The translations under genes and the position numbers were made by a program. A DNA stretch of 39,883 nucleotides, taken from NCBI GenBank assembly GCA_001767925.1, contig MEMM01000164.1:8031-47913 (forward strand), read 5' to 3'. Positions 1 to 39,883 of this stretch are shown one piece after another. The notes below the pieces were generated by a model that worked only from the letters and a program-made list of their open reading frames with translations, was not told where the DNA came from and made no database searches. Every line of letters begins with the position of its first letter. Within the stretch, counting starts at the first letter, position 1. This DNA comes from Alphaproteobacteria bacterium RIFCSPHIGHO2_12_FULL_63_12 (GTDB taxonomy: Bacteria > Pseudomonadota > Alphaproteobacteria > Caulobacterales > Parvularculaceae).

Positions 1-314
1 AAGGCGTAAGGCTTTACCAGATAGTCGTCGCCGCCCGCCTTGAATCCCTTGACGCGGTCGTCGACCTCGCCGAGCGCCGAGAGGAACAGCGCCGGCGTCT
101 CATCGCCGCCGGCGCGTCGCTTTGACAGCAAGGTCACACCGTCAAGTTTCGGCAGCATGCGGTCGATGACATAGGCGTCATAATCGCCGGCGCCCGCCAT
201 GTTGAGGCCGACCTCGCCGTCCATCGCATGATCGACGACATGCCCCGCTTCGCGCAGGCCCTTCGAGACATGCGCGGCGGCTTCATTATCGTCTTCAACA
301 ACGAGGATTCTCAT
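1..314 (-). CDS. OmpR-type response regulator, receiver domain (3' end cut off by window edge)
   Basis: Reverse strand reads MRILVVEDDNEAAAHVSKGLREAGHVVDHAMDGEVGLNMAGAGDYDAYVIDRMLPKLDGVTLL...DDYLVKPYA: typical receiver domain with conserved acidic pair, phospho-Asp and Lys (KPYA). Confidence 0.9.
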   Translation of the reverse strand, partial: MRILVVEDDNEAAAHVSKGLREAGHVVDHAMDGEVGLNMAGAGDYDAYVIDRMLPKLDGVTLLSKRRAGGDETPALFLSALGEVDDRVKGFKAGGDDYLVKPYA

Positions 315-374
315 CGTCTGCCTTCCTGTTGGACGGGCCGGCTGGCAGCCGGCCCCATCATTGAGTTTCCAGCG

Positions 375-1892
375 TCAGCCGGCTTTTTTTCCGATCGTCA
401 GGGCGCTGAACTGTTTGATCTCGCCAAGCTGCAGGCGAAGCAGCACCGCTTCCTTGCCGGCTTTTTTCGCGTCGTCGATTTTCGCCTTTAGCGCGGCGCT
501 CGTCGTCACCGGCGCGCCGTCGACCTGAAGGATCACGACGCCGGTGTTGAGGCCTGCTTTTTCCGCCGGGCTTCCCGGTTTGACCGCGGTCACCAGAACG
601 CCGGCGACGCCGTCGGGAATGCGAAACTGCTGGCGCATATCTTCGGTAATGTCGGCGGTGCGAAGACCGACATCCTTCGACAGGCTGTCTTCGGACGCAG
701 ACGGCGCCGCGCCGTTCGACGCGACAACTTCCTTGTCACGCTGGCCGAGGGTCACCACCAGATCCTTTTGCACGCCATTGCGCAGCACCGTGACTTTCGC
801 CCTGTCGCCCGGCGGCAGCGCGGAGACGCCGCGGGTCAAATCGCGTGGCGACGCTATTTCCCGGCCGTTCAGCTTCAGCACAAGATCGCCGCTCTTGAAG
901 CCAGCCTTGAAGGCCGGCGTTCCTTCGAGAACTTCAGAGACGAGTGCGCCTTGCGTTCCTTGGCGGCCGAGCGCGGCGGCGATGTCGGTCGTCACCGGCT
1001 GGATCGAAACGCCGAGCCAGCCGCGCGTCACCGAACCGGCGGAAATCAGCTGGGCGACAGTTTCCTTGGCGACTTTCGCCGGGATGGCGAAGCCGATGCC
1101 GACGCTGCCGCCGTTCGGCGAGTAGATGGCCGTGTTGACGCCGACGACGCGGCCCTTGAGATCGAAAGTTGGACCGCCCGAATTGCCGCGATTGATCGGC
1201 GCGTCGATCTGGACGAAGTCTAGGAACTGGCCTTCGCGGTTCTGGCCGCCGATCGCGGAGACGATACCGCTGGTGACCGAGCCGCCAAGACCGAACGGAT
1301 TACCGACTGCGATCACCCAGTCGCCGACGCGAAGATTCACGTCGTCCGCGAACTGAACATAGGCCTGGCCCTTCGGCGGATCGACCTTGAGCACGGCGAG
1401 ATCGGTCAAGGGATCGGTTCCGACGAGCTTGGCGGGGATTTCGCTGCCGTCGGACAACCGCACCTTGATCTCATCGGCGTCTTCGACGACGTGATTATTG
1501 GTGACGATGTGGCCTTTCGCGTCGATGAAAAAGCCCGAGCCTTCCGCTTCAAGATGCTGCGGCCCGCCGCCGTTAAAGCCCTCGCCGCCATCGGAGTCGC
1601 CGCCATCCGGCGTGCCGAAGCGAAACTGGAAAAAATCCTGCAGCTCCTGCGGGACTTGCGGCTGGTCGACTTCTTGTTCAACGAGCACGCTGACGACGCT
1701 CGGCGCGACGCGCTCGACAAGGTCGGCGAAGGACAGCGATCCGTCAACCGCAGCTGGCGGCGGCGCGACGAGACGGGGCGCTTGCGCGCTCGCGCCCGGA
1801 AGGAGCAGCACGCAGGCGCCGCCAAGGGCGATCGCGCCGGCGGCGCCGGTCAGCAAGCCATTGCGAAAATTTCTGGTCTTCAACACACTCAT
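375..1892 (-). CDS. Do/DegP-DegQ family periplasmic serine endoprotease with two PDZ domains
   Basis: Signal-like N-terminus; GSGFFIDAKGHIVTNNHVV, DLAVLKVD, and GNSGGP catalytic Ser motif; two C-terminal PDZ-like segments. Confidence 0.93.
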   Translation of the reverse strand: MSVLKTRNFRNGLLTGAAGAIALGGACVLLLPGASAQAPRLVAPPPAAVDGSLSFADLVERVAPSVVSVLVEQEVDQPQVPQELQDFFQFRFGTPDGGDSDGGEGFNGGGPQHLEAEGSGFFIDAKGHIVTNNHVVEDADEIKVRLSDGSEIPAKLVGTDPLTDLAVLKVDPPKGQAYVQFADDVNLRVGDWVIAVGNPFGLGGSVTSGIVSAIGGQNREGQFLDFVQIDAPINRGNSGGPTFDLKGRVVGVNTAIYSPNGGSVGIGFAIPAKVAKETVAQLISAGSVTRGWLGVSIQPVTTDIAAALGRQGTQGALVSEVLEGTPAFKAGFKSGDLVLKLNGREIASPRDLTRGVSALPPGDRAKVTVLRNGVQKDLVVTLGQRDKEVVASNGAAPSASEDSLSKDVGLRTADITEDMRQQFRIPDGVAGVLVTAVKPGSPAEKAGLNTGVVILQVDGAPVTTSAALKAKIDDAKKAGKEAVLLRLQLGEIKQFSALTIGKKAG

Positions 1893-2043
1893 ATTTGTTC
1901 CCTACGCTGGCTAAGATGCGCCGCCCGTCCTGGTGATGATCACATGCGCCCTGTCGGTTGCAAAGATAAATGCCGGGATGACGGCGGAAACCCGGCGGGG
2001 CGAATTAAAATTTGTCAAGAATTTAGGGCCCTTACGCGCCGTT

Positions 2044-3249
2044 TCAATCCTCCTGCGACAAAAGGCGGGAGCGAATTTCGACGCCCTGCGTCACGATCCG
2101 TTGAACCGGGCACCGGTCGGCGATCTCGGCGATGCGGCGGCGCTGCTCGTCATTGAGAGGACCGATCAGCCGCGTCGTCTTGTCGAGAATATGCGCGGCG
2201 TGCGCATCATCGGGGGCGGCGCGCCTGATCTCGATCGACGCGCCTTCGAGCGGCCAGCCCTTGCGTTCGGCGTACATCCGCATGGTGATGACCCCGCAGG
2301 CGGCGAGCGCGGCTTCGAGCGTGCGCGTCGGATTGGGGCCGAGCCCCGCGCCGCCGTCCACGGGATCGGCGTCGATGATGAAAGGATGGCCGTCGATCGA
2401 CAGCGCCGCGGCGAAACGCTCGCCCGGCATCGTCTCGGCGCGGGCCCCGCCGATAAAACCTGCCGCCGGCGCGGTCTTATCCGCTGGCGCTGCGACATAG
2501 CGCGAGGCCCAGGCGGCGATGATCATTGCCGCGTAGCGCGCGTCCGCCGGATTGGAGAGAAGGTGATCGGCGTCATCGAGGCTGACGAAACTTTTCGGAT
2601 GCCTCGCCGCCATGAACAGCCGGCTCGCATTATCGACGCCGACGGTCTGGTCGAGCGGCGCATGCAGGATGAGCAGCGGCCGCGCCAGGCTCGCGGCGGC
2701 GCCTAGCACGTCGGCGCCCTCGACATCGTCGAGGAACTGCTTCCTGATGGTGAACGCGCGCCCGGCGAGCGGCACGCTCGCCGCGCCTTCGCGGATTATT
2801 TCGTCGCGCCTCGCGCCAAACTGATGCGCGACATGTGCGGCCTCGGCCGGCGCGCCGATCACCGCGACGCCTTTTATTTCCGGAATTTTTCCGGCGGCGA
2901 CGATCGCCGCGGCGCCGCCGAGCGAATGGCCGATGAGGATTGCCGGCGCGGAAAACTCGCGGCGCAGATAATCGGCGGCGGAGACGAGATCGTCGACACT
3001 GGAGGAAAAATTCGTGTCGGCGAAATCGCCCTCGGACGCACCGAGCCCAGTGAAATCAAAGCGCAGCACCGCAAAGCCGGCGCCGCGCAGGGAACGGGCG
3101 ATTTCGCGCGCAGCGCGGATATCCTTCGAACAGGAAAAGCAGTGCGCAAACAGCGCATAGGCGCGCGGCTGGCCGCGCGGCAATTCGAGCGCGCCCGCGA
3201 GCGTCGCCCCGGCGCTTTCAAAAAGCGTCTTCCGCGTCTCACCGCCCAT
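2044..3249 (-). CDS. Bifunctional alpha/beta hydrolase / OsmC family protein
   Basis: N-terminal hydrolase with GHSLGG nucleophile elbow; C-terminal OsmC-like segment (ALAACGVITMRMYAERKGWPLEGASIEI). Confidence 0.88.
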   Translation of the reverse strand: MGGETRKTLFESAGATLAGALELPRGQPRAYALFAHCFSCSKDIRAAREIARSLRGAGFAVLRFDFTGLGASEGDFADTNFSSSVDDLVSAADYLRREFSAPAILIGHSLGGAAAIVAAGKIPEIKGVAVIGAPAEAAHVAHQFGARRDEIIREGAASVPLAGRAFTIRKQFLDDVEGADVLGAAASLARPLLILHAPLDQTVGVDNASRLFMAARHPKSFVSLDDADHLLSNPADARYAAMIIAAWASRYVAAPADKTAPAAGFIGGARAETMPGERFAAALSIDGHPFIIDADPVDGGAGLGPNPTRTLEAALAACGVITMRMYAERKGWPLEGASIEIRRAAPDDAHAAHILDKTTRLIGPLNDEQRRRIAEIADRCPVQRIVTQGVEIRSRLLSQED

Positions 3250-3329
3250 CGCTGCTCATCTCCCGACTTCTGCGAATTTCGCACAGGCCCGCGCCGGCGC
3301 GAAATCACGCGCGCGCACGAATGCGTCAG

Positions 3330-4808
3330 TCACGCCGACACCGCGGCGACATTGGCGCGTTCTTTGAGGAGGGCGATCTCGTCCTCCGGCAGCAGGCCTT
3401 CCGCCGCGCGCAAGGTCGCCTCCATGCGCCGGCGCGCGGCGAGCCGCTGATCGCCCTCGGCGGCGCGGATTTCAGCGACGAGATCGCCGGCATAGCGGGC
3501 GGTTTCGCGGACCGCATCCGCGAAGTGCGTGCTGGCGGCGCTAGGCCGCGCCATCCTCTCACCGAGGCTCTCCGCTTGTGCGAGAAATCTCGCGGCGGCG
3601 CGCGCGTCTTTTTCAATCGCGCGATCGAGCGGACGGTCGATGTCCGGGCGCAGCGCCATCAGCCGCGTCGAGCCGCCGGCGTGCCGCACCGGATGATGAC
3701 GACGCAGGCGCGCCAGCGCCGTCTCGGCGAACCGCGCGAGCGCGCTGGCCGCAACATCGCGGCAAGCCTCGACGCGGGCGCGGGCGACGCCGTCGTCCCA
3801 CTGCGCCGCTTCCGAGTCGAGACCGTGCGCGAAGTCGGCGAAATGCGACAGGCGCGCCGGCGCATCCTCCGTATCGGGATCGTCATCGGCGTCGCGCTCA
3901 AGCCCGCGCGCGAGACCCTCTAGATCGTCGAACAGGGTTTCGGCGACAGTCGCGGCGTCAGCGCGCGCATGCGGCAAGGTTTCATCTTTGGCGCGCGTCA
4001 GATGATAATAAAGGCGCATCGCGCGCCATGGCGCATCCATGCGCGCGGCGATCGCGGTCAGCACATAACCCGCCGCGGACGGCGCGTCGCCGGCCGCGTC
4101 CGCATAAAGGCGCCGGATGCGGTAGAGATCTTCTTCCGTCAACGTCGACACCGGGCGGGGAAACGCGTCCTGCGCCCGCAGCAGATGATCCGCCGCCGGC
4201 AGCAGCAGCGCAAGTTCGGCAAGATCGTGCAGCGCCCCGGGTCGTGCCTGATCGCCACCCGCCTGATCGGCGCCAAGCCGCGCCGACAGATCGGCGCGGA
4301 ACGCCGCGTCGTCTTCGGCGTGCGCGATCAGGATCGCAAAACCCTCTGCGGCGGCGGCGAACAAATCGCGCCGCAGCGGCGCCAGCTCGGCTTCGCCGCG
4401 CGCGATCGCCTCATCAAGTCTTGTCGCCGCGCGCGCCGCGTCCGCGCAAGCGGCGTCGCCAAGGACGAGCGCCCAGATCGGCCCCAAAGAGGCGCGATCG
4501 ATCCGCGCCCGGCGCTTGCGCCCGCGCCGGTGGGAGACGAAGAAATCCTCGAACGGCCCGAAAAACAGACGCTGCGCCGAAAGCTTTCTCGGCGGAAACG
4601 GCGCTTCCTCCGAGATCAGCCGTGCACGGAGCGACTGGAGCAGCGCCCCCGAAGGCAGCGCCCCGCCGGCGGGCGCGGCTTCGAGCGCCGCGAACAGCCG
4701 CGCCGCCGCCGCCGGCGGCAAGGCGCCGAGAAACGAGGACAAGCGCGCCCATTTGCGGGGCGTGACGCCCGCGGGCGGCGAAAGCGCAGCTTCAGAAAGA
4801 TCGATCAT
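3330..4808 (-). CDS. Hypothetical protein, Ala/Arg-rich, helical
   Basis: 492-aa ORF on the same strand as its neighbours, with plausible coding composition; no domain recognised. Confidence 0.7.
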   Translation of the reverse strand: MIDLSEAALSPPAGVTPRKWARLSSFLGALPPAAAARLFAALEAAPAGGALPSGALLQSLRARLISEEAPFPPRKLSAQRLFFGPFEDFFVSHRRGRKRRARIDRASLGPIWALVLGDAACADAARAATRLDEAIARGEAELAPLRRDLFAAAAEGFAILIAHAEDDAAFRADLSARLGADQAGGDQARPGALHDLAELALLLPAADHLLRAQDAFPRPVSTLTEEDLYRIRRLYADAAGDAPSAAGYVLTAIAARMDAPWRAMRLYYHLTRAKDETLPHARADAATVAETLFDDLEGLARGLERDADDDPDTEDAPARLSHFADFAHGLDSEAAQWDDGVARARVEACRDVAASALARFAETALARLRRHHPVRHAGGSTRLMALRPDIDRPLDRAIEKDARAAARFLAQAESLGERMARPSAASTHFADAVRETARYAGDLVAEIRAAEGDQRLAARRRMEATLRAAEGLLPEDEIALLKERANVAAVSA

Positions 4809-4953
4809 CGGGAAGGATGTCTAGCGCAAATAGAGGGCCGTGTCTTGCGCGGCGGCTAACGGATTTTGTCCTTCGGCGCCGTCGCTCCCGGGCTATTGTG
4901 AGGCGGCCCGCTCCGCCGCGCGCCTGATGCTCCGTATAGAGATCACCTCGCGC

Positions 4954-5946
4954 TTACCCCGCGCCAGCGAAATGCTTGCGCGGCGCGTGGGCGGCGGCGC
5001 CGCTCCAGCCGCGAACAAATTCTTCAAGTTCGGCGTCGCCGCCCTCGGGCAGGACGATTTTCAACTTCACATATTGATCGCCCGCGGGTTTTCCGTCGCG
5101 CGCGACGCCGCGGCCTTTAAGGCGCAGCACCGCGCCCGAGCTTGAATTCTTCGGCACCGTGATCGAGACCTCGCCGGCGATCGTCGGCGCGGTGATCTTG
5201 CCGCCGAGCACGGCTTCCTTCAGCGTGATCGGCGCGTCGATATGAATATCGTCGCCGTCGCGCTCGAACAAAGGATGCGGCAGCACCCGGATGTCGACAT
5301 AAACGTCGCCCGCCGGCCCGCCGGAAACGCCGGGCTCGCCCTGCCCGCGCAAGCGCAGCGTCTGGCCGTCTTCAAGGCCCGCGGGAATCGCGACGTCGAG
5401 CGATTTGCCGTCCGGCATGACGACGCGTTTCTTGGCGCCTTTGACGGCGTCGAGAAAATCGACCTGCAATTCATATTTGGCGTCGCGCCCGCGCATCGCG
5501 CCGGGGCCGCCGGCGCCGTGACCGGAAGCGCCCGAAGCGCCCGGCCGGCCGCGCCCGAAAAGATCGGCGAAAATGTCGCCGAGATCGTCGAAATCGCCCT
5601 TGTTGGCGAAGCCGCCGGAATAAGCGGAGCCATAGGCGCCGCCGGGGCCTTGGGCGCCCGCGCCTTGCGCGCCGTGTCCTGAAGCGCCGGGGCCCGTCCA
5701 TTGCCGGTAGTGCGGCCGCTCGCGGCCCTGTTCGTCCAGCTCGCCGCGATCGTATTTTTTGCGCCGGTCGGCGTCGCCGACGATGTCGAAGGCGGCAGAG
5801 ACTTCCTTGAATTTCTCCTCGGCCTTCTTGTCGTCCTTGTTGCGGTCCGGGTGATATTTTTTGGCGAGCGTCCGGAACGCAGCGCGAATTTCCGCATCGG
5901 TCGCCGACGGGGCGACTCCAAGCACGCTATAAGGGTTTCTCGTCAA
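4954..5946 (-). CDS. DnaJ / CbpA-type co-chaperone
   Basis: J domain with HPD (AKKYHPDRNKDDKKAEEKFKEVSAAFDIVGD), G-rich linker, C-terminal DnaJ substrate-binding domain (GQTLRLRGQGEPG, GDVYVDIRVLPHPLFERDGDDI); no Cys-rich zinc finger. Confidence 0.93.
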   Translation of the reverse strand: MTRNPYSVLGVAPSATDAEIRAAFRTLAKKYHPDRNKDDKKAEEKFKEVSAAFDIVGDADRRKKYDRGELDEQGRERPHYRQWTGPGASGHGAQGAGAQGPGGAYGSAYSGGFANKGDFDDLGDIFADLFGRGRPGASGASGHGAGGPGAMRGRDAKYELQVDFLDAVKGAKKRVVMPDGKSLDVAIPAGLEDGQTLRLRGQGEPGVSGGPAGDVYVDIRVLPHPLFERDGDDIHIDAPITLKEAVLGGKITAPTIAGEVSITVPKNSSSGAVLRLKGRGVARDGKPAGDQYVKLKIVLPEGGDAELEEFVRGWSGAAAHAPRKHFAGAG

Positions 5947-6164
5947 ATTAAGACAAGCTCCTTTCGGCCACGAAACATTAAAGCCGGGGGTCTCTCCCCG
6001 CCTTTAGATAAGCGATCCTGCCACGAAATGAAGAGAGCGCGGTTAATTTCGGCGGCGGGCGGGGGCTGAACCGGCCGCCGGGGCGGCGTGACAGGGGCCG
6101 GAAATCTCCCGGCGTACGGGCGCGAAGATGACTGCGTCGCCTTCGATGCTTGCCATGTCTTTAT

Positions 6165-6194
6165 TTGCCTGTAATCTCGCTTTTCAAGTAAAAT
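6165..6194 (+). promoter_or_regulatory. Possible sigma70-type promoter for the 6211 ORF
   Basis: TTGCCT, 18-nt spacer, TAAAAT, 16 nt before the ATG; weak match by eye. Confidence 0.25.
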
Positions 6195-6210
6195 TGGCGG
6201 GGTAACATAA

Positions 6211-6969
6211 ATGAAAAAACTACTGTTATTGTGGGGGATTCTTGCGTCGTGTTCCTGCGCGACGGTGGTGCGGGGGACGAAAGACAACGCCGCATTCGAA
6301 AGCCGGCCTTCGGGCGCGACGGTGACGGCGGAATCGATCAGCGAAGACAAGCTTGGTCCTTTTACCTGTGTCGCGCCGTGCGAGCTTGAACTGAAGCGCA
6401 AGCGCACCTGGGCCGTCGAATTCACGCTCGAAGGATACAAGCCGGCGTCCGGCCTTCTCAAACCCAAGCTGACCGGCGGCGGGCTCGCTTCAGGCGCAGG
6501 AAACGCGCTGCTCGGCGGCATCGTCGGCGTCGGCATCGACGCCGGCACCGGCGCCAATCTCGATCTGCGGCCGAACCCGATGATCGCCGAACTTGAGCCG
6601 CTCGATTCCGCGCTCGCCTCGCGCGTGCTTGACGCCGATCCGGTCGTCGAAGCGGCGGCCGCTGGGGACGAGGCGACGCCCGCCGAAGCGCCAGAGGCCC
6701 TCGCGCCTGACGCAGCGCCCGACACCGCGCCCGACGCAGCAGTAGATGACGCCGCCGACGCGGCAGCCGACGACGCCGCGGACGCGGCGGCCAGTGTCGC
6801 ACCCGATGTCGATGAAACCGCCAGCGTGGCGACTTCCACGACGCCGGAGCAGCCGGCGGCGCAACCCGTTCGCCTGTACAAACCCGGAGAGCGGGCGCCC
6901 AATGACGAAGAGTCCGACGATCTCAACCGCCGGCAGCTCGACAAGATCGAGAACCTGCCGCAGCCCTGA
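6211..6969 (+). CDS. Putative lipoprotein with PEGA-like segment and acidic Ala/Asp-rich repeat tract
   Basis: MKKLLLLWGILASCSCATVVRGTKDNAAFESRPSGATVT; lipobox-like LASC; low-complexity APDAAPDTAPDAAVDDAADAAADDAADAAA tract. Confidence 0.78.
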   Translation: MKKLLLLWGILASCSCATVVRGTKDNAAFESRPSGATVTAESISEDKLGPFTCVAPCELELKRKRTWAVEFTLEGYKPASGLLKPKLTGGGLASGAGNALLGGIVGVGIDAGTGANLDLRPNPMIAELEPLDSALASRVLDADPVVEAAAAGDEATPAEAPEALAPDAAPDTAPDAAVDDAADAAADDAADAAASVAPDVDETASVATSTTPEQPAAQPVRLYKPGERAPNDEESDDLNRRQLDKIENLPQP

Positions 6970-7065
6970 CGATCGCCGGTAAGCGATGATCGCACTGTAA
7001 GGCGCGCGCCGTCCCCCACAAGGGCGGCGCGCGCCCGCAGCGGAAAGCTGGGAGCGTCGCTAATT

Positions 7066-7434
7066 TTGAGAGGCGTCGGAAGCATCAGAATGGAAGAATT
7101 GACGTCGTCGCCGCCGCCGGAGAAGCGCGAAGAAAAGATCGACGTCGCGACTTTGGCGTCGATCGCCATAGGGGCGATCATCTTCGTCAAATTCGCCGTC
7201 TCCGACCCCGTCTTCGATAATTTGCTGTTGGACATTCCTTTGTACCTAAGCGTTGGTCTGGCGGACGTCGTTCTTTTCTGGGCGACGTTCTGGCTGACCG
7301 GCGTCGCGGTCGGCCGGGAAAAAGTGATGCGCGATGGCCGCGTCTCGAACACCGGCTGGGCCATCGCGGCGTTTTCTTTTGTTGTCGCCGTCAGCGCCCT
7401 CGCGGCCGCATTGATATTCCTCTGGCGAGCTTGA
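7066..7434 (+). CDS. Small membrane protein of unknown function
   Basis: 122-aa ORF with about three hydrophobic segments; alternative start M9 at 7090. Confidence 0.6.
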   Translation: MRGVGSIRMEELTSSPPPEKREEKIDVATLASIAIGAIIFVKFAVSDPVFDNLLLDIPLYLSVGLADVVLFWATFWLTGVAVGREKVMRDGRVSNTGWAIAAFSFVVAVSALAAALIFLWRA

Positions 7435-7438
7435 AAAT

Positions 7439-7672
7439 TTACGAATCAGGATTGCAGCCGGTCGCCTGCGCCGCACCCAAACCGTTCGTAGGCGTCGACG
7501 GCGTCGAACAGTTTAGGTCGGTGATTTCGAGAACGAGATCCGTACAGGATTCGCCTCGTTTTCGCTCCACGGCGCTGCACGATTTCCGATAGGCTGCGGT
7601 CGCGCGTCTGATTGCGCCTTGCATCGATTTATCATTAAATTCATTCGTCATGCCTTCTACACTCCGTCGCAT
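7439..7672 (-). CDS. Small hypothetical Cys-containing protein (start uncertain; M8 at 7651 possible)
   Basis: 77-aa ORF, four Cys residues, convergent with the 7066 ORF; little independent support. Confidence 0.35.
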   Translation of the reverse strand: MRRSVEGMTNEFNDKSMQGAIRRATAAYRKSCSAVERKRGESCTDLVLEITDLNCSTPSTPTNGLGAAQATGCNPDS

Positions 7673-7722
7673 CGCCCGCGGCGATTGTTGAACCTGTCAG
7701 CCAATAGAAACCTCCCCGCCCG

Positions 7723-10700
7723 TCACGCCCCGACCTCCCCCCAGGCGCCGGCGCCGACCAGATCCGAGAGTTGCGCGACCCTGATCGTGAGCGCGGGGCG
7801 GCCGCCCGGGAAATCGGCGGCGAGCATCGCCGGCGTATAGGTGAAGGCGGGGGCGGAGACTTCCGCCGTGCGGATGAGCGCGGCGCCGGCGTAAATCTCG
7901 ACGCGGTAGCGCTCATACGTCTCGCTCAAGGGGACGTCTTCGCCCGCCCATGAATCGCCGCCCTTTCGGGTGCGCCGCTTCCAGGTGACGTCAATCGCGC
8001 CGTCCGCCGTCTCGACCGCCATCAGATGGACGGGCGACAAGGGCCTTGCCCCCCGCGCCTCGCCGGTGAAGTTCCGTGTGCGGAAGGTCGGCGCCGTCGG
8101 GTGATCGTCGGCGGGCCCTGCGGCCCAGTCGAAAGCTAACCCGCGCAGGTCGAAGGGGAGCGACGCCTGAACGATGGCGCCGGTCAAAAGGACGAAACGC
8201 GCGTTTGCGGGCGCGCCGGCGGCGGCCTCCTGTTCCGAGCCGCTCTGGCCGCGCAAAAGCCCTGTGAGCGTCCACGCGCCGTCGGGCCCGAGTGAGGCGT
8301 CGCGAAATTGCAGGATTTCCCAGCCCGCCGGGGTTTCGACGGCGGCGGCGTTGGCGCCGGCGAGAACTTCCTCCGCGCTTTTGGAGACCAGCGCGCCGAA
8401 GGACAGGCGCACCCGCATGGACCGCTCGTCCCAGCGCCCGGAGGCGCCGGGGCTGAGCGGCGCGTCGAGCCGCCCGATGACGGCGCGCGCGGTCGCGGTC
8501 GCGGCGAGCGCGTCGCCGCGATAAAGCGCGATCGCGCCCGGCCACGGCTCGGCATGGACGGCGAAATAAGGCGCCGCCGGATCGTCATCGTCGCGCAGGA
8601 GCGGCAAGTTCATCAGCTCGAACGCCGGCGGCCCGAATTGCGGCGCAATCGCCGGCGCCTTGAAGCCGCCGGTCGCCGGCGCGTCCTCATATACCGCGCG
8701 GGCGACGCGCACCGCCTCAACCTTTCGTGTCGCGCCGTCGGTCATCGACACGATGCGATAATCGCGCGCCGTCGCTCCAAGATCGAGCCGCACCGCGTCG
8801 CCGGGCTCAAGCGCGGCGAAGGAGGGCGGCAGCGCGAAGCTCGCCGTCTCGCGCATGACGCCGGCGTCGGCGAGGATCGAGCGCGCGCGCGCCGCGGCGG
8901 CCGCCTCGTCCATCACGGCGGGAAGCTCCATGCCGATTTCGCGAATGTCGTCGGCGAAAGGAAGCCGCGCCTCGGCAAGCGCGGGGAGATAATCGCCGCC
9001 CTCGTCGATATAGCCAAGGCGCACCGCCGTCGGCAGGTCTGCTTTGTGGCCGATCGTCACCGCATAGGCGCCGCGCGCTTCGCGCCCCGCCGCGTCGTCG
9101 GCGAGCATGGACGCATCAAGCGAGGCGACGCTCGCTCCTCCTCGGGGCTGAAAGCGCAGGCCCGTCGCCGTCTCCGTCATGTCGAACTGAAAAACATCCG
9201 CCAGCGGATCGATCATCTGGCGCGGCGACAACGGCCGGTCGACGACATAGCCGGCGATCGAGCCTTTGAGACCGGAAGCGTCAACGCCCTGAATATCGGC
9301 CTGCGCGCACAAGGCCGCGACCAGCGCATCGAGCGGCGCGCGCGTCAACCGCCCGTTCAGCCAGTGACCCTTTTCCCAGTTCGCCGCGTCGCCCCAGATG
9401 TCGGCGCGCGCCGGAAAATACGGGAAGGGGCGCGCGTCGAAAGCGTAGACGTAAAGCCGGTCGGTCTCGATCATCGAAACGCCGCCGGCGCTTTCATTGT
9501 GCGCGCGCCAATACTCATGCACGGCTTCGAGCGTCCGGCGCTGCGCCAGCTCGTCGCGCGCGCCGCTCGAAAAGGGCGGCAGCGCGGATTCGGAGGATTT
9601 GGGATCGACAAAGACATTGGGCGCGTTCGCCCCCTTGTCGACGGCGGGACAGCCGAATTCGGTGAAGCGCACCGGCTTCGATTTCGGAACCCAGGGCGTC
9701 GGCGCGGCGTCGCGGATGAAATTCGGACGATGGTGATGCGTGTTCTTCCACCAGTTGCGGATGTCTTTCGCGCGCCACACCCACGCCTCGTTATAGGCGG
9801 CGTCGTTGATCGGCGTCCGCGCTTGCGCGTCGCGATCGGCGGGGCTTGCGTAATACCAGCTGAAATTTTCGCCGCCCTCGATATTGGCGGCGATATAGGC
9901 GCGCTCGTGCTGGCCATTCCATCCGGCGTTGAGATCGGCGTGATCGACGCCGTCGCGCCAGTCGGCGAGCGGCGGGTAATAATCGATGCCGATGAAGGCG
10001 ACATTGGGATCGGCCCAGAATTCGTCGAGATGGAAATATTTCCCGTCCGCTTTCGTCACGCCCGACCATTCCGACCAATCGGCGCCATAGGAGATTTTCG
10101 CCGCCGGCAGGATCGCCTTCACCTCCGCCGCGAGGCTTATGAGCGCCGCGACCGCCGGGAAGTTCCCCTGATGGTCGCGCGCCGTCGTCAGGGCGCGCAA
10201 TTCCGAGCCGATCAGGAACGCCTCGACGCCGCCCGCCGCGGCGCACAGATGCGCATAATGGAGGATCATGCGGCGGAACGACCATTCAGCGGGACCGGCA
10301 TAGGCGACAGCGCCATTGGCGAGCGAAAAATCGCCCGGCGCGGCGCTTCCGAAAAACGCCAGAATATCGGCGGCGGCGCCCGCGCTTCCCTCATGCGCGC
10401 CGACGCCGATGCGCCCGCGCCAGGGGTAAGCCGGCTGCGCGCCCGCGCCCTCGGGACTGGGCAGATTGTTCGTCGGCGGAATATCCATCAAAATGAAGGG
10501 GTGAAACATCACCGCGAGGCCCTTCGCCTTCAGCGCCTGTATCGCCTCGATGACGCCCGTGTCGTCGGAGGTGCCGCCATAAGCGGGGCGCCCATCGAGC
10601 TGCGAGACGAGGCGCGCTTGCCCGCGCGCGACGCCGCCGCCGCGCCAGTCGGCGGGCGTTGTCGTCTTGTCATAGGTTTCAACGCCGGGCGTCAGCCGGC

Positions 10701-11577
10701 AAACGCCGGCCCTTAGATCGTCGCCGAACCAGGCGACAACGAGCGAGGCGGCTTTCAGGTTTTTCGCAGCGCCCGTCAGCGCGGTGAGCGAGGCGGAAAA
10801 ATCGGTGACGCCGTCATTATTGTTGACGTTCTCCGACGCGGTGACCCCCTCGCCCGCCTCGCGCGTCACTTTGGTCGTTCCGTAAATGAACTCGCCCGAC
10901 CCCGGAATAAGGGTGACGGCGGCCAGCGCGTTTTCGAGCGCGACGGGATCGTCTTCGCCGAGGGCCTTTTCGATCTCGAAGGAGAGCTGCGGGATGCGGT
11001 TACCGAAATCCTTCAGCGGCAGATCCTCGAACACGATGTAAGCGAGCCCGCGAAAGGCCGGGGCGCCGCCTTCGACCGCGTCGATCAGCGCGTCGGGCGT
11101 TTGCGTCGGCGTGCCGCGATAAACGCGGTGATTGACTTTCGACAGATCGAAGGGTTTTCCATCCGCCCACACGCGCGCGACGCGGTCGATCTCGCCTTCG
11201 CAGAGGCCCACCGCGAAGGAGAGCGAATAAACATATTCGCGGAATGTCGTCTTCGACGCGGCGAGGCGCCCGCCCTTGCCGCCGGAGGATTCGGTCGTTT
11301 CCGCGACCGTCTCCTTGAAATTCGCCGCCCAGATCAATTGCCCGGCGACACGCGCGCGGCCCCAGACCCGCGTGACGCCCGCGCCTTCGGTCGATGACTG
11401 GATAGTGAAGCTGTCGAGCCGCGGGCCTTCGACGGTGCGCTTTCGCGGCCCGAAGATCAGCCGCTCGGCGGCGCCCGCGACATAGGAAGCGGCGGTCGAA
11501 GCGACCGTCCGTGCAAGGATCGTCCCGATCCCGGCGCGCCCGGCGGCGGCGGCGGCGGAAAGGATCAGTTGGGCCAT
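7723..11577 (-). CDS. GTA-type tail host-specificity protein (gp15 homologue, glycoside-hydrolase/TIM-barrel plus phage tail domains)
   Basis: 1284 aa; N-terminus MAQLILSAAAAAGRAGIGTILARTVASTAASYVAGAAERLIFGPRKRTVEGPRLDSFTIQSSTEGAGVTRVWGRARVAGQLIWA; TIM-barrel-like YGADWSEW, FIGIDYYPPLADWR, RFTEFGCPAVDKGANAPNVF; typical of gene transfer agent gp15. Confidence 0.92.
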   Translation of the reverse strand: MAQLILSAAAAAGRAGIGTILARTVASTAASYVAGAAERLIFGPRKRTVEGPRLDSFTIQSSTEGAGVTRVWGRARVAGQLIWAANFKETVAETTESSGGKGGRLAASKTTFREYVYSLSFAVGLCEGEIDRVARVWADGKPFDLSKVNHRVYRGTPTQTPDALIDAVEGGAPAFRGLAYIVFEDLPLKDFGNRIPQLSFEIEKALGEDDPVALENALAAVTLIPGSGEFIYGTTKVTREAGEGVTASENVNNNDGVTDFSASLTALTGAAKNLKAASLVVAWFGDDLRAGVCRLTPGVETYDKTTTPADWRGGGVARGQARLVSQLDGRPAYGGTSDDTGVIEAIQALKAKGLAVMFHPFILMDIPPTNNLPSPEGAGAQPAYPWRGRIGVGAHEGSAGAAADILAFFGSAAPGDFSLANGAVAYAGPAEWSFRRMILHYAHLCAAAGGVEAFLIGSELRALTTARDHQGNFPAVAALISLAAEVKAILPAAKISYGADWSEWSGVTKADGKYFHLDEFWADPNVAFIGIDYYPPLADWRDGVDHADLNAGWNGQHERAYIAANIEGGENFSWYYASPADRDAQARTPINDAAYNEAWVWRAKDIRNWWKNTHHHRPNFIRDAAPTPWVPKSKPVRFTEFGCPAVDKGANAPNVFVDPKSSESALPPFSSGARDELAQRRTLEAVHEYWRAHNESAGGVSMIETDRLYVYAFDARPFPYFPARADIWGDAANWEKGHWLNGRLTRAPLDALVAALCAQADIQGVDASGLKGSIAGYVVDRPLSPRQMIDPLADVFQFDMTETATGLRFQPRGGASVASLDASMLADDAAGREARGAYAVTIGHKADLPTAVRLGYIDEGGDYLPALAEARLPFADDIREIGMELPAVMDEAAAAARARSILADAGVMRETASFALPPSFAALEPGDAVRLDLGATARDYRIVSMTDGATRKVEAVRVARAVYEDAPATGGFKAPAIAPQFGPPAFELMNLPLLRDDDDPAAPYFAVHAEPWPGAIALYRGDALAATATARAVIGRLDAPLSPGASGRWDERSMRVRLSFGALVSKSAEEVLAGANAAAVETPAGWEILQFRDASLGPDGAWTLTGLLRGQSGSEQEAAAGAPANARFVLLTGAIVQASLPFDLRGLAFDWAAGPADDHPTAPTFRTRNFTGEARGARPLSPVHLMAVETADGAIDVTWKRRTRKGGDSWAGEDVPLSETYERYRVEIYAGAALIRTAEVSAPAFTYTPAMLAADFPGGRPALTIRVAQLSDLVGAGAWGEVGA

Positions 11578-11606
11578 GACGACGCCCCCGCTCGGCGGGC
11601 GCCGCT

Positions 11607-11714
11607 CCCCTCTCCCGCCGGCGGGAGAGGGGTCGGGGGTGAGGGTCTGCCAAACAGGAGATCGGCGCCCGTTGACGCCCCCTCACCCTGCCCTCTCCCG
11701 CAAGCGGGAGAGGG
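11607..11714. repeat. REP-like inverted pair (CCCCTCTCCCGCCGGCGGGAGAGGGG ... CCTCTCCCGCAAGCGGGAGAGG)
   Basis: Two hairpin-forming palindromes in the gap between gp15 and gp14. Confidence 0.85.
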
Positions 11715-11749
11715 TTGGCGCGCCCATGCGGGCGATGTTGCGCGACTCA

Positions 11750-12274
11750 TCATTGTTCAACTCCAGGAAATTCGAAAACGCCGGCGAGGCGCGTCATCCA
11801 CCAGCGGCAGAGCCAGCTTTCGATGACGGCGCGCCCGGCATAGGCGTGGATGAAGCGGTCGCCCGCCGAGACGATCCCGCAATGTTTGGCGGGTCCCGTC
11901 GGAACGATGCGGAAGATCAGGATCTGTCCGGGGCGCAGCGGCGTCGCCTCCGTCAGATGCCGGCGCGCGGCGGAGAGCAGCGGCTCGTCGCAGGGGCGGC
12001 GCTCGTTCCAGTCGGGCGTGTAGGGCGGCGGCGTTTCGGGCGCGGCGCCCAGTAATTCCGTATAGAGACCGATGACGAGGCCGAGACAGTCCGTCCCCGC
12101 CCCCTTCGCCGACGCCTGATGCACATAAGGCGTCCCGAGCCAGCCCCTTGCCGCGGCGACGATTTGGTCGCGGGAAAGCGCGGATTTTGTTTCGAGACGC
12201 GGGCGATCCTTCGAGACGCCTCGCTGCGCGAGGCTCCTCAGGATGAGGAAGCTTCTGAAAAAGGCGCCCTTCAC
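11750..12274 (-). CDS. NlpC/P60-family peptidase, GTA gp14 homologue; N-terminus encoded by a repeat element
   Basis: ALSRDQIVAAARGWLGTPYVHQASAKGAGTDCLGLVIGLY (catalytic Cys in GTDCLGL), HCGIVSAGDRFIHAY. Only in-frame start seen is GTG at 12274, upstream of the repeat. Confidence 0.82.
   Translation of the reverse strand: MKGAFFRSFLILRSLAQRGVSKDRPRLETKSALSRDQIVAAARGWLGTPYVHQASAKGAGTDCLGLVIGLYTELLGAAPETPPPYTPDWNERRPCDEPLLSAARRHLTEATPLRPGQILIFRIVPTGPAKHCGIVSAGDRFIHAYAGRAVIESWLCRWWMTRLAGVFEFPGVEQ
12206..12248. repeat. REP-like element, family 1 (TCCTTCGAGACG...CCTCAGGATGAGG), within the 5' end of the gp14 ORF
   Basis: ATCCTTCGAGACGCCTCGCTGCGCGAGGCTCCTCAGGATGAGG; same consensus recurs in at least five other places in the window. 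Confidence 0.85.
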
Positions 12275-12354
12275 CTCTCCCTTGGGGGCAAGAGGTCGTC
12301 GCCTCTCCCTTGGGGGCGAGTATGCACTTTACATACCAACCCCAAGGGAGAGGC
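12272..12354. repeat. REP-like element, family 2 variant (CCTCTCCCTTGGGGGC ... CCCCAAGGGAGAGG)
   Basis: Two direct copies of cctctcccttgggggc and one inverted copy. Confidence 0.8.
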
Positions 12355-12452
12355 CAGCGAGCGCATGGCGCGCGCGGGTGAGGGTATTTCAACCGTCGCT
12401 GTCGCCGTCACGCAGGGGTGTCGCCAAAGGCGGCGGCGCAAAGCCCGCCCTA

Positions 12453-12482
12453 TCAAAATGCGATGACGCGGCGGAGGATCAT
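12453..12482 (-). pseudogene. Orphan 5' fragment of an array paralog (MILRRVIAF*)
   Basis: ATGATCCTCCGCCGCGTCATCGCATTTTGA matches the first 8 codons of intact paralogs, then stops; preceded by the same GGCCGCCCC leader as paralogs A and J. Confidence 0.75.
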
Positions 12483-12508
12483 GGGGCGGCCCTCTCATTT
12501 ACGGGTTC

Positions 12509-12648
12509 CGTCATCCCGTGCGCGCTGCAACATGCAATGTTGCGGCGCTGACACGGGATCGCATCCAGACGGAGCACTATCGCCCAACCCGCGCCCGATC
12601 CCGGACCAGCAACGCGGCATTACATGCCGCATTGCATCCGGGATGACG
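12509..12648. repeat. Long inverted repeat element (CGTCATCCCG ... CGGGATGACG)
   Basis: Outer arms cgtcatcccg / cgggatgacg; inner partly palindromic segments around ACATGCAATGT and GCGGCATTACATGCCGC. Confidence 0.75.
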
Positions 12649-12678
12649 AGCGTGTGGGCGCGATGATGGGATGCCGCA

Positions 12679-13461
12679 TCATCGGCTCTTCCCTCCCGCA
12701 TCCTTGCCAAGCGCTGCGTCGACCGCCGCGCGCATGACGGTTGCGTTGCCGAGGCGGTCATTGCCGACTTGCGCGGCGACCTGCATCGTCGACATCCAGT
12801 ATCTGAGCTCCGCCATCAGCGCGGCGTCGGTGCGGATCTGATCGACGATTCGCGCCGCTTGCGCCTCGTCGAGCGGCGACGCGCAGTCGAGCATCATCTG
12901 GCGCGCCTTGATGTCGGACGTATAGCAGTTTTTCCAGATATAGTTCTGCACGCCGAGCGGAATGACGCCGCGCACATGCTGGCGATAGGGCGGGCGTTCG
13001 GCCATCGCCGGATTGATCCCCAGAGAATAATACTGCGCGAGGTCATTGCGCAGGCCGGTGTCGGCGATCAGCCCGATCTCGCCGGCGCTGGTCAGCTCGT
13101 CATAGGTCGTCTGCGTCGTATAGAATTCCGCGACCTGGCTCGACTGGAAAAAGGCGAGCAGCAAATCCCATTGCGAGGCGCCCCTCGCCTCGCCGGTTTC
13201 GGCGTAGTCGAGGCCCTTCGCGCCATAGTCGGCGACCTTCGCCCAGAACGCCAGACGGTCGGTATAGGTCGCGATGTCGGCGTCGAGATCGGCGCCGATG
13301 CGCTGGAGATAGTCATGCGCCCGCACCCGGCCCTCGCGCGCCTCATTCCAGTTCGAGACCTGCAAGCCGACGAAGACGCCGACAACGACGATGATGAAGT
13401 CGAGAAAGATCGCGGTCCATTCCTGCTTGCGGAAATGCGCGATGACACGGCGGAGGATCAT
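12679..13461 (-). CDS. Array paralog A: N-terminal membrane-anchored protein, function unknown (DUF6090-like architecture)
   Basis: MILRRVIAHFRKQEWTAIFLDFIIVVVGVFVGLQVSNWNEAR; core TTYDELTSAGEIGLIADTGLRNDLAQYY; Cys pair NCYTSDIKARQMMLDC. Confidence 0.9.
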   Translation of the reverse strand: MILRRVIAHFRKQEWTAIFLDFIIVVVGVFVGLQVSNWNEAREGRVRAHDYLQRIGADLDADIATYTDRLAFWAKVADYGAKGLDYAETGEARGASQWDLLLAFFQSSQVAEFYTTQTTYDELTSAGEIGLIADTGLRNDLAQYYSLGINPAMAERPPYRQHVRGVIPLGVQNYIWKNCYTSDIKARQMMLDCASPLDEAQAARIVDQIRTDAALMAELRYWMSTMQVAAQVGNDRLGNATVMRAAVDAALGKDAGGKSR

Positions 13462-13592
13462 GGGGCGGCCCTTCGTAGGGCGGGCCTTGGCCCGCCGTCT
13501 TCGTTTTCCGACAATGTCCGTGCACGTTGCAACTTCGCCGGCGGGTTAAAACCCGCCCTACAGGATTGGGCGATGACGCGGCGCAAGATCAT
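13458..13592 (-). pseudogene. 44-codon relic ORF between B and A (MILRRVIAQSCRAGFNPPAKLQRARTLSENEDGGPRPALRRAAP*)
   Basis: Starts in ATGA overlap with the stop of B (13589-13592); its stop overlaps the start of A (13458-13461). First 8 residues match the paralog head; the rest is mostly repeat. Confidence 0.7.
13475..13561. repeat. REP-like inverted pair, family 3 (GTAGGGCGGGCCTTGGCCCGCC ... GGCGGGTTAAAACCCGCCCTAC)
   Basis: Two palindromes facing each other, lying between paralogs A and B. Confidence 0.85.
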
Positions 13593-14359
13593 GGGGCGTC
13601 CTCCAGATATTGCTTGAGCCGCGCCTGCAGCGCCGCGGCGCGCGCGGCGGCGGCGGCGACTTCGCCGCGATGAAAGATCACGAACGTCGCCATGATGCGG
13701 ATCGTCGCGGCGAGCTGGGGATTGTCGGCGACGAGGCGGAAATAATCTTGCGCCGGCGTATATGCGAAGGGCGCAAGGCCGTAGAGAGCGCCCGTATTTA
13801 AGGCGTCCCTTCGCAGCGTCAGAATTTTTTCGTTCTGGTCGCCGACGCTCGAGACGAGATTGTAGTATCCCTGAATTTCCTTCGCGAGTTCGGCGTCGCG
13901 GATCAAAGTGACGTCGCCGGCGCCGGCGATCGCGTCATAGGTCATGGTGCTCGGCGTTGGATGAAACCCCAGAACGATATCCGTCCAGAGCCGGTCACGC
14001 CCCGCGTCGGGCGGCGTCGCCAGTCGCGACAGATCGAACGTGTAATCGACCGTGCCGGCGCCCTGGTCGCCGGCCTCGAAGTCGAGGGGCGGCAGGCCGG
14101 CGCCTTCGAGCGACGCCATCGCGGCGACGACCCGCTTCTCGGCGGTGTCGAGGCTCTGCGCGTATTGCGCGCGATCAATGTCGAGATCGCCGATCAGCCC
14201 TTCGACGATCTGCGTCTCGCGCTGGCGGTCGTTGAGGTTCCGGCTCCATTCCTGCGCCTGCAAGCCGACGAAAACGCCGGCGACGACGATGACGAAATCG
14301 AGAAAGATCGCCGTCCATTCCTGCTTGCGGAAATGTGCGATGACGCGGCGGAGGATCAT
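13589..14359 (-). CDS. Array paralog B
   Basis: MILRRVIAHFRKQEWTAIFLDFVIVVAGVFVGLQAQEWSRN; core MTYDAIAGAGDVTLIRDAELAKEIQGYY. Confidence 0.9.
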   Translation of the reverse strand: MILRRVIAHFRKQEWTAIFLDFVIVVAGVFVGLQAQEWSRNLNDRQRETQIVEGLIGDLDIDRAQYAQSLDTAEKRVVAAMASLEGAGLPPLDFEAGDQGAGTVDYTFDLSRLATPPDAGRDRLWTDIVLGFHPTPSTMTYDAIAGAGDVTLIRDAELAKEIQGYYNLVSSVGDQNEKILTLRRDALNTGALYGLAPFAYTPAQDYFRLVADNPQLAATIRIMATFVIFHRGEVAAAAARAAALQARLKQYLEDAP

Positions 14360-14550
14360 GGCTTCACCTCTTCCCGTCCTTCGAGACGCGGGCCTTCGGC
14401 CCGCTCCTCAGGATGAGGAAGAAAACTCCCCTCAACCTGAGGAGCCTCGCGCAGCGAGGCGTCTCGAAGGATGCTTTGAGGCGCCGGCGTCGCGAAGGGC
14501 GGCGGGCTGAAGCCCGCCCCACGGGACGGCGTCACGCAAGAGAGACTCAT
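14356..14550 (-). other. 64-codon repeat-derived mini-ORF between C and B, ATGA-overlapped at both ends
   Basis: MSLSCVTPSRGAGFSPPPFATPAPQSILRDASLREAPQVEGSFLPHPEERAEGPRLEGREEVKP*; start overlaps stop of C (14547-14550), stop overlaps start of B (14356-14359). Confidence 0.65.
14377..14472. repeat. REP-like inverted pair, family 1
   Basis: TCCTTCGAGACGCGGGCCTTCGGCCCGCTCCTCAGGATGAGG ... CCTGAGGAGCCTCGCGCAGCGAGGCGTCTCGAAGGA. Confidence 0.9.
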
Positions 14551-15296
14551 CGCCCATTCCCCTTGTCGATCGCGGCGGCGACGCGGTCGGCCTCGGCGCG
14601 CAGCTCTTTCATGATTTTCAGATGGCGGTTCGTATAGAGCCAGTAATTCCGCGCCGCGGCGAGCAGCACGGCGTCGCCGGCGAAGGCGTTGACGATTTCG
14701 CCCGCCGGCATCGCATCGACCGGCGACAGGCCCGCCTGCTGCTGCGCGTCGACAAGTTTGACGCGGTTGACTTCGAGCGAGGTTTCAAATGTCAGCGCCT
14801 TGTCGACGTCGGCGTAATAGGACTGGATCGCGCGCAGCAGCGCCGCGTCGCGAATGACGCCAATGCCGCCGGTGTTGACCATCGTGTCATAGGAAAGCCG
14901 GTTGCCGTCGAATGTCGTCAGGATGAACATCGCGACGCCGATCGTCTCCGGGCTTTGCGCGTCGTAAGGGGGCGCTTGTTCGATCTCGATCCGGCCGCGC
15001 GCCGAGTTGAACCCGTCCGGCAGGGGCGCGCCGCCCGCTTCGCGCAGGAGAAAGCTCATCGCCGACATCCGGTGCGCTGAAACGCGGATGATCTCCTCGA
15101 TCTCCGCGATGTCGCTGCGAATGTCGGCCGCGACGCCGGCGAGATAGACGGCTTCCCTCGTCCGTTCGCCGCGCGCCGCGTTCCAGTTCGAGACCTGCAA
15201 GCCGACAAAGACGCCGACGACGACGATGACGAAGTCGAGAAAGATCGCGGTCCATTCCTGTTTGCGGAAGTGTGCGATGACGCGGCGCAGGATCAT
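14547..15296 (-). CDS. Array paralog C (start moved to internal Met at 15296)
   Basis: MILRRVIAHFRKQEWTAIFLDFVIVVVGVFVGLQVSNWNAAR; core LSYDTMVNTGGIGVIRDAALLRAIQSYY; 4-nt ATGA overlap with D. Confidence 0.9.
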   Translation of the reverse strand: MILRRVIAHFRKQEWTAIFLDFVIVVVGVFVGLQVSNWNAARGERTREAVYLAGVAADIRSDIAEIEEIIRVSAHRMSAMSFLLREAGGAPLPDGFNSARGRIEIEQAPPYDAQSPETIGVAMFILTTFDGNRLSYDTMVNTGGIGVIRDAALLRAIQSYYADVDKALTFETSLEVNRVKLVDAQQQAGLSPVDAMPAGEIVNAFAGDAVLLAAARNYWLYTNRHLKIMKELRAEADRVAAAIDKGNGR

Positions 15297-16063
15297 TTCG
15301 CCAGCTCGCTGTCGATCGCCGCGGCGAGCGCGGTCGCCGCCGCCGTGTCCGGCTCGACGCTTTGCGCCAGCTGGTCGAGATTGGTGATCCAGAAGCGCAG
15401 GCCGTCGACCAGCAGCGGGTGCGCCAGATAGACCTCGAGAATTTTCGCCGCCTCCGCCTCGCTGACCGGCGCCGGACAATCAAGCATGCGCTGATTGACC
15501 GGGCCGTGCGAATGACATTCGTTGACGATGTAGCTGGCGACGGCGATCGGCGTCGCGCCGCGCACCGCCTGGCGATAGGCGGGGATAGCGGTGTAAACGA
15601 CGGCGCGAACGATTTTCGCGCTGTTGCTGTAATAGTTCGAGAGCGCGATGCGCAGCTTCTCCGAGCGGATCAGCGTGACGTCGCCCGCGCCGCTCATTTC
15701 ACTGAACGCCGTGTCGTTCGGGGAGTAGAACCAGACATTGGAGGCCCAGAAGAACGACCGCACGGTTTTCCACGCCGACCCGTCGACGAGCGCGCCGGTC
15801 TCGGCGTAGCCGGTAGCCATGCGGCCGGCCGCGGCGACATCCGCCCAATAGCGCTGACGTTCGGCGAGGCCGTCGATGTCGCCCTGAAGATCGGCCCGGA
15901 TGCGCGTCAGATACGAAATCTCGCGCGCCCGGTCCTGCCGCGCCGTGTTCCACTCGGTGATCTGGAAGGCGATCAGAATGCCAGCGACGACGATGACGAA
16001 GTCGAGAAAGATGGCGGTCCATTCCTGTTTGCGGAAATGACCGATGACGCGGGAGAGGATCAT
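15293..16063 (-). CDS. Array paralog D
   Basis: MILSRVIGHFRKQEWTAIFLDFVIVVAGILIAFQITEWNTAR; core TAFSEMSGAGDVTLIRSEKLRIALSNYY; Cys pair ECHSHGPVNQRMLDC. Confidence 0.9.
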   Translation of the reverse strand: MILSRVIGHFRKQEWTAIFLDFVIVVAGILIAFQITEWNTARQDRAREISYLTRIRADLQGDIDGLAERQRYWADVAAAGRMATGYAETGALVDGSAWKTVRSFFWASNVWFYSPNDTAFSEMSGAGDVTLIRSEKLRIALSNYYSNSAKIVRAVVYTAIPAYRQAVRGATPIAVASYIVNECHSHGPVNQRMLDCPAPVSEAEAAKILEVYLAHPLLVDGLRFWITNLDQLAQSVEPDTAAATALAAAIDSELAK

Positions 16064-16257
16064 GGCTTCACCTCTTCGCATCCTTCGAGACGCGGGCCTT
16101 TGGCCCGCTCCTCAGGATGAGGTTGAAAACTTCCCTCACCCTGCCGCCGCCGCGCCGAAACGGCGCTCTGGCGCGCCGTGCAGGCGGGAGGAGCCGGCGA
16201 AGCCGGCGTCTCGAAGGGCGGCGGGGTGAAATGCTCGATAACGCAAGAAAAGCTCAT
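16060..16257 (-). other. 65-codon repeat-derived mini-ORF between E and D, ATGA-overlapped at both ends
   Basis: MSFSCVIEHFTPPPFETPASPAPPACTARQSAVSARRRQGEGSFQPHPEERAKGPRLEGCEEVKP*; head resembles MILRRVIEHF; overlaps at 16254-16257 and 16060-16063. Confidence 0.65.
16081..16217. repeat. REP-like inverted pair, family 1
   Basis: TCCTTCGAGACGCGGGCCTTTGGCCCGCTCCTCAGGATGAGG ... GGAGCCGGCGAAGCCGGCGTCTCGAAGG. Confidence 0.88.
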
Positions 16258-17039
16258 GAGCCAGACTCTCTCAGCTTCTTGAGGGCTTCGCGAATGTCGC
16301 CGTTCACAAGGGAGAGCATGTCGCCACGCCGCGAATCGAGATTGGCGATGCGCAGGCGCAGCAGCGGGACCGTCAGGGGGTTGGCCCTTAGCGCCGCCGC
16401 CGCGTCGCGCAGGGCCGCCGGGGGCAACCCGGTCTTGCACGGATAATCGAGCTGATCGACGATCGATGCGTAGTCGCCGATGACGACGTCGCGATCGCCG
16501 CAGGACCGGCTGAGCGCGCGTTGGATCGCGGTCGGCACGGCCATCCGGAACAGCTCGCGATAGCGCGAGTCGACGCCTTCCCGGCGAATATTATCGAAAA
16601 TCGGCGTCGTGTAGACCCTGATCGCCAGGCTGCGGAACGCGCGGTCGCGAATGAGCCCGATCCCGCCGGTGGAGATCAGTTCGTCATAGGTCGAGCGCCG
16701 CCGGCGCGGCTCGCGATACTGGGTCGCGCGATAGGCGGCGACGAGGAGCGCCTCGTCATCGAGCGCGGCGCGCCCTTCGAGCGCGTCCATCGCCGTCTCG
16801 GCGCTCTTGAGAACGTCGTCGTTGTATTCGAAAATATACTGGAAGCCCCACGCCTCGAAGAGAAGATCGTCCTTGAGCCGCGCGCTGAAGACCTCGCCCC
16901 GCGCGCGCGTCTCCCGCTCTTCGTTCCAGTTCGAGACCTGCGTGCCGAGAAAGACGCCGAGGACGACGATCGCGAGATCGACCCCGACCGCGAACCAGTT
17001 ATGCGTCTTCACGTGATCATAGATGCGGCGGGGGATCAT
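16254..17039 (-). CDS. Array paralog E (subtype shared with I)
   Basis: MIPRRIYDHVKTHNWFAVGVDLAIVVLGVFLGTQVSNWNEER; core STYDELISTGGIGLIRDRAFRSLAIRVY; CGDRDVVIGDYASIVDQLDYPC. Confidence 0.9.
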   Translation of the reverse strand: MIPRRIYDHVKTHNWFAVGVDLAIVVLGVFLGTQVSNWNEERETRARGEVFSARLKDDLLFEAWGFQYIFEYNDDVLKSAETAMDALEGRAALDDEALLVAAYRATQYREPRRRRSTYDELISTGGIGLIRDRAFRSLAIRVYTTPIFDNIRREGVDSRYRELFRMAVPTAIQRALSRSCGDRDVVIGDYASIVDQLDYPCKTGLPPAALRDAAAALRANPLTVPLLRLRIANLDSRRGDMLSLVNGDIREALKKLRESGS

Positions 17040-17845
17040 CGCGCGCTCCCGTCAAGGCGCGCGGCGATCTTTGCGTTCATCGCCGCCGTCGCCTCTCGCA
17101 TTCTTTGCGCGAAGGATTCATTCGTCCCCGCGACCATCGCGCGCCATGAAAGCAGCGCGTTGATGTCGGCCCAGACGCCGGCGTCCGGCGGCGCTTCGAG
17201 GGCGACGCCCGGCGCCTTGTACAGGGGACCGGCGTAAACTTCGGCGATGAACCCTTTGTCGTCGAGCCCCGTATTGAAGCGCGGCGCGCCCATCAACTCC
17301 TCGTTCCACGGGCGGGAGGGAACGCCCAGCGCAAACATGCGGGCGACAAACCCCGCATCGACGTAATACATGTTGTTCCGGTCGATCGCCGCTTCCATGC
17401 GGCGCATGTTGAAGAAATAGGAAACGACCTCGGCGCGCAGCGCATCGTCGAAGATGACGTCCATCTTGCCGGAATTTTGCAAGTCGACGAAGGTCGGGCT
17501 TTCGATCCGCAAGGTGCGGCGCATGGTGAGTTGCGAGAGGCCGATATTGATGCGCCGGACGCGATCGGGCGAGGCTTCCTGCGCGATGTAGTCGTAGGTC
17601 TTGCCCGCAAGCTTCGCCTGATATTGCTCGAACGCGATCTGGGCGCGCGCCTCGACGTCAATCAGCCGCAAATCATTTTGCAGTTGCGACAGATAGGTCG
17701 CCTCCGCCCGCTTGTCCTTCGCCGCCTCGTTCCAGTTCGAGACCTGAATGCCGACGAAAACGCCCATGACGACAATGACGAAGTCGATAAGGATCGCCGT
17801 CCATTCCTGACGGCGGAAGTGTTGAATCACGCGGCGCAGGATCAT
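17036..17845 (-). CDS. Array paralog F
   Basis: MILRRVIQHFRRQEWTAILIDFVIVVMGVFVGIQVSNWNEAA; core PTFVDLQNSGKMDVIFDDALRAEVVSYF; ATGA overlap with E. Confidence 0.9.
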   Translation of the reverse strand: MILRRVIQHFRRQEWTAILIDFVIVVMGVFVGIQVSNWNEAAKDKRAEATYLSQLQNDLRLIDVEARAQIAFEQYQAKLAGKTYDYIAQEASPDRVRRINIGLSQLTMRRTLRIESPTFVDLQNSGKMDVIFDDALRAEVVSYFFNMRRMEAAIDRNNMYYVDAGFVARMFALGVPSRPWNEELMGAPRFNTGLDDKGFIAEVYAGPLYKAPGVALEAPPDAGVWADINALLSWRAMVAGTNESFAQRMREATAAMNAKIAARLDGSAR

Positions 17846-18606
17846 GGCTGTCTCGCGAGGTGATCGTTGATGAGCGCGACGGTTTTTTCCGCCTCGTCCG
17901 CCTGCTGGGCGAGCGTCGTGCGGACTACCGAGACGGTCGAAAGCCAGTAAGTGAGCGAGCCTTCAAGTTCGGGCTTGGCGCGCAGCGCCGCGACGACGGC
18001 GCGCGATTCTTCGGCGTTCAGCGCCGGCGGGCAATCCTCGATGAAAACTTGCCGGCGGCCTTCGACGCGAAAACAGTTCCGCCAGAAATGCTCCTGCGCC
18101 GCAGCGGGAATGATCGACCTCACTTCGCGGCGATAGGCCGGAAGCTCGGTGACGATCGAGGCGAGCTGATCCTGAAGCCCGTAATAACGCATGATGACGG
18201 ATTTGAGCGCGGCGTCGCGCGGCCGCCCTGTTCTTTGAACCTCGACAAACGCCGTGGTGTCGCCTTTGACGCTCGCCCATTGCGAGGCGAGGAAGAAGTC
18301 GCGGATCACACCCCAGCAATCGTCGGCGCAAGGTTCGGCCGCCTTCAGCGCGGCGAGCGCCCGCGCGCCGAACTTCGTATCGTCGTCAAGAAACGCGATA
18401 TAGCCGCGGATATCTTCGGCGTCGCCCGAAATCGAATTGCGCACGATCTCGATGAACTCGCGCTCGCTCGACCGTTCAAGGCGCGCCGCGTTCCAGTTGG
18501 TGACCTGCATGCCGACGAATACGCCGACGACGACGATCACGAAGTCGATGAAGATCGCCGTCCATTCCTGCTTCCTGAAATGGGCGATGACGCGGCGGAG
18601 GATCAT
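17842..18606 (-). CDS. Array paralog G
   Basis: MILRRVIAHFRKQEWTAIFIDFVIVVVGVFVGMQVTNWNAAR; Cys pair NCFRVEGRRQVFIEDC; ATGA overlap with F. Confidence 0.9.
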   Translation of the reverse strand: MILRRVIAHFRKQEWTAIFIDFVIVVVGVFVGMQVTNWNAARLERSSEREFIEIVRNSISGDAEDIRGYIAFLDDDTKFGARALAALKAAEPCADDCWGVIRDFFLASQWASVKGDTTAFVEVQRTGRPRDAALKSVIMRYYGLQDQLASIVTELPAYRREVRSIIPAAAQEHFWRNCFRVEGRRQVFIEDCPPALNAEESRAVVAALRAKPELEGSLTYWLSTVSVVRTTLAQQADEAEKTVALINDHLARQP

Positions 18607-19364
18607 GGCTGTTTCTCCACCGACTGCGCGTGGTCGGCGCCGGTCTCGTCGTCGATCGCCTTGTGCAGCATAGCGAGCTTGGCGCTGACAGGCAGCACCG
18701 CGCGATTGGCGTAGACGTTATACATATAGGCGTTTTCGCTGAGCTCGTTTCTGAAGGCGGGATCGGCGCGCATCGCATCGGCCCGGCAATCCGGGTTCAC
18801 CCAGACCTGATCGCCGACGGAGCGCGAGGGGCCGAGATGATGCGTGATAAGATGGGGATACGCCTTGCCGAGGTCGCGCCCTGAATCGGTGATCACCATG
18901 ATGAGGTCATGGGCGCGCGACGCCTCCTGCATGTAGGTCAAGATGGCGACGCGGACGGTCGGCGCGGTGAGCTGGTCGAGCCGGCCGGTCGACAAAAGCT
19001 CGGTCACCGTCGGCAGATCGGCCGGCGGCACGGTCGTGTGCGCCGACCCGGCGATGGCGTCGCATTGATCGGGCGACAGCGTGATATCCGCCGCCTCCCC
19101 GTCCAGCAGGCCGACGGCGGCGATCAGGTCGGCCGAAAACTTGCCGCGCGTCCGGTCGTATCGCTCCCGCGTCGCGATGAGCTGTTCGACCTCGCCGTGA
19201 AGGCGCGCGAGATAGGCGCGCTCGCTCTTCTGGCGATCGCGCTCGACCGCGAGCGCCTGCACCTGCATGCCGATGAAGACGCCCATGACGACGATCAGGA
19301 AGTCGATCGCGATGGCGGTCCATTCCTGTTTGCGGAAATGGTCGATGACGCGGCGGAGGATCAT
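18603..19364 (-). CDS. Array paralog H (most divergent)
   Basis: MILRRVIDHFRKQEWTAIAIDFLIVVMGVFIGMQVQALAVER; core-like PTVTELLSTGRLDQLTAPTVRVAILTY; ATGA overlap with G. Confidence 0.88.
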   Translation of the reverse strand: MILRRVIDHFRKQEWTAIAIDFLIVVMGVFIGMQVQALAVERDRQKSERAYLARLHGEVEQLIATRERYDRTRGKFSADLIAAVGLLDGEAADITLSPDQCDAIAGSAHTTVPPADLPTVTELLSTGRLDQLTAPTVRVAILTYMQEASRAHDLIMVITDSGRDLGKAYPHLITHHLGPSRSVGDQVWVNPDCRADAMRADPAFRNELSENAYMYNVYANRAVLPVSAKLAMLHKAIDDETGADHAQSVEKQP

Positions 19365-20146
19365 GGCTTGTTCTCGCCGGCGATCGCACGGAGATTTTCG
19401 AGAAGGCCGGACGTGCCCTGTTCCAGATTGAATATCGCGGTTTCAAGATCCGCGAAGCGGAGTTGCAGCGCCGGGAGAAGCAGCGGGTCGGCGCGCAGCG
19501 CCGCCGCGGCGGCGACGATCTTTCCGGCCGGGAGATCGAGGGCGCAGGGGTAATTGATGGAGCCGACAATGCCGGCGTAATCGCCTTCCGCGGCGATGCG
19601 ATCGCCGCAATCCGCCAGAAGCGCGCGCTGAACATCGACGGACACAATGCGCCGGAACATCTTGCGATATTCCGAATTCCTGGCTTCCTCGCTGTTGGTA
19701 GCGACGGTCGGGTCCGCGTAATAGGCAAGCGCCGTCTCGCGCAGGCGCCGATCTGCGATGATGCCGATGTCGCCGGTCGCCACCATCTCATCGAATGTCG
19801 CGCGCCTTGATCCGTTGTAGATATACTGGCTGGCGCGATAGGCGCTGATCACCAGCTGCTCGTCGGAGAGAGCCGGCCCGTCGGTCATCGCCGCGGCGGC
19901 GCGCAGGGCGTTCGTCCGCACCTCCTTGTAATAAGCGATCTGATACTCATACGCCCACGCTTCATGGCGAAGATCGGCGGCGAGCCGCGCGCCATAGATG
20001 CCGGCGCGCACCTGCGCCTGCCGCGCCGCGTTCCAGTTCGATACCTGCAGGCCGACAAAGACGCCGACGACGACGATGACGAAATCGAGGACGACGGCGG
20101 TCCAGTTCTGGGCTTTCACATGCTCGATGACGCGGGAGAGGATCAT
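19361..20146 (-). CDS. Array paralog I (subtype shared with E)
   Basis: MILSRVIEHVKAQNWTAVVLDFVIVVVGVFVGLQVSNWNAAR; core ATFDEMVATGDIGIIADRRLRETALAYY; CGDRIAAEGDYAGIVGSINYPC; ATGA overlap with H. Confidence 0.9.
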   Translation of the reverse strand: MILSRVIEHVKAQNWTAVVLDFVIVVVGVFVGLQVSNWNAARQAQVRAGIYGARLAADLRHEAWAYEYQIAYYKEVRTNALRAAAAMTDGPALSDEQLVISAYRASQYIYNGSRRATFDEMVATGDIGIIADRRLRETALAYYADPTVATNSEEARNSEYRKMFRRIVSVDVQRALLADCGDRIAAEGDYAGIVGSINYPCALDLPAGKIVAAAAALRADPLLLPALQLRFADLETAIFNLEQGTSGLLENLRAIAGENKP

Positions 20147-20976
20147 GATTTCTCCTTTGCATCCTTCGAGACGCGGGCCTGCGGCCCGTTCCTCGGGATG
20201 AGGTCGCGCTCTTCCTCATCTAGCGCCGCCGCGATCGCGTTGCGAAGGTCCTGCGCAAACTCAATGCGGTCCCTGGCGATAACGGCTGCGACGCGCATCG
20301 TCGATAACCAGTAACGCAATTCCGACATCAAGGCGGCGTCGCCCGCCAGCGCGTCGACGATTTCCATCGCCCGTTCTTCGCTGACCGGCGCATCGCAATC
20401 GATCATCGACTGACCGTTATAAGGGTCGGACTTGAAGCACCTCTCCCAGATATAGTCCTGGATATCGACCGGCATGGCTCCGCGCACATGCACGCGATAG
20501 TCGGGCGACTCCGACAGCGCCTGGAAATAGGAATTGCTGTAGTAGACCGACAACCGCTTGCGCAGCGCCACATCGCTGATCAGTCCGAGTTCGCCGGCGC
20601 TGGTCATTTCGTCATAGGTCGCCTGAGTGACGGCGAAAAGGTCGGCCTGGCTCGCCTGGAAAAATGCGACGAGCAATTGCCAATAGGTTTTTCCGCCCAT
20701 GTCGCCCTTGTCGGCGAAGTTGATGGCGCGGTAGCCGTAACCGGAAACTGCTTTCCAGAAAGCCAATCCTCTTCGCCGGTAGGTGGCGATGTCCGCGGCG
20801 AGGTCGTCGTCCATTCGCTCCAGATAGGAAATCGCGCGCGCATGTTCGGCTCGGCGGTCATTCCAGTTGGTGATCTGAAAAGCGATCAGGATGCCGGCGA
20901 CGACGATGACGAAGTCGAGCGCAATCGCGGTCCATTCCTGGCGACGGAAATGCTCGATGACGCGGCGCAGGATCAT
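20143..20976 (-). CDS. Array paralog J (first gene of the array)
   Basis: MILRRVIEHFRRQEWTAIALDFVIVVAGILIAFQITNWNDRR; core ATYDEMTSAGELGLISDVALRKRLSVYY; Cys pair RCFKSDPYNGQSMIDC; ATGA overlap with I. Confidence 0.9.
   Translation of the reverse strand: MILRRVIEHFRRQEWTAIALDFVIVVAGILIAFQITNWNDRRAEHARAISYLERMDDDLAADIATYRRRGLAFWKAVSGYGYRAINFADKGDMGGKTYWQLLVAFFQASQADLFAVTQATYDEMTSAGELGLISDVALRKRLSVYYSNSYFQALSESPDYRVHVRGAMPVDIQDYIWERCFKSDPYNGQSMIDCDAPVSEERAMEIVDALAGDAALMSELRYWLSTMRVAAVIARDRIEFAQDLRNAIAAALDEEERDLIPRNGPQARVSKDAKEKS
20161..20203. repeat. REP-like element, family 1, inside the 3' coding end of paralog J
   Basis: ATCCTTCGAGACGCGGGCCTGCGGCCCGTTCCTCGGGATGAGG; translated in J as DLIPRNGPQARVSKD. 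Confidence 0.85.
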
Positions 20977-20985
20977 GGGGCGGCC

Positions 20986-23025
20986 TCAATCCTCTTTGAC
21001 GCGCCGGATGACGTCGATCTTCTCAAGCGTTGCGAGATAGTCGGCGACTTCCGGCAAGGAGACCGGCCCGTAGGCCGCGTCGAGGATGTTACGGATCGCG
21101 GCGACGTCGCGCGTCCCGTCGACGAGGTTCAGGGCTTCGTAAACGAGCAGTTCGTTGTCCGGCGGCTGGGTGTTGTTCGTGGCGCCGTCGCCGCTGAGCT
21201 TATCGGCAAGATAGGAATAGCCGAAGGCGTTCATCGGGCCTTTCACTTGCGGATTGCGCGCGTAAACGCGCGCCGCTTCTTCGCCGTCGAACGCCATCGC
21301 CGCGCCGCGACCGAGCGCTTGCGCCAGAGCGTCGAGCCAGGCGAGCGCGGCTTCCTCGCCGTTCCACGCGCCAAATCGGCTGATCGACGCGATCACCGCG
21401 CGCTCGCCGCGCCAGAATTCGAAGCGGAGATTGGCCGCCTCATCGGGCCGCAATTTTTCCGCCGCCGCCTCCATCGACGCGGCGCGGCGCAAAATCGCCG
21501 GGCGCGCCGCGTCCCACAGCGCGTCGCCGTCGGCGTATCCGGCGAGGGCAAGCCCGCTCGCCGCCGCGATGAACGCGACCCGCTTCAGTTTCGTCGGATC
21601 GATGTTTTCGGGGCGGTCCTTGTTGGTGTGAATGAAGCGATCCGGCCAGTCGTTGAAGTAAAGGGCCGGGATCGACCAGCTAGAGTCGAGATAGATCTGA
21701 TTATCACTGCCGAGTTCAAACGGCGCGAGGCGCGGCGCAAAGGCGCCTTTTGTTCCTTCCGTGGCGATCAGCGGAAAATCACTCTCTTCGCCGCTCGCAA
21801 AAGCCAGCGTCTCCTCGCCGACGAACAGCGCGAGCGCGCCCGCGACATCGGAAACGACGCTCGGAAGGCTCGCCGGCGTGCGGGTGACGCGAAACACCGC
21901 GCCCGTTTCATCGCCGCCGCCGACCATGTCGAGATGGATCGCCGCCTTGAAGCGTTTGGCTAGATCCGGGCGGCCGCTCAACAGCGCGAGCGTTCCCTCG
22001 ATTTCCGGCGGAAAGACGAAACGCAGCGTTCGCACCGGGCGGGCGATGAGCTTCTCGTTGATCAGGCGCGCAAGGCTGATCGCAACTTCATGGATCGTCA
22101 CGCAGCCCGAGGCGTTATCGTTCGCGCCCGGCCGTTGATGATCGAGATGGCAGGAATAAACGATTTCGCCGGCGTCGGGGTCGGTTCCCCGGATCCTTGC
22201 GGTGAGAATCTGATAGCCGCCTTTCGACCAGCCGGCGTCGACCTTCGCACTCAGCATGATCGTCTCGCCGCCGGCGAGGCGCTTTTGAAACTCCCGCGCC
22301 TTTTCGAGCGAGACCGCAAAGGCGAAGGTTCCCGGCCGCGCGAAACTGTCGAGATGCGCCCAGCGCAGGAGCGATGCGTCATCGCCTTGCCACGCGGTTT
22401 TCTGGTTGAGCGCGTATGTGATAATGCCCGCGGCGCCGTATCGGTCGACCGCGAGTTTTTGAATCTCTTCCGGCTGGCTCGATGTCAGGACAAGCTTTCC
22501 CCGGACGTCTTTTCCTTCATAGTCCGCCGCCGACACGCCGGCGCCGATATCGACGAGCGCGGCGGTGACGGCGCCGGACGCGCTGTCTTGCGCGAGCGTC
22601 ACGGGCTGCGTCTCCCAGTCGGCGAGGCGAACGGACTTCTTCCAGCCCTCGCCGTCGGGCGTCATTTCCCAAAGTTCGGCGAAGCGCGCGTTCCACGGCG
22701 CGCGCGAGCGCTGCGTGCCGTAGAATATTTTCCCGTCCGCCGGAAAATCGAGAAAGCGGACATCCTCGAGGCCGCCCGCCTTGAGGCTTTCGGCGAGATG
22801 ATCGGCGGCGGCGCGAAATTGCAGCGACCCGCGCATGCGGTGATGCCGCGTCACGCCTTCAAGTTCGCGATAGGCGCGCTCGCCGGAAATTTCCTGCGCC
22901 AGCGCGTCGGCGACGGAGCGATCGATGAGCGGGGGATCTTCAGCGGCGCGGGCGGGCGCGATGGCGCATGCCAGGGCGACAATCAGCGCGAACGCCGGAT
23001 TTCTTCCGCATGATTGACCGCTCAT
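20986..23025 (-). CDS. Secreted M28-family metallopeptidase with PA-like insertion
   Basis: Signal peptide; YSCHLDHQRPGANDNASGC zinc-site motif; HLDMVGGGDE; start placed at ATG 23025 behind GGAGGAAAAT rather than at TTG 23037. Confidence 0.88.
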   Translation of the reverse strand: MSGQSCGRNPAFALIVALACAIAPARAAEDPPLIDRSVADALAQEISGERAYRELEGVTRHHRMRGSLQFRAAADHLAESLKAGGLEDVRFLDFPADGKIFYGTQRSRAPWNARFAELWEMTPDGEGWKKSVRLADWETQPVTLAQDSASGAVTAALVDIGAGVSAADYEGKDVRGKLVLTSSQPEEIQKLAVDRYGAAGIITYALNQKTAWQGDDASLLRWAHLDSFARPGTFAFAVSLEKAREFQKRLAGGETIMLSAKVDAGWSKGGYQILTARIRGTDPDAGEIVYSCHLDHQRPGANDNASGCVTIHEVAISLARLINEKLIARPVRTLRFVFPPEIEGTLALLSGRPDLAKRFKAAIHLDMVGGGDETGAVFRVTRTPASLPSVVSDVAGALALFVGEETLAFASGEESDFPLIATEGTKGAFAPRLAPFELGSDNQIYLDSSWSIPALYFNDWPDRFIHTNKDRPENIDPTKLKRVAFIAAASGLALAGYADGDALWDAARPAILRRAASMEAAAEKLRPDEAANLRFEFWRGERAVIASISRFGAWNGEEAALAWLDALAQALGRGAAMAFDGEEAARVYARNPQVKGPMNAFGYSYLADKLSGDGATNNTQPPDNELLVYEALNLVDGTRDVAAIRNILDAAYGPVSLPEVADYLATLEKIDVIRRVKED

Positions 23026-23108
23026 ATTTTCCTCCAAACCCTATCAAGGTTGATGATCGCCCCGCGCGAGCAGATCATCGGGCGCACCGTCCCTTCAGCG
23101 TCACCGCC

Positions 23109-23909
23109 TCACGCGCATTCGAAATCGGCGTTTTCAGAATTCTGGGGGCCTTTCGGCTTGCACTGCGGCGGGAAGCCGTGCGCGCGCCAATAATCGTAAA
23201 CGCCGCTGTCGCGAATATACGCCTTGAACTGCGGCGAACGGCGATAGCGGGCGTAATCGGCGCCCCAGAGGTGAAGGGGGTACGGCGCCACGCTGAAATC
23301 GCCGAGCGGGATAAGCAGGGCGCTGACAGGATTGGCGCCGCGTCGCGGTTGGGTGCGGACATCGACCTTCGCCAGCACGTTCAATATTTCCTCCGCCATG
23401 CCGTCGGAGAAATATTCCTGGTCCTTGCCGGGCGATAAATCAGCGAACGGAAGGACGGCGATCGAGGCGTCCTTCGAGACGGCTTCGCTTCGCGAAGCCT
23501 CCTCTAGATGAGGGGTGCTGCTTTCCTCATCCTGACGGGGCCGCGAAGCGGCCGTCTCGAAGGATGAAGGCGCAACGCGATCAACGACGAACATCACCGC
23601 GATCAGACCAATGCCGGCGAGGATCGCATAGTCGAGCTTGCGTCCTGTTTTGGCGTGGATGCTCTCGCCCGCCGCCACATTGGCGGTCAGCTTCACCCCT
23701 TCCGGCGTCATCTCGAACGCCCAGGCGAGGATCATCGCAATCGGGAAACCGACGCCGAACAGAACAATCACCAGCGTGTCGGTCCACGCCGGCAGGCTCA
23801 ATGGCGCTTCGACCGCGACCACGACCTGCACCAGCAGCCACGCAACGACGGCGTAAACCCCCGCCACGCGAAACACGTTGCGGCGTTTCAGCTCCTCGAA
23901 CAGCTTCAT
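23109..23909 (-). pseudogene. Internally deleted TolB-like/TPR regulatory membrane protein (N-terminus joined to C-terminal tail)
   Basis: [62 protein letters not shown], then directly the C-terminal tail [28 protein letters not shown]...DFECA; the expected middle and TPR region is missing. Confidence 0.72.
23470..23564. repeat. REP-like inverted pair, family 1, inside the 23109 ORF
   Basis: TCCTTCGAGACGGCTTCGCTTCGCGAAGCC...GGCCGCGAAGCGGCCGTCTCGAAGGA, read in frame as [31 protein letters not shown]. Confidence 0.85.
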
Positions 23910-24002
23910 CGGCGGCGTTCCCTCTCCCGGGCGGGACCATCAAGGCGTTGCGCCGCGCGGTCAAGGTTTGGGGCTGCGCAAACCCTTGTTGCGGCGCGAC
24001 AT

Positions 24003-24512
24003 TCAGCGCCTCGCTGGCGACGCGGCGCGGCGCGCGCGGGACCGGCGCGGCGCGGCCGCTCTTTTCCGGCGGGGCTTGGGCCGCACCGCGACGACGTAAT
24101 CCCAGATGTCTTCCGGATCGACGCTGTCCTCGCTGACGGCGGACATCACGGCGACGCCGGCGTCCTCGACACTCTTCTTCGTGCCGGTGATCAGCGGGTG
24201 CCAGTCGGCGAGCCCCTCCCCGCGCGCGAGACGGCGATAGGCGCAACTCTCCGGCATCCAGTCGAGCGCGCCGGAATTGCCGGGCGTCAGCTGCACGCAG
24301 TCTTTAACCCGCTTCGTGCGGTTTTTATAATCCGTACACCGCCGTTTCTTGACGTCGAACAGCTTGCAGGCGACATTGGTCTGATAAAGCCGCCCGGTAT
24401 CGGTTTCGTCGAGCAGCACGAGACAGCACCGCCCGCAGCCGTCGCAGAGGGATTCCCACTCCGCGTCGGTCATCTCATTCAACGATTTGGTTTCCCAGAA
24501 CGGATCGGCCAT
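24003..24512 (-). CDS. YcgN/UPF0260 family Cys-cluster protein
   Basis: MADPFWETKSLNEMTDAEWESLCDGCGRCCLVLLDETDTGRLYQTNVACKLFDVKKRRCTDYKNR...DCVQLTP. The longer 449-aa ORF call extends upstream without support. Confidence 0.9.
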   Translation of the reverse strand: MADPFWETKSLNEMTDAEWESLCDGCGRCCLVLLDETDTGRLYQTNVACKLFDVKKRRCTDYKNRTKRVKDCVQLTPGNSGALDWMPESCAYRRLARGEGLADWHPLITGTKKSVEDAGVAVMSAVSEDSVDPEDIWDYVVAVRPKPRRKRAAAPRRSRARRAASPARR

Positions 24513-24704
24513 CGGCAGCGCTATGCGCCGATCTTCCGGACTTGAAAAGGGAGGGACGAAGCGCGGTGCGCCAAAGCCTAAAAAAATCCCGGCGGCCGCG
24601 ACGCGCCATGCGCCGGACGCATGAAGGCGATCCGCAAAAGCGATTTGCTCGCGTCGCGCGCGCGACTTAAGATTGAGGCGCGCCGGAAAAGCGACAAGGA
24701 AGAG

Positions 24705-26336
24705 ATGATGCCAGGCATGATCCGCGGATTTTTCGGGCAATTCTCTGCGGCGGCGATCGCCGCCGCCCTCCTCTTTTCCGCCGCCGCGGCGCGCGTCCAG
24801 ACCGACACCGGCCTCGTCGAGGGCGTCGCCGAAAACGGCGTTACGGTTTTCAAGGGAATTCCCTTTGCCGCGGCGCCCGTCGGCGCCTTGCGCTGGCGCG
24901 CGCCCGAGCCGCCGGCGTCGTGGCCCGGCGTCTGGGACGCCGATCGCTTCGCGCCGATCTGCCCGCAGACCGGCGCCTATCCCGACGACTCGCCGCCGGA
25001 GCCCCAGAGCGAGGATTGCCTCTATCTCAATATCTGGGCGCCGGCGAACGCGCGCGCGGGCGCGCCGCTGCCGGTCATGGTCTGGATACATGGCGGCGGG
25101 CTTCTCAACGGCTCCGGCTCCAATCCGGTTTACGCGGGCGACGCGCTGGCGCGGCGCGGCGTCATCGTCGTCACCTTCAATTACCGCCTCGGCGCGCTCG
25201 GCTTCCTCGCGCATACGGAATTGAGCCTGGAGTCGCCGAAAAAAATATCCGGCAATTACGGGCATCTCGATCAGATCGCCGCGCTCGAATGGGTGCAGCG
25301 GAACATCGCGGCGTTCGGCGGCGATCCCGCCAATGTCACGGTGTTCGGACAATCGTCGGGAGCGATTTCAATCAGCGCGCTGATCGCCTCGCCGCTCGCC
25401 AAAGGGCTGTTCCATCGCGCAATCGGGCAAAGCGGCGGCCTCTTCGAGCCTCTGGACGCCGCGCCGGAATTCAAGCTCGCCGGCGCGCAGGAGGTCGGCG
25501 CGGCCTTTGCGCAAAGGCTCGGCGCGCCGACGCTGGAAAAAATGCGCGCGGCGCCGGTCAATGATATTCTGGAGCAGCGCTTTTATCCGCAAGCGACGAT
25601 CGACGGCTATTTCCTCGCCGAAACGCCGTTTGAGACTTTCGCGGCGGGCCGCCAGAACGCGGTCGACGCGCTGGTCGGCTCGAACGAGGGCGAAGGGCTC
25701 TATTTCATCGCCGGCCGCGAAGTGAACGCCGCCAACATGACCGATGAATTGAAGCGCGATTTCCCGCCGTTCATCGTGTCGCTGATCGGGCCGAAGCCGC
25801 AACCGGACGACGCGGCGGCGCGCGCGGCGTTCATCGCGTTTGAAGGCGACATGCGCTTTTCCTGGAACATGCGGACATGGGCGCGCCTTGCCGCCGCATC
25901 GGGACGCAGCGCTTATCTCTATCGCTTCGCGGCGACGCCGCCGGGCGAGGAAGGCGCCTCGCACGGCGCCGAGTTGCGCTATGTGTTCGGTAACCCGCCG
26001 GCAAGCGGCGCGTGGGCCGACAAGGACCGCGCGCTGTCGCAAACGCTCATCGCCTATTGGACGAATTTCGCCGCGACCGGCGACCCGAACGGCGAGGGCT
26101 TGTCCGAATGGCCGCGCTTTGCCGCACCGGACGAGCGCGCGCTGCTTATCGGCGACGAGATTGCCGCCGGCGCGCTTGAGAATGCGGAAAGCCTGAACGC
26201 CATCGACCGGCTCTACGCCGCCGTGCGCTTTGCGCTGAATTACGGCTACGCCGTCGCCGCTGTCGCGGCGCTGTTGATATTGCTCGTCCTGTACAAAATC
26301 GCCGCCGCGCTCGCGCGCGCGTTGCGGCGGCGATAA
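24705..26336 (+). CDS. Type-B carboxylesterase/lipase with signal peptide and C-terminal transmembrane segment
   Basis: VWIHGGGLLNGSGS, SEDCLYLNIWAP, TVFGQSSGAISI nucleophile motif; hydrophobic C-terminus AVAAVAALLILLVLYKIAAALARALRRR; start behind AAGGAAGAG. Confidence 0.9.
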   Translation: MMPGMIRGFFGQFSAAAIAAALLFSAAAARVQTDTGLVEGVAENGVTVFKGIPFAAAPVGALRWRAPEPPASWPGVWDADRFAPICPQTGAYPDDSPPEPQSEDCLYLNIWAPANARAGAPLPVMVWIHGGGLLNGSGSNPVYAGDALARRGVIVVTFNYRLGALGFLAHTELSLESPKKISGNYGHLDQIAALEWVQRNIAAFGGDPANVTVFGQSSGAISISALIASPLAKGLFHRAIGQSGGLFEPLDAAPEFKLAGAQEVGAAFAQRLGAPTLEKMRAAPVNDILEQRFYPQATIDGYFLAETPFETFAAGRQNAVDALVGSNEGEGLYFIAGREVNAANMTDELKRDFPPFIVSLIGPKPQPDDAAARAAFIAFEGDMRFSWNMRTWARLAAASGRSAYLYRFAATPPGEEGASHGAELRYVFGNPPASGAWADKDRALSQTLIAYWTNFAATGDPNGEGLSEWPRFAAPDERALLIGDEIAAGALENAESLNAIDRLYAAVRFALNYGYAVAAVAALLILLVLYKIAAALARALRRR

Positions 26337-26342
26337 CGGCGC

Positions 26343-26386
26343 CTGAATCATCGGGCGCGATTTCTGAATCGCGACCGATGATTCAG
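26343..26386 (+). terminator. Long hairpin downstream of the carboxylesterase
   Basis: CTGAATCATCGG / CCGATGATTCAG outer arms with inner CGCGATT / AATCGCG; followed by ctattattt; 6 nt after the stop codon. Confidence 0.6.
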
Positions 26387-26483
26387 CTATTATTTCAGCG
26401 CGCCTCTTTGCGCAAAACCGGTTTCCACTATTGCGCCCGGCGCCCTAGCGTCCCGCGATCTCACGCGCCCTACCTTGCTTCAA

Positions 26484-26978
26484 TTAATTTGTCGGGGCGC
26501 CGTCGCTGTTGAATATGTCCGCCGCGACTTTCCACTGACCGTCGACATTGCGCCAGACTACGACGTATTTCCCGATGTCCTTCATCGCCCCGTCCGGGCC
26601 GTCGAGCGACAACTGATAGACGCCCCGGTCGAGCGCCATGTCGCCGCCCGAAGCGACCACGATCTGATCGGCCTCGAAGGTGAGAGCGAATCCCGGCATC
26701 TGCATCAGCCCGCCCCAGGCTGTCTCCAGCGCCGGCTGGCCCTGCGCAATGGGAGCGCCAGGCGCCATCATGGCGCCGTCCGCGGTGTAAAGCATCGACA
26801 CGGCGGCGGCGTCGTGATCGCGAATGAGCGCGAGCCATTGCTCGTTGGTCTTGCGGATGGCTTGCTCGTGCGCGGCGGCGCTGTCCGGCGCCGACTTGTC
26901 CGATACGTCATTCGCGCTGCAGGCAACGAGCAGTCCGCTCAACCCCGCGATCATCAGCGCTTTGGCTTTAAGCATCAA
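26484..26978 (-). CDS. Lipoprotein with SnoaL/DUF4440-like fold
   Basis: Lipobox GLLVAC; AIRKTNEQWLALIRDHDAAAVSMLYTADGAMMAPG...GKYVVVWRNVDGQWKVAADIFNSD. Confidence 0.82.
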   Translation of the reverse strand: MMLKAKALMIAGLSGLLVACSANDVSDKSAPDSAAAHEQAIRKTNEQWLALIRDHDAAAVSMLYTADGAMMAPGAPIAQGQPALETAWGGLMQMPGFALTFEADQIVVASGGDMALDRGVYQLSLDGPDGAMKDIGKYVVVWRNVDGQWKVAADIFNSDGAPTN

Positions 26979-27192
26979 TCATCCTCCCTCGGAATAAGTG
27001 AGACTTCATTGTAACGCGCGCGGGAAATCCATGTCACCTACGGGAGAAGTTGGTCGTCGCTTACACCGGCGGCGAACAGGGCGGGTATAGCGCCGCGATG
27101 CCCGCCATCAGGCTTCTCCAAGGCGCCATGGCCGCCAATACAGCAAATAGGGCGGCGGGACTCGCTGCGATTCTTCGTTGCAGGCGCCTGAA

Positions 27193-27210
27193 GTAAACTC
27201 TACAGTTTAC
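27193..27210. promoter_or_regulatory. Perfect operator-like palindrome upstream of the flavin monooxygenase
   Basis: GTAAACT-CTAC-AGTTTAC: two perfect 7-bp arms with 4-bp spacer, 45 bp before the proposed ATG at 27255. Confidence 0.6.
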
Positions 27211-27254
27211 CCGCAAACCGCCCTATGATCGCTGGAACCAGCGGAGGCCTCCCC

Positions 27255-28757
27255 ATGGACCATTTCGACGTCCTGATCGTCGGCGCCGGGATTTCCGGGA
27301 TCGGCGCGGCGCGCCATCTGCAGCGCTATTGCCCGGGGAGGAGCTTCGCGATCCTTGAGGCGCGCGCGGCGATGGGCGGGACGTGGGACCTTTTCCGCTA
27401 TCCCGGCATCCGCTCGGACAGCGACATGTTCACTTTGGGCTACGGCTTTCACCCGTGGCGCGAGCCCAAGGTGATCGCCGACGGGCCCTCGATCAAATCC
27501 TATGTCGAGGCGACAGCGCGGGAATACGGGATCGACCGCCATATCCGCTTTTCAACGCGCGTTGAAAAAATCGACTTCGACAGCGCGGCGGCGCGCTGGA
27601 CTGTCACGACGACAACACCAGCGGGCGAGAAGAAGCTCACCTGCAATTTCCTGTGGATGTGTTCGGGCTATTACCGCTATTCGGCGGGGCATACGCCGGA
27701 CTTTCCGGGCACGGATCAATTCGCCGGCGAGATCGTCCACCCGCAGCTCTGGCCGGAAAATTTCAACTATTCGGATAAGAAGGTTGTCGTCATCGGCTCG
27801 GGCGCGACGGCGGTCACGCTGATTCCGTCGATGACCGACAAGGCGGCGCATGTGACAATGCTGCAGCGCTCGCCGACCTGGTATTACAACCTTCCCTTCC
27901 GCAGCAATCTCGTCGCCAGGATGGCGAAGCTCCTCGGGCCGGCGATCGCCTTCCGCCTCGTGCGCTGGTGGCGCATCGTTTTCCAGCAGGTCATGTATGC
28001 GATGATCCGTGCACGGCCCGAAAAGGCGGGCGCCAATCTCCTGCAGCATGTGCGCGAGCAATTGCCCGCCGGCTATGATGTCGAGAAACATTTCCATCCG
28101 CGCTACAATCCGTGGGACCAGCGTTTGTGCGTCGTTCCGGACGGCGATCTCTTCAAGGCGATCCGCGAGGGAAAGGCATCGGTCGAGACCGACGAGATCG
28201 ACGCCTTCGTCAGCGACGGCATCCGCCTCAAATCCGGCAAGACCTTGAAAGCCGACATCATCGTCACCGCGACCGGCCTGCATCTTGAGCCGATGGGCGG
28301 CGCGGCGGCGAGCGTTGACGGGCGCAAGGTCGATCTCGGCAAGACCTTCACCTATCGCGGCTTCGCCTGTTCGGGCCTTCCCAATCTCGCTTTCGTTTTC
28401 GGCTACACGAACTCGTCCTGGACGCTGCGCGCGGACCTGATTTCGCACTATGTCTGCCGCCTGCTGAATTTCATGGAGAAGGGCGGCTACGCTATCGCGA
28501 CGCCGGTCAATGACGATCCGACGCTGAAAGAGGAGCCGTTCCTCAATCTCAGCGCCGGCTACATCGTCCGCGCCGCCGATCGTTTGCCCAAACAGGGCGA
28601 CAGGGCGCCGTGGCGCAATCCGCAGAGCTATTTCCGCGATATCGCGACGCTTCGCTTCGGCCGGCTCGATGACGGCGTCATGAAATTTTCGAAAGCTTCA
28701 GCAGCATCTGCAACTCATTCGCAACACGACGAAGCCGCGCGCGTCGCCGCCGAATAG
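27255..28757 (+). CDS. FAD-dependent (Baeyer-Villiger type) monooxygenase
   Basis: MDHFDVLIVGAGISGIGAARHLQ; GGTWDLFRYPGIRSDSD; second Rossmann VVVIGSGATAVTLIPSM; ATGLHLEPMGG. Confidence 0.92.
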   Translation: MDHFDVLIVGAGISGIGAARHLQRYCPGRSFAILEARAAMGGTWDLFRYPGIRSDSDMFTLGYGFHPWREPKVIADGPSIKSYVEATAREYGIDRHIRFSTRVEKIDFDSAAARWTVTTTTPAGEKKLTCNFLWMCSGYYRYSAGHTPDFPGTDQFAGEIVHPQLWPENFNYSDKKVVVIGSGATAVTLIPSMTDKAAHVTMLQRSPTWYYNLPFRSNLVARMAKLLGPAIAFRLVRWWRIVFQQVMYAMIRARPEKAGANLLQHVREQLPAGYDVEKHFHPRYNPWDQRLCVVPDGDLFKAIREGKASVETDEIDAFVSDGIRLKSGKTLKADIIVTATGLHLEPMGGAAASVDGRKVDLGKTFTYRGFACSGLPNLAFVFGYTNSSWTLRADLISHYVCRLLNFMEKGGYAIATPVNDDPTLKEEPFLNLSAGYIVRAADRLPKQGDRAPWRNPQSYFRDIATLRFGRLDDGVMKFSKASAASATHSQHDEAARVAAE

Positions 28758-28936
28758 CTAAAACATCGCATCGTTTCGCCAGCAGGTTGTTTACAGGCGG
28801 CGCCCGATCGGTTTCCACGCGGAGCATCGAAGCGGGGCCGCCTTGACCCGCCACTCGTCCCGTTCTTAGTAGCGCCCAGCATCGTTTTGTCTTGGCGTCT
28901 GGGGCGCCTGACGGTGCCGCGTTTGGGCGTGCTCGC

Positions 28937-30358
28937 GTGAACAATAAAAAAGATACGGCCGCGGACAGCTCGCTGTCCTTCGATCAGCGCCTTGAAACGC
29001 TGCTGACGAAAAAGCGCGTCATCAAATTCGAACTGTGGCTGGCGCTGCTGCTGGCGGTGATCGGCGCGGGCCTGATCAATATTTACGCGCTGATGGCGAT
29101 CAAGGGCGCGGAAAAAGACGCGTCGCCGATCGAGCGCGCCATTCATGGCGCGGCGCGCGGGATCGAGATCGCCAAACATTTGGCGACCGATGCGATCAAC
29201 AATTACAACCCGCGGCTGGCGCGCGGACAAAGGTTCAAGGGCGAAGCGGGCTGGACGTTGCCGAAAGGCGCCGCGCCGGCCGGCATGGCGGTCGTCCTGT
29301 CGCGTTATGACGGCGACGAAAAGCGCGGGCTTGTCGAGTTCGTCGATCTCGACACCGGCGCCCTCATCCATTCCTGGCGCCCGGATGTCGACGCGATCAA
29401 CGCCTTGTCGAAGACGCCGGAGAGGATATCCCACCTCAAGCGGGATTACGGGCTTCGCCGTTATATCGAGACGGACCCTTTTGTGCTCTCGGACGGCTCG
29501 CTTCTCTATCACGGCATGGGATCGCCGCTGGTCAGGATCGACGCCTGCTCGCGCGTCATCTGGACCCTCGACGGCGATTTCCATCACAGCATAGAGCCGG
29601 ACGCGAACGGCGATTTCTGGACGGTCGAATCCTTTCATCCGCCGACGATTCCGTTTGTCGATTCTGAATTCGACGATGATGCGATCGCCAAAATCTCGCC
29701 GGACGGACACGCGCTTTATCGCAAGTCGGCGGCGCAAATCCTGATCGACGCCGGCCTTCAGCATGTCGTCTATTCGCATGACGAATATGATCCTGACCCG
29801 ATCCATTTGAACGACGTGCAGCCGGTTCTTGAGGATGGCCCCTACTGGAAGCGCGGCGATCTTTTCTTGAGCCTGCGCAATCCGTCGATGATCCTGCTTT
29901 ATCGTCCGTCCACGAATGCGGTCGTCTGGAGCCGACAGGGCCCGTGGCTGATGCAGCACGATGTCGATATCGTCAGCGACCATGAAATCGCGGTTTTTAA
30001 CAACAATACGGCGGCGACGCCCAAGGGCGGCAAGACGATCGGATCGAACAACATTGTCGTCTATGATTTCGCGACCGAAGGGACGCGCGAGCCCTTCGCG
30101 GCGGGTTTTCTGCAAAACCACATTCGCACCGAAACCAACGGGCTTTTTCGTTTTCTCCCCGACGGCTCGGTGATGGTCGAGGAGCACGACTATGGCAGGC
30201 TTCTCGCGCTCGGTCCCGACGGCGCGGTGCGCTGGAGCTTCGTCAACCGCGCGCCGAAAGACGGGCGCGTCTATCACCTCGGCTGGTCCGGCGCAGTGTC
30301 GGCGGAGCGCGCGGCCGAGATTAGAAACGCCCTCGCTCAAACCGGGTGCGGGGAATGA
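28937..30358 (+). CDS. Membrane-anchored arylsulfotransferase (ASST)-like protein, copy 1 (GTG start proposed)
   Basis: N-terminal TM (LWLALLLAVIGAGLINIYALMAI); QHDVDIVSDHEIAVFNNN and NGLFRFLPDGSVMVEEHDYGRLLALGPDGAVRWSFVNR beta-propeller-like motifs. Confidence 0.8.
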   Translation: MNNKKDTAADSSLSFDQRLETLLTKKRVIKFELWLALLLAVIGAGLINIYALMAIKGAEKDASPIERAIHGAARGIEIAKHLATDAINNYNPRLARGQRFKGEAGWTLPKGAAPAGMAVVLSRYDGDEKRGLVEFVDLDTGALIHSWRPDVDAINALSKTPERISHLKRDYGLRRYIETDPFVLSDGSLLYHGMGSPLVRIDACSRVIWTLDGDFHHSIEPDANGDFWTVESFHPPTIPFVDSEFDDDAIAKISPDGHALYRKSAAQILIDAGLQHVVYSHDEYDPDPIHLNDVQPVLEDGPYWKRGDLFLSLRNPSMILLYRPSTNAVVWSRQGPWLMQHDVDIVSDHEIAVFNNNTAATPKGGKTIGSNNIVVYDFATEGTREPFAAGFLQNHIRTETNGLFRFLPDGSVMVEEHDYGRLLALGPDGAVRWSFVNRAPKDGRVYHLGWSGAVSAERAAEIRNALAQTGCGE

Positions 30359-31776
30359 AAACAAATACGCCGACAGCACTGCGCGGGAAACCGGGGCTCG
30401 ACGCCCGGCTGGAGGCGGCGTTGACGCGCATGCGCACGGCGCGCTTCCAGCTGTGGCAGGCGTTGCTGGCCGCGCTGCTCGGCGTCGCCCTGCTCATCGG
30501 CTTCGCGGCCGTCGCTCTTTACGGCGAAGAAAAAGGGGCGGGCCCGATCGCGAAAGCCGTCCACGCCGTCGCGGCGGCGCCGGTGACCGCCCACAAGGTG
30601 ACGGCGGAAGCAATCGCTCATTATCATCCAAGGCTCGCGAAAACGCAGCGTTTCGAGGGCGAGGCCGGATTTTCGATTGCGCCCGGCGCGCCGCGAACCG
30701 GTGATTTGATCGCGCTTTCCCGTTTCGACGGCGACGCCAAACGCGGTGAAGTCGACATCGTGTCGATGGATGACGGCGCCGTTTTGTGGGCCTATCGCCC
30801 TGACCTTGAGGGCATTTACGCCCGCGCGAAAATCCCCGAGCGCGTCTCCCACCTGCGGCGCGATCACAGCCCCTCGCGCTATCTTCCCTATGCGCCATCG
30901 GTTGAAGCGGACGGGTCGATGGTGTTCCACAGCATGGATTCGCCGCTCGTCAAGGAAGACGCCTGTTCGCGCATTTTGTGGATGATCGACGGCGAGTTTC
31001 ACCATGGCGTCGAGAGCGACGGCGCGGGCGGGAACTGGGCGATCCGGACGCTATCGCCGCCGACGGTTGAGCGCGTCGGCCCCGACTATCAAGACGACGC
31101 GGTCGCGCATGTCTCATCCGACGGGAAAATTCTGTTCGAGCGCTCCATCTCGCAGGCGCTGATCGGCGCCGGTTACGACTATATCGTCTATTCGCACGAC
31201 GTCTACGATCCAGACCCCATCCACCTTAACGACGTCCAGCCGGTGCTTTCGGACACGGCCTATTGGAAAGCGGGGGATCTGTTTCTCAGCATCCGCAATC
31301 CGTCGATGCTGGCGCTCTATCGTCCGTCAACGGATGAAATCGTCTGGGCGAAGACGGGCCCGTGGCTGATGCAGCACGATGTCGACATCATCAGCGATCA
31401 CGAAATCGCGGTGTTGAACAACAACGCCGCCGCCGTTCCCTCGGGCGAATGGGTGCGCGGCGTAAATTCGATCGTCGTTTACGATTTCGCCGACGGAAAA
31501 ACCCGGACGATACTCGAAGACTCGTTCAAAAAGGCGGAAGTGCGCAGCAAGACGAACGGGCTTTTCGCCATGCTGCCGGACGGCGCGATGATGGTCGAGG
31601 AGCAAAATTACGGCCGCCTTCTCGCGTTCAATCCCGACGGCTCGGTGCGTTGGACTTTTGTCAACCGCGCGCCAAAGGACGGGCGCGTCTATCAAGTCGG
31701 CTGGTCGCGGGCGCTGACCGGTGCGCGCGCGGCCGAGATCAGGAACGCCCTCGCGCACACGTCCTGTCCGGCCTGA
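30355..31776 (+). CDS. Membrane-anchored arylsulfotransferase (ASST)-like protein, copy 2
   Basis: Clear paralog of copy 1 along its whole length (GPWLMQHDVDIISDHEIAVLNNN; VNRAPKDGRVYQVGWSRAL); ATGA overlap at 30355-30358. Confidence 0.82.
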   Translation: MKTNTPTALRGKPGLDARLEAALTRMRTARFQLWQALLAALLGVALLIGFAAVALYGEEKGAGPIAKAVHAVAAAPVTAHKVTAEAIAHYHPRLAKTQRFEGEAGFSIAPGAPRTGDLIALSRFDGDAKRGEVDIVSMDDGAVLWAYRPDLEGIYARAKIPERVSHLRRDHSPSRYLPYAPSVEADGSMVFHSMDSPLVKEDACSRILWMIDGEFHHGVESDGAGGNWAIRTLSPPTVERVGPDYQDDAVAHVSSDGKILFERSISQALIGAGYDYIVYSHDVYDPDPIHLNDVQPVLSDTAYWKAGDLFLSIRNPSMLALYRPSTDEIVWAKTGPWLMQHDVDIISDHEIAVLNNNAAAVPSGEWVRGVNSIVVYDFADGKTRTILEDSFKKAEVRSKTNGLFAMLPDGAMMVEEQNYGRLLAFNPDGSVRWTFVNRAPKDGRVYQVGWSRALTGARAAEIRNALAHTSCPA

Positions 31777-31856
31777 CGCCGCCGTGAACAAGGGGCGTTG
31801 ACGCCGACCGGCCGTTTGGCGAAATGTCGCGCCGTTCGACCAACCGGGACGGGTTC

Positions 31857-32060
31857 ATGAGCAAGCATCGTCGCATCGCCGAAATATCGGGGCGGGGCGT
31901 CATCGTCGCGCTGATCGTCGGCAGCGCGCTCAATCTCATCAATCAGGGCGACGCGATCTTCGGCGCCGGCGCCGTCGATTATCTCAAACTCGCGCTCACC
32001 TATGCGGTGCCGTTCTTCGTCAGCTGCCATGGCGCGCTGACCGCGCCGAAAGAGACGTGA
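31857..32060 (+). CDS. nrtS: NrtS-like small membrane protein (putative nitrate/nitrite transporter); start at 31824 also possible
   Basis: IVALIVGSALNLINQGDAIFGAGAVDYLKLALTYAVPFFVSCHGAL matches the NrtS pattern (LNLINQGD ... LTYxVPFxVS). Confidence 0.7.
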   Translation: MSKHRRIAEISGRGVIVALIVGSALNLINQGDAIFGAGAVDYLKLALTYAVPFFVSCHGALTAPKET

Positions 32061-32065
32061 GGGCG

Positions 32066-33388
32066 CTACCCGCCCCCCGCGACCGACGTCGCGGGAGCGT
32101 CGAGCCCGAGCCAGTCTTCACGCGCAAGGCCGAGTTCCAGATCGAGAAAGGTCGGCAGGATGCGCCACAGCCGCTTCGAGCGGGCATTCGATAAAAGGAC
32201 AATGCCGGCGTCCTGCGCCGGGAGCCAGGCGATCTGCGCGGCGTAGCCTTCGACGGTGCCGGCATGGGCGATCACTTGCGCGCCCTCGTAATTATAGAGC
32301 CGCCAGCCGAAAGCGTATTGCGCCGCGTGAAAGCGCGGCGAGACCGACCTGATGCGCGCGGTCTCCGCCGGCGACATCGTGCGCGGCGCGTGGATGAGAT
32401 CGAGCGTCGCGATGGGGAGCGTTTGCGGCGCGTAGCCCATCTGCGCCTTCAGCCACGCCGCCATATCGAGGATCGAGGCGTTGACGCCGCCCGCGGCGGG
32501 AATGCGATAATAGGCCGGTTTGACCGTGACGCTGCGCCACGGGCCGTAATCCTCCTCGCCGCCGCCCTTGACGCGGTCGCGCACATGCGGGCGCGCGAAA
32601 TCGCCGCTTGCCGCCAGCCCCGCCTCGTCCGCCGAGGCGGTCACCATGCCGAGCGGCGCGAAGATCCTGGCCCTTAGCGCCGCCGCGTATGGCATTCCGT
32701 AGGCGGACGATGCCGCGAGGCCTGCGATGTCATAGAGGATGTTCTGATAGGAATAGCACTTGCCGACCCCGCAGATCGGCTTGACGTTGCGGTATTTGGG
32801 ATAAATCTCCGCAACCGGAATATTCGCCTCGAGCAGGTTGTCATAGGCGTTGGGCGGCAGGCCAGTCTGATGGCTTAGGACATGGCCGAGCTGCAGCGAC
32901 TTTTCCGCCCCGCCCGTGAGCTTGAGCCCGGGCGCGAATTCGACCGCAAGATCGGTCGGCGACAGCAGCCCTTCGTTCATTGCAAGGCCCGCGAGGGACG
33001 AGGCGAACCCCTTCGACAGCGAGCCGATGCGAAAGACCGTCGACGGCGTCACCTTCGCCGCGCCGCCCGCCTCGACGACGCCCCAGCTTTTCAGGAAGCG
33101 GGTCTCCCCGCCTTTGACGACGGCGACGGAGAGCCCGACGAAGTCGCCGCTTGCATAGGCCGCGTCAAGCGCCTGTTCAAACTCGCGCATCCGGAAATCT
33201 TCAGCGCCGGGCGAGGTCGCGGCGGAGATCAGCTGGACCGGTCCGTCCTGCGCGGCGGCGGGAACCGCTGCAGCCGACAGAAAAATCGCCGCGCCGGCGG
33301 CGAGGAAAAACCGGAACTCGACCTTCAAGACACAACTCCCGCGCAGCGACGCGGCGGAAGAGTTGCAATGCTGCGCGCGCGGCGTCAA
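32066..33388 (-). CDS. Serine hydrolase of the class C beta-lactamase/esterase family
   Basis: FRIGSLSKGFAS (SxxK), YSYQNILY (YxN), VIAHAGTVEGYAAQIAWLP (HxG); signal peptide. Confidence 0.92.
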   Translation of the reverse strand: MTPRAQHCNSSAASLRGSCVLKVEFRFFLAAGAAIFLSAAAVPAAAQDGPVQLISAATSPGAEDFRMREFEQALDAAYASGDFVGLSVAVVKGGETRFLKSWGVVEAGGAAKVTPSTVFRIGSLSKGFASSLAGLAMNEGLLSPTDLAVEFAPGLKLTGGAEKSLQLGHVLSHQTGLPPNAYDNLLEANIPVAEIYPKYRNVKPICGVGKCYSYQNILYDIAGLAASSAYGMPYAAALRARIFAPLGMVTASADEAGLAASGDFARPHVRDRVKGGGEEDYGPWRSVTVKPAYYRIPAAGGVNASILDMAAWLKAQMGYAPQTLPIATLDLIHAPRTMSPAETARIRSVSPRFHAAQYAFGWRLYNYEGAQVIAHAGTVEGYAAQIAWLPAQDAGIVLLSNARSKRLWRILPTFLDLELGLAREDWLGLDAPATSVAGGG

Positions 33389-33405
33389 TCGGCGGGCCAG
33401 CGCCC

Positions 33406-33436
33406 CTCACCCGCATCGCTTCGCGATGCGGGTGAG
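33406..33436. repeat. Perfect hairpin CTCACCCGCATCGC-TTC-GCGATGCGGGTGAG
   Basis: 14-bp perfect arms, 3-nt loop, 14 nt past the MarR stop codon; no T tract, so REP-like or a processing/attenuation hairpin. Confidence 0.7.
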
Positions 33437-33449
33437 AGGATTTCCTTTT

Positions 33450-34016
33450 CTACGCCGCTTCCATCTCGGCGCAGATCGCTTCGGCGTCCTGCGCGGTCAG
33501 GGGTTCGTCGAGCAGCGCGCAGCGGCGCGTCGCGCCGTCGCGTTCGAAATGCCGGCAGGTCCGGCAGACGCCGAACTCCCGGCCGCCGCGGCGGCGGATG
33601 GCGGCGCGCAGCGCGGCTTCGAGCGCCGACGCGATCAGCGCCGCCTCGCCGGTCGATTCAATGTCGCGGGCGAGCAGGGTCTCGTCGTCGGCGGCGACAT
33701 AGGCGCGCCCCATGGCCGTCAGCGCGAGGATCACCGATCGCCCATCGGAGTCGCTTTTGGTTTTTTCGATGAGGCCCTTGCCTTCAAGCGCGATCAGCGT
33801 CTGCGAAACCGTACCGCGCGACGAGGCGAAATAATCGGCGAGCGCCGCCGGCGTTTTCGAAAACCGGTTGGCGCGGGCGAGGTAGCGCAGCGCCTCGCGC
33901 TGGGCGGGGTTGAGGCCTTTGTCGAAATCGCCGGCGCGAAGATGCCGCCCGAGCCGCTCGACCAGATGCGCCGCCCGCCAGGCGGCGACTGATGGCAATG
34001 AGTCGCGGTTGTTCAT
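33450..34016 (-). CDS. MarR-family regulator with C-terminal Cys cluster (start at 34016 proposed)
   Basis: wHTH ALRYLARANRFSKTPAALADYFASSRGTVSQTLIALEGKGLIEKTKSDSDGRSVILALT; C-terminal GVCRTCRHFERDGATRRCALLDEPLTAQDAEAIC. Confidence 0.87.
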   Translation of the reverse strand: MNNRDSLPSVAAWRAAHLVERLGRHLRAGDFDKGLNPAQREALRYLARANRFSKTPAALADYFASSRGTVSQTLIALEGKGLIEKTKSDSDGRSVILALTAMGRAYVAADDETLLARDIESTGEAALIASALEAALRAAIRRRGGREFGVCRTCRHFERDGATRRCALLDEPLTAQDAEAICAEMEAA

Positions 34017-34037
34017 TGACGTTCTTTCCGATCGATG

Positions 34038-34052
34038 ATAGCGAGTCACTAT
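34038..34052. promoter_or_regulatory. Imperfect palindrome in the MarR/protoglobin divergent promoter region
   Basis: ATAGCGAGTCACTAT: 15-bp dyad with one mismatched pair. Confidence 0.4.
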
Positions 34053-34063
34053 TACTTTATTCA

Positions 34064-34675
34064 ATGCCGTCTGGCAAGGAGCGCCCCGTGTCATCAATTC
34101 CCGGTTATCGCCTCAACGATCCGAGCCTTCCCGCTTCGCCGGTAGGGATGGCCGATCTCGAAGAGTTGAAAACCTCGCTTCTGTTCGGCCCCGCCGACAT
34201 CGCCGCCCTGCGCCAAGCTGCGGCGATTCTTGAGGACCAGATCGAGGCGATTCTAGATGTATGGTACGGATTTGTCGGCGGAAATCCGCATCTCCTTCAA
34301 TATTTTTCCGACCCGGCGACAGGCGCGCCGGTGGGCGCTTATCTCGACGCCGTACGCAAGCGCTTCGGCCAGTGGATCATCGACACCTGCAGAGCCGAAT
34401 ATGACGCGCGCTGGCTCGCCTTCGCCGACGAGATCGGCAAGCGCCACCATCGCATCGGCAAGAACCGCACCGACGGCGCCAACGCCGCCGCGCATATTCC
34501 GCTTCGCCACATTCTCGCGCTGGTCATTCCGATCAGCGTGACGATGAAGCCGTTTCTGGCGAAAAAGGGCGCGAGCGCCGCGCAAGTCGAGGCGATGCAC
34601 GCGGCATGGACGAAATCGGTGCTGCTGCAGGCGATCTTGTGGTCGCGGCCTTATGTGAAGGATGGGGATTTTTGA
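34064..34675 (+). CDS. Protoglobin-domain protein (start uncertain; GTG at 34089 also possible)
   Basis: LLFGPADIAALRQAAAILEDQIEAILDVWYGFVGGNPHLLQYFSD...EIGKRHHRIGKNRTDGANAAAHIPLRHILALVIPI. Confidence 0.78.
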   Translation: MPSGKERPVSSIPGYRLNDPSLPASPVGMADLEELKTSLLFGPADIAALRQAAAILEDQIEAILDVWYGFVGGNPHLLQYFSDPATGAPVGAYLDAVRKRFGQWIIDTCRAEYDARWLAFADEIGKRHHRIGKNRTDGANAAAHIPLRHILALVIPISVTMKPFLAKKGASAAQVEAMHAAWTKSVLLQAILWSRPYVKDGDF

Positions 34676-35238
34676 TGACGGCTTACCGGACCGCGCCGGA
34701 GTGGACGATCGCGCACTGGCTAAACGAGGACCGGCTAAACGCGCCGGCGGCGCCAAGCCTTGCCGCGCTGCGCGGAAAGGTCGTGATGGCGGTCGCGTTC
34801 CAGATGTTGTGCCCCGGCTGCGTCTCCCACGGCCTGCCGCAGGCGCAGCGCGTACGCGCCGCCTTTTCCGCCAAGGATGTCGCCGTGTTCGGCCTGCATA
34901 CGGTGTTCGAGCACCGCGAGGCGCAAGGCTCGAAGGAAGCGCTCGCCGCTTTCCTCCACGAATACCGCATCGGATTTCCGGTCGGCATCGACGCCGGGGC
35001 GCCGGGCGGCGGCGTTCCGCTGACCATGCGCGCCTATAACATGCAAGGAACGCCGACGACGATCCTGATCGATCGCGACGGCCGGCTGCGGCTGTCGAAA
35101 TTCGGCCATATCGACGATCTGCTGCTCGGCGCGTCGATTGCGACGCTGATCGGTGAGGCGCCGGCGATAGCGCCGGAGGCGCCGGCGATGGGCTGCGATC
35201 CGGAAGGGTGCGCGGTCGAGGGCGCGCCGTCTTCATGA
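34675..35238 (+). CDS. Thioredoxin-like / TlpA-type redoxin with CPGC motif
   Basis: LRGKVVMAVAFQMLCPGCVSHGLPQAQRVRAAF...YNMQGTPTTILIDRDGRLRLSKFG; start overlaps the protoglobin stop (TGATG). Confidence 0.85.
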   Translation: MTAYRTAPEWTIAHWLNEDRLNAPAAPSLAALRGKVVMAVAFQMLCPGCVSHGLPQAQRVRAAFSAKDVAVFGLHTVFEHREAQGSKEALAAFLHEYRIGFPVGIDAGAPGGGVPLTMRAYNMQGTPTTILIDRDGRLRLSKFGHIDDLLLGASIATLIGEAPAIAPEAPAMGCDPEGCAVEGAPSS

Positions 35239-35671
35239 ACCGGGGCGGATCGAGGACGCCGACAAGCGCGGCGTCCCCCTCTCTTCCGATCACGACCTGG
35301 AGAGGTTGCGCCAGGGTATTGCAATCAAACAGAACGATCGGTACAAGCGATTCGATACTTTTCGCTTTCAGGGAAACAATACGTGCTCCCGTCCTCTCAT
35401 TTCGCCTCGATCGAAGTCGCCCTTTCGGCGCTGACCGGTCCTCAAGCGACGCCTCGCGCGGTTTCGAACCGCCCGTCGGCGGCGGTCGCACATGAAAGAT
35501 CTACGAATGACCCCAGCCGCGTTCTCGCGCCGCCCGTCGACATCAAGGTCGCGGCCGCCGAATGCGCGGTGTGAGGCGACACCTCAGCGGGTGGCCCAAA
35601 CCGCCCGTTAGCCGGCGCGTGTGTGCTCCCCCAGGGCCCCGCGTCGGCGCTATTCCTTTCGAAAGCCATAC

Positions 35672-36160
35672 ATGAGAGAAGCCGAGGAGCCGCGGGCGCC
35701 GTTCCCTCCGTTCACGGAGGAGGCCGCGCGGGAAAAAGTCCGCAAGGCGGAAGACGCCTGGAACAGCCGCGATCCAAGGCGCGTCGCGCTCGCCTATACG
35801 GCGCAAAGCCGGTGGCGCAACCGCGGCGAATTCCTGAAGGGGCGCGCTGAAATCGAAGCGTTTTTGACGCGCAAATGGGCGGCCGAAAACGACTATCGCC
35901 TGATCAAGGAATTATGGGCGTTCGAGGGCGCGCGCATCGCCGTCCGCTTCGCCTATGAATGGCGCGACGAGCAGGGGCGGTGGTTTCGCGCCTATGGAAA
36001 TGAAAACTGGGAGTTCGCGTCGAACGGCTTGATGGCGCGCCGCATCGCTTCGATCAACGATCTTGAAATCGGCGAGGAAGGAAGGCTTTTCTACTGGCCC
36101 CGAGGCGAGACCGGGCGGCGCCCGGACGATCATCCGGGCCTTACTGATCTCGGCCTTTGA
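35672..36160 (+). CDS. NTF2-like DUF1348-family protein
   Basis: [69 protein letters not shown]...[12 protein letters not shown]. Confidence 0.9.
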
Positions 36161-36191
36161 CGGCATCCATAAAGGCGCCGATAACGGCATC

Positions 36192-36779
36192 ATGACGAAC
36201 ACGCCCGCATCCGCGCTTGCCCGCGAAGAGATTGTGACGGTTCTCTTCGACCTCTTTCGCCGCGCCGGTTATGACGCCGTCTCGGTCGCTGACATTTCGG
36301 CCGCCACGCGCCTTGGCAAGTCGAGCCTTTACCATCACTTCCCCGGAGGCAAGCCCGACATGGCGGGCGCGGTCGCCGATTTCGCCAGGATGCGGATGCG
36401 CGCGATGGTCTTCGACAAGCTCGCCGGCAACGGATCCCTTGAGGAAAAACTCCGCAACATGGCGGCCTTCGTCTCGGCGATGTATGGCGACGGCAGCGCG
36501 CCGTGCCTCATCTCTTCAATGATGATTTCGCCGACCGCGGGACCAAGGACGATCGAAACCGTGCGCGCGATCATGACCGAATGGATCGCCTCGCTCGCGG
36601 CGGCGCTCGCCGCGCAGGGCGTTCCGGAAGGCGAGGCCGCACGGCGGGCGACCGCGGCGCTGGTCGAAATTCAGGGCGGGCTGGTCGTCGCGCGCGCGAC
36701 CGGCGACACGAAAATTTTCGAAACGGCGATGAAATCGGCGATCGCGCGATTGCAGGCGTTTGACCCGCCGCTTTCCTGA
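36192..36779 (+). CDS. TetR/AcrR-family transcriptional regulator
   Basis: REEIVTVLFDLFRRAGYDAVSVADISAATRLGKSSLYHHFPGGKPDMAGAV: classic TetR HTH. Confidence 0.92.
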   Translation: MTNTPASALAREEIVTVLFDLFRRAGYDAVSVADISAATRLGKSSLYHHFPGGKPDMAGAVADFARMRMRAMVFDKLAGNGSLEEKLRNMAAFVSAMYGDGSAPCLISSMMISPTAGPRTIETVRAIMTEWIASLAAALAAQGVPEGEAARRATAALVEIQGGLVVARATGDTKIFETAMKSAIARLQAFDPPLS

Positions 36780-36890
36780 TCCTTCGAGACGCATTCCTTC
36801 GGAATGCTCCTCAGGAGAGGGAGAAAGGCTGAAACACAAAACTCCCTCATCCTGAGGGGCGATGCGGAACGCATCGCGTCTCGAAGGATC
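36778..36890. repeat. REP-like inverted pair, family 1, between convergent genes
   Basis: GATCCTTCGAGACGC...GCGTCTCGAAGGATC outer arms; starts at the TetR stop codon. Confidence 0.9.
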
Positions 36891-36925
36891 AGGCGAGACG
36901 ATGGAAAGAGCGCCGCGGGCGTCGC

Positions 36926-37483
36926 TCAGGCGCCGGCGGATTTGACGTTTTGTCGGCCGCCATTCTCGCGCGGGGGCAACAGCGACAGATCGAGATAATT
37001 GCCGAATGTCTGCAGCGCGACATGCGAAATGATCTCGATGATTTCCTCATCGGTGAAGCCTGCTGAGCGGATCGCGCGAAACGAGTCGTCGCTCACCCGC
37101 CCGCGCGCATGGGCGATTTCGACCGCGAATTGCAGCGCTGCATCATAACGCGGATTGACCGAGTGCCCGGCGCGCGCGCGCGCGATTTCGTCCTCGCTGA
37201 CCTCGCAATTCCGCCGCAGGGCGCAGCGATGCATGTCTTCAAGGTGCGTGCAGTCATTGACGACCGCGACTGCAATCGCGATGCGGTCGGCGAGATCTTC
37301 CTCGATGCGCCCCCATCCGAGCGAACCGGAAAGCGCGAGCAGGCCGTCGAGCGCGCGCGGGCTGTTCGCCGCCGCGCGAACGCAAGGCGGCAGTTCGCCG
37401 AAACGCGCCTGCAGCTCCTCGAGCGCGGACCGCATTCCTGGCGGCGCATCATCAATCGTCAACAAAGTGACCCGGGACTGCAT
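36926..37483 (-). CDS. Carboxymuconolactone decarboxylase / AhpD-like protein
   Basis: LADRIAIAVAVVNDCTHLEDMHRCALRRNCEVSEDEIARARAG...VSDDSFRAIRSAGFTDEEIIEIISHVALQTFGNYLD. Confidence 0.82.
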   Translation of the reverse strand: MQSRVTLLTIDDAPPGMRSALEELQARFGELPPCVRAAANSPRALDGLLALSGSLGWGRIEEDLADRIAIAVAVVNDCTHLEDMHRCALRRNCEVSEDEIARARAGHSVNPRYDAALQFAVEIAHARGRVSDDSFRAIRSAGFTDEEIIEIISHVALQTFGNYLDLSLLPPRENGGRQNVKSAGA

Positions 37484-37837
37484 GGCTTTACCTCTTAACT
37501 CCCCCAAAAGGACGTCGAATATGTCAAAAGTACGCCTGCACTATTGGCGCCGACCTCGATCACATGCGCTTCAAACTGCTTTGAATTAATCTGTTTTCAC
37601 GCAAGCGTGATATGATGACGGCAAGTCATCGCCGCTTCGCCGCAAGCGTCAATCGAAAATCCCAGCGCATCGAGGCAAGGCACGGGCCGACCGGAAGCCG
37701 GGCGGCGGACAAAGGCGCTGGATAAGGGCGCTGGACAGGGCGGCGGGCGGCGCCGAATTCCCCCTCATTCCTGCCCGAATGGGGCCATGCTAAGGGCTTA
37801 GCCGCAATCGTCGATTCGAAAGTTCCGGAGTTCCCTC

Positions 37838-39883
37838 GTGACCGCCTCCCCTGATGAGCCGCAAAAGCCCGCCGCAGCGGCGTTCGACGAGGCGGCCAAG
37901 GATCTTGCCGATCATCTGTCGTCCCTGCCGAAGGCCGCCGCGCCGGTCCTGCCGGCGCCCAAACGGGTAGAGCCGCGCCGCGCCCCGCCGCCAAAGGCCG
38001 AGGCGCCCAGCGTGCAAAAGGCCGAGGCGCCCAGCGTGCAAAAGGCCGAGGCGCCCAGCGTGCAAGAGGACCCGGCCCCCGCGATTTCCGCCGAACCGCC
38101 CGCCCCGCTGCGCGCCGAACGTCCGGCGCCGGCGGCAGCGATCGATCCGCCGGTCGAGCGCCTCGCTCCCTCTTTGGCCGAGCCGCCCGTCATCGCCCGT
38201 CGCCTTGGCGCCGATACGCCGACCGACGCGGCGCCGGCCTCCGATAGCGCACGCCCGACCGCCGCCGCGCGCGCCAAGGCCAGGCACAAATTAAAGCCGC
38301 CCAAAGTCGACGGCGCGGAGGGAAACGGCGGCCGCAAACCGCGGCCGCTGCTGCGCGAGTTCGGCTATCTTTGCGTGTCGCTGTTCTTCATCGGCGGCAT
38401 CGCGGGGCTCGGGGCGCTGTTTCTGGTCATCGCGCCCTGGCCCGAGGAAGGCGCCGATCTGTGGGCGATCAACCGGACGCCGGCGATTGTCATCGAGGAC
38501 CGCTTCGGGCGCGAAATCGCGGCGCGCGGCGCGCGCTATGGCGAGGCGGTCGCGATCGACGAATTGCCGCCTTATCTCCTCAAGGCGTTCCTTTCGACCG
38601 AGGACCGCCGCTTTTACGAGCATCACGGCGTCGATCTGAAAGGCGTCACCCGCGCCATCCTCGCCAATATCCGCTCGAACGGCAAACGCACCGAAGGCGC
38701 CTCGACGATCACCCAGCAGCTCGCCAAGAACCTGTTCTTGTCGCCGGAGCAGACCTATGTCCGCAAGGCGAAGGAAGCGATGCTCGCCTTCTGGCTTGAG
38801 GGCCGGTATTCGAAAGACGAGATCCTCTCGCTGTATATCAACAGAATATATTACGGCGCCGGCGCCTATGGTGTCGAAAACGCGGCGAAGACCTATTTCA
38901 ACAAATCCGCGCGCGACGTGACGCTGTCGGAAGCGGCGCTGCTCGCCGGACTGCCGCAGGCTCCCTCGACGCTGGCGCCGACGCAAAACCCGCTGGGCGC
39001 GCAAGACCGCGCCTTCGAAGTCATCGACAACATGCGCGAGACCGGCGACATCACCGATTTCGAGGCGCGCGAGGCGCGCAAAAATCCCCCTGTCATCGCC
39101 ACCGGCGCCGCCAACAACGACATCGGCTGGTTTTTCGATTTCGTCGCCGAGAAGGCGCGCGTGCTCGCCGGGCCCGGCGCGATCGACATCGTCATCGCGA
39201 CGACGCTCGACCAAAAATTACAGCGCGACGCGCAAATCGCCGTCAACTCCGTCCTCGATGTCGACGCCAAGGTTTCAGGCGCCTTGCAGGGCGCGCTGAT
39301 CGCCTATGACAATGACGGCGCGGTCAGGGCGATGGTCGGCGGACGGTCCTATATCGAAAGCCAGTTCAACCGCGCGACGCAGGCCAAGCGCCAGCCGGGA
39401 TCGGCTTTCAAGCCGATCGTTTACGCCGCCGGATTTGAAAACGGCCTGACGCCGTCGTCGCGCTTCGTCGATCAGCCGATCGACATCGCCGGATGGAAGC
39501 CGACAAATTACGACAACAAATATCGCGGCTCGATGCGGATCTCGGAAGCCGTCGCCAAATCCATCAATACGATCGCGGTGCAGGTCTCCGAAAAAATCGG
39601 GCGCAAGAAAGTCATCGAAATGGCGCGCCGCCTCGGCATGTCATCGGAGATCCCTGCGGGGGAGGCCGGCATCGCGCTCGGCGGATTTTCCGCAACGCTC
39701 GAAGAGTTGACCGCCGCCTATATTCCGTTCGCAGATGGCGGGCTGGGCGTGCGCCCCTATGCGATCACCTCGATCACCGACGGACGCGGCAAGACTTTGT
39801 GGCGGCGCAATCAGAAGCCGCCGGCGCCGATCATGGAAAAGAAAATCGCGACCGAAGTGACGCATGTCCTCTATCAGGTGGTG
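37838..39883 (+). CDS. PBP1A-family bifunctional transglycosylase/transpeptidase (GTG start; 3' end cut off by window edge)
   Basis: Open frame to the window end: TM FGYLCVSLFFIGGIAGLGALFLVI, GT51 motif STEDRRFYEHHGVD and EGASTITQQLAKNLFLS, transpeptidase QPGSAFKPIVYAA. Not in the ORF track because it is open-ended. Confidence 0.93.
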   Translation, partial: MTASPDEPQKPAAAAFDEAAKDLADHLSSLPKAAAPVLPAPKRVEPRRAPPPKAEAPSVQKAEAPSVQKAEAPSVQEDPAPAISAEPPAPLRAERPAPAAAIDPPVERLAPSLAEPPVIARRLGADTPTDAAPASDSARPTAAARAKARHKLKPPKVDGAEGNGGRKPRPLLREFGYLCVSLFFIGGIAGLGALFLVIAPWPEEGADLWAINRTPAIVIEDRFGREIAARGARYGEAVAIDELPPYLLKAFLSTEDRRFYEHHGVDLKGVTRAILANIRSNGKRTEGASTITQQLAKNLFLSPEQTYVRKAKEAMLAFWLEGRYSKDEILSLYINRIYYGAGAYGVENAAKTYFNKSARDVTLSEAALLAGLPQAPSTLAPTQNPLGAQDRAFEVIDNMRETGDITDFEAREARKNPPVIATGAANNDIGWFFDFVAEKARVLAGPGAIDIVIATTLDQKLQRDAQIAVNSVLDVDAKVSGALQGALIAYDNDGAVRAMVGGRSYIESQFNRATQAKRQPGSAFKPIVYAAGFENGLTPSSRFVDQPIDIAGWKPTNYDNKYRGSMRISEAVAKSINTIAVQVSEKIGRKKVIEMARRLGMSSEIPAGEAGIALGGFSATLEELTAAYIPFADGGLGVRPYAITSITDGRGKTLWRRNQKPPAPIMEKKIATEVTHVLYQVV
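37994..38065 (+). repeat. Three perfect in-frame 24-bp tandem repeats (KAEAPSVQ x3) in the PBP cytoplasmic N-terminus
   Basis: AAGGCCGAGGCGCCCAGCGTGCAA at 37994, 38018 and 38042. Confidence 0.95.

Follow-up and report, generated by a model that had tools for sequence, protein, structure and literature searches.

A ten-gene array of DUF6090-type proteins with a constant membrane anchor and variable ectodomains, a possible repertoire of periplasmic recognition modules

The question raised by this locus is why ten divergent membrane-anchored paralogs are encoded side by side, and what such a set of proteins might do. The window (the whole stretch of DNA analysed, 39,883 nucleotides) indeed contains, as the initial annotation had claimed, ten minus-strand genes with one layout; the open reading frames lie at 12679-20976 and encode proteins of 249-277 amino acids. 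The starts of two of them (14547-15296 and 15293-16063) were cut back to the homologous ATG. The genes are shown below, with ectodomain types defined by clustering at 40% identity.

12679..13461, minus strand: array gene 1 (transcribed last), 260 amino acids, type 0 ectodomain, C179/C193, AlphaFold2 pLDDT 95
13589..14359, minus strand: array gene 2, 256 amino acids, no cysteine, ectodomain without close relative in the sample
14547..15296, minus strand: array gene 3, 249 amino acids, DUF6090 at 30.9 bits
15293..16063, minus strand: array gene 4, 256 amino acids, type 0, DUF6090 at 30.8 bits
16254..17039, minus strand: array gene 5, 261 amino acids, type 1, more divergent head (MIPRRIYDHVKTHNW)
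17036..17845, minus strand: array gene 6, 269 amino acids, type 7, DUF6090 at 28.7 bits
17842..18606, minus strand: array gene 7, 254 amino acids, four cysteines, without same-type relative at 40% identity
18603..19364, minus strand: array gene 8, 253 amino acids, without W-N box
19361..20146, minus strand: array gene 9, 261 amino acids, type 1
20143..20976, minus strand: array gene 10 (transcribed first), 277 amino acids, type 0, DUF6090 at 24.1 bits
20986..23037, minus strand: peptidase family M28 protein with an N-terminal signal-like sequence; its stop lies 9 nt before gene 10
23109..23909, minus strand: three-TM TolB/TPR (CadC-ectodomain-like) companion with an in-frame internal deletion

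At six of the nine junctions within the array adjacent genes overlap by 4 nt (ATGA). The remaining three junctions are gaps of 127, 187 and 190 nt, each with REP-like palindromes, and recognisable relic heads are found in two of these three. The overlapping starts and stops of adjacent genes support co-translation of neighbours and imply that the overlapping genes would be translationally coupled. The M28 gene is the probable first gene of the operon, in which case the coding unit reaches upstream of the array. No further family copies were found elsewhere in the window genome (draft assembly, 84.7% completeness).

The resemblance to DUF6090 that had been proposed for these proteins was borne out. 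Four of the ten (genes 3, 4, 6 and 10) scored 24.1-30.9 bits against PF19578 (DUF6090), above the Pfam gathering score of 23.5 bits, with the match beginning in the TM segment; the six others fell below this cut-off and are linked to the family by full-length ectodomain homology. An N-terminal TM anchor followed by an S-G-x-L/I-x-L-I core, which is the DUF6090-type arrangement, is present in the window proteins. A head-less profile built from other types in other loci recovered all ten ectodomains over nearly their full length (E = 3e-11 to 1e-40), and because the profile of other types' ectodomains recovers every one, the ten divergent ectodomains are homologous along their whole length. In a full-length alignment of the ten proteins 13 columns are invariant; 12 of these fall within residues 1-34, and the remaining one is G127 in the ectodomain. 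Two other motifs held in part. The SNWN box is exact in five of ten proteins and present as NWN in seven, and genes 2, 4 and 8 deviate from it with QEWS (13589-14359), TEWN (15293-16063) and QALA (18603-19364). The core 'TYDEL..G.IGLI..' motif is strong in most copies but degenerate in 17036-17845, 17842-18606 and 18603-19364. No function is given in the Pfam entry PF19578, and the NCBIfam search gave no match. No mention of DUF6090 or PF19578 was found in the literature searched, so that the initial statement of unknown function stands.

Comparison of 387 family proteins revealed a step in conservation. The anchor (residues 1-39), comprising an amphipathic head, one TM helix, Q34 and W38-N39, is near-constant with a mean conservation of 0.72, against 0.30 for the ectodomain. 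Within the anchor G28 is conserved in 100% of the proteins, G/A32 in 99%, W15 in 99%, Q34 in 97% and W38 in 95%, whereas the ectodomains of neighbouring array proteins share only about 15-28% identity. The TM segment, at about residues 15-38 in the window proteins, contains G28xxx(G/A)32, a small-xxx-small motif; such motifs are typical of helix packing. The same step is observed in Bacteroidota arrays (anchor 0.58-0.86, ectodomain 0.10-0.25).

Exactly one TM segment is predicted in 382 of the 387 proteins. The net charge is about +2.1 before it (first 15 residues) and about 0 after it (residues 40-54), and the number of cysteines in the ectodomain is even in 97.4% of the 387 proteins, mostly two. 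The charge bias and the even cysteine counts agree with the initial placing of the variable part outside the cytoplasm; because of them we predict an N-in single-pass protein with a periplasmic ectodomain that probably carries a disulfide. An AlphaFold2 model of gene 1 with 99 relatives (mean pLDDT 95) has an all-helical ectodomain. An amphipathic helix at 2-11 comes first; a continuous helix at 15-89 then leaves the membrane and enters the ectodomain, where a core of helices is closed by a long helix at 213-250. A Foldseek search of this model against the PDB gave nothing usable (best E 0.12), and chain m4D2, returned by a PDB sequence search at E 0.011, was rejected as chance.

Tandem arrays of the family recur in Alphaproteobacteria, Gammaproteobacteria and Bacteroidota. 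A genome scan yielded 75 loci, each with 1 to 17 recognisable genes and many with a single copy; type 0 and canonical heads are over-represented among them because the loci were gathered by head motifs and with a type-0 protein as query. Two cultured relatives, Hyphomonas johnsonii and Parvularcula mediterranea, are among the array carriers. The family was found in 25 of 41 close relatives, 97 of 249 genomes of the same order and 5 of 242 genomes of the class. In a phylum sample centred on G492, a genome of Rhodothermales, with the phylum taken to be Bacteroidota, it occurs in 25 of 149 genomes, in large tandem arrays of tens of genes and with the same kind of anchor and 'TYxELxSxGxLxLI' core as in the window; the head in Proteobacteria, MILRRVIEHxRxQxW, is not the same as that in Bacteroidota. 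Copies per genome range from 0 to 12 within the genus, up to 30 in the family and from 0 to 30 or more overall, and those counts that come from the large genome searches, the G492 phylum sample included, are minima because scoring was confined to the 10 or 21 top candidates of each genome. No relatives were found in the phage, viral-contig and plasmid collections searched.

The composition of the arrays points to a shared pool. Among 227 genes in arrays of five or more, 211 have their nearest ectodomain in another locus, and the best match has a median identity of 51% in other loci against 28.6% within the array; the nearest ectodomain of array gene 8, for example, is 64% identical and comes from Sinimarinibacterium (Gammaproteobacteria). 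Recent tandem duplication as the origin of the arrays was rejected on these best matches and on the lack of recent duplicates. Clustering at 40% identity gave 161 types among 387 genes (120-195 types at 35-45%), and the pool thus holds at least 161 ectodomain types, some of which are shared between Alpha- and Gammaproteobacteria at 50-64% identity with intact reading frames. Across 54 arrays, 19 same-type repeats were observed within arrays against 22.0 +/- 3.5 after shuffling, and 12 conserved ordered adjacent pairs against 12.0 +/- 2.5 in shuffled order. Because both values equal the shuffled expectation, the arrays look as if they were drawn at random from one shared pool, with no fixed composition or order. 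Of 304 junctions between array genes, 202 are overlaps of exactly 4 nt.

Arrays gain and lose members, and dead genes leave relic heads: 38 were found across the 54 arrays against none in a shuffled-head control, a few of them being contig-edge truncations. In the window the head DNA pattern gave 11 matches against 0.00 in shuffles. The window relics are the following.

12453..12482, minus strand: relic head (MILRRVIAF*) with 4 mismatches to a live head over 30 positions; the GGGCCGCCCC leader before it is also that of gene 1
13563..13592, minus strand: relic head (MILRRVIAQS), overlapping the gene 2 stop, then a REP-like palindrome
16228..16257, minus strand: degenerate relic head (MSFSCVIEHF), overlapping the gene 5 stop, then a REP-like palindrome

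Two further loci carry fusions of the head to an unrelated metalloprotease-like protein. Synonymous identity at identical residues of codons 2-39 within arrays is 61-68%, against 42-45% expected from codon use, and beyond codon 80 it is at expectation, the ectodomain being saturated (31 arrays in both cases). Within arrays, an excess in the head is left in 29 of 34 cases once GC3 is matched. The head excess is also present between different arrays, and part of it is attributed to position-specific codon preference because it is equal for alpha-alpha and alpha-gamma pairs. Head codon identity as proof of gene conversion is weakened by this sharing among distant genomes, with no fall from alpha-alpha to alpha-gamma pairs. 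The excess may divide into a nucleotide-level preference and, on top of it, head exchange within arrays.

The arrays have recurrent neighbours. A three-TM companion with a TolB-like domain and a TPR solenoid is represented by 39 genes in 18 loci, all on the strand of the array and often within about 100 nt of it. The best structural match of its model (pLDDT 85) is the CadC periplasmic domain (PDB 3ly7, 3ly8; E 1.4e-7, TM-score about 0.68-0.70), with which it shares a periplasmic TolB-like plus TPR-type fold; unlike CadC, it has three TM segments and lacks an output domain that binds DNA. A copy lies just upstream of the array as the sole copy in G301 and in the window genome, and in four of five cases in G032 and three of four in G395; similar companions occur inside an array of G539, a genome of the phylum sample taken as Bacteroidota. 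Aligned with a full-length homologue, the window copy retains only the parts corresponding to residues 3-182 and 570-613, and about 390 residues including the TPR region are gone. Among the 41 relatives, arrays occur in 11 of 12 genomes with a TolB/TPR gene and in 14 of 29 others (p = 0.013), but since the gene is absent from 14 of the 25 array-bearing relatives it is at most an optional partner. Other co-oriented neighbours are secreted M28/M20/zincin peptidases, SnoaL-type proteins and a second single-TM family without Pfam entry. This second single-TM family (EVRQN type), interleaved in arrays, was considered as a distant DUF6090 relative and not accepted (profile-profile probability 3%, P = 0.014).

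Searches for defence, toxin or secretion links gave the following results. Visual inspection of low-copy loci, a small and biased sample in which ten neighbour proteins were checked by Pfam and toxins of unknown type would escape notice, turned up no recognisable toxin next to them; the identities were MazG, glutamate dehydrogenase, TonB receptor, nucleases, zincin and SnoaL. The T6SS sheath (PF05591) was found in none of the 41 relatives, with a positive E. coli control. Any one PADLOC family was matched by at most one member out of 100 (best E 0.009), and the scattered matches were judged chance rather than membership of a defence family. PHROGs gave weak holin/spanin profile matches, which are probably TM-driven and were rejected. 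The array proteins contain no output domain.

We tentatively favour the reading that the locus encodes a modular repertoire of inner-membrane-tethered periplasmic recognition or adaptor modules with a docking anchor. A 'diversified receptor-like set', one of the two possibilities raised initially, fits the constant anchor, the variable ectodomains and the pool structure. The constant anchor with its small-xxx-small TM motif would provide the same docking for every member, either to like members or to one inner-membrane protein common to all, for instance the CadC-like TolB/TPR companion that is often part of the same operon, and each variable ectodomain would bind different periplasmic targets. 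The preferred role would be that of receptor or adaptor for extracytoplasmic ligands or clients rather than of toxin neutralisation, and peptides or proteins are proposed as these ligands or clients because M28/M20/zincin peptidases and SnoaL-type proteins recur as neighbours. A fuller version, in which an invariant TM docking module and pooled ectodomains form a combinatorial repertoire that serves broad extracytoplasmic recognition from a common inner-membrane platform (TolB/TPR or TM hetero-oligomers) and extends across Alpha- and Gammaproteobacteria and Bacteroidota, is unlikely on present evidence.

The other initial possibility, a hetero-oligomeric assembly, was considered as a fixed envelope complex with the ten paralogs as obligatory distinct subunits. 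Such a complex would suit the overlap of each start with the preceding stop at many junctions, and also the TM motif, if that motif serves packing. However, copy number varies from 0 to 30 among relatives, many loci are single-copy, and the 54 arrays, being indistinguishable from shuffled ones, have neither a conserved set nor a conserved order; because of this random composition and order and variable copy number the repertoire is favoured and the fixed complex disfavoured, to the point of being very unlikely. Arrays driven by recombination, in which near-identical heads ease duplication, deletion and capture of downstream frames with little selection on the ectodomains, would account for the relic heads, the metalloprotease-like fusions and the excess codon identity of heads (0.61-0.68 against 0.42-0.45) next to saturated ectodomains. 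This explanation is improbable: part of the codon bias is also present between distant genomes, the contrast between head and ectodomain in Bacteroidota is mostly at the protein level, recent duplicates are lacking within arrays, and ectodomain types at 50-64% identity between Alpha- and Gammaproteobacteria keep their frames intact.

Homogeneous polyimmunity, in which each member neutralises another toxin at the inner membrane or in the periplasm as part of a pre-emptive stock, is the main rival, and a strong one, because published polyimmunity loci (PMC3482391) and TsaI arrays (PMC9484751) have the same anatomy, and the evolution of the arrays resembles theirs as well. Random composition and order, types common across taxa and relic genes would all fit such a stock. 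We nevertheless regard it as rather doubtful, since the low-copy loci inspected have no recognisable toxin next to them, none of the 41 relatives has the T6SS sheath protein, no PADLOC family recurs, and the preservation of W15, G28, Q34 and W38 across taxa is unexpected for an immunity tether.

DUF6090 is unnamed in the literature searched, yet it occurs in strings of 10-30 or more genes per genome in the sampled Proteobacteria and the Bacteroidota sample. An exchangeable repertoire together with an operon-sharing CadC-like protein turns an unannotated family into questions of what the ectodomains bind and where the anchor docks. For DUF6090 either role would be a new one if true, whether the broad receptor or adaptor set preferred here or a protective stock tethered to the membrane.

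Two known systems are comparable. Polyimmunity loci consist of tandem, distantly related paralogs on one polycistron, variable in number and type between relatives and usually without an adjacent toxin (Zhang et al. 2012, PMC3482391). The DUF6090 arrays are likewise tandem and co-directional, consist of distant paralogs that vary in number and type between close relatives, and have no recognised toxin beside them at the low-copy loci inspected. They differ from the loci so described in the constant TM anchor, the CadC-like companion and the lack of a toxin partner known for DUF6090, and DUF6090 was not found among the Imm families consulted in that paper. In TsaI arrays, 2-16 membrane immunity genes follow one another, with a single 5' block that is conserved and a C-terminus that varies (Garrett et al. 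2022, PMC9484751). The DUF6090 arrays resemble those of TsaI (DUF443) in Staphylococcus aureus as strings of membrane-protein genes with a conserved 5' block and a variable C-terminal part, whereas TsaI has five TM helices, is tied to the T7SS toxin gene tspA and belongs to Firmicutes.

The array in the window lies directly upstream of a gene transfer agent tail gene and an NlpC/P60 gene, all on the same strand, and REP-like palindromes are found interspersed among the array genes and close by. One of these palindromes occurs within the coding region of gene 10, close to the 3' end of the gene.

7723-11577, minus strand: gene transfer agent tail gene (domain matches GTA_TIM, Phage-tail_3 and Rcc01698_C)
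11750-12274, minus strand: NlpC/P60 gene
12207-12251, 14377-14421, 16081-16125 and 20162-20206 (the last in gene 10): REP-like palindromic repeats, TCCTTCGAGACGC...TCCTCAGGATGAGG

Among the comparison loci, the array of L020 ends with a further single-TM protein bearing a DUF6090-like anchor, for which a Pfam search returned no match. A SnoaL/NTF2-like domain continues the protein of the second single-TM family, the EVRQN type, in some loci; in others a SnoaL-type protein is encoded separately, near the EVRQN-type gene.

L020:12338-13204: single-TM protein, DUF6090-like anchor (FWSEIVIVVLGVVIALAANEAVQEW)
L062:18609-19613 and L023:2423-3328: EVRQN-type single-TM family, SnoaL association
L081:1227-18404: TolB/TPR companion genes and array genes

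At the single locus L081, three array genes are surrounded by six TolB/TPR companion genes; the companion, too, comes in tandem sets.
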